The notes beneath the pieces were generated by a model. It searched no databases, was not told where the DNA came from, and worked only from the letters and a program-made list of their open reading frames with translations. From Gammaproteobacteria bacterium (GTDB lineage: Bacteria; Pseudomonadota; Gammaproteobacteria; SZUA-152), in contig JAOUJW010000001.1 of the NCBI GenBank assembly GCA_029882975.1, forward strand, positions 186,001 through 250,000: a DNA stretch of 64,000 bases, given 5' to 3'. Of the stretch, positions 1 to 64,000 are shown one piece after another. Each line of letters starts with the position of its first letter. The first letter of the stretch is position 1. Made by a program: the position numbers and the translations under genes.

Positions 1-1
1 G

Positions 2-940
2 TCGCGTAGATCCGGCGGTACAGGCCTGGGGCTGGCCGTATCACAGCGTTTCATACAACTCATGCAAGGACAAATCCACGTCGCCAGCACAGCCGGTGAA
101 GGCAGCACCTTCACCGTCGTTGTCCCGGTCAGCATCGCCGAAACGACTCAACCCCCTATGGAATTAGCGTCAACCCCTCAAACATCCTCCCCGCTGGTCT
201 TGTGCATTGATGATGACCCGGAGTCTATCGAACTGCTGCTCAGTTATTTGGAAGACGAAGGTTTTGCCGCTAAAGGTGTTACCAATGGCCGCGAAGGGTT
301 TGAACTGGCCAAACAACTCAATCCTACGGCGATTACGCTCGACGTCTATATGCCCAGGGAGGACGGATGGTCCATTTTGAAAGCCTTGAAACAAGAACCA
401 AAAACCCGAAATATTCCCGTCATTATGGTCACCATGATTGACAATAAAGCCTTGGGTTATGAATTGGGAGCCATGGACTATTTACAAAAACCCATAGAGC
501 CGGAAATTCTGATCCGTAGTATCAACGCACTATTCAAGCATCAAGTGAAACAAGTACTGGCGGTGGATGACGACCCGGAAGTTCGCGAATTAATTACCCA
601 GGTGCTTGAGGATGAGAATATAGAGGTAACTGCTGTATCAGGGGGAGCCGAAGCTCTGGCGGTGTTACAGCACACCAAACCGGATGTAATCTTACTGGAC
701 TTAATGATGCCGCGAATGAACGGCTTTGAATTAGCTCAATTGTTAAAAGAAAATCAAGCTTGGCGCAATATCCCCATCGTCGTGGTCACGGCAAAACAAC
801 TCACCGAGAATGAACGCAACATGCTCGGCAAATGGGTACAGTCCATTATTGAAAAACAAGGTATGGATACCGCTCTATTGCTCAAGAGCATCAATAAAGC
901 CCTACACTCAAACCAAGCAACAGCGGAGGTCATGTTGTGA
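2..940 (+). CDS. Hybrid sensor histidine kinase, 3' part (ATPase end plus two receiver domains)
   Basis: The gene enters from the left edge; the open frame starts at base 2. The first residues contain the G2 box of a histidine-kinase ATPase domain (GGTGLGLAVSQRF). Two receiver domains follow. The first has the acidic DDD cluster, phosphoacceptor Asp in AITLDVYMPREDG and Lys in LQKPIEP. The second has DDDPEVREL and VILLDLMMPRMNG, but its end reads IIEKQG instead of the usual KP, so its switch may be atypical. The sensor and dimerisation part is outside the window. A GTGA overlap couples it to the next receiver gene, which suggests one phosphorelay. The family is certain; the input signal is unknown. 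Confidence 0.93.
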   Translation, partial: SRRSGGTGLGLAVSQRFIQLMQGQIHVASTAGEGSTFTVVVPVSIAETTQPPMELASTPQTSSPLVLCIDDDPESIELLLSYLEDEGFAAKGVTNGREGFELAKQLNPTAITLDVYMPREDGWSILKALKQEPKTRNIPVIMVTMIDNKALGYELGAMDYLQKPIEPEILIRSINALFKHQVKQVLAVDDDPEVRELITQVLEDENIEVTAVSGGAEALAVLQHTKPDVILLDLMMPRMNGFELAQLLKENQAWRNIPIVVVTAKQLTENERNMLGKWVQSIIEKQGMDTALLLKSINKALHSNQATAEVML

Positions 941-1299
941 ACACCATATTAATCGTTGAGGATTACCCGGACAATATGGCTCTTATCGAAGAAATTCTCG
1001 AGGACGAAGGTTACCAGATCCTGAAAGCGGAGACGGCAGAAAAAGGCTTTGCCTTGCTGGAAACCGAAACCACTGATTTGATTTTGATGGACATCTCCCT
1101 ACCTCAGATGGATGGCTTGGAAGCGACCACATTAATCAAAGCCAACCCCAACACGTCTCACATCCCGATCATTGCTCTGACAGCACACGCCATGACAACA
1201 GACCGGGAAATGGCTCTATCGGCTGGGTGCGACGATTACATCACCAAACCGGTGGATGAATCCAAACTATTGTTCGCCATAAGCGAACTACTGCAATAG
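937..1299 (+). CDS. Single-domain response regulator (CheY/DivK-like)
   Basis: This 120-residue protein is a lone receiver domain. It carries the acidic pocket (VEDYPDN), phosphoacceptor Asp in LILMDISLPQMDG, the conserved Thr region IIALTAHA and Lys in YITKPVDE. It has no output domain, so it probably passes phosphate between kinases or acts by protein contact, as DivK and CheY do. The GTG start lies inside the stop of the upstream kinase (GTGA), so the two are probably translationally coupled. The next kinase begins 10 bases downstream. Confidence 0.93.
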   Translation: MNTILIVEDYPDNMALIEEILEDEGYQILKAETAEKGFALLETETTDLILMDISLPQMDGLEATTLIKANPNTSHIPIIALTAHAMTTDREMALSAGCDDYITKPVDESKLLFAISELLQ

Positions 1300-1309
1300 G
1301 CCTGAAACG

Positions 1310-2503
1310 ATGCATTTAATTGATCCCGATTCAAAACCCAAAGTTCTGATCATTGACGATACTCCGGATAATATCGATTTAGTGGAACAAGTTCTGGAAG
1401 ATCATTATCAAACTTTGTCGGCCCCCAATGGCCATGAGGGACTGAAAATCGCCCAAAAACAGGCTCCCGATTTAGTCTTGCTCGATGTTATGATGCCGGA
1501 TTTAGACGGTTACGAAGTTTTGCAACAACTGCAAAAAAGTGTCCTGACCCGTGATATCCCTGTTATTTTCCTCACCGCACGCTACAAAGACACTGATCGC
1601 ATTGTCAAAGGATTAAAATTGGGGGCCTTTGACTACATCACCAAGCCTTTTGAGGACGATATTCTATTGGCCCGTGTGGGTGTCGCCACACGTATCAAGA
1701 AAGCCGAAGATGAGATCCGCAAACAAAAAGAAGAATTGATCGCTGCCAATAAAGCAGTAACCGAAGCCACTAGGGCGAAATCTCGTTTCCTGGCAAATAT
1801 GAGCCACGAATTTCGAACCCCTTTGAACTCCATTATGGGTTTTCTTAGCATTGTTAAAGAAGGTATGGCAGGCCCTATCAATGACGAACAAAGTAAATCC
1901 CTGAACATTGCTTACGAAAGTTCAAAACATCTATTACAACTAATCAACGATATTCTTGACCTAGCCAAAATCGAGGCCAATAAAGTCACCGTTATTAAGG
2001 AATCCTTTAGCCTGGATACCCTGTTTAGTGAATTGAGTGATATGTTTAAGATCCAGGCCCATTCAAAAGGCATTGCATTTGATACGCAGATAGATACGCC
2101 GGAGCTGATGCTGTACACCGACCGAACCAAGTTACAACAAGTACTAATTAACCTTATTGGTAACGCACTGAAATTCACCTCGCGTGGATACATCAAAGTC
2201 GCATGCGTAAATCTAAACGATAAACTTCGAATAGATGTGATCGATACCGGCAAAGGAGTATCGGAACGGGATTTGAAAATCATATTTAACGCTTTTGAAC
2301 AAAGCGAGGAAGACAAACGCCAACATCAGGACGGCGTTGGACTCGGACTGGCGATCAGCAAGCGCCACATTGAAATACTGGGCGGTTACCTTAGCGCCCA
2401 AGGCTCTCCCGGTGAGGGCAGCACCTTCAGTTTCACCTTACCCATAGAAATGCCGGAAGAATACAAACCAACGCAACAAAAACAGCTGGACCCAACCACC
2501 TAA
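1310..2503 (+). CDS. Receiver-first histidine kinase (REC-HisKA-HATPase)
   Basis: Residues 1-125 form a receiver domain with phosphoacceptor D59 (LVLLDVMMPDLDG) and K112. A coiled linker around 130-158 leads to a HisKA domain with H166 in ANMSHEFRTPLN. The HATPase domain follows with the N box (LIGNALKF), G1 (DTGKGV) and G2 (GVGLGLAISKRH). There is no membrane segment, so the kinase is soluble and probably gated by phosphorylation of its own receiver, fed by the two genes upstream. No DNA-binding output gene is in view. It ends the plus-strand cluster and faces the rhodanese gene across a shared terminator. Confidence 0.94.
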   Translation: MHLIDPDSKPKVLIIDDTPDNIDLVEQVLEDHYQTLSAPNGHEGLKIAQKQAPDLVLLDVMMPDLDGYEVLQQLQKSVLTRDIPVIFLTARYKDTDRIVKGLKLGAFDYITKPFEDDILLARVGVATRIKKAEDEIRKQKEELIAANKAVTEATRAKSRFLANMSHEFRTPLNSIMGFLSIVKEGMAGPINDEQSKSLNIAYESSKHLLQLINDILDLAKIEANKVTVIKESFSLDTLFSELSDMFKIQAHSKGIAFDTQIDTPELMLYTDRTKLQQVLINLIGNALKFTSRGYIKVACVNLNDKLRIDVIDTGKGVSERDLKIIFNAFEQSEEDKRQHQDGVGLGLAISKRHIEILGGYLSAQGSPGEGSTFSFTLPIEMPEEYKPTQQKQLDPTT

Positions 2504-2551
2504 TTGACGACCGACTACCGATATCGCCTTAGTTAAATCCCTATAAAGGCA

Positions 2552-2574
2552 AAAGCCGGGATAAACCCGGCTTT
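2552..2574. terminator. Bidirectional intrinsic terminator
   Basis: A perfect 9-bp stem (AAAGCCGGG / CCCGGCTTT) with a 5-base ATAAA loop lies between two convergent genes. The A and T ends of the stem supply U-rich tails in both directions. It probably ends both the kinase transcript and the rhodanese transcript. Confidence 0.75.
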
Positions 2575-2596
2575 CAACACAGCATTGATGACCCAA

Positions 2597-3193
2597 TTAC
2601 GAATCGCCACCCACTTTATACATTTTCGCTTTAACCAGTTTGTAGCTCCAGGGTAATCCGGCATTTTTCCAGCCATTCACCACACGCTGGCCTTTGTGCT
2701 TACCTTGCTTGGCTTTGTCACCCTCAAAGCCATCCACAACACTGTAAACTTGGGTGTAACCCAGTTTTGCCAATAGGTCAGCGGCTTTGGAACTGCGGGT
2801 ACCGGAACGGCAGATGAGGATAATGGGGTTTTGTTTACTCAAGCCTTTCTCCGCAACTTTAGCGGCAACGTCGTCAGCAAAATCCGAGTTCACTTCCATC
2901 TTAAAATTCTGATTTTTTTCATTCCATGCATACCACTCGTTTAACTTCATATAGGGAATGTTGGCATCAACCAGGGTGGGAGCCCCTAAAAAGTTCACTT
3001 CAGCACGGGTTCGAATATCTAAAAAAACCATGTCATTTGGATTTTTGTTCACCATTTTGTAGGCTTCAGCCGCACTCATGTATAAACCCAAACTGGTTTG
3101 TTTCTTCTTCGGTAACTGAGACCAGGACGCAGCCTGAACTATACCGGATAACAAAACTGCCATTGCCATTAGGGCAGCAACTCCAACACGCAT
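2597..3193 (-). CDS. Exported rhodanese-like sulfurtransferase domain protein
   Basis: The 198-residue protein starts with a signal peptide (cleavage probable after AAS near residue 23) and contains one rhodanese domain. The active-site loop is CRSGTR with C128, the six-residue loop of sulfurtransferases, and FLDIRTRAE is the N-terminal CH2A-type motif. It should act in the periplasm, moving sulfane sulfur or binding a thiol or metal partner. The start is supported by a strong Shine-Dalgarno (AAGGAG) six bases upstream. It is monocistronic, with its own terminator. The in vivo substrate cannot be read from sequence. Confidence 0.88.
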   Translation of the reverse strand: MRVGVAALMAMAVLLSGIVQAASWSQLPKKKQTSLGLYMSAAEAYKMVNKNPNDMVFLDIRTRAEVNFLGAPTLVDANIPYMKLNEWYAWNEKNQNFKMEVNSDFADDVAAKVAEKGLSKQNPIILICRSGTRSSKAADLLAKLGYTQVYSVVDGFEGDKAKQGKHKGQRVVNGWKNAGLPWSYKLVKAKMYKVGGDS

Positions 3194-3206
3194 AAAATCT
3201 CCTTAG

Positions 3207-3238
3207 ATAACAGCTAAATACAAACAACTGTTATTTAG
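3207..3238 (-). promoter_or_regulatory. Nested inverted repeats in the rhodanese 5' region
   Basis: Two interleaved 7-bp inverted repeats lie just upstream of the rhodanese start: ATAACAG / CTGTTAT and CTAAATA / TATTTAG. Together they give a near-symmetric AT-rich 32-bp site that could be an operator or a leader hairpin. The regulator is unknown. Confidence 0.35.
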
Positions 3239-3298
3239 TATATTATTAATTGCTTATTTATTCAACAACTATTTCCCTCATTTACGAACTATTATTGA

Positions 3299-4267
3299 TC
3301 AGTGGCTTTGTTTTGTCGGTTCTTGTTTTTTTATTCTTTGTAAAACCGCCAAATTATTTTTAGCCAATCGATGACTGGGTTCCAGAACTACCGCTTTGGT
3401 ATACGCCTGCTCTGCCTCATCGTAGCGCTGCAAATCTTTGTACAAAACACCCAGATTATTGTGCGCCCAGGCATCTGAAGGGTTTAAACGAATGGCACTG
3501 CGATACGCCTTTTCTGCATCCCCATATCGTTTCAACCCACTGTACAAAATGCCCAGATTGTTATAAGTCCAACCGTCCTCCGGATCCAGCTCGATGGCTT
3601 TGGTATAAGCTGATTCGGCATCGCCATAGCGTTTCAGTGCGGTAAAAAGATTGCCTAATTTGATATGCGGCCAATTATAGGAAGCGTCTAAGGTGGCTGC
3701 TAAGCGATAGTTTTCCTCAGCGGCTTTGCGGTTACCTATGGTCTCATACAGGGAACCCAACAACAGCACCAAAGAGGAATGTACCCGCGCCTCAGGTTTC
3801 ATGGACAATCCCTGGTTCACATAGCTAAACGCCATACTGTAATCTTTGTCCTGCCAGGCCTGAGTACCCAGTAAGAGAAGATCAGCCGCACTGAGATCCT
3901 GGTTCACAGGACTGGAAACGGACTTCGCGTAACCTTTTGCCTTCTCACTAATGACTGCCACCGGCTCCACTGTTGTGGTCTCAACGACCGGGGTTTGTAT
4001 AGTCTGAGCCGGCGTAGTCGCGGTATGTACAGACTGGGTGTGCTGAACCGACAGTTCTTGCGCCGCAGGGGCCAGGGCCGTATCCGATGACCGCAGAGAT
4101 AAACCCGGCATCATTCCCACCAATACCGGGCTGAACGCCGCCAGGACGATTAATGCGCTACCCAAACCAATGAAACTGCCTGATTTTTTGTCTTTACTGT
4201 GGAAATAAATCCCCGTGACCAGCAATACGCTACCGATAATCGCCAATAGAATTTGTGTGAAATTCAT
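3299..4267 (-). CDS. Membrane-anchored TPR protein
   Basis: The N-terminus holds two hydrophobic segments (NFTQILLAIIGSVLLV and a second near residues 35-53), then a Thr/Val/Ala-rich linker and, from about residue 130, tandem tetratricopeptide repeats. Several repeats are nearly regular (WTYNNLGILYSGLKRYGDA, WAHNNLGVLYKDLQRYDEA). TPRs bind protein partners; no catalytic motif is present. I prefer the ATG at 4267 over the upstream in-frame codon at 4321 because it places a membrane segment at the N-terminus and follows GGGAA. The upstream 18 residues look non-coding. The gene stands alone between the rhodanese and DUF2797 genes. Its partner is unknown. Confidence 0.82.
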   Translation of the reverse strand: MNFTQILLAIIGSVLLVTGIYFHSKDKKSGSFIGLGSALIVLAAFSPVLVGMMPGLSLRSSDTALAPAAQELSVQHTQSVHTATTPAQTIQTPVVETTTVEPVAVISEKAKGYAKSVSSPVNQDLSAADLLLLGTQAWQDKDYSMAFSYVNQGLSMKPEARVHSSLVLLLGSLYETIGNRKAAEENYRLAATLDASYNWPHIKLGNLFTALKRYGDAESAYTKAIELDPEDGWTYNNLGILYSGLKRYGDAEKAYRSAIRLNPSDAWAHNNLGVLYKDLQRYDEAEQAYTKAVVLEPSHRLAKNNLAVLQRIKKQEPTKQSH

Positions 4268-4408
4268 CCCTAGTTCCCGCTTGTTACTGTCACCTACATC
4301 GGCTATCGGAAACTGGCGCAAAATATTTAGTCACCGTGAATCCGGAAAATGGTAAACGTGAAGGATTCCCCAGTTCCTTCGTTACACGGTTCTCATCCGT
4401 ACCGCTTT

Positions 4409-5233
4409 TTACAGCTTCCAGCCGAACTCAATCTCATACCCGCTAAATTTTCGGATATTGATAACACCTGCATCCAAGATGAGATACTGTCCTTTGATCC
4501 CCATCAAAACACCACTCACCTCAGGAGTTTTGTCAAAGTTCAGAGATTTCACTTTCTCCGGAGTCTGTTGCACCGGATATTGAATCTCAGTAACCACACC
4601 ATCCAGAACGGAAACTGCCTCGCTGCCATGTTCCTCTTGAATGCTTTCGATATCTCCGGCAACTTGCTGCAACAACTTATCCCTTGTTGCCATTAAGTCC
4701 ACAGATTGAGACTCACCTTTAAGCATTTTGCGCCAATCGGTTCTATCGGAGACATGCTCTTTCATGACCACTTCTACCAGACCGGAGATATAGCGGTTTT
4801 TCACTTTAAACACCGGTATCGCTTGTACGGCGCCTTGATCTATCCATCGGGTGGGAACCTGGGTATGTCGAGTAATACCCACTTTCAGTCCGGAAGAATT
4901 GGCCAGATAAACAATATGCTCCTGCATGCAGTGGCCCTGTGCCCATTGTTCGTCGCGGCAAGTTCCCTGGTCGAAGTGGCATTGTTCCGGTTTCACTATG
5001 CACATATCGCATTCGGCCAGGGAACGTAAACAAGGGAAACAATAACCTTGATTGAAACTTTTATTGGTTTTGCGGCCACAGGCCACGCAATGAATTTGCC
5101 CGGTAAACGTCAGGGATATTGTTTTCTCCAAGTAAGGATTGAGAGGAATTTGCTCCGACCCCACCGGCAATAGATACTGCACGGGATTATCCAGGATGGA
5201 ACTCATTTTTAGTAAATTGCCGGTTATCGTCAT
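4409..5233 (-). CDS. DUF2797 family protein, zinc-ribbon with GIY-YIG-like core
   Basis: The 274-residue protein matches the DUF2797 layout. An early Cys cluster (CVACGRK...GYCFPC, then CDMCIVKPEQC and GTC) probably binds zinc. A central stretch, VYLANSSGLKVGITR followed by TRWIDQGA, resembles the GIY-YIG nuclease fold, and the end (SGVLMGIKGQYLILDAGVINIR) is typical of the family. The molecular function of the family is not established to my knowledge. The start codon follows an AAGG-type ribosome site. The gene is monocistronic, with the structured element at 5336-5431 upstream. Confidence 0.85.
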   Translation of the reverse strand: MTITGNLLKMSSILDNPVQYLLPVGSEQIPLNPYLEKTISLTFTGQIHCVACGRKTNKSFNQGYCFPCLRSLAECDMCIVKPEQCHFDQGTCRDEQWAQGHCMQEHIVYLANSSGLKVGITRHTQVPTRWIDQGAVQAIPVFKVKNRYISGLVEVVMKEHVSDRTDWRKMLKGESQSVDLMATRDKLLQQVAGDIESIQEEHGSEAVSVLDGVVTEIQYPVQQTPEKVKSLNFDKTPEVSGVLMGIKGQYLILDAGVINIRKFSGYEIEFGWKL

Positions 5234-5335
5234 TCACACTAACCTTTTTTGTTTTATACGGTGTCCCATTATATGGATAGAGTTCAGTTGCTTCAAAAAG
5301 ATTGAATTTCAATGCCAAAACCAACGGGAGGGAGT

Positions 5336-5431
5336 AGGGGTCAAAAGGTAAACTTGGTAGGTCGGATAACAGGGAATTGTTATCAAGGCCACAGGGACGT
5401 GTGCCGCTTACCGAGCTTACCTTTTAACCCT
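5336..5431. repeat. Structured inverted-repeat element, possible MITE/REP-like unit or RNA
   Basis: Arms 5336-5363 and 5404-5431 pair over about 26 positions; most mismatches are transitions, leaving mainly G-U wobbles on one strand or the other. Inside are two smaller hairpins: GATAACA / TGTTATC (5365-5384) and GGCCACA / TGTGCC around a GGGACG loop (5387-5406, overlapping the outer stem by a few bases). The result is a three-way-junction shape of 96 bases. It lies in the gap between the thioesterase 3' end and the DUF2797 start. It could be a miniature mobile repeat or a structured RNA; I found no second copy by eye. Confidence 0.5.
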
Positions 5432-5487
5432 TATTCTCGTATTTGTTACTGGAACCATCACATAAACAGCAAACAGCTCTGCGCCAT

Positions 5488-5982
5488 TTAGCGTTTAAGT
5501 CTGGATTCTTTGCTGTATCCGTGCGGACGAATTGCAACGGTATTTTCAACTCTGGTGCACAAACGCCCATCATCTCGGTAGAATCCGTACTCAAATACGG
5601 GAGTGCTGCGTCCGCGGGTTTCTAAATCCCGACGTATGCGAGCATCCACGGCAGGATCAAAATGGAACCGTAATTCCAGGTCCGAATTGCCTTCCAGCTC
5701 AAAGTCCAAACTCATAGCTCGGGTCCAGGCTGAATATTGAGGGAATCGGGCCAGGCACGCCAAGGCCGCGATAGGGTCCGCCAGTGACGCCTGATAACCG
5801 CCAAACACCGCATCCCCCAAGTTTCTGGAAAAAAGGTTCAAAGGAAGCTTAAGACGCACCTGTTGCCAATCCACATCTAACTGCAACACTTTCACTCGCA
5901 TCATAAAAAATGGCGGAAACCATTCAATTCGATGTTGTGCCGACAGCCACCTCGATTTGTGCATTAATTTCAGTATATTCAA
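5488..5982 (-). CDS. DUF4442 / PaaI-like hotdog-fold thioesterase
   Basis: The 164-residue protein reads as a single hotdog domain of the DUF4442 (YiiD C-terminal-like) group. The N-terminal helix region ends in WFPPFFMMRVKVLQL, then comes the LPLNLFSRNLGDAVFGGYQA segment where related thioesterases carry the substrate-facing Asn/Gly residues. The likely reaction is hydrolysis of an acyl-CoA or acyl-ACP thioester, but the substrate is unknown. It starts 4 bases after the rsmE stop, so the two are probably cotranscribed. Confidence 0.72.
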   Translation of the reverse strand: MNILKLMHKSRWLSAQHRIEWFPPFFMMRVKVLQLDVDWQQVRLKLPLNLFSRNLGDAVFGGYQASLADPIAALACLARFPQYSAWTRAMSLDFELEGNSDLELRFHFDPAVDARIRRDLETRGRSTPVFEYGFYRDDGRLCTRVENTVAIRPHGYSKESRLKR

Positions 5983-5986
5983 ATAA

Positions 5987-6733
5987 TTAACCCAGATCCC
6001 CCCAAAGGGACTGCAAGATCGCCAACGCCGTCAGCGCAGCTGTTTCGGTACGAAGAATCCGCGGCCCCAAAGCCACAGACTCAAACCCCAAGGGGCTAAC
6101 TGCGGCTAAATCACTTTGGGTCAAACCGCCCTCGGGTCCCACGAGCAATACCACCCCTGGCGCGAAAACCCGCGGCATCTGCCGCAAAGACAACGCAGCA
6201 TTTTGGTGCAAAACCAATTTCAATTCATTTTGCAATAACGTTTGGCAACGATCTACCCAGGATGGCAAGGATTCGACCGGATGAACCAACGGCACCCGGT
6301 TACGGCCGCATTGTTCGCAGGCACTGGTGACAATGGCCTGCCAGTGTTGGCGCCGCCGTTCCCGCCGCTCTCCCTGCAGGTTCACGCCGGTGCGCTCTGT
6401 CGTCACAGGAAAAATCTCACTAATACCCAACTCCGTGGCTTTTTGAATGGTGTAGTCCATACGTTCACCACGGGAGACCCCTTGAACCAAAACCGTTCTT
6501 AAGGGTGACTCCAAATCCACTTCATGGCGTTGTAGAATCTGGATACATCCTTCGCGCTTTTCTAACGCGCTAATCTTCCCCGCGTATTCTGCACCGTCAC
6601 CGTTAAATACGGTCACCGCATCTCCGGGCTTCAGGCGCAGAACCCGGAGCAGATATTGAACCGCCTGGGCATCACAAATCAGTGACTGCCCTACCGCCAA
6701 ACTTTGTTCTTGAAAAATCCTGGGAATTCGCAT
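5987..6733 (-). CDS. rsmE: 16S rRNA (uracil1498-N3)-methyltransferase
   Basis: The 248-residue length and motifs fit RsmE, which methylates N3 of U1498 in 16S rRNA using S-adenosylmethionine. The N-terminal PUA-like domain (MRIPRIF... HYLLRVLRL-like LRVLRLKPGD) is followed by a SPOUT knot domain with QKATELGI, LLVGPEGG and the terminal LGPRILRTETA. These are the family's SAM-binding and knot motifs. It is the first gene of a two-gene unit with the thioesterase, divergent from pyrC across about 70 bases. Confidence 0.96.
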   Translation of the reverse strand: MRIPRIFQEQSLAVGQSLICDAQAVQYLLRVLRLKPGDAVTVFNGDGAEYAGKISALEKREGCIQILQRHEVDLESPLRTVLVQGVSRGERMDYTIQKATELGISEIFPVTTERTGVNLQGERRERRRQHWQAIVTSACEQCGRNRVPLVHPVESLPSWVDRCQTLLQNELKLVLHQNAALSLRQMPRVFAPGVVLLVGPEGGLTQSDLAAVSPLGFESVALGPRILRTETAALTALAILQSLWGDLG

Positions 6734-6802
6734 GCAAATCCTGCGTGTATAAAAATCATTGATTCAATGGCATAATGCACTATCCAGTAATTATAAACGT
6801 AG

Positions 6803-7858
6803 TTGACCCAAAACTGTCCTGTGAACACACTGACCCTTACTCGACCGGACGATTGGCATTTGCATCTTCGAGATGGTCAAGCCATGCAGGACGTATTGCC
6901 CTATACGGTACGACAATTTGCCCGCGCTATTGTCATGCCCAACCTGTCCCCCCCCATAACCACAGTGGATCAAGCCGCAGCCTATCGCCAAAGAATTCTG
7001 GATAGTATACCGAATTCGGCAGCCTTCGAGCCTCTGATGACCTTGTACTTGACCGATCGTACCAATGTGAAGGAAATTCACAAAGCAGCTGAGGCCGAGT
7101 TTGTACATGCCGTGAAATATTATCCGGCCGGTGCGACCACCCATTCCGACGCAGGGGTAACTCAGTTAAGCCATACTTTTGCTGTGTTAGAAGCCATGCA
7201 AGAGGCAAAACTGCCCCTATTGGTGCACGGCGAGTCCACTCGAACCGATGTGGACGTCTTTGACCGTGAAAAAGTGTTTATCGATCAACAATTGGAATCC
7301 ATTCGGCAACGCTTTCCCACATTACCCATCGTATTTGAGCATATAACAACCAAAGATGCTGTGGATTTTGTCCTTCAATATGAACACACCGGTGCCACCA
7401 TCACACCTCAACATATTTTGTACAATCGCAATGCTTTGTTTAAGGGCGGTATCAACCCCCATTTTTATTGTTTGCCCGTACTCAAACGTGAACAACATCG
7501 TCAAGCGGTACTGTCTGCAGCCACTAGCGGCAATCCTAAATTTTTTCTGGGAACCGACAGCGCACCCCACACTAGAGCCCGTAAAGAAAGCGCCTGTGGT
7601 TGCGCCGGTATTTTTAGTGCTCATGCCGCCTTGGAGTTTTACGCCGGCGCATTTGAGGCCGCAGGCGCTTTGGATAAACTGGAAGCGTTCTCCAGCTTCC
7701 ACGGCCCGGATTTCTACGGCCTGCCACGCAACACCACACACGTTACGCTGGAAAAACAGGAGTGGCAGGTACCCAGCCGTTTACCCATGGGTGGTGAGGA
7801 ACTGATACCTTTATGCCACGATGAAATACTTTCGTGGAAAATGATCGACTGCGACTAG
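6803..7858 (+). CDS. pyrC: Dihydroorotase, class II (PyrC)
   Basis: It catalyses ring closure of carbamoyl-aspartate to dihydroorotate in pyrimidine synthesis. Metal ligands are visible: HLHLRDG near residues 19-25, a Lys for carbamylation in VKYYPAGA, LLVHGE, FEHITT and the catalytic Asp in GTDSAPH. The length fits E. coli PyrC. There is no ATG in front of the conserved DDWHLHLRDG block: the candidates are TTG at 6803 or GTG at 6821, and neither has a strong Shine-Dalgarno. rnt follows 8 bases after the stop. Confidence 0.96.
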   Translation: MTQNCPVNTLTLTRPDDWHLHLRDGQAMQDVLPYTVRQFARAIVMPNLSPPITTVDQAAAYRQRILDSIPNSAAFEPLMTLYLTDRTNVKEIHKAAEAEFVHAVKYYPAGATTHSDAGVTQLSHTFAVLEAMQEAKLPLLVHGESTRTDVDVFDREKVFIDQQLESIRQRFPTLPIVFEHITTKDAVDFVLQYEHTGATITPQHILYNRNALFKGGINPHFYCLPVLKREQHRQAVLSAATSGNPKFFLGTDSAPHTRARKESACGCAGIFSAHAALEFYAGAFEAAGALDKLEAFSSFHGPDFYGLPRNTTHVTLEKQEWQVPSRLPMGGEELIPLCHDEILSWKMIDCD

Positions 7859-7866
7859 AGTAAACC

Positions 7867-8502
7867 ATGACCAAATCAAACAAGTCCAACAACGTGCTCG
7901 CCAAACGCTTCAGAGGGTTTTTACCCGTTGTTGTCGATGTGGAAACCGGTGGCTTTAACAGCCAAACCGACGCCCTGTTGGAGATTGCCGCAGTGACGGT
8001 CAGCTATGATGAACAAGGACAATTAAAACCGGATCCACCCATTTGGACCCACGTGACCCCCTTTGACGGCGCCAATTTGGATCAAGCGTGTTTAGCATTT
8101 ACCGGAATCGATCCACATCACCCCTTTCGTTTCGCAGTACCGGAACTGGAAGCCTTGCAGAAAATTTTCGAACCCATACGTTACCGCCTCAAAGATGAAG
8201 GCTGTACTCGAGCTATTTTGGTAGGCCACAACCCCGCCTTTGACTTGGGATTTTTACAAGCCGCCGTGACACGCAATAAAATCAAACGCAATCCGTTTCA
8301 CCAATTCAGCACTTTCGACACAGCCACACTAGCAGGTCTGGCTTTTGGGCAGACAGTGTTGGCCCGCGCCATAAAAGCAGCAGGTATCGCTTGGGATAAT
8401 GATCAGGCTCATTCGGCTCGCTATGATGCCGAAAAAACAGCCGAGCTGTTTTGTAAGATCGTTAATTTGTGGGGTGAAATTCGGATGCTGAATCAAGCCT
8501 GA
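7867..8502 (+). CDS. rnt: Ribonuclease T
   Basis: A 211-residue DEDD-type 3'-5' exonuclease that trims tRNA and other stable RNA ends. Exo I is D24/E26 in VVDVETGGF, Exo II lies in [12 protein letters not shown] and Exo III in [10 protein letters not shown] (the DEDDh His precedes the Asp). The protein is soluble and works as a dimer in known relatives. It is probably cotranscribed with pyrC. Confidence 0.96.
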
Positions 8503-8529
8503 AAAAAAGAAAGCCACCCGAAGGTGGCT
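8503..8529 (-). terminator. Intrinsic terminator of grxD with UUCG tetraloop
   Basis: Read on the minus strand, AGCCACC-TTCG-GGTGGCT is a perfect 7-bp stem closed by C(UUCG)G, a very stable RNA tetraloop, followed directly by a run of about ten pyrimidines, mostly T. It lies downstream of grxD and abuts the rnt stop. Confidence 0.85.
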
Positions 8530-8603
8530 GAATCACAAACTCAAAGTTGCATAAGTGCAAAGTTTACAGGAGAGAACGAAAGCTTAAAATTCCTTCAAGG
8601 TGA

Positions 8604-8939
8604 TTATTCCGCGACTTGATTCTTTTTTTCCACCGCGCTTTGAACCATGGATTTTAGTTCACCCTGTTGAAACAAATCCAGAGTGATATCACAACCACCA
8701 ATCAATTCACCATTAATATAGATTTGCGGAAAGGTTGGCCAATCGGCAAATCGAGGCAAATTCTCAAAAATCTCCATGTCCGCCAGGACATTAACATAAG
8801 CAAATTCTTCTCCACACGCCTTTAACGCTTCGGCGGCGCGACTGGAAAAACCGCACTGTGGTAATTGTGGAGTACCCTTCATGAATATGACAACGGGATT
8901 TTGCTCAACCTGTTGTCGAATTCGGTCTAAAACGTCCAT
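8604..8939 (-). CDS. grxD: Monothiol glutaredoxin, Grx4 family
   Basis: The 111-residue protein has the CGFS active site (QCGFSSRAAEAL), the MKGTP motif and the TFPQIYINGELIGGCD glutathione-binding segment of Grx4-type monothiol glutaredoxins. These bind a glutathione-ligated [2Fe-2S] cluster as dimers and take part in Fe-S delivery. It sits alone with its own terminator, 71 bases downstream of the amidotransferase gene. Confidence 0.95.
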   Translation of the reverse strand: MDVLDRIRQQVEQNPVVIFMKGTPQLPQCGFSSRAAEALKACGEEFAYVNVLADMEIFENLPRFADWPTFPQIYINGELIGGCDITLDLFQQGELKSMVQSAVEKKNQVAE

Positions 8940-9010
8940 TAAAATTACACCTCGTAGTTGAAACCAATCGTGTGGCCACTATTATACATCAAAATACCCT
9001 AGCAAACAAG

Positions 9011-10789
9011 TCAACAATTATCCACATTGGTCTGTAACCAATACTCCAACAAAGCCAAATGCCACAATTTGCTTCCTTGTAAGCGGGTAAAATAAGCTTC
9101 CGGCTGCTTCAGCAAGCGTTGCACCATAGCCCGATCAAATATCCCGCGATGGACGCAAGCATCTGAATTTAATATATTTTTCATAAAGTGCAGGAAGTCT
9201 CCCTGGACATATTTCAATGCCGGCATAGGAAAATATCCTTTGGGTCGGTCTATGACGGAATCGGGGATTAAACCTCGGGCGATGGTCTTTAGGGGATGTT
9301 TACCGCCGGATTTTAGTTTGATTTCCGGAGGCATGGCAGCCGCCAACTCCACCAATTCATGATCCAAAAAAGGCACCCGAGCTTCCAGGCCCCAGGCCAT
9401 GGTCATATTATCAACGCGCTTGACCGGATCATCAACGATTAAGGCTGTCACATCCATGCGCAATACCCGATCCATAAAGGTATCACCATTTTGTTGCTGT
9501 AATTGCTCACTGACCCAACGAGAGGTGACATCATCCACATGGTACTTTCCGGTCACCGTCTGCAAATACTCATCGTGGTCACGGTCAAAATAGTGTGATG
9601 CAAACCGGTGTAAATCCGACCCCGACGCCTGCTGCATTAAGGGATACCAAAAATACCCCGCAAACACTTCATCAGCCCCCTGCCCGCTTAAAACAACCTT
9701 GACGTCTTTAGAGACCTGCTCCGACAACAAATAAAAAGCCACCGCATCCTGCCCCACCATGGGTTCCGACATATTCGCTACCGCTTCCGGTAAGCGTTGC
9801 AGTACTTGCTCGTTGGGGATATGAATTTTTCGATGCTGAGTTTGAAACCGTTGCACCACTTCATCGGAGTATTCAAACTCACTGCCTTTTTCGTCACCAA
9901 TATCCTCAAAGCCAATAGAAAAAGTTCGCAAATCCTCCACTCCAGCCTCGGCCAGCATTCCCACCAACAAACTGGAGTCCAGTCCACCGGAAAGCAATAC
10001 TCCAACGGGCACATCCGCTATCACTTTGCGGCGTTCCACTGCCGTACGCAAAGCCTGGTGAATGGCATCAATCCATTCAATTTCGTGTTTGAAGTTCTGC
10101 GGACGCTGTGCGCGCAACTCCCAATAAGCTCGTAATCGGGTGTCACCATCCGCACTGACGGTCATGGTGTGTGCCGGAGGCAGTTTACGGACTCCTTGCA
10201 GAATTGTACCGGGAGCCGGCACGACAGCGTGTAACGTGAACTGATGATGCAGACTTACCGGGTCGATACGGGTGTCCACCCCGCCTGCAGCCAATAAGGA
10301 TTGAATATTGGACGCAAATGAGACGCGTTTATTATCCAAAGAATAATATAGGGGTTTAATTCCCAAACGATCCCTGGCTAAAAACAGCGTCTTCTTTTTC
10401 TGATCCCAAATCGCGAAAGCAAACATGCCGTGCAAATGTTCTACACACTGTTCACCCCATTGAGCGTAGGCCTTTAAAATAACTTCCGTATCACCGTGAG
10501 AAACGAACCGGTGGCCCTTAGCGATTAATGCCTGACGCAACTGTGGATAGTTATAGATTGCTCCATTAAACACCAAGGACAATCCCAGCGGTGTATCCAC
10601 CATAGGTTGATGGGACAACTGGGACAAATCGATAACTGACAGGCGCCGATGCCCCATTCCCACCGATTTATCCAGCCATTGACCGCCGCTGTCTGGCCCA
10701 CGCCGCAGCAAAGGCTGCATCATGGCGTCAATGGATTGCGCCGCCACTGCGTTGGCGTCAAAACGCAGTTCGCCACAAATTCCACACAT
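9011..10789 (-). CDS. Asparagine-synthase-like amidotransferase, N-acetylglutaminylglutamine (NAGGN) type
   Basis: A class II glutamine amidotransferase domain begins with the catalytic Cys2 (MCGICGE), followed by an asparagine-synthase ATP-PPase domain with SGGLDSSLLVG near residue 267. Stretches such as VDTRIDPVSLHHQF, HAVVPAPGTILQGVRKLPP and the end GSKLWHLALLEYWLQ resemble the amidotransferase that makes the osmolyte N-acetylglutaminylglutamine amide (TIGR03104-like), more than E. coli AsnB. That enzyme usually sits beside a GNAT acetyltransferase/ligase and a peptidase; neither is in this window. The upstream neighbour, 16 bases away, is a coiled-coil protein. It could alternatively make asparagine. 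The family assignment is from memory of the motifs. Confidence 0.82.
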   Translation of the reverse strand: MCGICGELRFDANAVAAQSIDAMMQPLLRRGPDSGGQWLDKSVGMGHRRLSVIDLSQLSHQPMVDTPLGLSLVFNGAIYNYPQLRQALIAKGHRFVSHGDTEVILKAYAQWGEQCVEHLHGMFAFAIWDQKKKTLFLARDRLGIKPLYYSLDNKRVSFASNIQSLLAAGGVDTRIDPVSLHHQFTLHAVVPAPGTILQGVRKLPPAHTMTVSADGDTRLRAYWELRAQRPQNFKHEIEWIDAIHQALRTAVERRKVIADVPVGVLLSGGLDSSLLVGMLAEAGVEDLRTFSIGFEDIGDEKGSEFEYSDEVVQRFQTQHRKIHIPNEQVLQRLPEAVANMSEPMVGQDAVAFYLLSEQVSKDVKVVLSGQGADEVFAGYFWYPLMQQASGSDLHRFASHYFDRDHDEYLQTVTGKYHVDDVTSRWVSEQLQQQNGDTFMDRVLRMDVTALIVDDPVKRVDNMTMAWGLEARVPFLDHELVELAAAMPPEIKLKSGGKHPLKTIARGLIPDSVIDRPKGYFPMPALKYVQGDFLHFMKNILNSDACVHRGIFDRAMVQRLLKQPEAYFTRLQGSKLWHLALLEYWLQTNVDNC

Positions 10790-10805
10790 AATTAGGCTTC
10801 CGTTG

Positions 10806-11675
10806 TTACTTATGTTTTTTAGATATGGGCTTTACATCCAGATTTATAGATGTCAATTCCACGGTTTCCGCTGTGTTACTCACTGGTACCTTTTTGGCAT
10901 TGGTCTTGGCGGTGTTTTTAGCTTTTGAGCGAGCTTTTGTAGTGCGTTTCGCCTTAGTGTTTGCTTTTGTTTTTTTCTTTGTTTGGACTTGGTCTTGAAC
11001 CTTTTTTTGATCTATTGTGTTCGCCTCGGCTAACTCGGTCTTATCCATCACCCGAGTGCTAAACGTATCCATCTCGGGAACTTGACGTTCTGCTACCGCC
11101 ACTTTAGATAAAACCTCCTGAACATCCACAGCGCTCTTTTCAGGTAAAGAGGCTCCGGAATCCTTTAACAAACGCACGCCTTTGATCAAACAGTCCTTGG
11201 ATTTTACTAATTCAACCAGCCCCACCTCCAACAAGCCGATCTCTTCCTGGCTGTTTTTGATTTTCTGCTTAAAACCATCAATATCCTGTCGCAAACGATT
11301 CATTCGGTGCTGAGCTAGGCGCTCTTTTTCAATTGCCTCCTTAATCACGGCTTTAACGTCAACCCCAAAAGATGCAATGGTTCGAATAACCATCACCAAT
11401 TCAGAATCACTCACCCTGGGAATTACGCTGATGAGTTTCATCACATCGGTAATACTGTAATGATCTTTCCCACGCCGACCGGATTCTATATTTTCGCTGA
11501 TTAACGCCTCAATGACCGGACTGGTTAGATCCGGAGCAAATATCTCCTGGCGATCCATCATTTTGAAGCCGGTATTTTTTTCAACTTGCAACGGGTCGCG
11601 CTGCGCTACCGCCAGGTCGGTATCCTCTCCCGCCACGTCGTCGCGGTTCTTAGAGTTTTTCCGAAACAAGCCCAT
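10806..11675 (-). CDS. Uncharacterised coiled-coil protein with Lys-rich tail (MGLF family, copy 1)
   Basis: I do not recognise this 289-residue protein. Residues 73-165 form a helical block (VMKLISVIPRVSD, VIRTIASFGVDVKAVI) leading into a coiled coil (RMNRLRQDIDGFKQKIKNSQ). Residues 233-262 are a Lys/Ala/Thr-rich stretch like histone-H1-type bacterial tails, suggesting nucleic-acid or polyanion binding. The helical block and the MGLF start match the protein at 43638-44108. There is no signal peptide or membrane segment. A GGGGGT ribosome site precedes the ATG. It lies 16 bases upstream of the amidotransferase gene and is probably cotranscribed. Confidence 0.8.
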   Translation of the reverse strand: MGLFRKNSKNRDDVAGEDTDLAVAQRDPLQVEKNTGFKMMDRQEIFAPDLTSPVIEALISENIESGRRGKDHYSITDVMKLISVIPRVSDSELVMVIRTIASFGVDVKAVIKEAIEKERLAQHRMNRLRQDIDGFKQKIKNSQEEIGLLEVGLVELVKSKDCLIKGVRLLKDSGASLPEKSAVDVQEVLSKVAVAERQVPEMDTFSTRVMDKTELAEANTIDQKKVQDQVQTKKKTKANTKAKRTTKARSKAKNTAKTNAKKVPVSNTAETVELTSINLDVKPISKKHK

Positions 11676-12111
11676 AATACCCCCATGACTGTTAAATAAT
11701 TCTCAATGCGTACATTCCAGTGCCTACAAACTATTGTACAACCCAAACCAAGGAAATAAGATATTGGAATAGTCGTCGAAAGACGATTTGGATCAAAACA
11801 GAAAATTCGGAATCGCACTGCCGTAGTGAAATTTTACCGTCTCCCACACAGGAAAACAAGTCGAAACCTTTAAGATAACTCATTGTTTTTAATTAATTTA
11901 TAATCCTACACGAGCGCCCCGAGCGAATCGCAAATCTGCTTTGCAGATGAACCCAGAGAGAGTTTTCAACCAAACTCGTAGTAATTGTTTGCGGTGGATT
12001 CGAACCGTGCGGAACCGGTTAATTACAACCGTTCTGTAACATACGCGGGCCGAGAAGAGCAGCGGTGTTAGCGGGATTTCTCTTTTAGCACCGTTCCAAA
12101 AATGGGTTCAT
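11676..12111. other. Non-coding interval, 436 bases
   Basis: No credible gene. It contains the promoter region of the minus-strand MGLF gene, a small perfect hairpin (ATCTGC-TTT-GCAGAT, 11934-11948) and an imperfect inverted repeat around 12014-12036 (GAACCGGTT / AACCGTTC). Bases 11995-12005 resemble a tRNA T-loop on the minus strand but lack a stem. Confidence 0.6.
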
Positions 12112-12333
12112 TTAATCCGGTTTTTGGTTTTGTTGCATCCATTTCGAATAACAATCCACTCCGCAAAAGTGAATCACATAGTCGGTCGTTTCCATGCTTT
12201 GGGCTCCTGAAACCGGGATTTCCTTCATGCAAACATCACAAGCCACTTTTTCGCTATCATTGCTGCTTGGACCGCTATCGCCGGACCCACCATTGCCGCT
12301 TGGGGTATCTCTTACGTCGCTCACATTACTCAC
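12112..12333 (-). CDS. DUF3330 small zinc-binding-type protein
   Basis: This 73-residue protein has a disordered Gly/Ser/Asp-rich N-terminus, then CDVCMKEIP and HFCGVDCYSKW, the paired Cys motifs typical of the DUF3330 family, which probably bind one zinc. The function of the family is unknown; relatives occur on chromosomes and in some resistance transposons. Here it stands alone, with more than 400 non-coding bases on each side and no transposon ends that I can see. Confidence 0.75.
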   Translation of the reverse strand: MSNVSDVRDTPSGNGGSGDSGPSSNDSEKVACDVCMKEIPVSGAQSMETTDYVIHFCGVDCYSKWMQQNQKPD

Positions 12334-12739
12334 CCACCGTTCATCGTCGCGTCGAATCCGCGACAGAGAATCAGACCCTCTTATTAAAGTTATAGTACGC
12401 TTGGAAACTTTTGTACACCATAGATTCGAGCATAGAGAGACGCCCGACTATCTGTGTATAACCGAGTGGTCCGCCGTCATCTACTCTGAAAATTCTAATC
12501 CGGCCTTTACCGGCTCGAGGTATACCCATTCGAAAACCCGCAACCGAAAATTGAGATCCGTTGCCGGGATAGAGACCTAATTAACTGCTAAAAACAGGGC
12601 TTCGTTAGGAAGGTTTTTTTCATGTAACACTCGGGTAGTCAATTCCTTACCCGTACCCATAGAGACCCCGTTTTTGGCAATACACAAGGCAGCCTAAGCC
12701 ACCTCATGTACCGCCTTGGATCTGGGCTAACGCCAAAAA
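12334..12739. other. Non-coding interval, 406 bases
   Basis: No gene is supported. The plus-strand open frames here have no ribosome site and no family resemblance. The interval holds the upstream region of the DUF3330 gene and the 3' region of the YVTN propeller gene. I see no clear terminator or operator. Confidence 0.5.
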
Positions 12740-13711
12740 TCAGGGATTGCCGTTAACCGCAACCCAAAAAGGGAAACTCTCTACTTTGTGATCTTCAACC
12801 ACTTCCAGGGTGTTGACGTCGATAACAACCACTTTATCGTCCGCGGTCACTGCGACATAGACATAACGGTTGTCCCTTGAGGCACGTACACCGTGTGGAC
12901 CAAACCCCACTTTAATTTGTTTCACCACTTGCAAGGTATCGGTATCAATCACGGCGACCACATCATCAGCGATAGCGCCGGTGAACACTAACTTACCATT
13001 GGGTATTACATCAATTCCGGCATGTCCCTGTCCCACCGTCAATTGTTTCATCATTTTCTCGGAACTCAAATCCAAAACGCCCACCTGATTGGAGGTATCC
13101 CGGATAAAGGCAAGCTTCCCATCAGCAGATAAATCCAGGTTGTGAGGCGTATCCAATCCGGGGGTAGGAATGACTTTGAGCATTTTTCGTTTCTTAACAT
13201 CAATTACCCCTAAACCGGCTCCGCCCTGTAATGTGACGTAAGCCGTTTTACCGTCATCACTGAAACGCACGTTATGCGGCATTTCTTCAGTTGCAATAGT
13301 GGCAACCACTTTTTTAGTCTTCAAATCCACCACGCTGACTGTATTCGCGGCTTCATTGCTCACAAACACCTCGCGTCCATCCGGGGAAATTTTCAAGCCT
13401 TTTGCCGCTTTTCCGGTTTTTACTTGTCCGGTTATTTTCCCGGACTTGGCGTCGAAAAGGTAAATTCCACCATCCTTAGGACTGCTCACCACCAGAGTCT
13501 TACCGTCCGGAGTGACCGAGTTATACAACATTTTTGGACCACCCTTCCAGATCTCACGGCCGGGATACTTGACCACCTGATTGGATTCACGCAAACTGAC
13601 AAATACCGGCTCGGAGTAAAAATCAGCCGCCGGAGAAACTGAAGACACAATGGCGCCCAGTGTCGCGACACAAACCAAAGCCTGTTTAATATTTTTAACC
13701 ATAAACTTCAA
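12740..13711 (-). CDS. Exported YVTN-family beta-propeller protein
   Basis: A signal peptide (ALVCVATLGAIVSSVSPAAD) precedes about seven blades of the YVTN/NHL type, each with a repeated core such as VFVSNEAANTVSVVDLKT, AYVTLQGGAGLGVIDVKK and VYVAVTADDKVVVIDVNT. It should fold as a periplasmic or surface propeller that binds a ligand or partner; there is no catalytic motif. It is the last gene of a minus-strand run with the putative anti-sigma and sigma factor genes 40 bases upstream, so it is a candidate target or sensor component of that system. Confidence 0.88.
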   Translation of the reverse strand: MKFMVKNIKQALVCVATLGAIVSSVSPAADFYSEPVFVSLRESNQVVKYPGREIWKGGPKMLYNSVTPDGKTLVVSSPKDGGIYLFDAKSGKITGQVKTGKAAKGLKISPDGREVFVSNEAANTVSVVDLKTKKVVATIATEEMPHNVRFSDDGKTAYVTLQGGAGLGVIDVKKRKMLKVIPTPGLDTPHNLDLSADGKLAFIRDTSNQVGVLDLSSEKMMKQLTVGQGHAGIDVIPNGKLVFTGAIADDVVAVIDTDTLQVVKQIKVGFGPHGVRASRDNRYVYVAVTADDKVVVIDVNTLEVVEDHKVESFPFWVAVNGNP

Positions 13712-13751
13712 TCCCCATCAACATATTGTTGTTCCCATTCAGATCCAGTAT

Positions 13752-14354
13752 TCACGCATGAAACATCGTACCTAAAAGCGCATCCACTGCATCCGAGCTA
13801 ATTGTCTCATCATACATAACCAATACAGTCAGGCCGTTTCGAGGACGAATCAGTTTCCAAGGCATACTAACTTCCCCCTGCCCCCCAATCAGAGGCACAC
13901 TAAACTCACCCTCTTTAATGAACAAATGTACTTTCGCATCCTGCGCAGCATCACCATCCGGCGTTGCACTCACACTAATATGCATAGCCCTGTCGCCACC
14001 GAGGTTACAAAACTTGGCTGAGTAAATCGGCATGGACTCAGGAAAGGAATGTAATCCTATGCGCTTAACAAATCCCTTAAATGGCAGACTAATCCCCGGC
14101 TTGTGGACTTGTTCTTTTTTTACATCTTCGAAAGCAACACTGAGCAGATCCGGTGTCACGGTAAAATATTGAATAAGTGCCACACCTATCAATATTCCCA
14201 ACATACCCGCAGCCAGAAAATGCCGGGGCACGGATCGTTCTGACTTGTATTGCTGACTGTGCCAATTCAAGCGAATCCGATGCTCCAAATCCTCGGGCAC
14301 ATGAGGACGTTCCAATTGCTCTCGCAAAGTTTCCCTATTTCTCATACGCAACAC
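13752..14354 (-). CDS. Probable anti-sigma factor (single-pass membrane protein)
   Basis: The 200-residue protein has a short charged cytoplasmic N-terminus, one membrane segment (FLAAGMLGILIGVALIQYF, about residues 46-64) and a periplasmic domain. This layout and a 20-base overlap with the ECF sigma gene suggest an anti-sigma factor, perhaps DUF3379-like. The zinc anti-sigma motif HxxxCxxC is absent, so any sigma-binding mode differs from the ZAS group. The actual start may be the ATG at 14345. The anti-sigma role is inference from position and topology. Confidence 0.65.
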   Translation of the reverse strand: MLRMRNRETLREQLERPHVPEDLEHRIRLNWHSQQYKSERSVPRHFLAAGMLGILIGVALIQYFTVTPDLLSVAFEDVKKEQVHKPGISLPFKGFVKRIGLHSFPESMPIYSAKFCNLGGDRAMHISVSATPDGDAAQDAKVHLFIKEGEFSVPLIGGQGEVSMPWKLIRPRNGLTVLVMYDETISSDAVDALLGTMFHA

Positions 14355-14907
14355 CTCGCTTAAGCTTTTTCAAACTAACCACTTTCCCTCCGGTTATCTC
14401 CGATACGGATTTCAATGTGTCGCGCGCCCGCGATAAGCGACTCATTACGGTCCCTACCGGAATATTCAGTTGGTCGCTGATTTCTTCGTAGCTGAATCCA
14501 TGCAAATGGTACAGTAAGAAAGCATCACGCAGCTTAGGCGACAAGGTCTCCAAACTGTCATAAATTTCAATCATGGTATAGGCGTCTGTCATGATGCTTT
14601 GGTCCACACCCTGATCCAATTGAATGAGCTCCTGAATGGTTTCCGAATGACGATAGCGACATCGCTGCTCGCGATAAACCGCACGTCTCAGAATGGTCAA
14701 CAACCAGGGTAAGGCCTTGTCGGGATCTTTCAAAGACCCCATGGCAGTCCAAGCTTGGAAAAAAGTCTCTTGTACCACATCTTCCGCGTTGTCACGGCTG
14801 CCAGTCATCCACAGCGCATGTTTATACAGGGCTCGGTGATATAAGCGAATCCAGTCATCAAACTGACTCTTGGACGGCTTTTGCAGCCACTTCAACAACT
14901 TATCCAT
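14335..14907 (-). CDS. ECF-type RNA polymerase sigma factor
   Basis: Sigma region 2 is visible (LYHRALYKHALWMTGSRDNA, EDVVQETFFQAW) and region 4 (LSPKLRDAFLLYHLHGFSYE followed by EISDQLNIPVGTVMSRLSRA), with no sigma 1.1 or region 3, as in extracytoplasmic-function sigma factors. The frame extends upstream to a TTG at 15024, but I prefer the ATG at 14907 (MDKLLKWLQK), where family-like sequence begins. The overlapping downstream gene is the likely anti-sigma. The regulon is unknown; the flanking propeller and thiol protein genes are candidates. Confidence 0.9.
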   Translation of the reverse strand: MDKLLKWLQKPSKSQFDDWIRLYHRALYKHALWMTGSRDNAEDVVQETFFQAWTAMGSLKDPDKALPWLLTILRRAVYREQRCRYRHSETIQELIQLDQGVDQSIMTDAYTMIEIYDSLETLSPKLRDAFLLYHLHGFSYEEISDQLNIPVGTVMSRLSRARDTLKSVSEITGGKVVSLKKLKRGVAYEK

Positions 14908-15060
14908 TTTCGCAGGTTCACTTCTGATATTATTTAATGGGTGGAGCCCAACCGTTTGCTCCTCTGTATTGTATATGTACTCTTTGGCCGGATTTTTATT
15001 CCATTGCGGAAATTTTTCTTTCAAGTAACAACAGGGGCAGACAGATAGGCACTAGAATGT

Positions 15061-15088
15061 ACCGAACACCCGGAAGCCGGTGTACGGT
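15061..15088 (-). terminator. Hairpin between the thiol-protein and sigma genes
   Basis: ACCG / CGGT outer and ACACC / GGTGT inner pairs plus a GG / CC cap form a bulged hairpin of about 11 bp around an AAG-type loop. It lies 66 bases after the thiol:disulfide gene. There is no U-tract, so it may end or process the transcript only weakly. Confidence 0.35.
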
Positions 15089-15153
15089 AACTCTGTAATT
15101 AGGAAAATACCGCTACTTTGGCGATGAGCAAGATGGCAAAGAGTAAGATTACC

Positions 15154-15798
15154 TTAGTAATTTTGACTGATTTGACTCTCGACCAATCGCTGCAAAGGTT
15201 CATACCCAAACTGCTGTAACGGTTGTCCGTTTACGAAGAAGCCAGGCGTTTTCGTCACCTGCAAGCGACGCGCATCAGCCATGTCCTGTTGTAGGCGGGT
15301 TACCATCATTGGCTTTTCCATATCAGCCTGCGCTTGTTTCAAATTCAGTCCCACCCCTCCCAGCAACATCCACAGCTTCTCAATGTGAGCCTTATGGTTC
15401 GATACCCAGATGGGTTGCGACTCGTAAACCGCTTCCAATGTTTCCCAAAACTTATTTTGCAACCGGGCGGCTTCCAATAACTTAACAACCGCATCGGAGC
15501 CTTCATGAAAGGCTGCGTATCTTAATACCAAGCGTATTTTTCCAGGATTCTTTGCCATCAACCGTTTTACAAAGGGATAAAACGCTTTACAGGTTCCGCA
15601 GGCAGGATCAAAAAATTCAACGATAGTCACTTTGGCATTATCACTTCCTAATGTCGGCGAGTGATCACGAATTAAGCCCGCTGCTTTGTGGTCAAAACCC
15701 GTGTTACGCTTTCCCGTTTCGCTGGCCACTACCAAGACAATAGCAATCGCTAAAAGCAGGCCAACCAGAATAATTGGGTTCTTAATGAGTTTGTTCAT
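15154..15798 (-). CDS. Membrane-anchored DsbA-family thiol:disulfide protein
   Basis: An N-terminal membrane anchor (IILVGLLLAIAIVLVVAS) leads to a thioredoxin-fold domain with a helical insert, as in DsbA/Thioredoxin_4 proteins. The active site is C67-GT-C70 in FFDPACGTCKAF and the cis-Pro loop is KTPGFFVNG. It should oxidise, reduce or isomerise periplasmic thiols. It lies upstream of the sigma/anti-sigma pair on the same strand, 246 bases away, so it may form a separate unit. Confidence 0.87.
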   Translation of the reverse strand: MNKLIKNPIILVGLLLAIAIVLVVASETGKRNTGFDHKAAGLIRDHSPTLGSDNAKVTIVEFFDPACGTCKAFYPFVKRLMAKNPGKIRLVLRYAAFHEGSDAVVKLLEAARLQNKFWETLEAVYESQPIWVSNHKAHIEKLWMLLGGVGLNLKQAQADMEKPMMVTRLQQDMADARRLQVTKTPGFFVNGQPLQQFGYEPLQRLVESQISQNY

Positions 15799-16054
15799 GA
15801 ATCATCCTTTTCAATCGGATTCAACCTTAAAGATATGGACCCATAGTTCATATACTGAAATGTTATAGCGAGTGACTTTTATCAATCCAGGCGCTAAAGC
15901 GCAGTTTATAACCAAAAGGCCTAAAACAAAAGCACTACCGGTGCATTATTGATCAGACGCTATAAAAACCACACAATATATGCGTGGCCTGATGCAACAT
16001 CATGGGATACAATAAACCCGGATTAGCTTTTATAATTAGTAGCCGGTCGCCACC

Positions 16055-17251
16055 ATGATTACAAAGATAATAACGATTACAAAAAAAATTGTAACAAAGC
16101 GGTACCCATTATTCCTTAGCACCTCAGTACTGTCTTTGCTCAGCGCTTGCTCATGGACAGAATCTGTCATTTCCACAAAACAGCAACTAGATCCCCAAAA
16201 AGCCTATGTCTACGGAAAATTTTCTCTGCAACGGGAACATTCCGGCAGACCTGAAAGTGTCGGCATGGCCTTACAGCTGAATTATTTGATGGATCAGAAC
16301 TTTCAGATCGCCAAATACATTGATTTCAAGGAATCCGACAACGTTTATGCCATTGAACTGCCACCGGGGAAATATACCATTGGCCGATTAGCCTATTTCA
16401 AGGAAGGCATAATCCATGAAAGCAAACCTCTACTGGACACTTTCTCCAACGCTACTATAAGCGTGGAAGCGGGAAAGGCTTACTATATTGGTGATTTTGT
16501 GGGCTGGGCCAAGAAATCGCCTCCGGTTGAATGGCAGGTGCTATATTCCTGGAAGTTTCATTCGCTCTCTGATGAGTTTATGGACACTACGGAGTTACTC
16601 ATTGCGCAAAATTCCAATTTTGGCCCAATCGCCAAACTCAATATTTTTAAGTCAATAACCACGCCATCCTTTTCCGGCATACATGAAGAACTGTTGGCGG
16701 CTGATGCGTTTTTAAAAGAAAAAATGTTTGATAAAGCTGTCGGCATATTCCGGCACTATGCCTATGAAGGCGTCCCTTACGCGCAATTCAAATACGGAAT
16801 GATGCATGCTAACGGTTGGGGCGTAAAAACTTCAATTGCCGCTTCCCAAAAGTGGTACCAAAAATCTGCAGATTTGGGCAATACCCATGCTATGCTGTTT
16901 TTAGGAAGGACCTTAATTGAACATAGCCGCAAAGCCGAATCCACCCAACAAGCGCAAGACCACCATCGCGGCCGACGTCTCATTGAGGCTGCTGCAAACA
17001 ACGGCAACCTCGAAGCAATGATGGAAAGCTGCCGGCAATCGGCGGTGGACAAACTGGAAGGCGATCCTCTGGCAAAAACCTATGCCTGGTGCCAAATCGC
17101 ATTAAAAAAGATTAAAGATACCCCCAAAGAACTGCGTAAACAGTTTCTTTACAAATCTCAATTTGCGGAAAACAAAATGGATGCGCTAACCAAGCGCAAA
17201 GCCCGTAACTTTGTGGTTATTTTCCAGAATCGTATGCATCAAGCGAACTAA
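16055..17251 (+). CDS. Sel1-repeat lipoprotein
   Basis: The signal peptide ends in a lipobox LLSAC with C32, so the protein is probably lipid-anchored. Residues 40-200 form an unassigned beta-rich domain (YVYGKFSLQR, YAIELPPGKYTIGRL), reminiscent of DUF2846-like domains. The C-terminal half carries Sel1-like repeats (AQFKYGMMHANGWGVKTSIA, AASQKWYQKSADLGNTHAM). Such proteins act as scaffolds. The Shine-Dalgarno at the chosen ATG is poor. No operon partner is present; hydantoinase B converges on its 3' end. Confidence 0.8.
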   Translation: MITKIITITKKIVTKRYPLFLSTSVLSLLSACSWTESVISTKQQLDPQKAYVYGKFSLQREHSGRPESVGMALQLNYLMDQNFQIAKYIDFKESDNVYAIELPPGKYTIGRLAYFKEGIIHESKPLLDTFSNATISVEAGKAYYIGDFVGWAKKSPPVEWQVLYSWKFHSLSDEFMDTTELLIAQNSNFGPIAKLNIFKSITTPSFSGIHEELLAADAFLKEKMFDKAVGIFRHYAYEGVPYAQFKYGMMHANGWGVKTSIAASQKWYQKSADLGNTHAMLFLGRTLIEHSRKAESTQQAQDHHRGRRLIEAAANNGNLEAMMESCRQSAVDKLEGDPLAKTYAWCQIALKKIKDTPKELRKQFLYKSQFAENKMDALTKRKARNFVVIFQNRMHQAN

Positions 17252-17266
17252 GCTTTGCCAGATACA

Positions 17267-18835
17267 TCAATTCGACCAGCGACCCCAAGCCCCGCCACCG
17301 GGGGTTTTTATGCAAAGGCGATCTCCCCCTTTCACCGTTAAACTGACTTTACCCGGTAGTTTCTTTTCATTTAACCAATTCTCACCGACAGCAGCCGCAC
17401 CGCCGCCGTTCAAGCCCCAGGGAGCCCGTTTCCTGCGTTCGGTTAACAGCGTAACCGTTGTGTCCGCTAAGAATTGAAATTCACGTACAATACCATCCCC
17501 TCCCGCAAAACGCCCCTGCCCCCCGGAACCATGGCGGATTTCATAGCGCAAAATACGCATAGGGTAGTTCATTTCCAACACTTCTACCGGTGTGTTTCGC
17601 GTATTCGTCATGTGGGTTTGCACTGCACTGAGACCGCCTCCGCTCGCTCCTGCCCCCATACCTCCTCCAATGGTCTCATAGTAATCCCATGCTTTATGAA
17701 ACTGATGAGCCCGAGCGCCGGCGGCCACGTTGTTCATGCTACCGTGGCTGGCAGCGGGAATCAGTGCAGGAATAGCTTGCGCCAAGGCCCCCATCACCAC
17801 ATCGACCACCCGGGTGCTGGTCTCTACGTTTCCAGCCGCCACCGCCGCAGGCCGCTCCGCATTCAACAAACATCCCTTTGGCGCCTTCACTTCAATGTTA
17901 CGGAAAATGCCCTGGCAGGTGGGAGTATACGCAGGCATCAAACAACGAAACACATAATAAACACCGGCAGCGGCAACAGACAGGGGGCAGTTAATATTTC
18001 CCGCCGTTTGCGCGCCGGTACCGCTGAAATCCACTACAATACGATCACCCACAACCTCTACTGTCGCTTTGATGAGCACCTCGTCAGCGGAGATACCATC
18101 ATTATCCATGCTATCTTCAAAGTCGTAGTTACCATCGGGAATGTTTTTCAAAGCGGTAGCGGCCAAGGTTGCGGCATAATCATTGAGCTGATTTAAGCCC
18201 TGTTGATAACGATCCACCCCCATTGCCCGGATCAATTGCATGAGGCGTTCCAGACCAGTGCGATTGGCGCTGACCTGAGCAGAAAAGTCGCCCAAAGTCT
18301 GATTTCTGTTAGCGGTTTTTCCTGCCAATTCTTCCAGAAAAACCCCATCCAGCACGCCCTGTTGTAGCAACAATGTGGGTGCCAGCAATAGGCCCTCTTG
18401 GGCTAGGGTACTGGAAACCGGCATAGACCCTGGGGTTTCCGCACCGATATCGGCATGATGGGCACGATTGGCAACAAAAGCGACCAATTTGTTATTTACA
18501 AATAAGGGCGCAACCAAGGTCACATCCGGTAAATGTGTCCCCCCCAGATAGGGATCGTTGAGCAGCAACATGTCGCCCTCTTGCCAGCTTGTCTGGGTAA
18601 CAATATGGCGCATAGCATACGCCATACTGCCCATGTGCACCGGTATGTGCGCCGCCTGAGCGTTAAGGTCGCCTTTTGTATCAAACACGGCACAGGAAAA
18701 ATCCAAACGGTCTTTAATATTGGGTGAAAACGCCGAACGCTGTAACACTGCCCCCATTTCGTCGCACACGGCTTCCAGCCGATTGGAGAACAGGCTCAAT
18801 TCTACGGGTGACAATGCAGTCGAGTTATGCTTCAT
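17267..18835 (-). CDS. Hydantoinase B / oxoprolinase family protein (orphan)
   Basis: The 522-residue protein matches HyuB: LSLFSNRLEAVCDEMGAVLQ at the start, RLDFSCAVFD, HIPVHMGSM, LLNDPYLGGTHLPDV, the GTG/NCPLSVAAAGVYY region and the ending ERRKRAPWGLNGG plus TPGGGAWG. HyuB normally works with HyuA (ATPase part) to open hydantoin or 5-oxoproline rings. No hyuA is present in the window on either side, and the protein is not fused to one. It may pair with a distant HyuA or have another role. Confidence 0.92.
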   Translation of the reverse strand: MKHNSTALSPVELSLFSNRLEAVCDEMGAVLQRSAFSPNIKDRLDFSCAVFDTKGDLNAQAAHIPVHMGSMAYAMRHIVTQTSWQEGDMLLLNDPYLGGTHLPDVTLVAPLFVNNKLVAFVANRAHHADIGAETPGSMPVSSTLAQEGLLLAPTLLLQQGVLDGVFLEELAGKTANRNQTLGDFSAQVSANRTGLERLMQLIRAMGVDRYQQGLNQLNDYAATLAATALKNIPDGNYDFEDSMDNDGISADEVLIKATVEVVGDRIVVDFSGTGAQTAGNINCPLSVAAAGVYYVFRCLMPAYTPTCQGIFRNIEVKAPKGCLLNAERPAAVAAGNVETSTRVVDVVMGALAQAIPALIPAASHGSMNNVAAGARAHQFHKAWDYYETIGGGMGAGASGGGLSAVQTHMTNTRNTPVEVLEMNYPMRILRYEIRHGSGGQGRFAGGDGIVREFQFLADTTVTLLTERRKRAPWGLNGGGAAAVGENWLNEKKLPGKVSLTVKGGDRLCIKTPGGGAWGRWSN

Positions 18836-19014
18836 TCCATTTCCTGCGGTTTTACTGCGGTATATTGGTTAGTTATAATATTGCATAATAATTAAGAATG
18901 CTTTACCCTTTGACCCACTAAGGCACTCGGTTAATTGCTGAGAATCGATAGCCATGCCGAATGCAGATAAAACGATTGATTATAATGACATTTTGATGTC
19001 ACAAGGAAAAGACT

Positions 19015-19107
19015 ATGAACCCACTTGATTCTATTTTAGGTACTATTATTTCCGGTTTTGTACTCACTGTCATTCTGGCTTTTGTTGCCAAAGCGATTGG
19101 CGCGTAA
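19015..19107 (+). CDS. 30-residue single-span membrane microprotein
   Basis: A short frame reads MNPLDSILGTIISGFVLTVI and continues LAFVAKAIGA before TAA. It is preceded by a good ribosome site (AAGGA, 8 bases upstream) and encodes one predicted transmembrane helix with a short polar N-terminus. It ends 51 bases before the PuuD-like membrane gene on the same strand, so it is probably part of that transcript and could be a subunit or regulator of it. I know no named family. Confidence 0.6.
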   Translation: MNPLDSILGTIISGFVLTVILAFVAKAIGA

Positions 19108-19158
19108 TACGGCCTAAACAACTACCCATCAACACCAACAAATTAAAAAGGTAATATC

Positions 19159-19647
19159 ATGGAGTACTTAATATTTTTCGAACGCTGGGTGCACTTTATG
19201 GCAGGTATTTTGTGGATTGGCCTGTTGTACTACTTTAACTTTGTACAGGTACCGGCAATGGCAACCGCCGCCGCAGACAAAGACGGCCCCGGTCCTGCCG
19301 CTATTGGCAAATATATCGCCCCCAAAGCCTTGTTATGGTTTCGCTGGGCCGCAGTCGTTACCTGGATCGCCGGCGCCGGCTTGCTCGGCCCCAATCTTGG
19401 TAAAGCCTTCCTGCTGCAAACGGGCTTCGTGAATATTGGTATTGGCGCTTGGTTGGGTACCATTATGTTATTCAACGTATGGGTTTTGATCTGGCCCAAC
19501 CAGAAAAAAGTGCTGGGAATGGTTCAAGCCAGCGACGAAGAGAAAAACAAGGCGAAAAGAGTGGCCTTGTTGGCGTCGCGAACCAACACCATGTTGTCTA
19601 TCCCGCTGCTATTCTTCATGGCCGCACAATCTCACGGGGTATTCTAA
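19159..19647 (+). CDS. PuuD-like (urate hydroxylase N-terminal family) membrane protein
   Basis: The 162-residue protein has about four membrane helices and the motifs FFERWVHFMAGILWIGLLYY, WRWAAVVTW-like FRWAAVVTWIAG and LFNVWVLIWPNQKK of the Urate_ox_N/PuuD family. His and Trp residues in the first helix could hold a haem, as suggested for the family. It lacks the cytochrome c domain found in full PuuD enzymes, so urate oxidation is not established. No purine-degradation genes are nearby. It has an upstream microprotein on the same strand and is followed by a hairpin region. Confidence 0.78.
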   Translation: MEYLIFFERWVHFMAGILWIGLLYYFNFVQVPAMATAAADKDGPGPAAIGKYIAPKALLWFRWAAVVTWIAGAGLLGPNLGKAFLLQTGFVNIGIGAWLGTIMLFNVWVLIWPNQKKVLGMVQASDEEKNKAKRVALLASRTNTMLSIPLLFFMAAQSHGVF

Positions 19648-19662
19648 CACCGCTTCTTCATC

Positions 19663-19784
19663 TATAATAAGCTGTCTGACGACAGCTGGAGGCATTGCCA
19701 ATTCAGGCAACAGCCTTTACCATAGCGATTTAGTGCAATGGCAGCCTCTCATGGGGCTGCCATTTTGTTTTTGGGATAGAACTT
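19663..19784 (+). promoter_or_regulatory. argD leader with three hairpins (attenuator or small RNA candidate)
   Basis: A TATAAT-like hexamer at 19663-19668 is followed by a perfect 7-bp hairpin (AGCTGTC-TGAC-GACAGCT, 19670-19687), a second hairpin (TTGCC-AATTCA-GGCAA with flanking GGC/GCC) and the terminator at 19738-19772, only 12 bases before the argD ATG. A transcript from this region would have to read through the terminator to express argD, or else end there as a roughly 100-base RNA. No good -35 box is visible. Confidence 0.45.
19738..19772 (+). terminator. Intrinsic terminator directly upstream of argD
   Basis: A 9-bp stem ATGGCAGCC / GGCTGCCAT with an 8-base loop is followed by TTTGTTTTT. 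The argD ribosome site (GGGATAG) starts right after the T-tract. It may simply end the PuuD-like transcript, but its place makes attenuation possible. Confidence 0.8.
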
Positions 19785-20960
19785 ATGGGTGACACATTAA
19801 TGCACACATACGCCCGGCAGCCGGTTAGCTTCAGCAAAGGCAAAGGCGCTTGGCTCTGGGATGATACGGGAAAACCATACCTGGATGCGCTTTGTGGTAT
19901 TGCCGTAACGGGTTTGGGTCACGCCCATCCGGCGGTAACAACCGCCTTGTGCGAGCAGGCCTCACAGCTGTTACACACGTCCAATCTGTTTGAAATTCCA
20001 CATCAACGGTCATTAGGTGAGGCCCTCACGCGCCTGAGTGGAATGGATAAGGCATTCTTTTGCAATTCCGGAGCAGAAGCCAACGAAGCCGCCATTAAAA
20101 TTGCGCGTTTACACGGCAAGAGCAAGGGCGTGAAGTCTCCGGCTATTATCGTGATGGAAAACAGTTTTCACGGTCGTACCCTGGCCACATTGAGCGCCAC
20201 GGGTAATCGCAAAGTTCAAGCGGGGTTTGAGCCGCTGGTGCAAGGTTTTGTTCGTGTCCCTTATAATGACCTTGAAGCCGTGCGAACTATTGCAGAGAAC
20301 AACCAGAATGTTGTAGCCGTATTGGTGGAGCCCATCCAAGGTGAAAGTGGTATTAACATACCCGATGCCGATTATCTGAACAGCCTCCGAGCCATCTGCG
20401 ATGAACATCAGTGGTTACTTATGTTAGATGAAATCCAATCGGGCATGGGCCGCTCCGGAAAATGGTTTTGTTTTCAGCACAGCAACATCACTCCGGACGT
20501 GATGACCTTAGCCAAAAGTCTGGGGAACGGAATGCCTATTGGCGCATGTTTGGCTCGCGGCACCGCTTCGGACCTACTCCAACCCGGTAGTCACGGTACC
20601 ACGTTTGGGGGCAACCCCCTGGCTTGTCGTGCAGCCCTAGCGGTTATCCAAGCCATGGAGCAGGATAACTTGGTACAGAATGCTGAAATCATGGGCAACA
20701 AAATTCTGTCTTTATTGGCTCAGGGTCTAAAAGACAATCCCCAAGTAGAAGACATTCGCGGGCAAGGCTTGCTACTGGCGGTACAGTTAAAAACCAATTG
20801 TTCGCAACTGGTGAAGCAAGGATTGGATAACGGCATTGTACTCAACGTCACGAAAGACAAAATCGTGCGCCTGCTCCCTCCTTTAATTATCAATGACAGC
20901 GAAGCGGAACAAATTGCGGAAAAAGTCTGCCATTTAGTACACAATTTCCAGGCAGTTTGA
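19785..20960 (+). CDS. argD: Acetylornithine aminotransferase
   Basis: A class III PLP aminotransferase of 391 residues that converts N-acetylglutamate semialdehyde to N-acetylornithine in arginine synthesis. The start ([20 protein letters not shown]), [31 protein letters not shown], the PLP-contacting [15 protein letters not shown] and the Schiff-base Lys in [14 protein letters not shown] are all visible. Some relatives also act on succinylornithine or diaminopimelate intermediates. It is followed 17 bases later by argF. Confidence 0.95.
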
Positions 20961-20977
20961 AGTATAGGACTAAGGCT

Positions 20978-21877
20978 ATGCAAGTGCGTCATTTTTTAAC
21001 CTTGAGAGACTTGAGCTCCGATGAATTCCGCCGGCTGATTCAGCGAGCCATCGAACTCAAAACCATGCAGCACGACGGAAAGATTTATCAACCGTTTCAA
21101 GGCAAAGTTTTGGGCATGGTGTTTGAAAAATCATCCACTCGAACCCGCGTCTCTTTTGAAGCTGGAATGGCTCAATTTGGAGGCCACGCCCTGTTCCTCT
21201 CACCCAGAGACACTCAATTGGGCAGGGGCGAACCTATAGAGGATACGGCGCGGGTTTTGTCCCGTATGGTGGATATCATTATGATTCGCACCTTTGAACA
21301 CGAAAAGCTGGAACGGTTTGCTCAATTTTCGAAGGTACCGATTATTAATGCCCTAACCGATATGTATCACCCCTGCCAACTATTGGCGGACATGCAGACT
21401 TATTTTGAGCATCGGGGTGATATCAAGGGGAAAACCGTCGCCTGGGTTGGTGACGGCAATAACATGTGCCACTCCTATATAAATGCCGCACATATCCTGG
21501 AATTTCAATTGAACATTGCAACCCCGCAGGGATACGAACCGAATGCTCAATTGCTGGCATCCACGCAGGCCAAACTGGTACTGAGCAACGATCCGGCCAC
21601 TGCCATAAAAAATGCCGACTTGGTGGTAACTGACGTGTGGTCCAGCATGGGCCAGGAGGAGGAACAAGCGCAGCGGGAACAGGCATTCAAAAACTACTGT
21701 GTCACAACACAGTTGATGCAACTGGCCAATCCAGATGCTTTGTTTATGCATTGCCTACCCGCACACAGAGACGAAGAGGTCACTGCAGACGTTTTGGAGG
21801 GCCCGCAAAGCGTCATATGGGATGAGGCAGAAAACCGTTTGCATTCACAAAAAGCCTTACTGGAGTTCCTCCTGTAA
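20978..21877 (+). CDS. argF: Ornithine carbamoyltransferase
   Basis: Joins ornithine and carbamoyl phosphate to make citrulline. The carbamoyl-phosphate motif STRTR ([11 protein letters not shown]), the ornithine-side motifs [14 protein letters not shown] and [13 protein letters not shown], and [11 protein letters not shown] are present. The frame extends to a TTG at 20957, but the ATG at 20978 follows a clear AGGACTAAGG ribosome site and gives the normal family start ([13 protein letters not shown]). It forms an operon with argD. Confidence 0.96.
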
Positions 21878-21948
21878 ATGCTCACGGGTTCCGGTATATT
21901 CGGCCTGTCTGCTATGATGGCATCAAGACATTAAGAGCCACCCCAGCA

Positions 21949-23016
21949 ATGAAACCTTTATTGGAACTTAAACAAATTCGCTGTTGCTATCAAGGCAACA
22001 CCATCGTCGACAATCTTTCTTTACACGTCAATCATGGCAACCTGGTGTGCCTTTTGGGACCCAGCGGCTGTGGTAAAACCACGGTACTCAGAGCTATCGC
22101 AGGGTTTGAACCGGTATTTTCCGGCGAAATCCGCATGGGTGGCCAATTGTTATCCAAGAGCGGTTTCACGCTACCCCCTGAAAAACGGCGCCAGGGAATG
22201 GTATTTCAAGACTATGCCCTGTTCCCTCATATGACGGTGTTTCAGAATGTCTGCTTTGGTATTCGCCATCAACCCAAAGAAGAACAACAAACAACCGGTC
22301 GGCATATGTTAGAACTGGTGGGTATGGACGGATTTCAACATCGTTACCCCCATGAACTCTCAGGCGGGCAACAACAGCGTATTGCTTTGGCTCGATCCCT
22401 GGCAGCAAAACCCGATTTAATCCTAATGGATGAACCTTTTTCCAGCCTGGACCCGGACATTCGGGAAAGCCTTCGACTTGAAGTGCGCCAAATTCTAAAG
22501 CAAGAAGGTGTCACCGGCATCCTGGTCACCCATGACCAAGATGAAGCATTTGCTCTGGGAGATCAGATTGGAGTAATGAAAAACGGCGAAATTCTACAAT
22601 GGGACACCCCGTTCAATTTATATCACGAACCTGTGGATAAATTTGTGGCTCGCTTTATCGGTCAAGGGGTATTTTTACCAGGGACAATGTTGTCGCCGGA
22701 TACCATTGAAACTGAACTGGGAGTACTGAAAGGGGATCGCGCCTATAAGTGGCGACCTGGAACCGCCGTGCAAATCTTATTACGGCCGGACGATGTCATT
22801 TCTGATGCAGGCAGTGCCCTATCTGCAGAAATAACTCAAAAAGCCTTTAAAGGTGCAGAAATTCTTTACACGCTGCGCCTTCCCACCGGTTCAAATATTC
22901 TGTCTTTATTTTCCAGCCATGAAAACCATGAAATCGGTGACAAAGTGGGCATCAGTGTGGACATGCACCACATGGTAGCGTTTGCGGCACAACAAAGGCC
23001 AACAGACCTGCCGTAA
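21949..23016 (+). CDS. ABC transporter ATP-binding protein, FbpC/PotA type
   Basis: The nucleotide-binding domain has Walker A GPSGCGKTT, Q-loop MVFQDYALFPHMTV, signature LSGGQQQRIALARSL, Walker B LILMDEPFSSLDP and switch His in LVTHDQDEAFALGD. A C-terminal TOBE-like regulatory domain (about residues 235-350) matches importers for ferric iron, sulfate or polyamines; the FbpC group is closest by eye. No permease or binding protein gene is adjacent, so its substrate cannot be assigned. It starts 71 bases after argF. Confidence 0.9.
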   Translation: MKPLLELKQIRCCYQGNTIVDNLSLHVNHGNLVCLLGPSGCGKTTVLRAIAGFEPVFSGEIRMGGQLLSKSGFTLPPEKRRQGMVFQDYALFPHMTVFQNVCFGIRHQPKEEQQTTGRHMLELVGMDGFQHRYPHELSGGQQQRIALARSLAAKPDLILMDEPFSSLDPDIRESLRLEVRQILKQEGVTGILVTHDQDEAFALGDQIGVMKNGEILQWDTPFNLYHEPVDKFVARFIGQGVFLPGTMLSPDTIETELGVLKGDRAYKWRPGTAVQILLRPDDVISDAGSALSAEITQKAFKGAEILYTLRLPTGSNILSLFSSHENHEIGDKVGISVDMHHMVAFAAQQRPTDLP

Positions 23017-23093
23017 ACCTCCCATCGAGCCAGGGAAAACTCACCTCCAGGCCATCTCCCACACTTCCCACGCCCGCGAAACGAAAAACGCCC

Positions 23094-23121
23094 TGCCGAT
23101 GGCAGGGCGTTGAGCAAACGG
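23094..23121 (-). terminator. Intrinsic terminator of the cytochrome c4 gene
   Basis: An 11-bp perfect stem (AACGCCCTGCC / GGCAGGGCGTT) with a 3-base loop. Read on the minus strand it is followed by TTT, giving a U-tract, and it lies 25 bases past the cytochrome stop. Confidence 0.8.
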
Positions 23122-23146
23122 ATTGTTCAGCTTATATCTATTCAGA

Positions 23147-23800
23147 TTACATCCCGGACAAAAACTCGGCGACATTCTCGATGTCGTTCTTAGACAGCTT
23201 CTTGGCAATATCACCCATCATACCGGCAGGATCGTTCTTACGGGTACCGGTTTTGAAATTATTCAATTGCTTAATGATATAAGCTTTCTGCTGGCCACCG
23301 ATGATGGGAAATAATGAATTGGCTTTGCTTTTACCCTTGCCATTTTTACCATGGCAGTTGACGCAACCGTACACGCCCGCCTTGGGATTGCCTTTTTCAA
23401 ACAAATTCTTGCCTGCGCTGGATTTTTTGGAGTTACCGCTTTTCCCCGACATGATTTTTTGTGAGGAAAAATAAACTGCAATATCTTTTAAATCGTCCAG
23501 ACTGGTTACCGTCGCGGCCATAGCGCTCATGGTATCGTCATGACGATTACCCAATTGAAAATCTTGTACTTGCTTGAAAATGTATCCTGCGTACTGCCCG
23601 GCAAGATTGGGATAAGTAGTGGGATCTATACTGATTCCATCAACCCCATGACAACCGTGACACAATTCCGACTTGGTTTTGCCGGCTTTGGCATTACCTT
23701 CGCCTGGTTTCATTCCACCGGCGATTGGTTGACTGATAGCTCCTCCCGAGAACACCAACAGTGACAGCACTGTCGCAATCATACTGATTCTTTTTATCAT
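23147..23800 (-). CDS. Dihaem cytochrome c4-type protein
   Basis: A signal peptide (about 24 residues) precedes two class I cytochrome c domains. Haem motifs are C47HGC50H51 and C146VNC149H150; axial Met candidates lie in MSAMAATVT and PAGMMGDIAKKL. The two-domain layout and length fit cytochrome c4, a periplasmic electron carrier that commonly feeds terminal oxidases. It is monocistronic and divergent from the YgiM-like gene. Confidence 0.9.
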   Translation of the reverse strand: MIKRISMIATVLSLLVFSGGAISQPIAGGMKPGEGNAKAGKTKSELCHGCHGVDGISIDPTTYPNLAGQYAGYIFKQVQDFQLGNRHDDTMSAMAATVTSLDDLKDIAVYFSSQKIMSGKSGNSKKSSAGKNLFEKGNPKAGVYGCVNCHGKNGKGKSKANSLFPIIGGQQKAYIIKQLNNFKTGTRKNDPAGMMGDIAKKLSKNDIENVAEFLSGM

Positions 23801-24150
23801 GACCTAACCCTTCTAGTTTCTTAACATCCAAAATCCGGTTTGGATAAGCTCCCCCTCATCAAAACCGCGAATCATTCTAACACATGAATTTATATCACAG
23901 TGGGCCCCTGCGTCAATTTTGCTCGCAAAACCATCTCGGTGCTCACATAATTTTTTCTAAGATATCAGCCACTTCCCCAAAACAGCGCTATAATTGTTCT
24001 AAATGCACTCGACGCGACCAATAGACGGGTGATTTATACCACATTTTTACCAATTTTTCCTTATTTTCACTTCAAGTTGTGGATTTTCTACTAAAATTCC
24101 CCTAGCAGACATTAATTTCTGCCAAATAATCATGGAAAAATCGACGCCAA
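23801..24150. other. Divergent intergenic region, 350 bases
   Basis: AT-rich spacer between the cytochrome c4 gene and the YgiM-like gene. TATAAT occurs near 23990 on the plus strand without a good -35 box. Promoters for both genes must lie here, but I cannot fix them. No gene or strong structure is seen. Confidence 0.5.
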
Positions 24151-24831
24151 ATGACAAAATTAATTTTCAGCAGCCTTTTTATCAGCCTCTTTATCATTTC
24201 CCCCGCCACAGCGACTGCGGCAGAGGGCGGTAGTAAATACGTGAGCGACGAAATAATTATTCTGCTACGTGCCGGTCCCAGCAATAAACACAAAATACTA
24301 AAAAACCTGAAAAGCGGTGACAAAGTAGAGGCAACCGGTGTTGAGGAAGGTGAGTACAGTCAAATTCGCGTGGGTGACCAGGAGGGCTGGGCCTTGAGCC
24401 GTCACTTATCTGCCAAACCGGCTGCCAAATTTCTTTTAGACCGGAATCAGAAAAAACTTGAATCATTGGAAGAAAAATACAGTGATTTGCAACAACAGCT
24501 CAAAGACCTGGAAACCGAAAATCAGACCTTAAAAGAAACCTTAGCGTCTACAACCGATGAAAAGACCAAAATGGTCGAAGAATTGAGTCACTTACGCGAT
24601 GTGGCCGCCAAACCCCTGGAACTATCCAATGTGAACAAAGACCTGACCATGCAAGCGGTTTCTCTGGAAAATCAGGTTGAAATGATGAAACAAGAAATTC
24701 AGGTATTGCGCAATGATTCCGACAAGCAGTGGTTTCTCACCGGCGCCGGGGTAATCTTACTTGGCTTGTTGGTGGGGATGGTCATTCCCAAATTTCGACG
24801 CCATCGACGCTCCGACTGGTCCAGTCTGTAA
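24151..24831 (+). CDS. SH3-domain and membrane-anchor protein (YgiM-like, TIGR04211 type)
   Basis: The 226-residue protein has a signal peptide (ending ATATAAEGG), a bacterial SH3 domain (YVSDEIIILLRAGPSNKHKI, GDQEGWALSRHLS), a long coiled coil (about residues 95-190, LESLEEKYSDLQQQLKDLE) and a C-terminal membrane helix (GAGVILLGLLVGMVIP) followed by basic residues. This is the layout of YgiM and TIGR04211 proteins, thought to be envelope proteins with unclear function. Confidence 0.86.
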   Translation: MTKLIFSSLFISLFIISPATATAAEGGSKYVSDEIIILLRAGPSNKHKILKNLKSGDKVEATGVEEGEYSQIRVGDQEGWALSRHLSAKPAAKFLLDRNQKKLESLEEKYSDLQQQLKDLETENQTLKETLASTTDEKTKMVEELSHLRDVAAKPLELSNVNKDLTMQAVSLENQVEMMKQEIQVLRNDSDKQWFLTGAGVILLGLLVGMVIPKFRRHRRSDWSSL

Positions 24832-24865
24832 GGACGCCGGTGACAATGAATAAACCAAGAAGGCT

Positions 24866-24897
24866 GAGGGCTCTTTTGTAACGGGCAAAGCGCCCTC
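24866..24897. terminator. Weak hairpin between convergent YgiM-like and ilvD genes
   Basis: GAGGGC / GCCCTC outer pairs and CTTTTG / CAAAG inner pairs enclose a TAACGGG loop. It lies between two convergent stops, but has no clear U-tract in either direction. Confidence 0.4.
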
Positions 24898-24915
24898 GCA
24901 TTTATCCCCTGGTTC

Positions 24916-26769
24916 TTATTTGGTTCGCTCCAGCTGTGATACATCCCGCACTGCACCACGCGCCGCCGAGGTGGTCATCGCAGCATAGGCCCTTAAGGCC
25001 GCACTGACTTTTCGATCCCTGCCCACGGGCTGCCAAGGCCGTGCACTGCTGTCCATAGCCGTACGCCGCGCTTGTAATTGCTCATCACTCAAGGCTACAC
25101 GAATACTGCGTTCGGGTATGTTGATTTCAATAATATCGCCCTCTTGCACTAAACCGATGGCACCACCTTCCGCGGCTTCGGGCGACGCATGACCGATGGA
25201 TAGCCCCGAGGTTCCACCGGAAAAGCGTCCGTCGGTGATCAATGCGCAAGCTTTGCCCAAACCCTTGGATTTCAAATAGCTGGTGGGATACAACATTTCC
25301 TGCATACCCGGACCACCACGCGGCCCTTCATAGCGAATAATAACCACATCGCCCGACTGGATACCATCGGCCAATATGGCCTCCACCGCACTATCCTGAC
25401 TTTCGAACACGCGCGCTGGACCAGAGAATACCAGTATACTTGCATCCACCCCTGCGGTTTTCACCACACAACCATCCAAGGCAATATTGCCGTAAAGAAC
25501 CGCCAACCCGCCATCCTGGCTATAGGCATGCTCTATGTCGCGAATACAGCCATTCTTGCGGTCCAAATCCAGTTCAGACCAGCGTTTCTCCTGGCTAAAT
25601 GCCGTTTGTGTCGGCACATTACCCGGTCCCGCTTTATAAAAGACCTGAGTCTCCTCAGCATCGCTGCGACACACATCCCACTGCTCCAGGGCCTGCGCCA
25701 AAGTGTCACTGTGTACCGTAGGTCCGGACGTATGGATTAATCCACCACGATCCAGTTCACCCAATAGAGCCATCACTCCTCCGGCTCTGTGTACATCTTC
25801 CATATGGTACTGCTGAGTGCTGGGTGCCACTTTACTCAAATGGGGCACCCGCCGGGACAAGCGATCAATATCCGCCATGGTGAATGCCACCTCCCCCTCT
25901 TGTGCAGCGGCCAATAAATGCAATATGGTGTTGGTGGACCCACCCATGGCAATATCCAGAGACATGGCGTTTTCAAAAGCCTTAAAATTGGCAATGGAAC
26001 GCGGTAACACTGAGGCGTCATCTTCTTCATAGTAGCGGCGAGCCAGCGTTACAATTTTCCGCCCGGCTTCCAAAAACAATTGTTTGCGATCGGCATGGGT
26101 AGCTAACAGACTACCGTTACCCGGCAAAGCCAAACCCAAGGCTTCGGTCAGACAATTCATGGAATTGGCGGTAAACATTCCGGAGCAAGAACCGCAGGTG
26201 GGACAAGCGGAACGTTCCATTTGAACGACTTCATCATCCGATACATTCGGATTCGCCGCGCTCACCATGGCATCAATCAGATCCAGGTGCACTTCCTTGC
26301 CTCGAATCACACTTTTACCCGATTCCATCGGACCACCGGAAACAAAAATGGCGGGAATATTCAATCGCATGGCAGCGTTCAACATTCCCGGCGTGATCTT
26401 GTCACAGTTGGAAATACACACCAAGGCGTCAGCACAATGGGCATTGACCATATATTCCACAGCATCGCTGATGACTTCTCGGGATGGCAAACTGTACAAC
26501 ATGCCCCCATGTCCCATGGCAATACCGTCATCCACCGCAATGGTATTAAATTCTTTCGCAACACCACCGACTGCCTCTATTTCCGCAGCCACCATTTGCC
26601 CCAAATCTTTTAAGTGCACATGTCCTGGGACAAACTGGGTAAAGGAATTGGCAATGGCAATAATGGGTTTGTCAAAATCACCATCTTTCATACCTGTGGC
26701 ACGCCACAGGGCACGTGCACCGGCCATATTGCGCCCGTGAGTGGTGGTTCGCGATCGATAAACCGGCAT
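24916..26769 (-). CDS. ilvD: Dihydroxy-acid dehydratase
   Basis: Dehydrates 2,3-dihydroxy-isovalerate and its methylvalerate homologue to the 2-oxo acids in valine and isoleucine synthesis. The Fe-S ligand regions [15 protein letters not shown] and [17 protein letters not shown] are intact, and [10 protein letters not shown] plus the [11 protein letters not shown] segment are family signatures. The frame extends to TTG at 26784, but the ATG at 26769 follows GAGGAGT and gives the usual start [15 protein letters not shown]. It is a single gene here; no other ilv genes are in view. Confidence 0.96.
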
Positions 26770-26857
26770 TGAAATACTCCTCAAACTGTTTCTGGCGGCC
26801 TATTCTAGCAACTTGGGGCCGCCTACCCAAACTTTATAATATTATGACTCACGGCAC

Positions 26858-27883
26858 TTATCCCACCATTAAAAAGTCCTCACCTTGCTCATAGCCATAC
26901 CGCTCCAACTGAGACGCGATGAGATCTCGGGCTCCATGATTGGTAACATAACTCAGAACCACGGGTTTGCGTGCCCTCACTTTTGTTTGTTGCAGCCACT
27001 GCGCCGGTTGCACCAACGCACCCTGAATGCGATTACCAATTTTCTTGGGGTCAATATCAATCCAGGCAAAAGGGTTAAATCCTTTATTAATCAGCAAAGC
27101 ACTGCGTTGCCGGGTTTTACGTCCCGCCCCCCAGTACACAATGGGGCGGCCACGCTGTAATAAAGGATGTTTTGCCAAATATTCTGCCCGTAGCCAATCA
27201 AACCTGGACCGCGCATAACGGGGATCCACTCTGGATGTACGCTCACTGCTTTCGCGCCAATACAATAACACCCGAGGCAATTTACGCATTTTTACCCCGG
27301 CATGATTAAGGCGCAACCACAGCTCGTAGTCCTCGGGAAATTCCCCTTGGCGATAAGTACCGTGCTGATCCAGCAATGCTTTACGCAACATCACGGACGG
27401 ATGAGCCAAAGGAGATTCCACAAACATCTCCTTTGCAATGTCTGCAGGCTCCAAGCATTGATTTTGCCAACGAAGATATTCACGATATCCCGCTTGAACA
27501 TCTTCACCTGGAAACAGCTCAACCTGACAGGCGACCAGCCCTACTTCCGTATGGCGTTCAAGGTGAGACCATTGCAGCTCCAATCGCTGCGGATGCATGA
27601 CATCGTCTGCATCCATACGGGCAATATAAGGCGCTTTGGCCTGACCCAGGCCATTGTTCAACGCGTTCACCAGACCCTGCGGTCCCTGGGACACGATTTT
27701 GAGACGGAAATCCCTTTGCGCCCAATAGGCGAGTTTTGCAGCACTTCCATCGCTGGAGCCATCATCCACCACAATGACTTCGAAGTTCGTCAGCGTCTGC
27801 TCTGTGACGGACTGCAAGCATTCATCCAAAGTCTCCCGTGCGTTTCGCACCGGCAAAACCACACTTACCCGGGGGTGAGACAT
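26858..27883 (-). CDS. Family 2 glycosyltransferase with C-terminal Rossmann-like extension
   Basis: Residues 1-230 are a GT-A fold glycosyltransferase 2 domain: VSVVLPVRNARETLDECLQS, the DDGSSDGSA nucleotide motif, DADD metal motif (ARMDADDVMHP) and a FPEDYELWLRL acceptor-side motif. The last 100 residues contain PIVYWGAGRKTRQRSALL, resembling a nucleotide-binding loop, as seen in some GT2 proteins with a C-terminal methyltransferase-like fold. The frame extends upstream to a TTG at 27943; I prefer the ATG at 27883. No polysaccharide cluster is nearby, so the acceptor is unknown. Confidence 0.88.
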   Translation of the reverse strand: MSHPRVSVVLPVRNARETLDECLQSVTEQTLTNFEVIVVDDGSSDGSAAKLAYWAQRDFRLKIVSQGPQGLVNALNNGLGQAKAPYIARMDADDVMHPQRLELQWSHLERHTEVGLVACQVELFPGEDVQAGYREYLRWQNQCLEPADIAKEMFVESPLAHPSVMLRKALLDQHGTYRQGEFPEDYELWLRLNHAGVKMRKLPRVLLYWRESSERTSRVDPRYARSRFDWLRAEYLAKHPLLQRGRPIVYWGAGRKTRQRSALLINKGFNPFAWIDIDPKKIGNRIQGALVQPAQWLQQTKVRARKPVVLSYVTNHGARDLIASQLERYGYEQGEDFLMVG

Positions 27884-27952
27884 GCAATCACGGAACTGAA
27901 AATGATTTGAGCGGCGATGCGATCCGGGAAAGATGAACCGCAAGAGCCGGGA

Positions 27953-28336
27953 TTAAATCAATGCACTAACACGCTGCAGCTTCTCTCGCACTTGTGCCGC
28001 CAGTTGCCCTACCTGATCATTATCAACTAACTGTAAGACCGCTGCCGGATCCATAAATGCAACCGTTATACTGCCGTCATCTTCCTCCCGAACCACCACA
28101 TTACAGGGTAACAGCAAGCCTATATCCGGCTCAGCATTAATCGCTTGATGGGCTAAGGTGGGGTTGCAGGCACCCAGAATGACATAGGGCTTGCGATCCA
28201 CATCCAGTTTGTTTTTCAGCGTCTGTTTCACATCAATTTCAGTTAGCACGCCAAAACCCTCAGTTTTTAGGGCTTCTGTTGCCTTTTCGATAGCTTGTTC
28301 GAAACTCCCGGAAAAAGTCACTGAAAATCCATACAT
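27953..28336 (-). CDS. DUF302 family protein
   Basis: The 127-residue protein reads as one DUF302 domain: [49 protein letters not shown] and [11 protein letters not shown]. It has no signal peptide. Conserved Cys in GACNP and LPCNV are characteristic. The biochemical role is unknown; DUF302 proteins often sit near metal, sulfur or redox genes, which fits the cytochrome c and DUF2231 genes upstream on the same strand. Confidence 0.88.
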
Positions 28337-28411
28337 GATGTTATCCTCTGTGTGTTCAATGAAAGGGGCTCCTCTGATTAGCTCAGGATTTAACCATGAG
28401 ACTCAAAGGGA

Positions 28412-28900
28412 TTACTTGGCTGAATTTTGTTGCATTTCGTACCAGGCTGCATACACGGGTTCCGGCCAAAGAGATTGGAAATAGCTGATAACCGCATCCA
28501 CTTCCTCATTGTCCAAACGCCCTTGCCAAGCGGGCATATTACCATTGGGTTTGGTACCGTTGATAATCACATTACGCAGTACCGCCCGAGAATGATGCCA
28601 GGCATGTCCCGAGCCATTTAAAGGGGGTGGCGGATATTTACCATCACTCCCCGCTTTACGCCACTGCGGCGCACCCTGGGCCGTCTCGCCGTGACACTGG
28701 GCACAATATTTAACGTATACGGCTTTTCCTCGTGCCAACTCCTGGGAAGAAAATGACTGTTTAGGCGCCAAGCCGCTGCTGGCACTGGAAACCTGTGGGT
28801 TTTGATCGCAAGCGATCCCCAAAACGGCAATACCACATACCACCAAACCCTGAAAATACTTAGACAGGCATTTTTGCAATGGCTTAATCGATGCTGTCAT
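28412..28900 (-). CDS. Monohaem cytochrome c lipoprotein
   Basis: From the ATG at 28900 the protein begins with a signal peptide and lipobox LGIAC (C31), then a cytochrome c domain with C66AQC69H70 and a candidate axial Met in GNMPAWQG. The longer frame to 29098 is the out-of-frame shadow of the His-rich DUF2231 tail, so I reject it. It overlaps the end of that gene by 17 bases, so the two are probably cotranscribed. It is likely a membrane-attached electron carrier. Confidence 0.85.
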   Translation of the reverse strand: MTASIKPLQKCLSKYFQGLVVCGIAVLGIACDQNPQVSSASSGLAPKQSFSSQELARGKAVYVKYCAQCHGETAQGAPQWRKAGSDGKYPPPPLNGSGHAWHHSRAVLRNVIINGTKPNGNMPAWQGRLDNEEVDAVISYFQSLWPEPVYAAWYEMQQNSAK

Positions 28901-29564
28901 GCCCACCGGATGCCGGCGTATGCCCGGGAGCCTTGCCTTCGTCATGGCTATGACCACTGTCGTTATGGTCGCCGCCGTGACCGTGGGCCTCTTTGGCATT
29001 ATCCAGACTGTCATGGTGATCCCCTTTCGACATATCGTGATGTCCGTCAGCGCCGTGACCAGCGCCGCTACCGTGATCATGAGCCACACCTTCAGCATGA
29101 CTGTGATCGCTTTGATCCGGTAAGGACATCACCCCCAAACCGTGTCGGTAAACCAGTTCTCCACCGTACCAACCCGTGGTCAGCAGTAAGCCGGCCGCAA
29201 CCACCACCGCAGCTGTCAAAGGCAAGGCAATGGGCTTGGAATTTTTTGCTCGCATAAAAGACCACAATCCTAGAGCTACAAAAACTATAGTAGTGGCCAC
29301 CGCCCATTTCCTATGTTCTAACATAACCAAATGTGAAGGGGTATCGTGATTAACGGAGTTAAAAGCAAACCATCCGGCAATAACGGTGATCACAGCAAAA
29401 CCAATCCCAACCCAAAGATTCCAATTAGCAACAGTGGTCAAAGAGCGTTGCGTCGTGGTGTTGCCCACAACGAGTACCAATACATGCAAAACGGCAGCGG
29501 TAAGCAACAATCCTATGCTGAAATGAACAAAAAACGGGTGCCAATTTGGTATGATTTCAAACAT
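28884..29564 (-). CDS. DUF2231 membrane protein with His/Asp-rich metal-binding tail
   Basis: Four predicted helices span residues 10-155 (WHPFFVHFSIGLLLTAAVLH, NLWVGIGFAVITVIAGWFAF, VATTIVFVALGLW, AAVVVAAGLLLTTGWYGGEL), matching DUF2231. HPFFVHF carries conserved His residues that could bind haem or metal. The last 75 residues are extremely rich in His, Asp and Gly (HDHGSGAGHGADGHHDM), a likely metal-buffering tail. It heads the DUF2231-cytochrome c-DUF302 set next to the Cus operon. Confidence 0.85.
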   Translation of the reverse strand: MFEIIPNWHPFFVHFSIGLLLTAAVLHVLVLVVGNTTTQRSLTTVANWNLWVGIGFAVITVIAGWFAFNSVNHDTPSHLVMLEHRKWAVATTIVFVALGLWSFMRAKNSKPIALPLTAAVVVAAGLLLTTGWYGGELVYRHGLGVMSLPDQSDHSHAEGVAHDHGSGAGHGADGHHDMSKGDHHDSLDNAKEAHGHGGDHNDSGHSHDEGKAPGHTPASGGHDSID

Positions 29565-29776
29565 TTAACTCACCTTTTTTATTTTTTGTTGATATCTTGG
29601 CCTATTCATCGTCCCCTATTGTAAACCATCCAAGCCAAAAACCAATCAACTTTATCTCAGGAAGCCAGGCCGGTGGAGCTGTAACTCGATATAAGGTAGA
29701 CTGTGGTTTGGTTTAGTCATTTTCGAAGCGTCTCCCGTAACCCGGTTTTTTTGCGATTCAGTTTGAAGGATTAAAC

Positions 29777-30304
29777 ATGAACAGCCATTGGCCCGCGTTT
29801 TGTCTCCTCTGCACCACATTCCTCAGCACTCCCGCCCTTTCACTGGACCCTGACTATCTAAAGCAGCTGGAAATAGAGGCGGAAAACCAAAATCGTGTCG
29901 ACACCATGGAGCCGGAAAACAAATCCGAGTCTGCCCTAATTCAACAAGTTAACACCTCTATTGATGAGAAAAAACGGCGCAAGGCGCTGTATTTGAAACA
30001 GTTGGACGTGGAAGTCAATTCCAACGAGGCAATTTCAGTTCCCGTAAAAATGGCACCGGTGAATGCCTCAAGCAAGAATCAAACCGCTGGAGTTGCAGGC
30101 AGTTCCCACCACCTGAGCCTGGCAGAATTTGAAACGTTGATCATCCAAAAACAACCAACCGTGCTGCATTTTTACAACCTTCTAAGCACGGCAGAAAAAA
30201 AAGCGGTTATATGGGAATATGAAGAAAATCGCAGTACAGCAGTAACAGCAAAATTCATTCTGGATTTATATTCGGAAAAAATCAAAGACAGGCACTCTCG
30301 CTAG
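29777..30304 (+). CDS. Exported protein of unknown function with a duplicated YLKQL motif
   Basis: A signal peptide (cleavage near ALS, residue 22) precedes a polar, mostly helical protein of 175 residues. The motif YLKQLEIEAE (residues 27-36) recurs as YLKQLDVEVN (72-81), suggesting an internal repeat. The C-terminal part (LSLAEFETLIIQKQPTVLHF) looks globular. I recognise no family. It is monocistronic and convergent with the Cus operon. Confidence 0.7.
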   Translation: MNSHWPAFCLLCTTFLSTPALSLDPDYLKQLEIEAENQNRVDTMEPENKSESALIQQVNTSIDEKKRRKALYLKQLDVEVNSNEAISVPVKMAPVNASSKNQTAGVAGSSHHLSLAEFETLIIQKQPTVLHFYNLLSTAEKKAVIWEYEENRSTAVTAKFILDLYSEKIKDRHSR

Positions 30305-30388
30305 TACTTTGCCTTAGCTCATTGGACGTTAGTACGTATTCACGTTTCGCACCAAACTGTCTTCAACCCTAAATCTTTCAATCTCTAC

Positions 30389-30661
30389 TCAGGCTTTAAC
30401 CAAAGTCCATAAGCCGATAACGATAAAGATCACACCGGCAATACGCGCCATGAGCTTTTCATCGATACTTTGAGACAACAAAGCACCGGCAAACACAGCC
30501 ACAGCTGTGGCCACAACCAAAGCCAAAGCGGCCGCCGCAAACACCAATAACTTGGCATTCTGGGCATTGGAGGCGAACAGCATGGTTGCCAATTGGGTTT
30601 TATCCGCAATTTCCGCCAGGAACACGGTAACAAACACCGTTGAAAACAATTTCAGATCCAT
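30389..30661 (-). CDS. Half-size TMEM165/GDT1 (UPF0016) family cation transporter
   Basis: The 90-residue protein has three predicted helices and one copy of the family's cation motif, here EIADKTQLATM (the common form is E-x-G-D-K/R-T/S). Full GDT1 proteins have two such halves; single-repeat members must pair to make a transporter. The family moves Mn2+ or Ca2+ against protons. It follows cusA by 13 bases on the same strand, so it is probably the last gene of the efflux operon. Confidence 0.88.
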   Translation of the reverse strand: MDLKLFSTVFVTVFLAEIADKTQLATMLFASNAQNAKLLVFAAAALALVVATAVAVFAGALLSQSIDEKLMARIAGVIFIVIGLWTLVKA

Positions 30662-30674
30662 CTTTCATCCAGGA

Positions 30675-33600
30675 TTAATGGTATTCGAACTGTCCACGTT
30701 TGATTTGGCGGCTACGCCACATGACATACAACACCGGTATCAATACCATGGACACCAAAGGTGCCGTAATCATCCCCCCCAACATGGGCGCTGCAATCCG
30801 CTGCATAACCTCGGAGCCTGTACCGGTTCCCATCATAATGGGTAGCAAGCCCGCCAAGATTACCGCCGCGGTCATAGCCTTGGGTCGCACGCGCATTACC
30901 GCCCCTTCAATTACAGCTTCGCGGAGTTCCAAAATGGTTCGCGGCTTACGCTCTTTATAGGCTTGATCCAGGTACACCAACATGACCACACCAAATTCCG
31001 CCGCCACACCCGCTAAAGCAATCAAACCAACCCCGACGGCCACCGACAAGTTATAGCCCAGTATGTACACAAACCAAAATGCACCTACCAGAGCCAAAGG
31101 CACAGACAGCATCACCATCAAGGATTCTGCAAAATTTCTAAAATTCAAATACAACAACAACATAATAATGACCAGGGTCAAGGGCACCACGTACTTGAGC
31201 CGTTCTTCGGCACGAACCATGTACTCATATTGACCGGTCCAACCTATGGAATACCCCGAAGGAAGTTTGATTTTTTCCGCCACCACTTGCTGTGCGTCCT
31301 TAACATAACTACCCAGGTCACGTTCCCTAATATCCACGTAAATCCAACCGGTGCGCCGCGCATTCTCACTCTTCACCACCCCGGGGCCATCGTCCACACT
31401 AATGGTCGCCACTTCGCTCAGAGGCACATAAGCCTTGCCCGAGGTTACGATGGGTAACTGCTCCAGTTGCTCGACGGAATCCCTCACACTTTGGGGATAA
31501 CGAATGTTGACCGGATATCGCTCCAGGCCTTCAACGGTTTCGGTGACATTACTGCCTCCCACCGCCGTGGCGATAACTTCCTGTATATCCGCTACGTTCA
31601 GCCCCAGACGCGCCGCGGCCCGCCGCTTGATCGTGATATTGACATAGCGTCCACCGGCCACACGTTCGGAGAACACGGATCGGGTTCCCGGAATATCGCG
31701 CACCGCTTTCTCTATGTCTTCACCAATTTGTTGTATCACCGCCAAATCCTGCCCGGTAACTTTGATACCCAAGGGGGTTTTCACCCCAGTTGAAATCATA
31801 TCGATACGGGTTTTAATTGGCATAACCCAAGCATTGGTCAAACCGGGAAACTTCACGGTTCGGTCCAGCTCATCCATGATATCTTTGGTGGTTATCCCCG
31901 GACGCCACTCGCTCTTGGGTTTTAATTGAATAGTGGTTTCTATCATAGTCAGTGGCGCCGGATCTGTAGCCGTTTCCGCCCGTCCAACCTTGCCGAATAC
32001 GGTTTCAACCTCTGGAATTGTTTTAATGAGGCGATCGGTAATCTGTAACAACTCTCCCGCTTTACCCACGGAAACACCGGTGAAGGTGGTTGGCATATAG
32101 AGTATGTCCCCTTCATCCAACTCAGGCATAAATTCCGATCCCAACTTATCCAAGGGGATAACCAAAGAGGCCACAGTAACCACCGACAATACCACCGTCA
32201 AAATAGGCCAAGCCAATACACCGTGTATAACGGGTCGATAAAGGGCAATTAAAAACCTGTTCAAAGGGTTGTTCGACTCAGAAGCGATATGCCCACGAAT
32301 AAACAGCCCCATTAACACCGGCATTAAGGTAATGGACAAAAACGCCGAAGCCGCCATGGCATAAGTTTTCGTATAAGCCAAAGGTGAAAATAATTTACCT
32401 TCCTGAGCCTCCAGCGTGAATACCGGCAAAAAGCTCAAAGTAATAATCAGCAGGGAAAAAAACAATGCAGGCCCCACTTCCGCAGAGGCACGCCGCATAA
32501 TTTCCCATCGATTGGCATCCGTAATGGGCTGACGCTCCATGTGCTTATGAGCATTCTCCACCATGACGATGGCAGCATCCACCATTGCCCCTACCGCTAT
32601 AGCTATGCCCCCCAATGACATAATATTGGCGTTTATCCCCTGCGACTCCATGATAATAAAAGATGTCACAATCCCTAAAGGCAGAATAACAATAGCAACC
32701 AAGGCCGATCTTAGATGGAACAGAAATACGAGACAAACCACCGCAACCACAATAAATTCTTCCAGCAGTTTGTCGCGCAGATTAATAACCGATCGCTTGA
32801 TCAGGTCGGAACGATCATAGACCTCAATGATTTCCACGCCGTCCGGCAAGCCCCGCCGTAAAGTTTCCAAGCGTTCTTTTACGGCATCAATGGTATTTAG
32901 GGCATTTTCCCCCCAACGCATTACCACAATTCCACCAACCACTTCACCAACACCGTTAAAGTCAGCGATACCGCGACGCATTTGCGGCCCCAGTTTCACC
33001 GACGCAATATCTTTCAACAATACGGGAGTACCGTTTTCAGTTTTACTAATGGGAATCTCTTCAAGATCCTCAATTTTCTGGATATAGCCTCGAGCCCGAA
33101 TCATATATTCAGCTTCCGCCAATTCGATAACGGAGCCGCCTACTTCCTGATTAGCTCTGCGAATCGCCATGCGAATCTTAGATAGGGGTACGGAAAACGC
33201 CCTTAATCGATCCGGATCAATCACAACCTGATATTGCTTCACCATACCACCGACGGTGGCCACTTCCGACACGCCGGGAACGGTTTGTAACTCGTACTTT
33301 AAAAACCAGTCCTGCAAACTGCGCAGTTGGGATAAATCGTGATTTCCTTTTCGATCCACTAAAGCGTATTGATACACCCAACCCACGCCGGTGGCATCCG
33401 GTCCCAAATTGGGTTTGGCCGATGCGGGCAAGGAACCGGTAACCTGGTTTAGATACTCCAGCACTCGCGAGCGAGCCCAGTAAATATCGGTACCCTCTTC
33501 AAAGATGACATACACATAGGAATCACCAAAAAAAGAATAACCACGCACGGCGGTGGTACCTGGGACAGAAAGCATTGCGGTGGTAATAGGATAGGTGACC

Positions 33601-33791
33601 TGATCCTCAACCACTTCGGGTGCTTGACCTGGATAAGAGGTTTTGATGATGACTTGAAGATCGGACAAGTCTGGAATGGCGTCCAAGGGCGTTTGTTTCA
33701 CCGCAAACAAACCCCAACCGGTAAGAATAACGGTGAAAATTAATACCAGAGAACGGTTTTCAATAGACCATCGAATAATATGAGCGATCAC
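30675..33791 (-). CDS. cusA: Heavy-metal RND efflux pump, CusA/CzcA type
   Basis: The 1038-residue inner-membrane pump has the HME-RND start ([20 protein letters not shown]), 12 helices in two halves, [20 protein letters not shown] with the proton-relay acidic residue, and a periplasmic porter domain. It uses the proton gradient to expel metal from the periplasm through the CusB and CusC partners. The neighbouring CusF-like chaperone points to Cu(I)/Ag(I) rather than Zn/Co/Cd. A 378-base gap separates it from cusB. Confidence 0.94.
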
Positions 33792-34169
33792 AGTATTATT
33801 ATTTTTCCTATCACTCTCACACTGCGTCCTTTCCTACCCGGTTGCCTCTAATCAGCCCGCCACCCCAACTGCATTTTAAAAGGGGTCGGATCAAGCCGCC
33901 GGTGTGTGTGTTTTACATCAGTGTGCATCCGTAGACACCTTGCCGGAGAACTGCAGCAACCTCAAAGCCCAATCCATCTACCATTGGCTGCCACCGAAGA
34001 AGTTAACTTTTTCGATCACCAATCGATATCAGCCCTGGCTATCCAGCCCACCTCCGGCCAATAGCCTTGGAAATAAGCCTGCATGGTTGGTCGTTCTACC
34101 GGCGCCCCCGCCAGACCAAGAGTTGTCTTTTTGACAACAACTCCATTTTATTTAAAAACAAGTAGCTTT
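33792..34169. other. Gap inside the efflux operon, 378 bases
   Basis: No gene is supported between cusB and cusA. A small hairpin GTTGTC-TTTTT-GACAAC lies at 34122-34138, just after the cusB stop, without a minus-strand U-tract. The plus-strand frame at 33904-34134 has no ribosome site or family resemblance. Such a long spacer within an RND operon is unusual and could be a decayed gene or a second promoter. Confidence 0.5.
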
Positions 34170-35726
34170 TTAACCACCACCGGCCATCCGGGCCAAACTG
34201 GCTTTCATGCTACTTTCAGAGTCGATAAGGAACTGACTGGAAACCACAACCTCATCGCCTTCATTCAATCCTTTTAGAATTTCCACATTGCCACCTGCCT
34301 CCAAACCGACACTGACAGGCATGGGAATGAATTTACCTTCCCCTAGAGCCACAATGACACGTTTTTCCTTACCTGTTCGAATCAAAGCTTCACGCGGAAT
34401 CGCCAAGGTTGCCTTTTTGGGTTTGGCATAAATTGTCACGTCCGCGTACATATTCGGCTTTAAGGCTTCGTCCATATTGTCAAACCGCAATCGTACTTTG
34501 AGACTGCGAGTGGACGCATCCAGGCTGGGATACACGTATTCCACATTGCCTTCCCATGATTTACCCGGCATAAAAGGCAAAGTCGCTTCTGCCCGCTGCC
34601 CCACCTTTACCCAATCCGCCTGACGCTCAAACACATCAACCATTAACCAAACACTGGATAGATCCACCAGATTAATAATATTTTGTGAAGGCTTAACATA
34701 GGCTCCTTCCCGTACCGTCAGTTTGGAAACAATACCGGACTGCGGCGCATAGATTTTCACCAGGTTTTCCACCACCCCGGTCTGATCCAGGGTATCTATT
34801 TGTTCATCAGAAACTCCCAAGGACCGCAACCGCTCCCTGGACGCAGAGAGTAAATCCGTGTTGCTGTGTTGTTTGGCCTGACGGTATTCTTCCTGCGCAT
34901 TCACCAGCTTTGGCGAATAAACTTCCAGCAACAGCTGACCTTTGACCACGCGCTCACCTTCGGTTTTCACCACCAGATGTTCTACCCAGCCATCGGTACG
35001 CAAATTGATACTACGCAAGTTAGTTTCATTCACATTGATGTAACCAACGCTATCGACGCGTCGGTACAAAGTGCGGCGTTTCACTTTGGATGTGCGTACG
35101 CCTAAAGAATTAATTACGGTCGGAGTTAACTTAACGACCCCAGCTTCCCCTCCCACTTCCAATGGCACCAAATCCATACCGCAAATAGGACAGATCGAGT
35201 TGGGGTCTGTGTCAATAACATCCGGATGCATGGGACAGACATAGTTCTGCTTGGTATGTTTGGCGGCATGCTCCACAGCCGTATCATCCATAACGGCACT
35301 CAGGGGTTCCGAGGCACCCATTACCTGGGCTGCCGGCGAAGCACCGTTACTGCCAAAACTCTTAGCGCTGCGGGCATTACCAGATCCTGCAGAGTTTAAT
35401 ACCGTGCCCATGTCATCGGGTTTAGTGAGATAAAAACTGATGGGGACGGCAGCCACGATAGCAGCTACCGCCAATTGGCCAACCGTTTTGCCGAAACTGG
35501 CATTGCGTTGTGAATAGCTTCCGGGACCGGGACGATATCCGGCACGGGTCCGATCAAAATTCTGAGTACTCTGATGTCCTGAGGCCTGCTGTGGTGTCAT
35601 ACTGTCCTGCCCCTCGTAGCGTTCGTAACTGCCTGGATGTGGGTATTGCCCCGAAATCTTACGCTTCAACCAACGAAGCGTATCGATCAGGCCAGATCGC
35701 CCGTGATAAAACGGATCGGTTTGCAT
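34170..35726 (-). CDS. cusB: RND periplasmic adaptor, CusB type, with heavy-metal-binding domain
   Basis: The 518-residue protein has an unusual polar N-terminal tail of about 85 residues before the membrane anchor (QLAVAAIVAAVPISFYL), then a heavy-metal-binding domain with YVCPMHPDV and CPICGMDLVPL, then the lipoyl, beta-barrel and membrane-proximal domains of CusB (VKTEGERVVKGQLLLEVYSP, APQSGIVSKLTVREG). It links CusA to CusC and may hand metal to the pump. The long cytoplasmic tail is not typical. It starts one base inside the end of the cusC gene. Confidence 0.93.
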   Translation of the reverse strand: MQTDPFYHGRSGLIDTLRWLKRKISGQYPHPGSYERYEGQDSMTPQQASGHQSTQNFDRTRAGYRPGPGSYSQRNASFGKTVGQLAVAAIVAAVPISFYLTKPDDMGTVLNSAGSGNARSAKSFGSNGASPAAQVMGASEPLSAVMDDTAVEHAAKHTKQNYVCPMHPDVIDTDPNSICPICGMDLVPLEVGGEAGVVKLTPTVINSLGVRTSKVKRRTLYRRVDSVGYINVNETNLRSINLRTDGWVEHLVVKTEGERVVKGQLLLEVYSPKLVNAQEEYRQAKQHSNTDLLSASRERLRSLGVSDEQIDTLDQTGVVENLVKIYAPQSGIVSKLTVREGAYVKPSQNIINLVDLSSVWLMVDVFERQADWVKVGQRAEATLPFMPGKSWEGNVEYVYPSLDASTRSLKVRLRFDNMDEALKPNMYADVTIYAKPKKATLAIPREALIRTGKEKRVIVALGEGKFIPMPVSVGLEAGGNVEILKGLNEGDEVVVSSQFLIDSESSMKASLARMAGGG

Positions 35727-36991
35727 TAAATTCCCCCTGCCAGATACAGTAATTCAACTTGTGCTTTGGCTTTGTCTGCGACCAAACGTAAATGTTGCAA
35801 CTGACTTGTAAGTTCAGTCAATCGAGCCCTTACCATGATGCCAAATTCTGACACACCGCTTTGGTATGCCTTCAACGCCGCCTCGGCATTTTGTTGCGCC
35901 TGTGGCAGCAATTGAGTTTCATACAAGTTTAGCCGTTCATCCGCTTGTTTATACACTGCCAAGCCGATTTCCAGTTTTTCGTAAAATGCACGACGCCTGT
36001 CATCATACATTTTCTGGGCTACCACACGGTCCGCTTGACTTGCCTGTAGTAGTCTGTCCTGACGTTTGGACTTGAACAGAGGCATATCAATCATAACCAT
36101 GCCCGATACCAGATCCGCCCGGTTATTACCGTCACGCTGTCCGTATTGCAAATCCACACTCCATCCCGGCCGACGCTGGGCCTTCGCGTATTCTACACCT
36201 TTTTGAGCCGCTTGGACATTACCACGCCCCGCCAACAACCAGGGATGTCGTTCCAAGCCGTTTCTTAAACTGTTGGCTGCTGGAGCAATAGCCAATTTTG
36301 GATAGGCCATATCCAGGTCCTGCATCAGGTTTGGATTACCGACCCACTTTTTCAACGTGGCCAAGGATTTTTCCCACATCATATGTATGTTTATTTTCTT
36401 GTCTTTTAGTAAACTCTGCTCCAACTGCGCTCGCACCACATCCTGTTGATTGCCCCGACCCGCCCGGTATTGATAGCGAGTGGTTTCTTCCAACTGTTTA
36501 AAGACGTTTAGACTGTCCGAAATCAGCTTTCCCGCATGATGACCGTAATAGACTTCCATCCAGGCCATACGCACATTTAACAGGGTTTTCAGCTTTTGAT
36601 CCTGGATCTCCAATGCCGTCGCATTGGCCATTTCCTCAAATTTTTCCGCCATGGCATCCAGACTGCCCGCCGGTGGTATGCGCTGCGACAAACCATAAAC
36701 CACTTGCGTCATGGGCTCTTCTGCCAAAATATAGGTTTCACTGTTCAAATTCATGACGCCATACTTAAACTTGGGGTCAGGCCAAGAGTACGCCGCTACG
36801 GATTTTTCCTGCAAACTTTCCTGACTCGCTTCCACTTTGGCGATCAGAGGGTCATTTTGAAGCGCCATATTCTCCGCCTGCGACAAGGATAACAGTCCAA
36901 ATCGCTCTGCTCCTACGCCAACCTCCGCCAACAAGCACAGCCCGCAAAACAGGCCCGCCGATACGGTGTTGTTAATGATAGTACGTTTCAT
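35726..36991 (-). CDS. cusC: TolC-family outer-membrane efflux protein, CusC-like
   Basis: The 421-residue protein has a signal peptide (ending VGVGA), then the two-repeat outer-membrane factor fold: LSLSQAENMALQNDPLIAKV in the first half and long amphipathic helices (VAYKQADERLNL-like LAVYKQADERLNLYETQLLP, AYQSGVSEFGIMVRARL) in the second. No lipobox is evident. It forms the exit duct of the CusCBA pump. It overlaps cusB by one base. Confidence 0.9.
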   Translation of the reverse strand: MKRTIINNTVSAGLFCGLCLLAEVGVGAERFGLLSLSQAENMALQNDPLIAKVEASQESLQEKSVAAYSWPDPKFKYGVMNLNSETYILAEEPMTQVVYGLSQRIPPAGSLDAMAEKFEEMANATALEIQDQKLKTLLNVRMAWMEVYYGHHAGKLISDSLNVFKQLEETTRYQYRAGRGNQQDVVRAQLEQSLLKDKKINIHMMWEKSLATLKKWVGNPNLMQDLDMAYPKLAIAPAANSLRNGLERHPWLLAGRGNVQAAQKGVEYAKAQRRPGWSVDLQYGQRDGNNRADLVSGMVMIDMPLFKSKRQDRLLQASQADRVVAQKMYDDRRRAFYEKLEIGLAVYKQADERLNLYETQLLPQAQQNAEAALKAYQSGVSEFGIMVRARLTELTSQLQHLRLVADKAKAQVELLYLAGGI

Positions 36992-37214
36992 ATGCTTAAC
37001 CTCATCTCATCGCTTTGTATTTCTTGTTATCTCCGATGAGGATACTGGCGATAACATCTGTGGAAACAACGCAGCCCCAGGCCTAGCCGGCCCATAAAGA
37101 ACCACACCACAGCATTAACGCTACCCCCGAAGCAGATCTCAACTTTTCCACTGAATCTCCGTATACACTGAGTTCAGGCAGCAGAGCCCACAATCTTCTT
37201 ATCCATACTGTTAA

Positions 37215-37243
37215 CGGGGCAACGGAAACCTCCCGTTGCCCCG
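37215..37243 (-). terminator. Strong hairpin between cusF and cusC
   Basis: An 11-bp perfect stem (CGGGGCAACGG / CCGTTGCCCCG) with a 7-base loop lies 35 bases past the cusF stop. No U-tract follows on the minus strand. It may protect the 3' end of a cusF message or reduce readthrough so that more CusF than pump is made. Confidence 0.5.
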
Positions 37244-37277
37244 CAATCAGTTTATAAAACCTTTGCTTAAAAATTAA

Positions 37278-37631
37278 TTAATGGCTGTGATTATGTCCAT
37301 CTGAAGACATGGCACCTTTCGCCACCCCCTTGTCTTCGATCTCCATAATAATGAATGTACCCGATTTGTCTTGCTCGATCACAAAACTCACCATATGACC
37401 TTCTTCGACCTCATCCAGCATGGAAGGGTCAAATACTTTGAAATCCATAGTCATACCAGACATCCCCATGGACTCAATAGGACCGTGGGAAATGGTCAGC
37501 TTTTTATCACCTGATTTGATTTTTTTAATAACGCCTTCAACCGTGTGCGAATCACCGGCAAACGCCGCTGACGCCATACCCATAGCCGCTACCAATAAAG
37601 TCAACACCCCCAAGCTTCTTACTATCTTCAT
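37278..37631 (-). CDS. cusF: CusF-like periplasmic copper-binding protein
   Basis: The 117-residue protein has a signal peptide (cleavage near AFA, residue 25) and a small OB-fold domain. Its metal-site motif GPIESMGMSGMTMDF has the Met residues that ligate Cu(I)/Ag(I) in CusF, with His and Met elsewhere and a C-terminal DGHNHSH tail. It should deliver copper to the pump. A good ribosome site (AAAGGGGT) precedes the ATG. It is the first gene of the efflux unit. Confidence 0.9.
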   Translation of the reverse strand: MKIVRSLGVLTLLVAAMGMASAAFAGDSHTVEGVIKKIKSGDKKLTISHGPIESMGMSGMTMDFKVFDPSMLDEVEEGHMVSFVIEQDKSGTFIIMEIEDKGVAKGAMSSDGHNHSH

Positions 37632-38086
37632 TACATGACCCCTTTGTTAATTAAATTGCAAACTATAATGGATTAACGACTTAGATCGTCTTTCCCAGTC
37701 GACCTAATACGAATGGCTTGCGTCGAGCGCAGATCCATTTTAATAAGTGCATTACTGCTCACAGGTGGCAGCACCATTTCAGGATGGCCCCCCACCCAAG
37801 ATTCCCCCTGTATACGCTTTACATTTGAATTTGACGGGCATTTGATTTTGACACAGTCTAAACCAAACTGACAAATGCTTTCACCGGTTCAGCGCCACCC
37901 AATTGCGCGAAATGCACTGCCACAGGCTATTACTGTGTATCAAAATTATTCGAGCTTAGCAATGGAAAATATATCCACCGTACTGCTGGAGTTTAACTCC
38001 AAACTCCATCGCACAACTCCATTCGTATACTTACGAAAACACACTCAACCCAATGTTTTCAGAAACAAAGAATAGTATTTTTCTAC
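37632..38086. promoter_or_regulatory. Upstream region of the copper efflux operon, 455 bases
   Basis: No gene is supported. On the minus strand near cusF, TATAGT (about 37664-37669) could be a -10 box, without a consensus -35, which suggests activator dependence. A palindrome TGGAGTT-T-AACTCCA lies at 37987-38001; its core resembles MerR-family operators such as ZntR sites, but it is far from cusF, so the link is tentative. Confidence 0.35.
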
Positions 38087-38497
38087 CTAAGAATCAGGAG
38101 CCACCAAAGGGAATTTTTTTACCTGTCCCAGCCTGGACTGGGGTTGTGACAAACGTATTTGTAGCTGTCGATCGATGAGATCCAATACCGTGCCACAAAT
38201 CAAATCTGCATGATTATGGTAAAACCGCAATTGGCACGGAACCGGCGCACACAAACTGACCCTGCCGCGGCTCTGTAGATTAACCCACGCAAAGATAGGC
38301 ATATCATTTAGGGTTCTATCCACACAAACCCAGGCTTCATTGTCCAACTGTACATCCAAACCACGCAAATTGATCAACTCCAGACGTAAGGGATTACCCA
38401 ATCTACACAGCGCCAAACGCACCCTGTTATAGTTTGACGCCTCAATGCTGCACGGCATGGCTTTCAATACAGGCACATCGATTAGTTTGGATTTCAT
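38087..38497 (-). CDS. Uncharacterised protein, 136 residues
   Basis: I do not recognise it. It has no signal peptide or membrane segment and looks beta-rich (LRLELINLRGLDVQLDNEAW, RLQIRLSQ-like QLQIRLSQPQ), which might suit a PilZ-like or other small barrel, but the PilZ RxxxR and DxSxxG motifs are absent. It is monocistronic and sits upstream of the copper operon on the same strand, 455 bases away. Confidence 0.6.
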   Translation of the reverse strand: MKSKLIDVPVLKAMPCSIEASNYNRVRLALCRLGNPLRLELINLRGLDVQLDNEAWVCVDRTLNDMPIFAWVNLQSRGRVSLCAPVPCQLRFYHNHADLICGTVLDLIDRQLQIRLSQPQSRLGQVKKFPLVAPDS

Positions 38498-38691
38498 GGT
38501 TTATTTTCTTTGCTTATATCAAACAAGCCAATTAGCAAAATACTTTATATAAGACTTATCGCTGGTCTCTTTAGTAAGTATATTCCATGGCTCAGCGTGA
38601 AACAAAGCAATCCACTACTGACTAAACAATCGATGCGTGGGAAGGGGAAATCTTTATAGTTGCAGGAAAGAAGGAGCCAGATGCAAAGAAG

Positions 38692-38713
38692 ACGCTAAAC
38701 ATACGCTAAACAT
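38692..38713. repeat. Tandem 11-bp direct repeat
   Basis: ACGCTAAACAT occurs twice, exactly head to tail. The spacing equals about one turn of DNA. It lies between two small unknown genes, downstream of the one at 38768-39016. It could be a chance duplication or a paired protein-binding site. Confidence 0.5.
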
Positions 38714-38767
38714 CCCCGGCCACCCACTGCAGGCAACCGGGATGGTACTTTGATTTACAAAACCCAT

Positions 38768-39016
38768 TCAGGCGGCATTACAAGCGTCCGGGTTCTTCAC
38801 AACGGATTCAAACGTCATATCGTAATGCTTCTCTAAACCGCGACGAACGTATTCAGCATGAATCAGATCCAATTCCGATCCCGGATCCAATCCGCTTGCG
38901 CCACGCTGTTCATTAGCCAGTTTGCGGCAAACACAACGCTTAGCAAATTTATTCAGTTCTTGTTTCGACATCCCTTCCAGTTCTTGTACAAATTGATTCA
39001 CGGCTTGCAAACTCAT
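38768..39016 (-). CDS. Uncharacterised small protein, 82 residues
   Basis: A short, mainly helical soluble protein with four Cys (RCVCRKL and a C-terminal DACNAA). I recognise no family. The start MSLQAVNQFVQELEGMS is amphipathic. Coding character is plausible (balanced charge, no low complexity), but support is limited to the frame and composition. It is monocistronic. Confidence 0.5.
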   Translation of the reverse strand: MSLQAVNQFVQELEGMSKQELNKFAKRCVCRKLANEQRGASGLDPGSELDLIHAEYVRRGLEKHYDMTFESVVKNPDACNAA

Positions 39017-39265
39017 AAAAAGACCTCACAACTGGAAAAAAACCATCGCTCTAGGAGCGCCCCTTATACCCTCATAAATATCGTCCATTACCCTATTAAC
39101 TTTATGGAATTATAAGAACTTCCTTAATTACTTATATTCTTTGGCTTGTAACGTTTTCGTGATACTGTTGTCTTCTCTTATGAAAGCAAAGCGGTTTTGT
39201 ATGATTTATAATGACGGGATTACACCAAATGTAAGTTCCCCTGTTGCAACTTGGAGGTCAATACT

Positions 39266-39553
39266 GTGAATACGCGATTACTAAGCAAAATCGTACTAAT
39301 GGGTGCTTTGATCGCCCCCATTACCACTTGGGCTTGCGATGCCGCAGGACCCAGCACCCACATCGGCAATGTGTTATCCGTGGATGCCGGCAAGAAAACC
39401 TTCACCATTCGAGATGCCCAATCCAACAGCCCCATCACATTTGCCGCCAGCAATGAAATTATTGATGGATTGAAGGGTGCCAAAGGCAGTGTAATGGTGA
39501 ATTATGAAGACAGCGATGACGGTGGTTTAAAAGCGGTTGGCGTCACGTTCTAG
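39266..39553 (+). CDS. Small exported protein of unknown function
   Basis: From GTG at 39266, which follows a perfect GGAGGT ribosome site at 7 bases, the protein begins with a signal peptide (LLSKIVLMGALIAPITTWAC). The 70-residue mature part is beta-rich (GNVLSVDAGKKTFTIRD, GSVMVNYEDS), like small OB-type domains that modulate an ion-binding surface. No family is assigned. The longer frame from TTG at 39251 includes the ribosome site and is rejected. A strong terminator follows. Confidence 0.75.
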   Translation: MNTRLLSKIVLMGALIAPITTWACDAAGPSTHIGNVLSVDAGKKTFTIRDAQSNSPITFAASNEIIDGLKGAKGSVMVNYEDSDDGGLKAVGVTF

Positions 39554-39570
39554 AAATACCGTTTGAATAA

Positions 39571-39597
39571 AAAGGCGGCCCATAAGCCGCCTTTTTT
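39571..39597. terminator. Bidirectional intrinsic terminator
   Basis: A perfect 9-bp stem AAAGGCGGC / GCCGCCTTT with a 6-base loop has T6 after it on the plus strand and T-rich sequence on the minus strand. It separates the small exported protein gene from the convergent MopE-like gene. Confidence 0.88.
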
Positions 39598-39643
39598 ATT
39601 AGAAAGCTTTAAGCGCCACGTGAGGTAAGCTTAAGCTCCATGA

Positions 39644-40336
39644 TCAGCAAGACCCGGCAGCACAAATTTCCCCGCCGCAAAAATTATCACAAGCGCCGCA
39701 ATTATCCGCATCCACCATGGTGTCTATTTCACAACCATTTGCGATCTGTCCGTCACAATCGGCATACCCTTTCTGACAACTTTGCAACTCCAACTTCCCG
39801 GAACGACATTGAGCCAATCCATTATCCACTTTGTGCAAAGCGACGTTTTCATCCACTTGGCCATTACAATTATTGTCTATGCCATCACACAGCTCTACTG
39901 CTCCGGGGCGAACCGCCTTGTTGTTATCGTCGCAATCTTGAGGTGCGCTCACACCATCCTTATCGTGGTCTGCAAGGGTAGCCTCAGATGGCGCGGACTC
40001 TCGGGAACAAAAAACAATCTGCCCAAGATCCTGGGTTTCATCAGCCAAAACGGTGACCCGATTGCGGTTTACGATTTTTCCACCCACTGTATAAACCAAC
40101 TCCACCTCACCGGGGCTCACCCGTTCAAACAAAAACTTTCCGTCTGCACCCGTAAACAGCACATGGTTTCTGCCGGCGATATAAATCTGCATACCTTCAA
40201 CACCAGCGGCATTGCAGTGATTTACCACGCCTTTGACTTGCCCCACTGAAGCGCTTGCCAAAACCCCTTGGGTGCTTACAAACATCAGCAGCCCAACAGC
40301 GAGGTAAGCGGCACCAACATATTTACAGACCGACAT
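39644..40336 (-). CDS. Secreted Cys-rich protein with MopE/MYXO-type metal-binding motif
   Basis: A signal peptide (ending VLASA) precedes a carboxypeptidase-regulatory-like beta domain (GVVNHCNAAGVEGMQIYIAG, TGADGKFLFERVSPGEVEL). Then comes a putative metal-binding repeat: DHDKDGVSAPQDCDD and AVELCDGIDNNCNGQVDE, the pattern found in MopE of methanotrophs and in many myxobacterial proteins. The last 60 residues are Cys-rich (NCGACDNFCGGEIC), suggesting disulfides or a metal site. Its ATG abuts the stop of the methyltransferase gene, so it belongs to the yadGH run. Confidence 0.8.
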   Translation of the reverse strand: MSVCKYVGAAYLAVGLLMFVSTQGVLASASVGQVKGVVNHCNAAGVEGMQIYIAGRNHVLFTGADGKFLFERVSPGEVELVYTVGGKIVNRNRVTVLADETQDLGQIVFCSRESAPSEATLADHDKDGVSAPQDCDDNNKAVRPGAVELCDGIDNNCNGQVDENVALHKVDNGLAQCRSGKLELQSCQKGYADCDGQIANGCEIDTMVDADNCGACDNFCGGEICAAGSC

Positions 40337-41158
40337 TCAAACTTCTCCCATACAAAATACGACTTGCACATCCAACCATAAGCCCTCCGGCTTTATCCGT
40401 TTTGCCACTTGGCCCAGATGATAGGTTTTCAACTGCGCCAACACAAGTGGATCCAATGATTGCAGTATCCTACCCACATCACTGCCCCACAGCACATCCC
40501 ACCACTGCTCTGGCCCGGAGAGGTGGTAACCAAACTGCCCGACTTGCATTGCAGTCCTTTGCAGCTGCGCCTGCTCCATGAGCTTGAGCCATTGTTCACT
40601 GGAGCACAGCCGCTCGGAGGCTAATAATGGGCGGGCATCCACCGTGGTAAATTGAGGTAAGGCAACGCGTAAGTCGTCGAGCAAAGCGCCAAATACGTCA
40701 CAAGCTAAACCGGTACAAAGGATTTTTCCGCCCGGTTTGGTAACCCGCTTCCAACCTTGCAGCGCGGTAAGCATATCCGGCATGTAGTACAAAGAAAAAG
40801 CACTGACAACATGATCAAAATAATCCGATTTAAACTCAAGTGATTGTGCATCCATGGCAAAAAAATCCACATTGGATAAAGCCATTTTGCCGGTGTTTTC
40901 CATTGCCTTGGCAAGCATAACCTCGGACAGGTCGATGGCAATCACCCGGCCTTGGTGACGCATCGTTTGCGCCAGCGCTATGGCAGCAGCCCCTGTCCCT
41001 GTGCCCACATCCAGAATTTTTTGCCCCGGAGCCGTGCGCAGCAACGGCACGATAGCGTCGGCACTAAAGGGATAAAAGCGAAAAACAGCTTGATCGTAGC
41101 GGTCTGCCAATGCATCAAAAAACTCCACCACTTGCTTTGGTGCATCAAAAGCCATCAT
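40337..41158 (-). CDS. Class I SAM-dependent methyltransferase
   Basis: The 273-residue protein has the UbiE-like methyltransferase motifs: motif I ILDVGTGTGAAAIALA, motif II VIAIDLSEVMLAKA, NVDFFAMDAQSLEF and the post-motif FDHVVSAFSLYYMPD. The C-terminal 100 residues are family-specific and not recognised. The substrate is unknown; small-molecule methylation is the general expectation. It overlaps the yadH-like permease by 4 bases and abuts the MopE-like gene, so the four genes form one translational run. Confidence 0.88.
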   Translation of the reverse strand: MMAFDAPKQVVEFFDALADRYDQAVFRFYPFSADAIVPLLRTAPGQKILDVGTGTGAAAIALAQTMRHQGRVIAIDLSEVMLAKAMENTGKMALSNVDFFAMDAQSLEFKSDYFDHVVSAFSLYYMPDMLTALQGWKRVTKPGGKILCTGLACDVFGALLDDLRVALPQFTTVDARPLLASERLCSSEQWLKLMEQAQLQRTAMQVGQFGYHLSGPEQWWDVLWGSDVGRILQSLDPLVLAQLKTYHLGQVAKRIKPEGLWLDVQVVFCMGEV

Positions 41159-41928
41159 GTGCGTATTCCGCGACCTTTATCCATCAACCTCAAGCAGAAA
41201 ACGGTCAACAAGAGAATAAAAAACAGAGTTATACCGTAAGAATAAACCAAACCCATATCACTAATCCCCAAAAACCCATAGCGAAAAGCATTCACCATGT
41301 ACAGTATGGGATTAAACAAAGATGCGGTTCTCCAAAACTCCGGCAACAGGTCAATACTGTAGAAAACACCGCCTAAATAAGTTAAGGGCGTCAGCACAAA
41401 TGTTGGCACTATGGAAATATCATCAAAATTGCGGGCGTAAATAGCGTTAATGAACCCTCCCAGTGAAAACAATATCGAGGTTAACAACACCATGGATACA
41501 ACGACCAGGATATTATGAATCTGAATATTGGTAAAAAAAACAGCGACCAACGTCACCGCCAAACCCACCGTCATTCCCCTGGCCACCCCACCGCACACAA
41601 AACCGGCTAGAATAATGTAATTGGGCACCGGAGAAACCAGCATCTCTTCTATGTTTCTGTGAAACCGGGCACCAAAAAAGGACGACACCACATTGGCATA
41701 AGAGTTGGTTAACACCGACATAAGAATGAGCCCGGGAACAATATAATCGATGTAGGCCACACCGGACATGGCGCCAATACGTTCGCCAATTAGATTTCCG
41801 AAAATCACAAAATACAAAACCGTCGTCATCGCCGCCGGTAATACCGTTTGAATCCATATACGCAAAAAACGGCGAACCTCTTTAAGAACAATGGTTGAAA
41901 ACGCTGTCAACTTTTCCGAGGCCGTCAT
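41155..41928 (-). CDS. yadH: ABC-2 type permease, YadH-like
   Basis: The 257-residue inner-membrane protein has six predicted helices and long stretches resembling E. coli YadH, such as YFVIFGNLIGERIG, VPGLILMSVLTNSYANV, SSFFGARFHRNIEEMLVSPV and PTFVLTPLTYLGGVFYS. It should export a substrate that is unknown for the family. It overlaps the ATPase by one base and the methyltransferase by four. Confidence 0.93.
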   Translation of the reverse strand: MTASEKLTAFSTIVLKEVRRFLRIWIQTVLPAAMTTVLYFVIFGNLIGERIGAMSGVAYIDYIVPGLILMSVLTNSYANVVSSFFGARFHRNIEEMLVSPVPNYIILAGFVCGGVARGMTVGLAVTLVAVFFTNIQIHNILVVVSMVLLTSILFSLGGFINAIYARNFDDISIVPTFVLTPLTYLGGVFYSIDLLPEFWRTASLFNPILYMVNAFRYGFLGISDMGLVYSYGITLFFILLLTVFCLRLMDKGRGIRT

Positions 41929-42860
41929 TACCCTGCCCCTTTGGAACGATTATCGCCCACCAGGCGCATGAACAACTCCTCCAGACGGTTACGCTTGTTG
42001 CGCATACTGAGAACCCGAATCTGTTTTTGCGATAGCAGCTCGAACAAAGGGTTGATGCCCTGCTCCTTGGACACACACACTTCCAAAGTGCAGTCATCCA
42101 CCCGGCTCACCTCGTAACCCGCCAACTCAGGAATCGAAGCCAAACCGTCGGCCAGATTGAGCACATAGGTTTCCATTTGTAATTGATACAGCAGATTTTG
42201 CATGCTGTTTTTTTCGATGATACAGCCATGATCAATTATGGCGATGTTTTTACACAAACTTTCCGCTTCTTCCAGGTAGTGGGTAGTCAAAATTATGGTG
42301 GTACCGTTGGCGTTAATTTCCTTTATGAACTCCCACATACTATGGCGAATTTCAATATCCACCCCTGCCGTAGGCTCATCTAAAATCAGCAATTTTGGCT
42401 GGTGCACCAATGCCCGAGCGATCATCAGGCGGCGTTTCATCCCCCCGGAAAGCAGTCGTGCACCGTCCTGCCGTTTCTCCCATAATCCGAGTTTCTTCAG
42501 GTACTTATCGGCACGGCCGGCTGCCTCACGGGTGGGGATACCGTAATATCCTGCTTGATTGATGATTACCTCACGGATGGGCTCAAAAACATTGAAATTG
42601 AACTCCTGCGGCACCAAACCCACATAAGATTTAGCCACCGAAAAATCCCGATCAATATCTTTGTCAAAAATTTGCACCGTTCCCGACGATTTGTTGATCA
42701 AGGAACACAGAATACCGATAGTAGTGGATTTACCGGCGCCGTTTGGTCCAAGCAAGGCAAAAAAGTCCCCGGCTTGCACCTCAAGATCAATTCCTTTTAG
42801 TGCTTCAAAACCGTTTTTGTAGGTTTTACGTAGATCGCTGATGGCAATAGCCGTGGTCAT
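41928..42860 (-). CDS. yadG: ABC exporter ATPase, YadG-like
   Basis: Walker A is GPNGAGKSTT, the Q-loop is LVPQEFNFNVFEPI, the signature LLSGGMKRRLMIARAL, Walker B LLILDEPTAGVD and the switch LTTHYLEEAE. The C-terminal 80 residues are the extra regulatory part seen in YadG/CcmA-type ATPases. It powers the permease encoded next. It lies 70 bases after the MBL-fold gene on the same strand. Confidence 0.93.
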   Translation of the reverse strand: MTTAIAISDLRKTYKNGFEALKGIDLEVQAGDFFALLGPNGAGKSTTIGILCSLINKSSGTVQIFDKDIDRDFSVAKSYVGLVPQEFNFNVFEPIREVIINQAGYYGIPTREAAGRADKYLKKLGLWEKRQDGARLLSGGMKRRLMIARALVHQPKLLILDEPTAGVDIEIRHSMWEFIKEINANGTTIILTTHYLEEAESLCKNIAIIDHGCIIEKNSMQNLLYQLQMETYVLNLADGLASIPELAGYEVSRVDDCTLEVCVSKEQGINPLFELLSQKQIRVLSMRNKRNRLEELFMRLVGDNRSKGAG

Positions 42861-42930
42861 AGTGTGCTACTGGAATGGTAAAATCGTAAATATGGGGCCG
42901 TCGGTACCGCTTCTCAATGCTGATTTTGCC

Positions 42931-43620
42931 TTAAGCTTTCAGCACCGGACCGTAGGGGGAATGGCGCACTTTATCGTGCTCATGCATACGGTAATGGACA
43001 AAATCCTCCACCTGATCAAAGTGCATAAATGGATTTCCCTCGGCTTGTTCTTCCAAGGTAGATGTGGTTTTCTCAGCGTAATTGTGTCCGGGATGCAAAA
43101 TGGTGTGAGCCGGCAAGTCCGTTTTGATTTTCTTCAAAGTATTGAACATTTCGTGCGGATCTCCGCCTGCCAGGTCACAGCGACCACAACCGAATACAAA
43201 TAAGGTATCACCGGCGATTAAATGGTCCCCCAATTTGTAGCAAGCTGAGCCGGGAGTATGTCCGGGAGTGTGCAGGATCTCTATTGCAGTTTGCCCCAGT
43301 TGGATAATATCGCCGCCATGGTGCGTGGTATCCTGATACTGTCCCCAAAAATCCGCTTCTGCTTTAAGCAAATGCACCTGGGCATCATACCGTTCCCTGA
43401 CGCCCTGGATGCCATTGATATGATCATGATGACTGTGTGTGAGCAGTATATCGGTGATTTTAACCGCCTTTTTCTCTGCCCACTGCAATATTTCAGGGAC
43501 TTCCCAGGCCGGATCCACCACCGCTGCGCGTTGCGTGGCATGATCGTGAATCAAGTAAATAAAGTTCTCCATGGGGCCCAGCTCCATGACTTCCAGGCCA
43601 AATGGACTGTGTTCGCACAT
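42931..43620 (-). CDS. MBL-fold (glyoxalase II-like) metal hydrolase
   Basis: The 229-residue protein has the metallo-beta-lactamase zinc motif THSHHDHING, a second-site TPGHTPGSAC, LIAGDTLFVFGCGRCDLAGG and the terminal HPGHNY. This is the glyoxalase II-like group, which hydrolyses glutathione or other thioesters; related enzymes include persulfide dioxygenases. The substrate is not fixed by sequence. It starts 17 bases after the MGLF copy 2 stop and is probably cotranscribed with it. Confidence 0.9.
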   Translation of the reverse strand: MCEHSPFGLEVMELGPMENFIYLIHDHATQRAAVVDPAWEVPEILQWAEKKAVKITDILLTHSHHDHINGIQGVRERYDAQVHLLKAEADFWGQYQDTTHHGGDIIQLGQTAIEILHTPGHTPGSACYKLGDHLIAGDTLFVFGCGRCDLAGGDPHEMFNTLKKIKTDLPAHTILHPGHNYAEKTTSTLEEQAEGNPFMHFDQVEDFVHYRMHEHDKVRHSPYGPVLKA

Positions 43621-43637
43621 ATCAGGTCGACCTCTTT

Positions 43638-44108
43638 TCAGTCCGTTTCCTCGCCCATAAGGGCCAATTCGTCTTCCGGCTCATCGGCAAATTGCAGATC
43701 ATCCCCGGAAAGAGCCGCATCACTTTGCAATAGTTGCTTGATAGCGGAAACCTCTGCCAGTTCTGTGCGGTAAAATTCGATTTCATCGCCGCATTTTTTA
43801 ATGCGACCGCTCAATTCACCAATTTCCTGTTCGAGAAACTGAATCCTCTGAGAGACTCGACTCTCTTTTTGCTCTGCATCGTCTATGATGGCGTCTACAT
43901 CAATTTGCATGGATTCCAAGGTGTGAATCACAATCCCAACCACGGCACCCAATTCCTGCTGTGGCAGGTCACGCATTAACTCTATGGCTTTATCGACTCC
44001 ATAGGAAGTTGTAGTTGCTCTCTTCTTACTATATGGCTTTTCAAACTCGGCCTGACGCTTCGCATCCAGGTCCACAGATTCTGATTCCGCACTGGAAAAC
44101 AAGCCCAT
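43638..44108 (-). CDS. Uncharacterised coiled-coil protein with acidic tail (MGLF family, copy 2)
   Basis: The ATG at 44108 follows a near-perfect ribosome site (GGGGGAGGTGA), so the upstream 65 codons of the frame are not used. The 156-residue protein begins MGLF and its residues 36-128 align with residues 73-165 of the protein at 10806-11675: AIELMRDLP against VMKLISVIP, VIHTLESMQIDVDAII against VIRTIASFGVDVKAVI, then a coiled coil. The tail is acidic (DEPEDELALMGEETD), the opposite of the Lys-rich tail of copy 1. No named family is known to me. Confidence 0.82.
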   Translation of the reverse strand: MGLFSSAESESVDLDAKRQAEFEKPYSKKRATTTSYGVDKAIELMRDLPQQELGAVVGIVIHTLESMQIDVDAIIDDAEQKESRVSQRIQFLEQEIGELSGRIKKCGDEIEFYRTELAEVSAIKQLLQSDAALSGDDLQFADEPEDELALMGEETD

Positions 44109-44290
44109 TAGATTCACCTCCCCCTTGATTTCACCCTGCCTGCCATCGATTTTCACCAACCGACCGCAATGCCCCCTACTTCCCTTGAGGGGCAATGGTA
44201 ACACCCGCGGGTCCGACGGGTAAATCCATAGCCCGGAAATGTTTTCTTGCCGGCGCTCGCAGCGTAAGATTAAGCCTGCAATCCGGAGCA

Positions 44291-45433
44291 ATGAGCAGGA
44301 CATTCCACCCTATGACGCAAGCCCCCACAAAACAACCCACCCCGCCACCCCGCACCAGCCCAGCCGTTACTGCCGCCCTACCGGAGTTGTCGGTTGTCAT
44401 CCCCACCTTAAATGAACAGGGACATATCGAAACATTGCTAAAAAGCCTATGCGATCAAGAGGATGTGGTACTGCAAATCATTGTCGCCGACGGCGGTAGC
44501 AATGATGACACCTTACGAATCTGCCACCAGTGGCAGAACCGCCACCCAAACATTCACATCATCCCATCGGGCCGCGGACGCGCCCTGCAAATGAATACCG
44601 GGGTTAAGCCGGCCTTGGCGTCTATGCTTTTATTTTTGCACGCAGACACCCACATCGAAGACACGCGTTTATGCCGACACGGCCTTGCCGCTTTACAACA
44701 ACGACAACAACACACCACCCCTGAGGTGGCCGGTCATTTCAAGATGCGTTTTCTGCGGCAACAAACGAACTTGCAATGGGCTTATTATTTTTATGAGTGC
44801 AAAACCGGCCTGAACCGCATGGACACCGTTAACGGCGACCAGGGAATGCTAATTTCTCGGGATTTTTTTCAATCCTTGGGCGGGTTTGACGAGTCTTTAC
44901 CATACATGGAGGACGCGAGGCTGGCACGACGTATTTTTGAACAGGGAAATTGGATTACCCTACCCGGCACCGTATACACATCGGCCCGGCGATTTGAAAC
45001 GGAAGGCCTGAAGCAACGACAGATTCTCAACGCGATTTTGTGCAATTTCATGCACATCGGTTTTCTTGATTTTTTTCCACATGCCACCCAAGCTTACCAA
45101 CAACAGGACAAAACGCAGGTTCTGCGGCTATTCCCTTTTCTTAAGGAAATCCATAAACAACTTATGAACAAAGGTTGGATACAAGCCGCCAACTACTGGT
45201 ACGCCACCGGAGCCTATGTGGCCGGCAATTGCTGGCAACTGTTTTATTTTCGGGATTGCCAAAGTAATTTCAAAAGATCCCTGCAACCCGGTACCGGCCC
45301 CAGCCCCCGGTTGGATTTTTATGATCGCTGGCTGGCAGGCAGTATACGTCTGGCACCGGCAAAACTATTGGCCACAGGCCTCACCTTGCTGTGGTTTTAC
45401 ATGCTGTTGTTCGCCAGTCGGTTTAAACCATGA
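44291..45433 (+). CDS. Glycosyltransferase, TIGR04283-like, with C-terminal extension
   Basis: A GT-A domain (ELSVVIPTLNEQGHIETLL, VADGGSNDDT, GRGRALQMNTG, LLFLHADTHIE) matches the TIGR04283 group of rSAM/selenodomain-associated glycosyltransferases. Members are usually about 220 residues; here some 130 extra residues follow, ending in a membrane helix (LLATGLTLLWFYMLLF). The usual TIGR04282 partner is not adjacent. The start is uncertain: 44195, 44291 and 44312 are in frame, and I choose 44291 (after GGAG) because the earlier part is not family-like. ATGA overlap with dinB. Confidence 0.83.
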   Translation: MSRTFHPMTQAPTKQPTPPPRTSPAVTAALPELSVVIPTLNEQGHIETLLKSLCDQEDVVLQIIVADGGSNDDTLRICHQWQNRHPNIHIIPSGRGRALQMNTGVKPALASMLLFLHADTHIEDTRLCRHGLAALQQRQQHTTPEVAGHFKMRFLRQQTNLQWAYYFYECKTGLNRMDTVNGDQGMLISRDFFQSLGGFDESLPYMEDARLARRIFEQGNWITLPGTVYTSARRFETEGLKQRQILNAILCNFMHIGFLDFFPHATQAYQQQDKTQVLRLFPFLKEIHKQLMNKGWIQAANYWYATGAYVAGNCWQLFYFRDCQSNFKRSLQPGTGPSPRLDFYDRWLAGSIRLAPAKLLATGLTLLWFYMLLFASRFKP

Positions 45434-46614
45434 TTATACATGCGGACATGGATGCTTTTTTCGCATCAGTGGAAATCCGTGAGCAACCTCATTTGGCTGA
45501 TCAACCGGTGGTTGTGGGTGGATCCCCTCAATCCCGTGGTGTCGTTGCAGCGGCCAATTATATTGCCCGGCGTTTTGGCATACATAGCGCCATGCCCATG
45601 AGCATTGCTGTTAAGAAATGCCCTCACCTAGTCATTCTACCTCATCGCCTCGATCTCTATGCACACGTGTCCCAACAAATTCGAGCCATCTTTGAGCGCT
45701 ATACGCCCTTGGTAGAACCCTTATCCTTGGATGAAGCTTTTTTGGACGTAGCCGCCTCAGAACGCCTGTACGGATCTGCACATAGCATCGGCCGGAAAAT
45801 CAAACAGAATATTAACGATGAATTGCGCTTGACCGTTTCCATAGGTATCGCTCCGAACAAATTCATAGCCAAAATTGCCTCGGATGTTGATAAACCTGAC
45901 GGCTTTACCGTGGTCACTCGAAGTCAGGTTCAGGATTTCTTGGACCCATTACCGGTATGGCGCATTTGGGGTGTAGGTAAAGTCACAGAAAAATCGTTGG
46001 ACAAACTGGGCATACGTACCATCGCCCAGCTGCGAGCCTTTAACGAAGGCTTACTCAAAGACAATTTCGGTGAACACGGTATGCAGTTGTGGCGATTGGC
46101 GCGTGGCATAGACCCACGCCCGGTGGTATGCGAGCATGAAACCAAATCCATTTCCCACGAAACCACATTCGCGCATGATATCACTGAACGAGAGATTCTG
46201 TTAGCTACTTTGCTACAACTGACTGAGCAGGTAGCCTGGAGACTGCGGCACCATGAATTGCGCGGTCGCACGGTGCAACTAAAAATTCGCTATTCAGACT
46301 TCAAAACCGTCACACGGTCCCACAGTTTGCAACAAGCCACAGACCAAACCCAGGTGCTGTGGCAAACCGTGAAACAAATTTTTACCTATAAGTTGCCGCC
46401 AAAATTACCGCCTGTGCGCTTAATTGGTATGGGCATTAGTAATTTATCGGAGCCCGCACAAGCAATTCAGCAGGAGCTTTTACAAACGGAGAGCAGCGCG
46501 CAAAGCAAACTGGATGCGGTCGCCGATTCCATTAACGCCAAGTTCGGTAAGAATAGTTTGACCCGAGCCCGATCCTTTCAAAGTGAAAAAAAACAGAACC
46601 CGCAAGAACCCTGA
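45430..46614 (+). CDS. dinB: DNA polymerase IV (Y-family)
   Basis: The 394-residue protein has the Y-family start MIIHADMDAFFASVE with a catalytic Asp, the second site SLDEAFLDV, the helix-hairpin-helix region (IWGVGKVTEKSLDKLGI) and a little-finger domain (KSISHETTFAHDI). It performs translesion synthesis. The ATG overlaps the glycosyltransferase stop (ATGA), an unexpected coupling. No LexA-type box is visible directly upstream, as the gene has no own upstream gap. Confidence 0.95.
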   Translation: MIIHADMDAFFASVEIREQPHLADQPVVVGGSPQSRGVVAAANYIARRFGIHSAMPMSIAVKKCPHLVILPHRLDLYAHVSQQIRAIFERYTPLVEPLSLDEAFLDVAASERLYGSAHSIGRKIKQNINDELRLTVSIGIAPNKFIAKIASDVDKPDGFTVVTRSQVQDFLDPLPVWRIWGVGKVTEKSLDKLGIRTIAQLRAFNEGLLKDNFGEHGMQLWRLARGIDPRPVVCEHETKSISHETTFAHDITEREILLATLLQLTEQVAWRLRHHELRGRTVQLKIRYSDFKTVTRSHSLQQATDQTQVLWQTVKQIFTYKLPPKLPPVRLIGMGISNLSEPAQAIQQELLQTESSAQSKLDAVADSINAKFGKNSLTRARSFQSEKKQNPQEP

Positions 46615-46635
46615 ACCGGGCCGGGTAAGTGACCT

Positions 46636-47025
46636 TCATACCATATCCTGAAGTGCCTTTGCCAGCTCTTCCTCACGAATGGGGTAGGCCATAGGTGTGA
46701 AGTCATCAAACACAGTTTGTAACTTCTGTAGTTGCTGACGATAGTCTTTTTCGTAAAACACCAACACCTTAACAGCCGTTTTACTGTGTTGCGACATTTT
46801 CTGCAAAGTAGCCAACAAAGACTCCAGACTGCTGGTACGATCGCGAAAATCCGACTGGTGATTAAACTCAGCGACAATCACGTGCGGTTGATTCTTTTTC
46901 AAAAAGGAAATGGCTTTGCGCATATTACGCAAGATAGTTACTTGGTAGTCGCAGCGCTCATATAAGGCTGAAAAATCCGGGTACCCCCCTTGTTCCACGA
47001 TGGACAACAGAATCCTGCCTGGCAT
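46636..47025 (-). CDS. Receiver-like protein without phosphoacceptor Asp, copy A
   Basis: I recognise no named family. The order of strands and helices looks like a response-regulator receiver fold: PHVIVAEF stands where receivers have the strand ending in the phosphoacceptor Asp, followed by LESLLATLQK, VKVLVFYEKD and FTPMAYPI. The acidic residue present is Glu. It is related to the protein at 50385-50801. The frame extends to a GTG at 47046; the ATG at 47025 has GCGAGG upstream. It follows pepN closely on the same strand. Confidence 0.65.
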   Translation of the reverse strand: MPGRILLSIVEQGGYPDFSALYERCDYQVTILRNMRKAISFLKKNQPHVIVAEFNHQSDFRDRTSSLESLLATLQKMSQHSKTAVKVLVFYEKDYRQQLQKLQTVFDDFTPMAYPIREEELAKALQDMV

Positions 47026-47049
47026 CACGTCAAACCTCGCCTGCACTGT

Positions 47050-49728
47050 CTAACCAGCACGATTAACAGCCAAGCTCTTGCTGACTATCTCGTACACATC
47101 TCTGGACAATTTAGGTTCGGCCAGAATGCGTTCCAATTGTTGCTTCATCAGAGCTTGTCGCGGAGCATCAAAACGACTCCACATGGTAAAGGCTCCGACC
47201 AAACGTGCGGCTATTTGCGGATTGAGCGAGTTCAGCTGTAACACATAATCGGCCACAAACTCATAGGCCGCCCCGGAGTCTTCATGAAAATTCACACTAT
47301 TGGCGCCGGCAAACACTCCGATAAGGGAGCGTACTTTATTGGGGTTCTTTACATTGAACGCACTGTGTCCTACCAACTCCCGCACCCTTGCCAAAGTATC
47401 ATTGAGCCTGGAGGCCGCCTGAATCGCCAGCCATTTATCGATTACCAGGGCATCGGCTTGCCATTGCCTGTAGAAATGTTCCAGCCAATGTGCGCGTCTG
47501 TCCGACGCGACAGACTCGGCATTGCACAAGCTGTTTAAGGCAGCGACGACATCGGTCATATTGTTGGCGCTTTGGTACTGCTGTTCACACTGTTGGATAA
47601 CTGCCTCTTCACCCAGCTCCATCAAATAAGACAAACACACGTTTTTCAGCGCACGTCGACCTTTGGATACAGAATCAATCCGGTAGCCCCCTTTGTCTTT
47701 ATTACCTTGATAAACCTGCGCAAAAACCGGCTGTAATTGCTCTGCCAGCGCACGACGAATAAACAGACAAGCGCGATGTATCGCTATGGGATCCACCACT
47801 GACATAAACTCTGCCACATAGCTTTCACCTGGCAAGCAGATGGCTTGGGCCGCCAGTGCTTTGTCCAGGTCAGGATTTTCCAGAATCGCGCGGATGGCCT
47901 GTGAATAGGCCGGGTTCAGCTCCAACTCACGTCCCTGCTGAATATCCTCCACCAGTGCCAGAATAAGCTTTAGTGCCAGGCGTTGCCCGGCTTCCCAACG
48001 ATTAAAGTCGTCCTTATCGCAGGCCATTAGATGACACAAATCTGCATCCGACAAATCAAGATCCAGCTTTACCGGCGCGGAAAAACCACGCAGTAAAGAA
48101 GGTACCGGTTTACCGGTTACATTTTGGAATACGAAGCTTTGCTCGACTTCCTGAATATGTAAAACCGTGGAATCGCCCAAAGATTGACCATCCAATTGCA
48201 ACTCCAAATCGTCGCCTTGTGGTCCCACCAAACCCATCGCCACCGGAATATGAAACGGCAGCTTATTGGTTTGCCCGGGAGTGTCAGGACAACTTTGCTT
48301 CACGTTCAAGGTACAGGTTTGCGCAACCGCATCGTAATGTGTTCGTACTTGCAGTTGCGGCGTACCGGCCTGGCTGTACCAACGCTTAAACTGCGTGAAA
48401 TCTGCATCATTGGCATCTTCCAGAGCTTTGACAAAATCATCCGTCGTTACCGCCTGGCCATCGTGGCGTTGAAAATATAAATCCGTACCCTTGCGAAATC
48501 CTTCCGCCCCCAACAAGTGATGTAACATGCGCACCACTTCGGCACCTTTGTTATAAATGGTTACGGTGTAGAAATTGTTAATCTCTTGATATTCCTCAGG
48601 CCGTACCGAGTGAGCCATGGGGCCGGCGTCTTCGCGAAACTGGTGGACGCGCAGAATGTTTACGTCCTGAATTCGCTTAACTCCCCTCGAACTCATATCG
48701 GCACTGAACTCCTGATCCCGAAACACAGTAAAGCCTTCCTTTAAACTCAACTGAAACCAGTCACGGCAGGTGACTCGATTACCTGACCAGTTATGAAAGT
48801 ATTCATGTCCGATCACCCCTTCAATTGCGTCATAATCCTGATCAGTTGCTGTTTCCGGCTTAGCCAGCACAAATTTGGAATTAAATACATTGAGCCCCTT
48901 ATTTTCCATGGCTCCCATATTGAAATCATCCACCGCCACGATCATATAAATATCCAAATCGTATTCACGACCGTAGACCTGCTCATCCCATTTCATCGCA
49001 TTAATGAGAGAACGCATGGCGTGGGTACATTTGTCCTTATTGTGGTGTTGCACATAAATATGCAAATCCACAGCTCTGCCCGACGCGGTGGTAAACTTAT
49101 CTTTGATACAAGCCAGATCACCGGCGACCAAAGCAAACAAATAAGTAGGCTTGGGAAACGGGTCCTGCCAGACGGCGTAATGTTTCGAAGCGTCATTGTC
49201 TACCTCACCCTGTTCGATCAAATTGCCATTGGATAGCAAAACCGGATATTTAGCTTTGTCCGCCACAATTGTAGTGGTATATGTCGCCATGACATCCGGC
49301 CGGTCATACATATAAGTCATACGCCGGAAACCTTCTGCTTCACACTGGGTACAAAAGTTACCACCGGAAGTATAAAGTCCGTTTAAAGACGTATTTTCCT
49401 GAGGATTTATCCCAGTATGGATCTCCAAATCCATAGTATCGGGCGGCGAAAGAATGCTAAGACCGGATTCATCCACAGTATATTGGGATGACGTCAGTTC
49501 TGTACCGTTGACCAGGAGGCTTCGCAGCTCCAAGTCTTCTCCTTGCAATACCAAGGGATTTGTTGAGGGCGTTCCGGGACGGCGACTGATGCGCAGTTTG
49601 GAACGAACGATGGTCTCAGTTTCAACCAGGTCAAAGTGCAGTTGCACTTCATGGACAATAAAATCCGTAACACGGTAATCTTGTAACCGGACCGTAACGG
49701 GAGTTTGCGTGTGCGATTGATCTGTCAT
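47050..49728 (-). CDS. pepN: Aminopeptidase N
   Basis: An M1-family zinc aminopeptidase that removes N-terminal residues from peptides. GAMEN (MGAMENKGLNVFN) and the zinc motif HEYFHNW are intact, followed by the ig-like and helical C-terminal domains; the length (892 residues from this start) matches E. coli PepN. I choose the ATG at 49728, which follows AAGG and gives MTDQSHTQTP; the ATG at 49755 lacks a ribosome site. Confidence 0.96.
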   Translation of the reverse strand: MTDQSHTQTPVTVRLQDYRVTDFIVHEVQLHFDLVETETIVRSKLRISRRPGTPSTNPLVLQGEDLELRSLLVNGTELTSSQYTVDESGLSILSPPDTMDLEIHTGINPQENTSLNGLYTSGGNFCTQCEAEGFRRMTYMYDRPDVMATYTTTIVADKAKYPVLLSNGNLIEQGEVDNDASKHYAVWQDPFPKPTYLFALVAGDLACIKDKFTTASGRAVDLHIYVQHHNKDKCTHAMRSLINAMKWDEQVYGREYDLDIYMIVAVDDFNMGAMENKGLNVFNSKFVLAKPETATDQDYDAIEGVIGHEYFHNWSGNRVTCRDWFQLSLKEGFTVFRDQEFSADMSSRGVKRIQDVNILRVHQFREDAGPMAHSVRPEEYQEINNFYTVTIYNKGAEVVRMLHHLLGAEGFRKGTDLYFQRHDGQAVTTDDFVKALEDANDADFTQFKRWYSQAGTPQLQVRTHYDAVAQTCTLNVKQSCPDTPGQTNKLPFHIPVAMGLVGPQGDDLELQLDGQSLGDSTVLHIQEVEQSFVFQNVTGKPVPSLLRGFSAPVKLDLDLSDADLCHLMACDKDDFNRWEAGQRLALKLILALVEDIQQGRELELNPAYSQAIRAILENPDLDKALAAQAICLPGESYVAEFMSVVDPIAIHRACLFIRRALAEQLQPVFAQVYQGNKDKGGYRIDSVSKGRRALKNVCLSYLMELGEEAVIQQCEQQYQSANNMTDVVAALNSLCNAESVASDRRAHWLEHFYRQWQADALVIDKWLAIQAASRLNDTLARVRELVGHSAFNVKNPNKVRSLIGVFAGANSVNFHEDSGAAYEFVADYVLQLNSLNPQIAARLVGAFTMWSRFDAPRQALMKQQLERILAEPKLSRDVYEIVSKSLAVNRAG

Positions 49729-49914
49729 GGAGTTACCTTGTGTTGAACCCTGCATTTCTATGTGATGCAGGACAAAATGTTATGATTATAGCGCGCTACC
49801 GCTATAACTTCAGCATGCCCACAAAGAATTGTAAAATACCCTGAGAACCTCTATTGTAACTCACTTTTGTTACTTGCAATTATTATTAACCATTATTGCG
49901 ACACTGGAGTACCG

Positions 49915-50388
49915 ATGCAGACCGATACTTTGTGCCCTTGTGGCTCCGAATCATCTTACACAGACTGCTGTGGCCCTTATCTGGATGGCAGCAAGACAGC
50001 GCCAACCGCTGAATCTTTAATGCGCTCCCGCTACGTTGCCTATAGCCGCAACGACGCCGACTACTTGTTGAAAACCTGGCATCACAGCACCCGCCCTGAA
50101 CAAGATCCCACCGATAGCAATGTGCAGTGGATAGGATTACAAATATTGCGCACCGAAGCCGGCGGCACTCAGGATGATCGTGGCCTGGTGGAATTTAGAG
50201 CACGCTGTCGCATTAATGGTCAGGCCGGCGGTCTCGATGAAGCCAGTGAATTTATTAAAGAAGAGGGACAGTGGTTTTATGTGGATGGCAGTACCATTCA
50301 ACCAATACGCAATCAGGAAAAACAGGGACGCAATGACCCTTGCGCTTGCGGCAGCGGTAAGAAATACAAAAAGTGCTGTGGTCAATGA
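49915..50388 (+). CDS. YchJ-like protein with two SEC-C motifs
   Basis: From the ATG at 49915, preceded by GGAG, the protein opens with a SEC-C-type zinc motif ([17 protein letters not shown]), has the YchJ/NTF2-like central domain ([28 protein letters not shown]) and ends with a second SEC-C motif ([15 protein letters not shown]). SEC-C motifs bind zinc and contact SecB or ribosomes in known cases; the role of YchJ is unknown. Its stop overlaps the start of the receiver-like copy B gene (ATGA). Confidence 0.92.
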
Positions 50389-50801
50389 ACCCGGAGAGCG
50401 AAAATTCCCTGCTGCTGTCGGGGCAACCGGCGCTGTTCAAAGAACTGCTCTTGGAACTGCCCCGCTGGTGCAGCCAATTAGGTTACCGTTTGGTACAGAT
50501 CGACTCGCAACGCAAAACTCTAGCACAAATCAAGCAACTCCGACCCCGAATTATAGCCGCAGAGTTTATCTACCATCCCACCTACGGCTCCCAATTGAGC
50601 AATTTTGAATCCCTCATCGCAGCCAATCAAAAAAACCCTCAGCCGGCAGGTTTTCTGGTAATAATCCATAAAGACGATGTACATCACTTCGAACGCTTGG
50701 AATTGGACGGTGTGCGCTATGAAATGCTGATTTTGCCGGCAACAGTTGCCACCCTGCGTACTGCCTTGCAAACACTGGCGGCTACTTACTCCGTGGGATG
50801 A
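50385..50801 (+). CDS. Receiver-like protein without phosphoacceptor Asp, copy B
   Basis: From the ATG at 50385, which overlaps the YchJ-like stop, the 138-residue protein aligns with copy A over [29 protein letters not shown] and LVIIHKDD. Glu60 sits where receivers have Asp, and the final strand reads MLILPA, without the conserved Lys. It is thus probably a phosphorylation-independent receiver fold. Its 3' end overlaps the convergent gene at 50782-51111 by 20 bases. The function is unknown. Confidence 0.7.
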
Positions 50802-51111
50802 GTTCTGTTTCGGACATCTCTCCTGCCGTCGCAATGCGAATCATCCCCACATCCGGCAGCCGAGTCAAAATATAACCGGCCAGCAACATGAGTAAGGTTT
50901 CGTTTTCCGAGGCAATTGCACCGAGCATTTTATTGGCCGCAATCTGGCATCGCTGGATCAGATTGGGACAATCCACCCATTCACGACTCATTTGCCAACC
51001 TTTATCCATGTCCCGATCCATCATTTTGAAAAAATCCTCGCCGTCTTTCAAATCAGCATCACTGATATCCAGGGTTTGTTGCTTATCATCAATATCTATG
51101 GTCAATTGCAT
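50782..51111 (-). CDS. Uncharacterised soluble protein, about 109 residues
   Basis: I recognise no family. The ATG at 51111 gives MQLTIDIDDKQQTLDISDAD; an in-frame GTG at 51123 is an alternative. The protein is acidic at the start, then helical (DFFKMMDRDMDKGWQMSREW, CQIAANKMLGAIAS). Its stop lies inside the 3' end of the receiver-like copy B gene. Coding is supported by composition and its clean frame only. Confidence 0.65.
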   Translation of the reverse strand: MQLTIDIDDKQQTLDISDADLKDGEDFFKMMDRDMDKGWQMSREWVDCPNLIQRCQIAANKMLGAIASENETLLMLLAGYILTRLPDVGMIRIATAGEMSETELIPRSK

Positions 51112-51248
51112 GGTTATTTCCACATGGTAATTATCGCATGGCTATATTCCATAAAGTTAAATTGTTTAATAGCCAACTGTAAAACATGCCCATAATAACA
51201 ACTACAGCCCTACTTTCATGTATCCCCTGTGTTATATAATGTCAACGA

Positions 51249-53429
51249 ATGAAATCATCGCCATTATTGTTTTCTTATCGCCCCTACTGGGCCAAACGCT
51301 TTGGAACCGCCCCGGTATTGCCCACAAGCCGCGAGGAAATGGATGCCTTGGGTTGGGATGCCTGCGATATTGTTCTGATCAGCGGAGATGCCTATGTAGA
51401 CCATCCCAGTTTCGGCATGGCGGTTATCGGCAGAACGCTGGAAGCGCAAGGTTTTCGTGTCGGCATAATCGATCAGCCGGATTGGACTGATAATCGTGAT
51501 TTTATGCGCCTGGGGCAACCGCAGCTGTTTTTTGGCGTGACCAGCGGCAATATGGACTCCATGGTGAATCGATACACCGCCGATCGCAAAATCCGCAGTA
51601 ACGATGCTTATTCTCCCGGCAATCAAGGCGGCACCCGGCCGGACCGTGCTGTGATTGTTTACGCCCAACGCTGTCGCCAGGCCTATAAAGACACCCCCAT
51701 CATTTTGGGAGGCATAGAAGCCAGCTTACGCCGGGTTGCCCACTACGATTATTGGTCCGATACCGTCAGACGCTCCATTCTCATGGACTCCAAGGCCGAC
51801 ATACTGGTCTACGGCAATGGAGAACGACAGATTGTTGAAATTGCCCATCGTCTGGCAGCCAAGGAAAGCGTGAAAGAGATACAGGATATTCGCGGTACGG
51901 CCTTTATTCGTCAGAACATTCCTGAAGATTGGCAGGTATTGGATGCCTCCAACCTGGATGATGGAAAGGCAAATCCCGACCAAGCATTTTCCAATCCCTA
52001 CGCCACACAAACAGGCCCCGCCTGCGCTCAAGACAACAATCAGAAGTTGGTGCACCCCCCAAAAACCCGTCGTACCCGCCGAGCCCAGGCCAATACCGTA
52101 TTGGTATTACCGGGTTACCACGAAGTGAAAACCGACAAATACCTCTACGCCCATGCCTCCCGACTGCTGCATCGAGAGACCAACCCGGGCAACGCTGTGG
52201 CGCTGTTTCAATCCCATGGTGATCGTGGCGTTTGGCTCAATCCACCACCACTACCCCTGAGCAGCAAGGAATTGGATCAAGTCTTTGAATTACCTTACAC
52301 CCGCCAACCCCACCCACGCTATGCCGGGAATGCTATCCCCGCATATGAAATGATTCGCTTTTCCATCAACATTATGCGGGGCTGTTTTGGCGGTTGTACT
52401 TTTTGTTCAATCACCGAACACGAAGGCCGCATAATTCAAAATCGTTCGGAAACCTCCATCTTGAAAGAAATAGAAATATTGCGGGATAGTGTTCCCGGTT
52501 TCACCGGCATCATATCGGACCTGGGTGGACCCACAGCGAATATGTACCGACTGGCCTGCAAGGATAAAAATATCGAATCCAACTGCCGCCTACCCTCCTG
52601 CGTCTATCCTGATATCTGTAAGAACCTCAACACCGACCACAAACCCTTAATTCAACTGTATCGTAAAGCGCGCGCTTTGCCCGGCGTCAAAAAGGTGCTG
52701 ATCGCTTCCGGGCTGCGTTACGATCTGGCCGTTCAATCCCCAGACTATGTAAAAGAATTGGTAACCCACCACGTGGGTGGATACCTTAAAATCGCTCCGG
52801 AACATACCGAAACCGGCCCATTGTCCAAAATGTTGAAACCGGGCATTGGCGCTTATGACAAATTTAAGATTTTATTTGACAAATATTCCTTGGCTGCCGG
52901 TAAAGAACAGTATCTTATTCCTTATTTTATTGCGGCCCACCCTGGAACCACTGATGAGGATATGCTGCAACTGGCTTTGTGGCTGAAAAAAAATAACTAT
53001 CGCGCCGATCAGGTACAGACCTTTCTACCCTCTCCCATGGCAACCGCCAGCGCCATGTACCACACAGAGTTGAATCCCCTGGAAAAAATCAGCCACTCGG
53101 GCGAATCGGTTTTTATCCCCAAGGGGCTGAAAATTCGTCAACTACACAAGGCCTTTTTGCGATACCATGCACCGGAGAACCATGCACTGTTACATAAGGC
53201 ATTGATACGCATGGGCCGGGAAGATCTGATTGGTTACGGCAAACGCCATCTTATCCCGCCCCAGAAAACACAGCCTGGAGCCAACGCCGGTTCCAGAACC
53301 CACGTCTTTCGCACCCAGCACGCAGGCGAAATCAACGGGCCCAAACCCACAATAAAGAAAGCATCCCGGCCGAGCCACAAGAAAACCCCGTCAAAACGTA
53401 AATCGAGCAAACCCAAGAGACGCCAATAA
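51249..53429 (+). CDS. ygiQ: YgiQ-family radical SAM protein (UPF0313)
   Basis: The 726-residue protein has the YgiQ start ([20 protein letters not shown]), a cobalamin-binding-like N-terminal domain and the radical SAM cluster motif [16 protein letters not shown] with three Cys for the 4Fe-4S cluster. The tail is Lys/Ser/Pro-rich ([20 protein letters not shown]). The reaction of the family is unknown. It is monocistronic. The ATG at 51249 lacks a strong ribosome site. Confidence 0.95.
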
Positions 53430-53585
53430 CCGAAACAATTCACAGTTTCGACACACTCTTTAAGCCCGCGCCGGCCCCTTAATTCAAGTCCAAACTTCCT
53501 GTGCCGTTAAATCACTCATACCGACAGGCAAGCAACGGTAAGTCTGTACGATCCAATGAAATTTTACCCTTGTATTTTCTAAGCC

Positions 53586-54707
53586 ATGAGTGCAGTGAGA
53601 TCTACAATACAAACCGAGAAACAGCACAAACTTCTCATCGTGGATGATGCCGAATGGAATCGAGACATGATGCGTATCCAATTGAGTCAATTGGGATTTG
53701 ACGTGGATTGTGCCGCAGATGCGCCGGAAGCGCTGGAGATGATAAAAAGCTACCCTTACGACCTCATCCTGCTCGATATCATGATGCCGGGAATGAACGG
53801 TCTGGAGATGCTCGCCGAAGTCCGGAAATGCCATAGCATGCTGAGTTTGCCCATCATCATGGTAACGGCAGACGACTTGCAGGAACACATCGTTGATGCA
53901 CTTAATCTCGGTGCCAATGACTATATTGTCAAACCGTTAAGCATGGCTGTGGCAGGCGCACGGGTTCAAACCCAACTTAGCTTAAAAAAGTTGGTTGCGA
54001 TGAAGGAACAGTTTGTAAAGTTCGCCAGCCATGATTTAAAAAAACCCTTAATCGTAAGTCTGGAAGTGATTAAATCTTTGGAAGACGAATGTAAACCTGG
54101 ATTGGAATTTACCCCGGACAATGCAGAACTGCTATCTATCGCTTATCAATCCTGCAAGTACATGCAATCCGTGATTGACGGCTTTTTAGGTAATAAAAGT
54201 GCCAATGAACCCGATGCCTCGCCCCATGACATCCAATCACTGCTGGAGAAATGTATCCGCAACAACCGGGAATATGCCAAACAAAAACACATACACTTAA
54301 AACTCAAATCGGAGCAGAATCTCCCCAAATTTGTTGGGAATGAATTTCAAGTGACCCAAGTGCTGGAAAACCTGATCGGTAACGCCATTAAATTCAGCCC
54401 TGCACACACAACTACAACTATTGAAACTCGCTTTGACGATCACTGTGTGTATATCGATATTTGCGACCAAGGTCCCGGTTTCAGCCAACAGGATCTGAAA
54501 AAATTATTTACGCCCAATGCGGTATTGAGCAACAAACCGACGGGCAATGAGACCAGCTCCGGTGTTGGACTGGGTTTATCCAAGCACCTGATTGAAGAAC
54601 AAAATGGCCATATCGGCGCGTTCAACAATCCGGACCAAGGCGCCACCTTTTGGATCAGTTTACCCCGAGAACAAATAAACACCCAAACAGAAAGAGGACT
54701 AGCATGA
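53586..54707 (+). CDS. Receiver-first histidine kinase (REC-HisKA-HATPase)
   Basis: The receiver domain has acidic residues VDDAEW, phosphoacceptor D64 ([13 protein letters not shown]) and K116 (YIVKPLS). The HisKA-like helix has H149 in [10 protein letters not shown], then an ATPase domain with N box LIGNAIKF, G1 DQGPGF and G2 [10 protein letters not shown]. It is soluble. Its stop overlaps the transaldolase start, an unusual linkage of a sensor kinase to a pentose-phosphate enzyme. No cognate regulator gene is adjacent. Confidence 0.92.
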
Positions 54708-55675
54708 TGAATAAACTGGAACAACTCAGCCTGGTGACTAAAGTTGTGGCTGATACCGGCGATATCGACTCTATAAAACAGTATACGCCGATTGATGCAA
54801 CCACTAATCCATCCTTGCTATACAGTGCCTGCCAAATGCCGCAGTATCAATCCTTGGTTAACAATGCCATCGAATACAGCAGCGCCATTACCGGTTCACC
54901 AAGAGAACGCACCGACCTCATTCTGGACAAAATCGCCGTTAACTTTGGTGCTGAAATTCTAAAAACCGTTCCCGGACGGGTGTCAACAGAAGTGGATGCA
55001 CGGCTCTCCTTTGATACTGCCGCTACGGTAAGACGCGCGGAAAACTTGATTGCTATGTACAAAGAAGCGGGAGTGAGCCGGGAGCGAGTTCTAATAAAGA
55101 TCGCATCTACCTGGGAGGGCATTCAAGCGGCCGAAATCCTGGAGCGCCAAGGTATTCATTGTAATTGCACGCTTATGTTCCATATGGCTCAAGCAGTCGC
55201 TTGCGCCGAAGCGGGAGTGACCCTGATCTCACCCTTTGTGGGCCGCATTCTCGATTGGTATAAGAAAAACCATGAAGTTCATGAATATGCTGCGGAATTC
55301 GACCCGGGTGTGGTATCCGTCACTGCGATCTACAATTATTTTAAAAAGTTCGATCACCATACACTGGTCATGGGCGCCAGTTTTCGCAACAGCGATGAAA
55401 TACTGGAACTGGCCGGCTGCGACCTACTCACCATTTCACCCAAATTAATGGAAGAGCTAAAAAATACAGATGGGAAAGTGGATATCAAACTGAATGCGGG
55501 CCAATCCAAAACCATGGATATTCAACGGGTGAAGGTGGACGAAGCCAATTTTCGCTGGTTAATGAACAGTGACGCCATGGCGACGGAGAAACTGGCCGAA
55601 GGTATTCGTGGTTTTACCGCCGACACCATCAAACTGGAAAAACTGATTATTGATCAGTTAAGTCAAGCGGCTTAA
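54704..55675 (+). CDS. tal: Transaldolase, TalB type
   Basis: Transfers a dihydroxyacetone unit between sugar phosphates in the pentose phosphate pathway. The Schiff-base Lys is in [15 protein letters not shown], and [12 protein letters not shown] and [17 protein letters not shown] are family motifs. The start at 54704 (ATGATG) follows AGAGGACT and gives about 323 residues, close to E. coli TalB; the frame to 54650 lies within the kinase gene. It overlaps the kinase stop. Confidence 0.95.
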
Positions 55676-55875
55676 GGGAAACCCATATCGTAATGCGATG
55701 CTAATAGTTCGTCCAGGGATGGACGGCTATTCGCTTTCGCGCACGCGGCCACAAGAAAAGTGCCTACTCTACCATTGCGCACAAGCTCAACGCTGATGAT
55801 TCGCCGCAAGCTATTCCTCTATATTCCCAGCTCACCCCCCACTCTTTGATGGAAATCCGGCATTGATCGTGAAAA

Positions 55876-56871
55876 CTAAAGCGGTTCAGACAGGTCCGGT
55901 AAGACCGCATTACGCGCTTTTCCTACACTGAAATCTCGGATATTGCGGGCCATTTCCTGTACCAGACGCTGTCTTGCCTGGCGGCTGGCCCAGGCAATAT
56001 GAGGTGTAACTATCAAGTTGGGCAAATCACATTCCAACAATGGATTGCCCTGGGCCGGCGGCTCCACACTTAGCACGTCAATACCGGCACCGGCTATCTT
56101 CCGCTCGTGTAAAGCTTGCAATAAGGCGGCTTCATCCACCACACCACCTCTAGCCACATTAATTAATATGGCTTCGCTTTTCATCATGGCCAGTTCCTTA
56201 GCACCGATTAAATCCCGGGTGCTGGGTGTCAGAGGACAATGCAGTGTTAACACATCGCTTTGTTGTAACACCGATTCAAATTTCACTCGCCCGGTTCGAG
56301 CTGCCTCACGACCGGCTCGCTCTGCCACCAATATCCTCATTCCAAAGGCTTTGGCGGGTTCCACCATCCCTTTACCTAACTCACCGAAACCGACTATACC
56401 CAAAGTTTTGCCTGCCAGCTCGTTAATGGGATAGTCCAACAAACAAAACTGTTGTGCTCTTTGCCAAGCTTGATTCGTAATGGCGGTTTGGTAATCTCGA
56501 AATGACGTTAGCAAATTCAAGATCAGCATGAAAGCATGCTGCACTACGGAAGGGGTGGCATAGCTGCGTACATTGCTGACCTGTATACCCCGCTCTCGTG
56601 CCGCCTCCAAATCAATATTGTTTACCCCGGTGGCGCAAACGCAAATCAGCTTCAAATTCGGTAATTGCTCTATGCAGTAGCGACGAACCGGAACTTTGTT
56701 GCATATCAATACTTCCGCATTAGCGGCAAGCTGAACCACATCTTCCTCTCGCACATGCGTATGCGTCGTCAGACCGGACAAACACCCTTGCAGGTCGCTC
56801 AAGTCCAGATCATCATTGTCGAGAGACCCCAAATCCAAAAACACAGCCGATAACTTCTTAGTATTTTCCAT
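55876..56871 (-). CDS. D-2-hydroxyacid dehydrogenase (HprA-like)
   Basis: The NAD-binding domain has LGIVGFGELGKG, and the catalytic Arg, Glu and His lie in LINVARGGVVDE, DVLSVEPP and VTPHIAWAS. The best general fit is hydroxypyruvate reductase / glycerate dehydrogenase; lactate or phosphoglycerate-type substrates are less likely since no extra ACT domain is present. The ATG at 56871 gives 331 residues; the frame to 56952 adds a non-family N-terminus. Confidence 0.92.
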   Translation of the reverse strand: MENTKKLSAVFLDLGSLDNDDLDLSDLQGCLSGLTTHTHVREEDVVQLAANAEVLICNKVPVRRYCIEQLPNLKLICVCATGVNNIDLEAARERGIQVSNVRSYATPSVVQHAFMLILNLLTSFRDYQTAITNQAWQRAQQFCLLDYPINELAGKTLGIVGFGELGKGMVEPAKAFGMRILVAERAGREAARTGRVKFESVLQQSDVLTLHCPLTPSTRDLIGAKELAMMKSEAILINVARGGVVDEAALLQALHERKIAGAGIDVLSVEPPAQGNPLLECDLPNLIVTPHIAWASRQARQRLVQEMARNIRDFSVGKARNAVLPDLSEPL

Positions 56872-57029
56872 AGTTTGCCCATTCCCCAATCTCCGGCTCG
56901 TGCACCACCGGAAGAAATACAGTAAACTCGTTGATATTATAGCCGAACCCATGCTATGAACGTGCTATGAGTTTGTCTAGCCAAGCCATAACGAGAATCT
57001 GACCCAAACCTTAATATAAAGCCACTATT

Positions 57030-57932
57030 TTGTACCCATCGAATCAACAAACAGCCACGTCGAAACGCACTGCGTTTAAGCACAGCAAAGTCCACCAGTG
57101 GCTGCTGCTAGCAGCCGGCCTGTTATTCCTGAATTCGGCCGGCGCCGGACATTTACCTCTGTGGGAACTGGGGGGCGGAATCGGTTTTCTGGACACCCCG
57201 CATTACCGCGGCTCCACTCAGTCCGAACAATATTTTGTACCTTTTCCCTACATGGTGTACCGAGGAGAAAAACTCAAAGCAGACCGCGAAGGCATACGAA
57301 CCGAATTATGGGAAACGGAAGATTTTACACTGGATATGAGTTTTGCGGCTAACGTGCCCGTAGCAGGTGATGCCAGCGAAACCCGTCAGGGCATGCCCGA
57401 CCTGGACTTGGTCTTGGAAGCCGGGGTATCTGCGGATTTCGGAATCTGGCACCAACACTCACAGGACCTGGAACAGAAATTTCTGCTCAAACTGCCTTTA
57501 CGAGCGGTGGTATCCATTGGCGATCCGGTCATGACATACCGGGGTTTTGTGTTTTCGCCCTACATTCAGCTACAAAACAAATTAAGTTACGCCAACGCAA
57601 TCTGGCGTTATTACATCAGCATTGGCCCTATTTACGCGACCGAAAACTACCACGACTATTTTTATGAAGTGGAAAACAAATACGCCACGGCTCAACGTCC
57701 CGCATACGATGCCAAGGGTGGATACAGCGGCAGCCGCATTACCCTGTCCTTTACCCGGAATACGGACAAAATATACCTTGGCGTTTTCGCACGCTATGAC
57801 CATCTGGGCTCTGCAGTCTTTGAGGACAGTCCGCTGGTGCAAACAAACGACTATTTTGTACTCGGCGTGGTCGCTTCCTGGATTTTTACCCGGTCGTCGG
57901 AACGCGCGGCTAACCACGGCTCTACTGATTGA
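57030..57932 (+). CDS. MipA/OmpV-family outer-membrane protein
   Basis: A signal-peptide-like segment (HQWLLLAAGLLFLNSAGAG) precedes a beta-barrel with MipA/OmpV motifs: LGGGIGFLDTPHYRGS, QYFVPFPYMVYRGEKL and a C-terminal strand region ending in ASWIFTRSS. MipA scaffolds murein enzymes in E. coli; most members have no known role. The only plausible start is TTG at 57030; there is no ATG or GTG before the signal segment, and the ribosome site is weak. Confidence 0.86.
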   Translation: MYPSNQQTATSKRTAFKHSKVHQWLLLAAGLLFLNSAGAGHLPLWELGGGIGFLDTPHYRGSTQSEQYFVPFPYMVYRGEKLKADREGIRTELWETEDFTLDMSFAANVPVAGDASETRQGMPDLDLVLEAGVSADFGIWHQHSQDLEQKFLLKLPLRAVVSIGDPVMTYRGFVFSPYIQLQNKLSYANAIWRYYISIGPIYATENYHDYFYEVENKYATAQRPAYDAKGGYSGSRITLSFTRNTDKIYLGVFARYDHLGSAVFEDSPLVQTNDYFVLGVVASWIFTRSSERAANHGSTD

Positions 57933-58065
57933 CACCCGCATTGACACCCGGTTCATTCCGATTGACACATGGATGAGGATTCCGAGTAGTTCCAGGATTA
58001 CCACCACTTGCAAATCTGCTATTATGCCTCCAGCATAATGCTAATGAGTCTAGACGGCCATCAAC

Positions 58066-59640
58066 GTGCACAAACAAATCGAAAACCGGATTAATCGCAT
58101 AGAACATCTGCGGGATAATGACCTATTAAAAGGTATCCTGACCGGTTTGGAGAAAGAAAGCCTTAGAGTTTGTTCTGAAGGCACCATTGCACAAACCCCG
58201 CATCCTGCCAAGTTGGGGGCAGCCCTCACCCATCCCTATATCACCACGGACTATTCTGAAGCTCTATTAGAGCTAATCACCCCTCCCTTGGAAGGCGTAA
58301 ATCAGGCCATGGACTTTTTGGACAAAACACACAAGTTTGTCTACTCCACATTAGAAGATGAAATTCTCTGGTCTACCAGCATGCCCTGCATCGTCACCGG
58401 CGAAACCAGCATCCCCGTTGCTCAATATGGCAGCTCCAACGCCGGGAAAATGAAAACCGTGTACAGAGAAGGGTTGGGATATCGCTATGGTAAAATGATG
58501 CAGGTTATCGCCGGCATTCATTTTAACTACTCCTGGCCGCGACCATTTTGGCAACGTTACCAGGAGATTTGCCAACACAAAGGCGACCTTGACGTCTTTA
58601 TATCGGCACAATATTTTCACGTCCTGCGTAACTTGCAACGTTTGGATTGGATCATCCCCTACTTGTTTGGAGCGTCACCGGCAATCTGCAAATCCTTTAT
58701 TAGCGGCCCCGCGGTTGGATTGGAACAATACGATGAATTCACCTATTACCAACCTTACGCGACTTCTTTAAGGTTGGGAGATATTGGATACCAGAACTAC
58801 AAAGAAGGTATCAGCGGCATTAAAGCCAACTATGACAGCCTCGATGATTATGTCAGTAGTCTCACCCATGCAATAGAAACCCCCTATCCCGACTATGAAA
58901 AAATCGGTGTCGTGGTTAACGGCGTATACCGGCAATTGAATGCCAATTTGTTGCAAATCGAAAACGAATACTATAGTACAGTCCGCCCCAAACAAATCGT
59001 GGATAGAAATGAAAAACCCAGCCTGGCACTCAAACGCCGCGGGGTACGCTATATTGAGTTGCGCTCCCTGGATTTGAACGTCTTTGAGCCTTTAGGTGTC
59101 AATAAAACCCAGCTGCATTTCTTGGAAGCATTGTTATTGTTGTGTTTGTTTGCCGACAGCCCGCCGATTACACCTCAAGAACGCAAAAACATAGACGTGA
59201 ACCTGAGTACGGTCGCTCACCAAGGGCGCAAACCCGGATTACATCTGCGCCGGGGAGAGTCCGAAGTGTTGCTGAAACAATGGGCAAAGGAGATTTTTTC
59301 CATGCTGGGAGGAGTGTGTGAACTCATGGACTCCCTGCAGGAAAGCAGCGACTACGGCAGCGCACTAATGCAACTGCATCGTCTGATCGATACTCCGGAA
59401 TTGACCCCATCGGCAAGAATTCTGGCAGAAATGAAACAACAAGGCGAATCCTTTTTCCCCTTTTCCATGCGCTATAGCCGCAAGCATTACCGCCATTTTA
59501 CAGCTGCTGCGCTCGACGCCTCGCTACGGGAGTCCTTCGAAAAAGAGGCAGTTTTGTCACTGCAAAAACAACAACAATTGGAACAAGCGGATAACTTAAG
59601 TTTCCCCGACTTTTTGCAGCAATATTTTTCACAGAAGTGA
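58066..59640 (+). CDS. gshA: Glutamate-cysteine ligase
   Basis: Makes gamma-glutamylcysteine, the first step of glutathione synthesis. The 524-residue length and motifs fit the E. coli-type enzyme: GLEKESLRVC at the start, TTDYSEALLELITPP, GIHFNYSWP and YIELRSLDLNVFEPLG. The start is GTG at 58066 with a weak ribosome site. A thioredoxin-like gene follows. Glutathione is also the ligand of GrxD, encoded elsewhere in the window. Confidence 0.96.
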   Translation: MHKQIENRINRIEHLRDNDLLKGILTGLEKESLRVCSEGTIAQTPHPAKLGAALTHPYITTDYSEALLELITPPLEGVNQAMDFLDKTHKFVYSTLEDEILWSTSMPCIVTGETSIPVAQYGSSNAGKMKTVYREGLGYRYGKMMQVIAGIHFNYSWPRPFWQRYQEICQHKGDLDVFISAQYFHVLRNLQRLDWIIPYLFGASPAICKSFISGPAVGLEQYDEFTYYQPYATSLRLGDIGYQNYKEGISGIKANYDSLDDYVSSLTHAIETPYPDYEKIGVVVNGVYRQLNANLLQIENEYYSTVRPKQIVDRNEKPSLALKRRGVRYIELRSLDLNVFEPLGVNKTQLHFLEALLLLCLFADSPPITPQERKNIDVNLSTVAHQGRKPGLHLRRGESEVLLKQWAKEIFSMLGGVCELMDSLQESSDYGSALMQLHRLIDTPELTPSARILAEMKQQGESFFPFSMRYSRKHYRHFTAAALDASLRESFEKEAVLSLQKQQQLEQADNLSFPDFLQQYFSQK

Positions 59641-59713
59641 ATCCGGACTGTAACAAAATGGCATGTAGCCAGTCTATAAAACCAGTTCGCCGACAAGTTT
59701 CTGAGAGGCAAGT

Positions 59714-60250
59714 ATGATTAAAACATTGATCCAAAGCGTGCCCAAAAATGCTCAAACCGGCCTGATAGTCATAGGACTGTTATTGAGCACCGGGGTGTTT
59801 GCCGCTATTAGTGGTGTCCTGAAAGACTTTAACGGCAACATCAAAACGCTGGATGACTACACCGGCCAAGGCCAATGGGTTGTTCTGATGTTCTGGGCCT
59901 CCGATTGCAGCGTCTGCAATAAAGAGGTGCATCAGTATGTCGCTTTGCATAAAAAGCACTTAAAATCTCATATGCGGGTTTTAGGGGTTTCCTTGGATGG
60001 AGATAAAAAAATTGACGCGGCCCGGGATTTTCTAAAAAAACATCAGGTCAACTTTCCTAATCTCATCACCGATCCGGCCACCGGTGCCCGCTTATATGAA
60101 CTATCCGGTGATAGCTGGATAGGTACACCCAGCTTTATGGTTTTTAAGCCGAATGGCGAGTTGGTGGGCGCACAAACCGGCGCTGTACCGGCCAACGTAA
60201 TCGAATCCTTCATAACCCGGGAAGTTCAGGCACAGGTGGGCGCGAAATAG
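59714..60250 (+). CDS. TlpA-like exported thioredoxin-fold protein
   Basis: A signal or membrane segment (TGLIVIGLLLSTGVFAAISG) precedes a peroxiredoxin/TlpA-type domain with C65-SV-C68 in FWASDCSVCNKEV and the cis-Pro loop GTPSFMVFKPNG. It should act as a periplasmic disulfide reductant or oxidant. It follows gshA by 73 bases on the same strand. Confidence 0.88.
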   Translation: MIKTLIQSVPKNAQTGLIVIGLLLSTGVFAAISGVLKDFNGNIKTLDDYTGQGQWVVLMFWASDCSVCNKEVHQYVALHKKHLKSHMRVLGVSLDGDKKIDAARDFLKKHQVNFPNLITDPATGARLYELSGDSWIGTPSFMVFKPNGELVGAQTGAVPANVIESFITREVQAQVGAK

Positions 60251-60434
60251 AAAAATTTCACAAAAATTGACACTGTGGCAAGGAAGACCGGCATCGCAAT
60301 GTACAAATAACAAGCAACTCCCATTAAACCAAGCCTTTAAAACGGATCCCTATCCATGCACAAACCCAGAAACACCCCAGAGTCCTCGCCTCGCTCTGGC
60401 ACAAAATTTGATCATTTATAGCACTTTCGTCACA

Positions 60435-60494
60435 AAGAACTTGACAGAAATAGTTCTTCTGCCTTATTTCTTATGTTTACTGATTTAAACATAA
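60435..60494 (+). promoter_or_regulatory. Probable topA promoter with two inverted repeats
   Basis: A perfect TTGACA box (60441-60446) is followed at 17 bases by TTATTT (60464-60469), a moderate sigma-70 promoter. The inverted repeat AAGAACT / AGTTCTT (60435-60441 and 60452-60458) overlaps the -35 box, and a second one, TTATGTTTA / TAAACATAA (60471-60494), lies around the expected start point. Both could be operators. Confidence 0.55.
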
Positions 60495-60533
60495 TTGTTG
60501 CTTTATTTATTAACTAATTGAACTTAAAGAAAA

Positions 60534-63290
60534 ATGGGAAAATCTCTGGTAATTGTCGAGTCTCCGGCTAAGGCAAAAACGATAAACAAATATCTGGGCA
60601 AGGACTATATCGTCAAGTCCAGCATCGGCCATATCCGGGATTTGCCCAGTAGCGGCAGTGCTGGAAAGTCGGCTATGTCACCTGCCGAGCGCGCCAAACT
60701 GGCCGCTGAAGCACGCAAACTGCCGCCAAAAAAACGCGAAACGGAGAAGCGCAAACGCGCCTGGACTTCGTTGGTTAAGCGTATGGGTATCAACCCGGAA
60801 AAAGGCTGGAAACCCACTTACGAAATCATGCCAGGGAAAGAGAAAGTGGTGCAGGAACTGCAAAAACTGGCTAAAACGGCTGACGCCATCTATCTGGCTA
60901 CAGACTTGGACCGAGAAGGAGAGGCCATCGCCTGGCATTTGCGCGAAGCGATAGGAGGCGATGACACTCAATTCAAACGTGTGGTCTTCAACGAAATCAC
61001 CCAAAAAGCCATACAACATGCATTTGATCATCCGACCAAACTGAATCAACACCAGATCAATGCACAACAGACTCGGCGTTTTCTGGACCGTGTCGTCGGC
61101 TATATGCTCTCACCGCTATTGTGGAAAAAAATAGCCCGAGGTCTGTCTGCCGGCCGGGTACAATCGGTTGCTGTACGTTTGGTGGTGGAACGGGAAAAAG
61201 AAATTAACGCTTTTATCCCGGAGGAATATTGGGAAGTCCATTGTGATCTAAAATCTCCAAAAGAAGATTCTTTTCGAGTGCAGGTGGTTAAACATCACGA
61301 TCAAAATTTCAAACCGGTAAACAAAGAGCAAACCGATGCAGCATTGGCTGTACTGGAGCATGCCACCTACATTGTCGACAAACAAGAAACCAAACCTTCG
61401 AGCAGTCGTCCCAGGGCACCGTTTATTACTTCCACGCTACAACAGGCAGCCAGTACCCGCATGGGTTTTGGCGTCAAAAAAACCATGCTTATGGCGCAGC
61501 GACTCTACGAAGCCGGTTACATCACTTACATGCGAACCGACTCCACTAACTTGAGTGCCGAAGCCGTACAAAGTTGCCGGGAGTATATTGAAAAACACTA
61601 CGGCAGCAACTACCTGCCACCCAAGCCCAATATTTACAGCAGTCGCGAAGGTGCACAGGAAGCGCATGAAGCTATTCGTCCTTCCGACGTCAAGGTGATG
61701 AAAACCGATTTAAAAAATATGGACCCGGATGCGGAGCGACTCTACGAATTGATATGGCGTCAATTTGTTGCTTGTCAGATGACCCCGGCCAAGTTTGATG
61801 TCACCACCTTGACAATTAAAGCTGAAGATTATTATTTGCGTACCAAAGGTCGAGTGGTTCGTTTCGATGGTTGGACCCGGGTTTTGCCGCCTCAACAAAA
61901 AAACGATGATGATCGATTATTACCGGATGTTCAGGAAAACGACATTCTTACATTACTTAAGATCGACCCCTCGCAACATTTTACCAAGCCGCCACCACGC
62001 TATAGCGAAGCCAGCCTGGTAAAAGAACTGGAAAAGCGTGGCATCGGTCGCCCCTCCACTTATGCCGCTATCATCTCCACTATCCAGGACAGAGGCTACG
62101 TTACCCTGGACAAACGACGATTTTATGCGGAAAAAATCGGCGAAGTGGTCACCGAGCGGCTGACAGAAAACTTTCATGACCTGATGGACTACGGTTTTAC
62201 AGCAGGCATGGAAGAACAATTGGACACCATTGCTGAAGGAAAAAGCAATTGGAAAAAGGTACTGGACAACTTTTATGCTGATTTTAAAACCAAGCTGGAT
62301 AATGCCGAGAATGATGATACCGGCATGCGCGCCAACACCCCAGTACCGACGGATATTGTATGTCCCACTTGTGGCCGCGAAATGATGATTCGCGTGGGCT
62401 CCACTGGTGTCTTTTTAGGTTGCAGCGGCTACAACCTTCCGCCCAAGGAGCGCTGCAAATCCACGATCAACCTGATCCCGGGTGAAGAAGCAGTCAATGC
62501 GGACGAGGACGAAGAAAGCGAAGCCAAGGCGCTGATAGAGAAACACCGCTGCCCGGTTTGCAGCACCGCCATGAATCACTACCTCATAGATGAGAACCGT
62601 AAACTCCACGTTTGTGGAAACAGCCCGGATTGCCAAGGCGTGGAAATCGAGCACGGCAAATTTCGCATTAAGGGCTATGAAGGCCCCATCATCGAGTGTG
62701 ATAAGTGCGGGGCCGAAATGCAGCTTAAAACCGGCCGCTTCGGTAAATATTTCGACTGTACCAATAGCGACTGCTCCAATACCCGCAAACTATTGCGCAA
62801 CGGCGAGGCAGCACCGCCCAAAGCAGACCCCATCCATATGCCGGAGTTACCCTGCGAAAAAACCGAAGGCTATTTCATCCTTCGTGACGGAGCCGCCGGG
62901 ATTTTTTTAGCGTCCAGCGCCTTTCCCAGATCCAGGGAAACCCGAGCACCGTTGCTGCTAGAAATTATACCGCACAAAGACGAACTGGATCCCAAGTTTG
63001 CCTACTTGTGTGAGGGACCGCTTGAAGATAGTGCCGGTAACCCGACTGTAATTCGATTCAGTCGCAAGAATAAAGAACAGTATTTGATGACCGAGCATGA
63101 AGGCAAAGCCACCGGTTGGAGCGCCCATTACCACTCCGGACAATGGGTGATTGAAACACCCAAGGCAGCCGTTAAAAAAGCTGTTAAGAAAAAAACAAAG
63201 AAAAAAACCGCCAAGAAAAAAACGGCCAAAAAAAGTACTACAAAAAAGAAAGGCACTGCTAAAAAAAGTATTAAAAAGAAAACCAAATAA
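60534..63290 (+). CDS. topA: DNA topoisomerase I
   Basis: The 918-residue enzyme relaxes negatively supercoiled DNA. The Toprim domain has [10 protein letters not shown] and the metal motif TDLDREGEA; the active-site Tyr is in [13 protein letters not shown]. Three Cys4-type zinc ribbons follow ([27 protein letters not shown]). The tail of about 40 residues is Lys-rich ([16 protein letters not shown]), suited to DNA contact. The ATG at 60534 follows AAAGAAAA, a weak ribosome site. Confidence 0.97.
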
Positions 63291-63301
63291 AAACCATTCG
63301 A

Positions 63302-63366
63302 CTCTTGCCAGTAAACACTAAACTCTTGTTAGTAAAATAGTTATTGCATAATTTTTACTAACAAGA
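63302..63366. repeat. Three copies of a 14-bp motif, two direct and one inverted
   Basis: CTCTTGCCAGTAAA (63302-63315) and CTCTTGTTAGTAAA (63323-63336) are direct copies 21 bases apart; an inverted copy lies at 63354-63367 (TTTACTAACAAGAA, 13/14). The second and third form a perfect 14-bp inverted repeat (63324-63337 / 63353-63366) around a 15-base spacer. It starts 12 bases after the topA stop and has no U-tract, so it may be an operator rather than a terminator. Confidence 0.6.
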
Positions 63367-63728
63367 AGGTTTACGCAACCCGCTTATATCCCTGACAAAG
63401 TCTCCCCCCCTTCATTTATAAATCAGTAGCCTATATTGTTTACGAGGAACTCTGCACCTTTACGCGAGTCATAACAATACGCGCCATAAATTGCAGCGTA
63501 ATGAATACTATGCACTATTTACTGAGGAAGCATTGGACGATAAGAGGAATATGGACTTAACTTACTATATTACTCTGTAAATCCAAAAATTAAGAGGATT
63601 TATATCGCATACAGAGAGTTTATAAAGAGGCTATAGCCTTTCGACAAGCGGAGTTTATACGATATCAATACACATTTGAGAAAGGCGACAATGATGTATA
63701 GACATAAACGATTGGTTTTGAGAGAGGC
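63367..63728. other. AT-rich interval without a recognisable gene
   Basis: About 360 bases after the topA repeats show no long frame, no clear terminator and no structured RNA that I can recognise. Only very short frames with weak ribosome sites occur. Confidence 0.5.
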
Positions 63729-64000
63729 ATGAAGAATATTGGTTACACTATGAACAAAGTTGCACGCATTATAACCCTATTCACTCCAACAGCATCTGTC
63801 GCAAGCATATTCTGCCTGCAAGTCACCACCTCTTTTCGGTCACTCCGCACCGTAAACCCTGCCGGCATCGACCGCAATAGCAACTGTTGCATCATGCGTT
63901 TGTTAAACATCCGGCGTCAAAAAATACTTTGGCCCATTAATTGCACTTTTCACAATAGTATGCTGTTGTTTTTACATACTTATTACGAAACAACTAAATT
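63729..64000 (+). CDS. Possible partial gene running off the right edge
   Basis: From ATG at 63729 (after GAGAGG) or 63750 the frame stays open for about 90 codons to the window end. The start MNKVARIITLFTPTASVASI could be a signal peptide. The rest does not resemble a known protein and has an odd composition, so this may be chance. Confidence 0.25.
   Translation, partial: MKNIGYTMNKVARIITLFTPTASVASIFCLQVTTSFRSLRTVNPAGIDRNSNCCIMRLLNIRRQKILWPINCTFHNSMLLFLHTYYETTK

Follow-up and report, generated by a model that had tools for sequence, protein, structure and literature searches.

A 30-residue membrane microprotein encoded ahead of a PuuD-like gene is most likely a detached helix of its partner

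Introduction

CydX and similar one-helix oxidase subunits consist of about 30 residues forming one helix and are encoded beside the gene of a larger membrane protein. The 30-residue peptide described here resembles them in size, single helix and placement, and Pfam and NCBIfam searches with it returned no matching model.

Judged from the accessible part of PMC3128077, the closest parallel is subunit IIa of the B-type (ba3) cytochrome oxidases, which works alike but differs in partner and in sequence. Subunit IIa is one short helix that is encoded directly upstream of its partner and is sometimes missed in annotation, and it is thought to stand for a helix built into other relatives (PMC3128077, accessible part). 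The separate and built-in helices of those oxidases have no sequence similarity according to the same part of that source, whereas in the short DUF989 family they are plainly alike. Subunit IIa has the motif Pro-Xaa-Gly-Thr (PMC3128077, accessible part), where the peptide described here reads Ile-Leu-Gly-Thr. Its gene adjoins those of oxidase subunits II and I, in contrast to the neighbours found here, which are hydantoinase B, PuuD-like, argD and argF genes.

The larger partner belongs to a family known from the urate oxidase PuuD, a full-length, eight-helix DUF989 domain followed by a C-terminal cytochrome c with a CXXCH motif. Shorter DUF989 proteins have been described as differing from PuuD in gene context and as having four helices, which correspond to its helices I, II, V and VI (PMC4562309, accessible part). 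In that part of the source, the short proteins (partial matches to PF06181) appear with no mention of a helix encoded separately upstream, fused to the N-terminus or placed at the C-terminus.

Here we analyse a micro-ORF within a stretch of 64,000 nucleotides from a gammaproteobacterium (contig JAOUJW010000001.1, positions 186,001 to 250,000), referred to below as the window. No description of this micro-ORF was found in the open-licence literature, supplements aside. With a probability of about 0.85, we read its product as helix 0 of short DUF989 proteins, encoded by a separate gene and assembling with a four-helix core into a five-helix unit.

Results

A micro-ORF precedes a short DUF989 gene

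Features of the locus are listed in Table 1. The micro-ORF starts with an ATG at 19015, stops with a TAA at 19105–19107 and encodes MNPLDSILGTIISGFVLTVILAFVAKAIGA. The preliminary description had claimed a short frame with a good ribosome site, and this reading holds, as the 30 codons are preceded by AAGGA 7 nt before the ATG. It had also placed the frame 51 bases ahead of a PuuD-like gene lacking the cytochrome domain; the distance from stop to ATG is indeed 51 bases, and the downstream product has no cysteine and therefore no CXXCH cytochrome c motif.

Table 1. Positions of the micro-ORF, its partner gene and associated features in the window
Feature	Coordinates	Strand	Basis or remarks
Shine-Dalgarno core AAGGA of the micro-ORF	19003..19007	+	Read from sequence; 7 nt before ATG
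Micro-ORF, 30 aa, one transmembrane helix, probably helix 0 of the short DUF989 family	19015..19107	+	ORF reading, conservation, selection
51-base gap between micro-ORF and PuuD-like gene	19108..19158	+	
PuuD-like short DUF989 (Urate_ox_N) protein, 162 aa, no cytochrome c	19159..19647	+	Pfam match; four core helices expected from the model of a fused homologue
Terminator-like hairpin (19737-19764) with T-rich tail, between the pair and argD	19737..19774	+	12 pairs

The 162-residue product matches the Pfam model Urate_ox_N (PF06181) in two stretches at 73.2 bits (cut-off 26.9, E = 3.1e-20). Its core helices are homologous to those of PuuD, but it has neither the eight-helix DUF989 domain nor the C-terminal cytochrome c of that enzyme. 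Four core helices without a C-terminal cytochrome, the pattern of the short proteins, describe it well, the helices being taken from the model of a fused homologue and not of the window protein itself.

Upstream of the pair lies a divergent hydantoinase B gene, and argD and argF follow downstream (19785–21877). Among the loci of 80 relatives, argD-like genes were found in 47, argF-like genes in 43 and argG-like genes in 22. An operon with the arginine genes was considered and rejected, as the terminator-like hairpin parts the pair from argD in the window; the arginine genes are read as neighbourhood, not as function. Two terminator-like sites were found in the stretch, against 1.2 expected from shuffles. 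A two-haem c-type cytochrome-like gene, with sub-cut-off matches to the PdsA and ccoP models, lies on the minus strand at 23147–23800, about 3.5 kb from the pair and with no sign of linkage to it.

The helix is conserved as a separate peptide or an N-terminal fusion

The window's genome was compared with those of 56 relatives, and 22 of the 57 contain a PuuD-like protein, some of the matches being fragments. With a profile built from four peptides, 13 of these genomes gave a match. In 12 of them it falls either immediately ahead of the PuuD-like gene or at its beginning; the thirteenth match (G032, E = 0.036) is weak and lies elsewhere. In one relative (L016) the motif is found within the PuuD-like ORF itself. 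The alignments define a motif, M(K)NPLxS..GT...G, contained in one short helix and present in the 30-residue peptide, which is also placed directly ahead of a short DUF989 gene as expected for a member of the helix-0 family.

A larger set comprised the best 80 of at least 591 matches, which leans towards the window protein and comes mostly from Beta- and Gammaproteobacteria. The peptide profile matches all 80 of these best-scoring loci, at 16.1–61.3 bits. In 43 loci of this selection the helix has an upstream micro-ORF to itself, and in the other 37 it is joined in frame to the PuuD-like protein at the N-terminus. The separate ORFs of the 43 split loci have 25–47 codons (median 31) and end at a distance of -1 to 82 bases (median 13) from the next gene, and in the fused proteins 37–49 residues lie between the motif and the conserved histidine of core helix I. 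For one annotated split record (L189) the gene table, itself incomplete, lists no gene for the peptide.

In a wider search, 87 of 398 genomes matched, and 30 loci were taken for the best of these 87. An N-terminal in-frame extension with a hydrophobic stretch is present in 27 of the 30, and 22 of these 27 score above 5 bits with the profile; the other three, the window among them, have a separate peptide. Conservation of the frame upstream of homologues had been named beforehand as the test of the claim, and the claim withstood it.

Selection acts on the peptide sequence

Purifying selection was assessed over 23 aligned codons in 48 separate peptides, with L042, which has a diverged motif without NPL, left out. 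In 101 pairs of 70–98% identity the median pN/pS was 0.18, and pN was below pS in 100 of the 101 as well as in 16 of 17 independent pairs. Variation is lowest at codon position 2 (0.08) and highest at position 3 (0.54). Purifying selection acts on the separate peptide.

These data bear on the possibility that the micro-ORF is a leader peptide or regulatory uORF, its translation controlling the PuuD-like gene while its product is irrelevant as a protein. A short ORF just upstream, at the small distances found in the 43 split loci, would allow translational coupling. Selection, however, acts on the amino acids of the peptide, and in 37 of the 80 loci (best 80 of at least 591) this sequence is built into the mature protein, which makes a leader improbable. 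The preliminary description had proposed an overlooked single-span partner of the PuuD-like protein, and conservation, protein-level selection and in-frame fusions now support this strongly. The reading of the peptide as one of the partner's own helices, now detached, goes beyond that proposal and is the most likely.

A third arrangement places the helix at the C-terminus

In a divergent clade of short DUF989 proteins, 58–75 extra C-terminal residues form one additional helix followed by a last helix. When ten of the last helices were aligned and compared, profile against profile, with the separate peptides, they matched with 96.3% probability (E = 1.9e-9), as against 0.3% for the extra helix that precedes them. 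The clearest case is L147, whose last helix reads PLTTIPGVIASGVLLT. The match is weak in single sequences of the clade, such as L185 and L153. Six of the ten last helices outscore all 500 composition-kept shuffles, and the number of shuffles scoring as high was 1 for L167, 2 for L018, 18 for L153 and 295 for L185.

The PuuD core is proposed to begin and end outside the membrane (PMC4562309, accessible part). If the termini of the short core are placed likewise, a C-terminal helix needs one extra crossing to take the orientation that it has in the N-terminal form, and one extra helix is what is seen. One C-fused member (L138 / L019, G026) is broken by an in-frame TGA, and its reading runs on in frame to the C-terminal helix.

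Helix 0 accompanies nearly every short DUF989 gene in an evenly drawn sample

A fairer figure than that of the 80-locus set was obtained from 185 genomes drawn evenly from the class. PF06181 was found in 73 of them; 11 matches were full-length PuuD and 68 loci were short DUF989, of which L156 and L188 were set aside as fragments to leave 66 assessable. As many as 65 of the 66 carry the helix: separate in 25, N-fused in 29 and C-terminal in 11, while one has nothing. The 29 N-fused loci consist of 26 with the motif and three, judged by position only, whose fused helix is too diverged for the profile. For four loci (L015, L123, L150 and L172) a script output of 'none' was overruled by hand in favour of an N-terminal fusion, on position alone for the last three, and L138 was counted as C-fused despite its TGA. 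Full-length PuuD differs in this respect also, as a profile scan of the whole locus found helix 0 in none of the 11 (best match 4.7 bits), with only 186 bases of upstream sequence for L112.

A tree of 151 cores implies at least nine switches between split and fused forms, at least four of them forced by the starred branches; the tree was built by a quick method, has long branches and cannot tell gain from loss, and the count of nine omits rows labelled 'none', the label that C-fused loci bear on it. Switching between separate and fused forms has thus been repeated, and the helix, which also has the third, C-terminal arrangement, is nearly exclusively linked to short DUF989.

Some cores lack the helix. 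In genus g3, which belongs to the window's own family, L011 and L012 keep a full-length short DUF989 gene without helix 0 upstream, and a profile search of genomes G003 and G013 of this genus found no helix elsewhere either. L190 also is without the helix. Two further g3 loci (L020 and L021) are short DUF989 fragments without helix 0 upstream, and the g3 core sits on a long branch. In another relative (L008, G019) the short DUF989 gene is interrupted by a TGA and the micro-ORF is absent too; the two are possibly decaying together.

If the helix were an assembly factor or a chaperone, released once the protein is finished, a core retained without it, as in at least one genus (L011, L012), might be expected. 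Barring proteolysis, however, the helix cannot leave in the N-fused and C-fused forms, and we regard a chaperone role as no more probable than a leader.

In a reverse search with the peptide profile, 51 of the 185 genomes gave a total of 52 matches. Of these, 50 adjoin or fall within a short DUF989 gene; the remaining two, in G190 (E = 0.002) and G137 (E = 0.006), are weak. A small hydrophobic toxin, or a free-standing membrane peptide that merely adjoins the PuuD-like gene, would not be expected to keep such company, and fused forms are frequent. Of five separate peptides scanned, two did give very weak hits, under the cut-off, to the model of the Fst type I toxin (E = 0.023 and 0.074), and a toxin appears very improbable.

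Start sites were compared with 8937 control ATGs, 671 of which are preceded by a Shine-Dalgarno core. Such a core was found before 38 of 44 separate peptides and before 32 of 36 fused ORFs; in the 43 split loci, 24 of the second starts, those of the DUF989 core, have one as well. These second starts lie in frame 0, 1 or 2 in 16, 20 and 7 cases, and with starts spread over all three frames the split is not a sequencing slip. A single fused ORF, split artificially by a sequencing error or a wrong start, is the least credible reading for the window, where the two ORFs do share a frame and fused relatives do exist but two in-frame TAA codons (the micro-ORF's own and one more) intervene, and it is refuted for the family as a whole by these frames and by the second starts having their own Shine-Dalgarno cores.

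A model of a fused homologue suggests a five-helix unit

From an alignment of 55 sequences, AlphaFold2 models the fused homologue L040 with a pLDDT of 94.9 and a pTM of 0.88. The helices of this model span residues 7–24 (the helix in question), 32–67, 75–106, 122–149 and 157–190. No PDB sequence matched the DUF989 profile at E ≤ 10, and a Foldseek search with the core gave no match at E ≤ 0.001. In a second structure comparison the core scored Z 12.1 with cytochrome b6 and Z 10.9 with b561, but designed bundles reached 13.2 and Z values below about 13 are common for helical bundles, so that the resemblance is only at the level of a helical bundle. Core helix I contains one invariant histidine.

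For the separate helix 0 we propose the following course. The micro-ORF product would be synthesised immediately before the four-helix PuuD-like core, and it would insert with its N-terminus in the cytosol and its C-terminus outside. It would then pack on the core through its conserved NPLxS / GTxxxG face, and the two chains would assemble in trans in the membrane as a five-helix unit of which the peptide is a permanent subunit; many relatives use one chain. Many separate peptides have a lysine or arginine near the C-terminal end, which fits the proposed orientation poorly.

Discussion

These results introduce a family of microproteins for which Pfam and NCBIfam have no model. It accompanies short DUF989 proteins in Beta- and Gammaproteobacteria, and also on at least one plasmid of an alphaproteobacterium. 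A fifth helix that is often encoded by another gene may explain why short DUF989 proteins were described, in the accessible part of PMC4562309, as four-helix proteins. A short DUF989 protein expressed from a split genome without its micro-ORF may be an incomplete complex. The natural separate, N-fused and C-fused versions offer a ready test of how well a membrane protein tolerates the loss or relocation of the covalent link to one of its helices.

A redox role for the unit is the likeliest, though it is no more than hinted at by homology to PuuD, the invariant histidine of core helix I, sodB neighbours in some loci and the PQQ-like operon of one clade. A literature search found no tested function for short DUF989 proteins. 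The idea that they stand in for a missing protoporphyrinogen oxidase was rejected: 49 of the 57 genomes, the window's included, have HemJ (PF03653).

A second PQQ-like operon with the order pqqA-pqqD-pqqE-[helix 0]-DUF989-serC was observed at five loci: L189 (NZ_CP029178.1), L190 (NZ_CP073765.1), L221, L222 and L223. All five contain a PqqA-like peptide ending in RLGFEVTAYVYVR, and four have a separate helix, which is absent from L190. The serC-like aminotransferase is annotated in the two plasmid records (L189 and L190), where a dihydroorotate-oxidase-like gene comes next, and was read by eye in the other three. The parts of these plasmid records that the analysis covered carry no annotated pqqB or pqqC. 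The genomes of L221–L223 also hold PqqB and further strong PqqE matches (one each in G142 and G184, two in G155), so the operon looks like a second, parallel pathway; it is a candidate peptide-derived cofactor pathway.

A bolder synthesis would be that a single helix of a membrane redox enzyme has been encoded in three places (as a gene of its own, at the N-terminus, and at the C-terminus together with an extra helix that compensates), with its position and orientation in the membrane kept, the enzyme being a cytochrome-free relative of PuuD that in one clade serves the second PQQ-like peptide pathway (pqqA-pqqD-pqqE-[helix]-DUF989-serC). Taken as a whole, we consider this unlikely at present.

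A superoxide dismutase gene, recognised by a sodB-like motif only, lies near short DUF989 in several unrelated families. It was observed within about 1.5 kb in 6 of the 30 loci of the wider, phylum set and within 6 kb in 4 of the 80 loci (best 80 of at least 591); examples are L195, L196, L205, L207, L208 and L213, and L052, L089 and L096.
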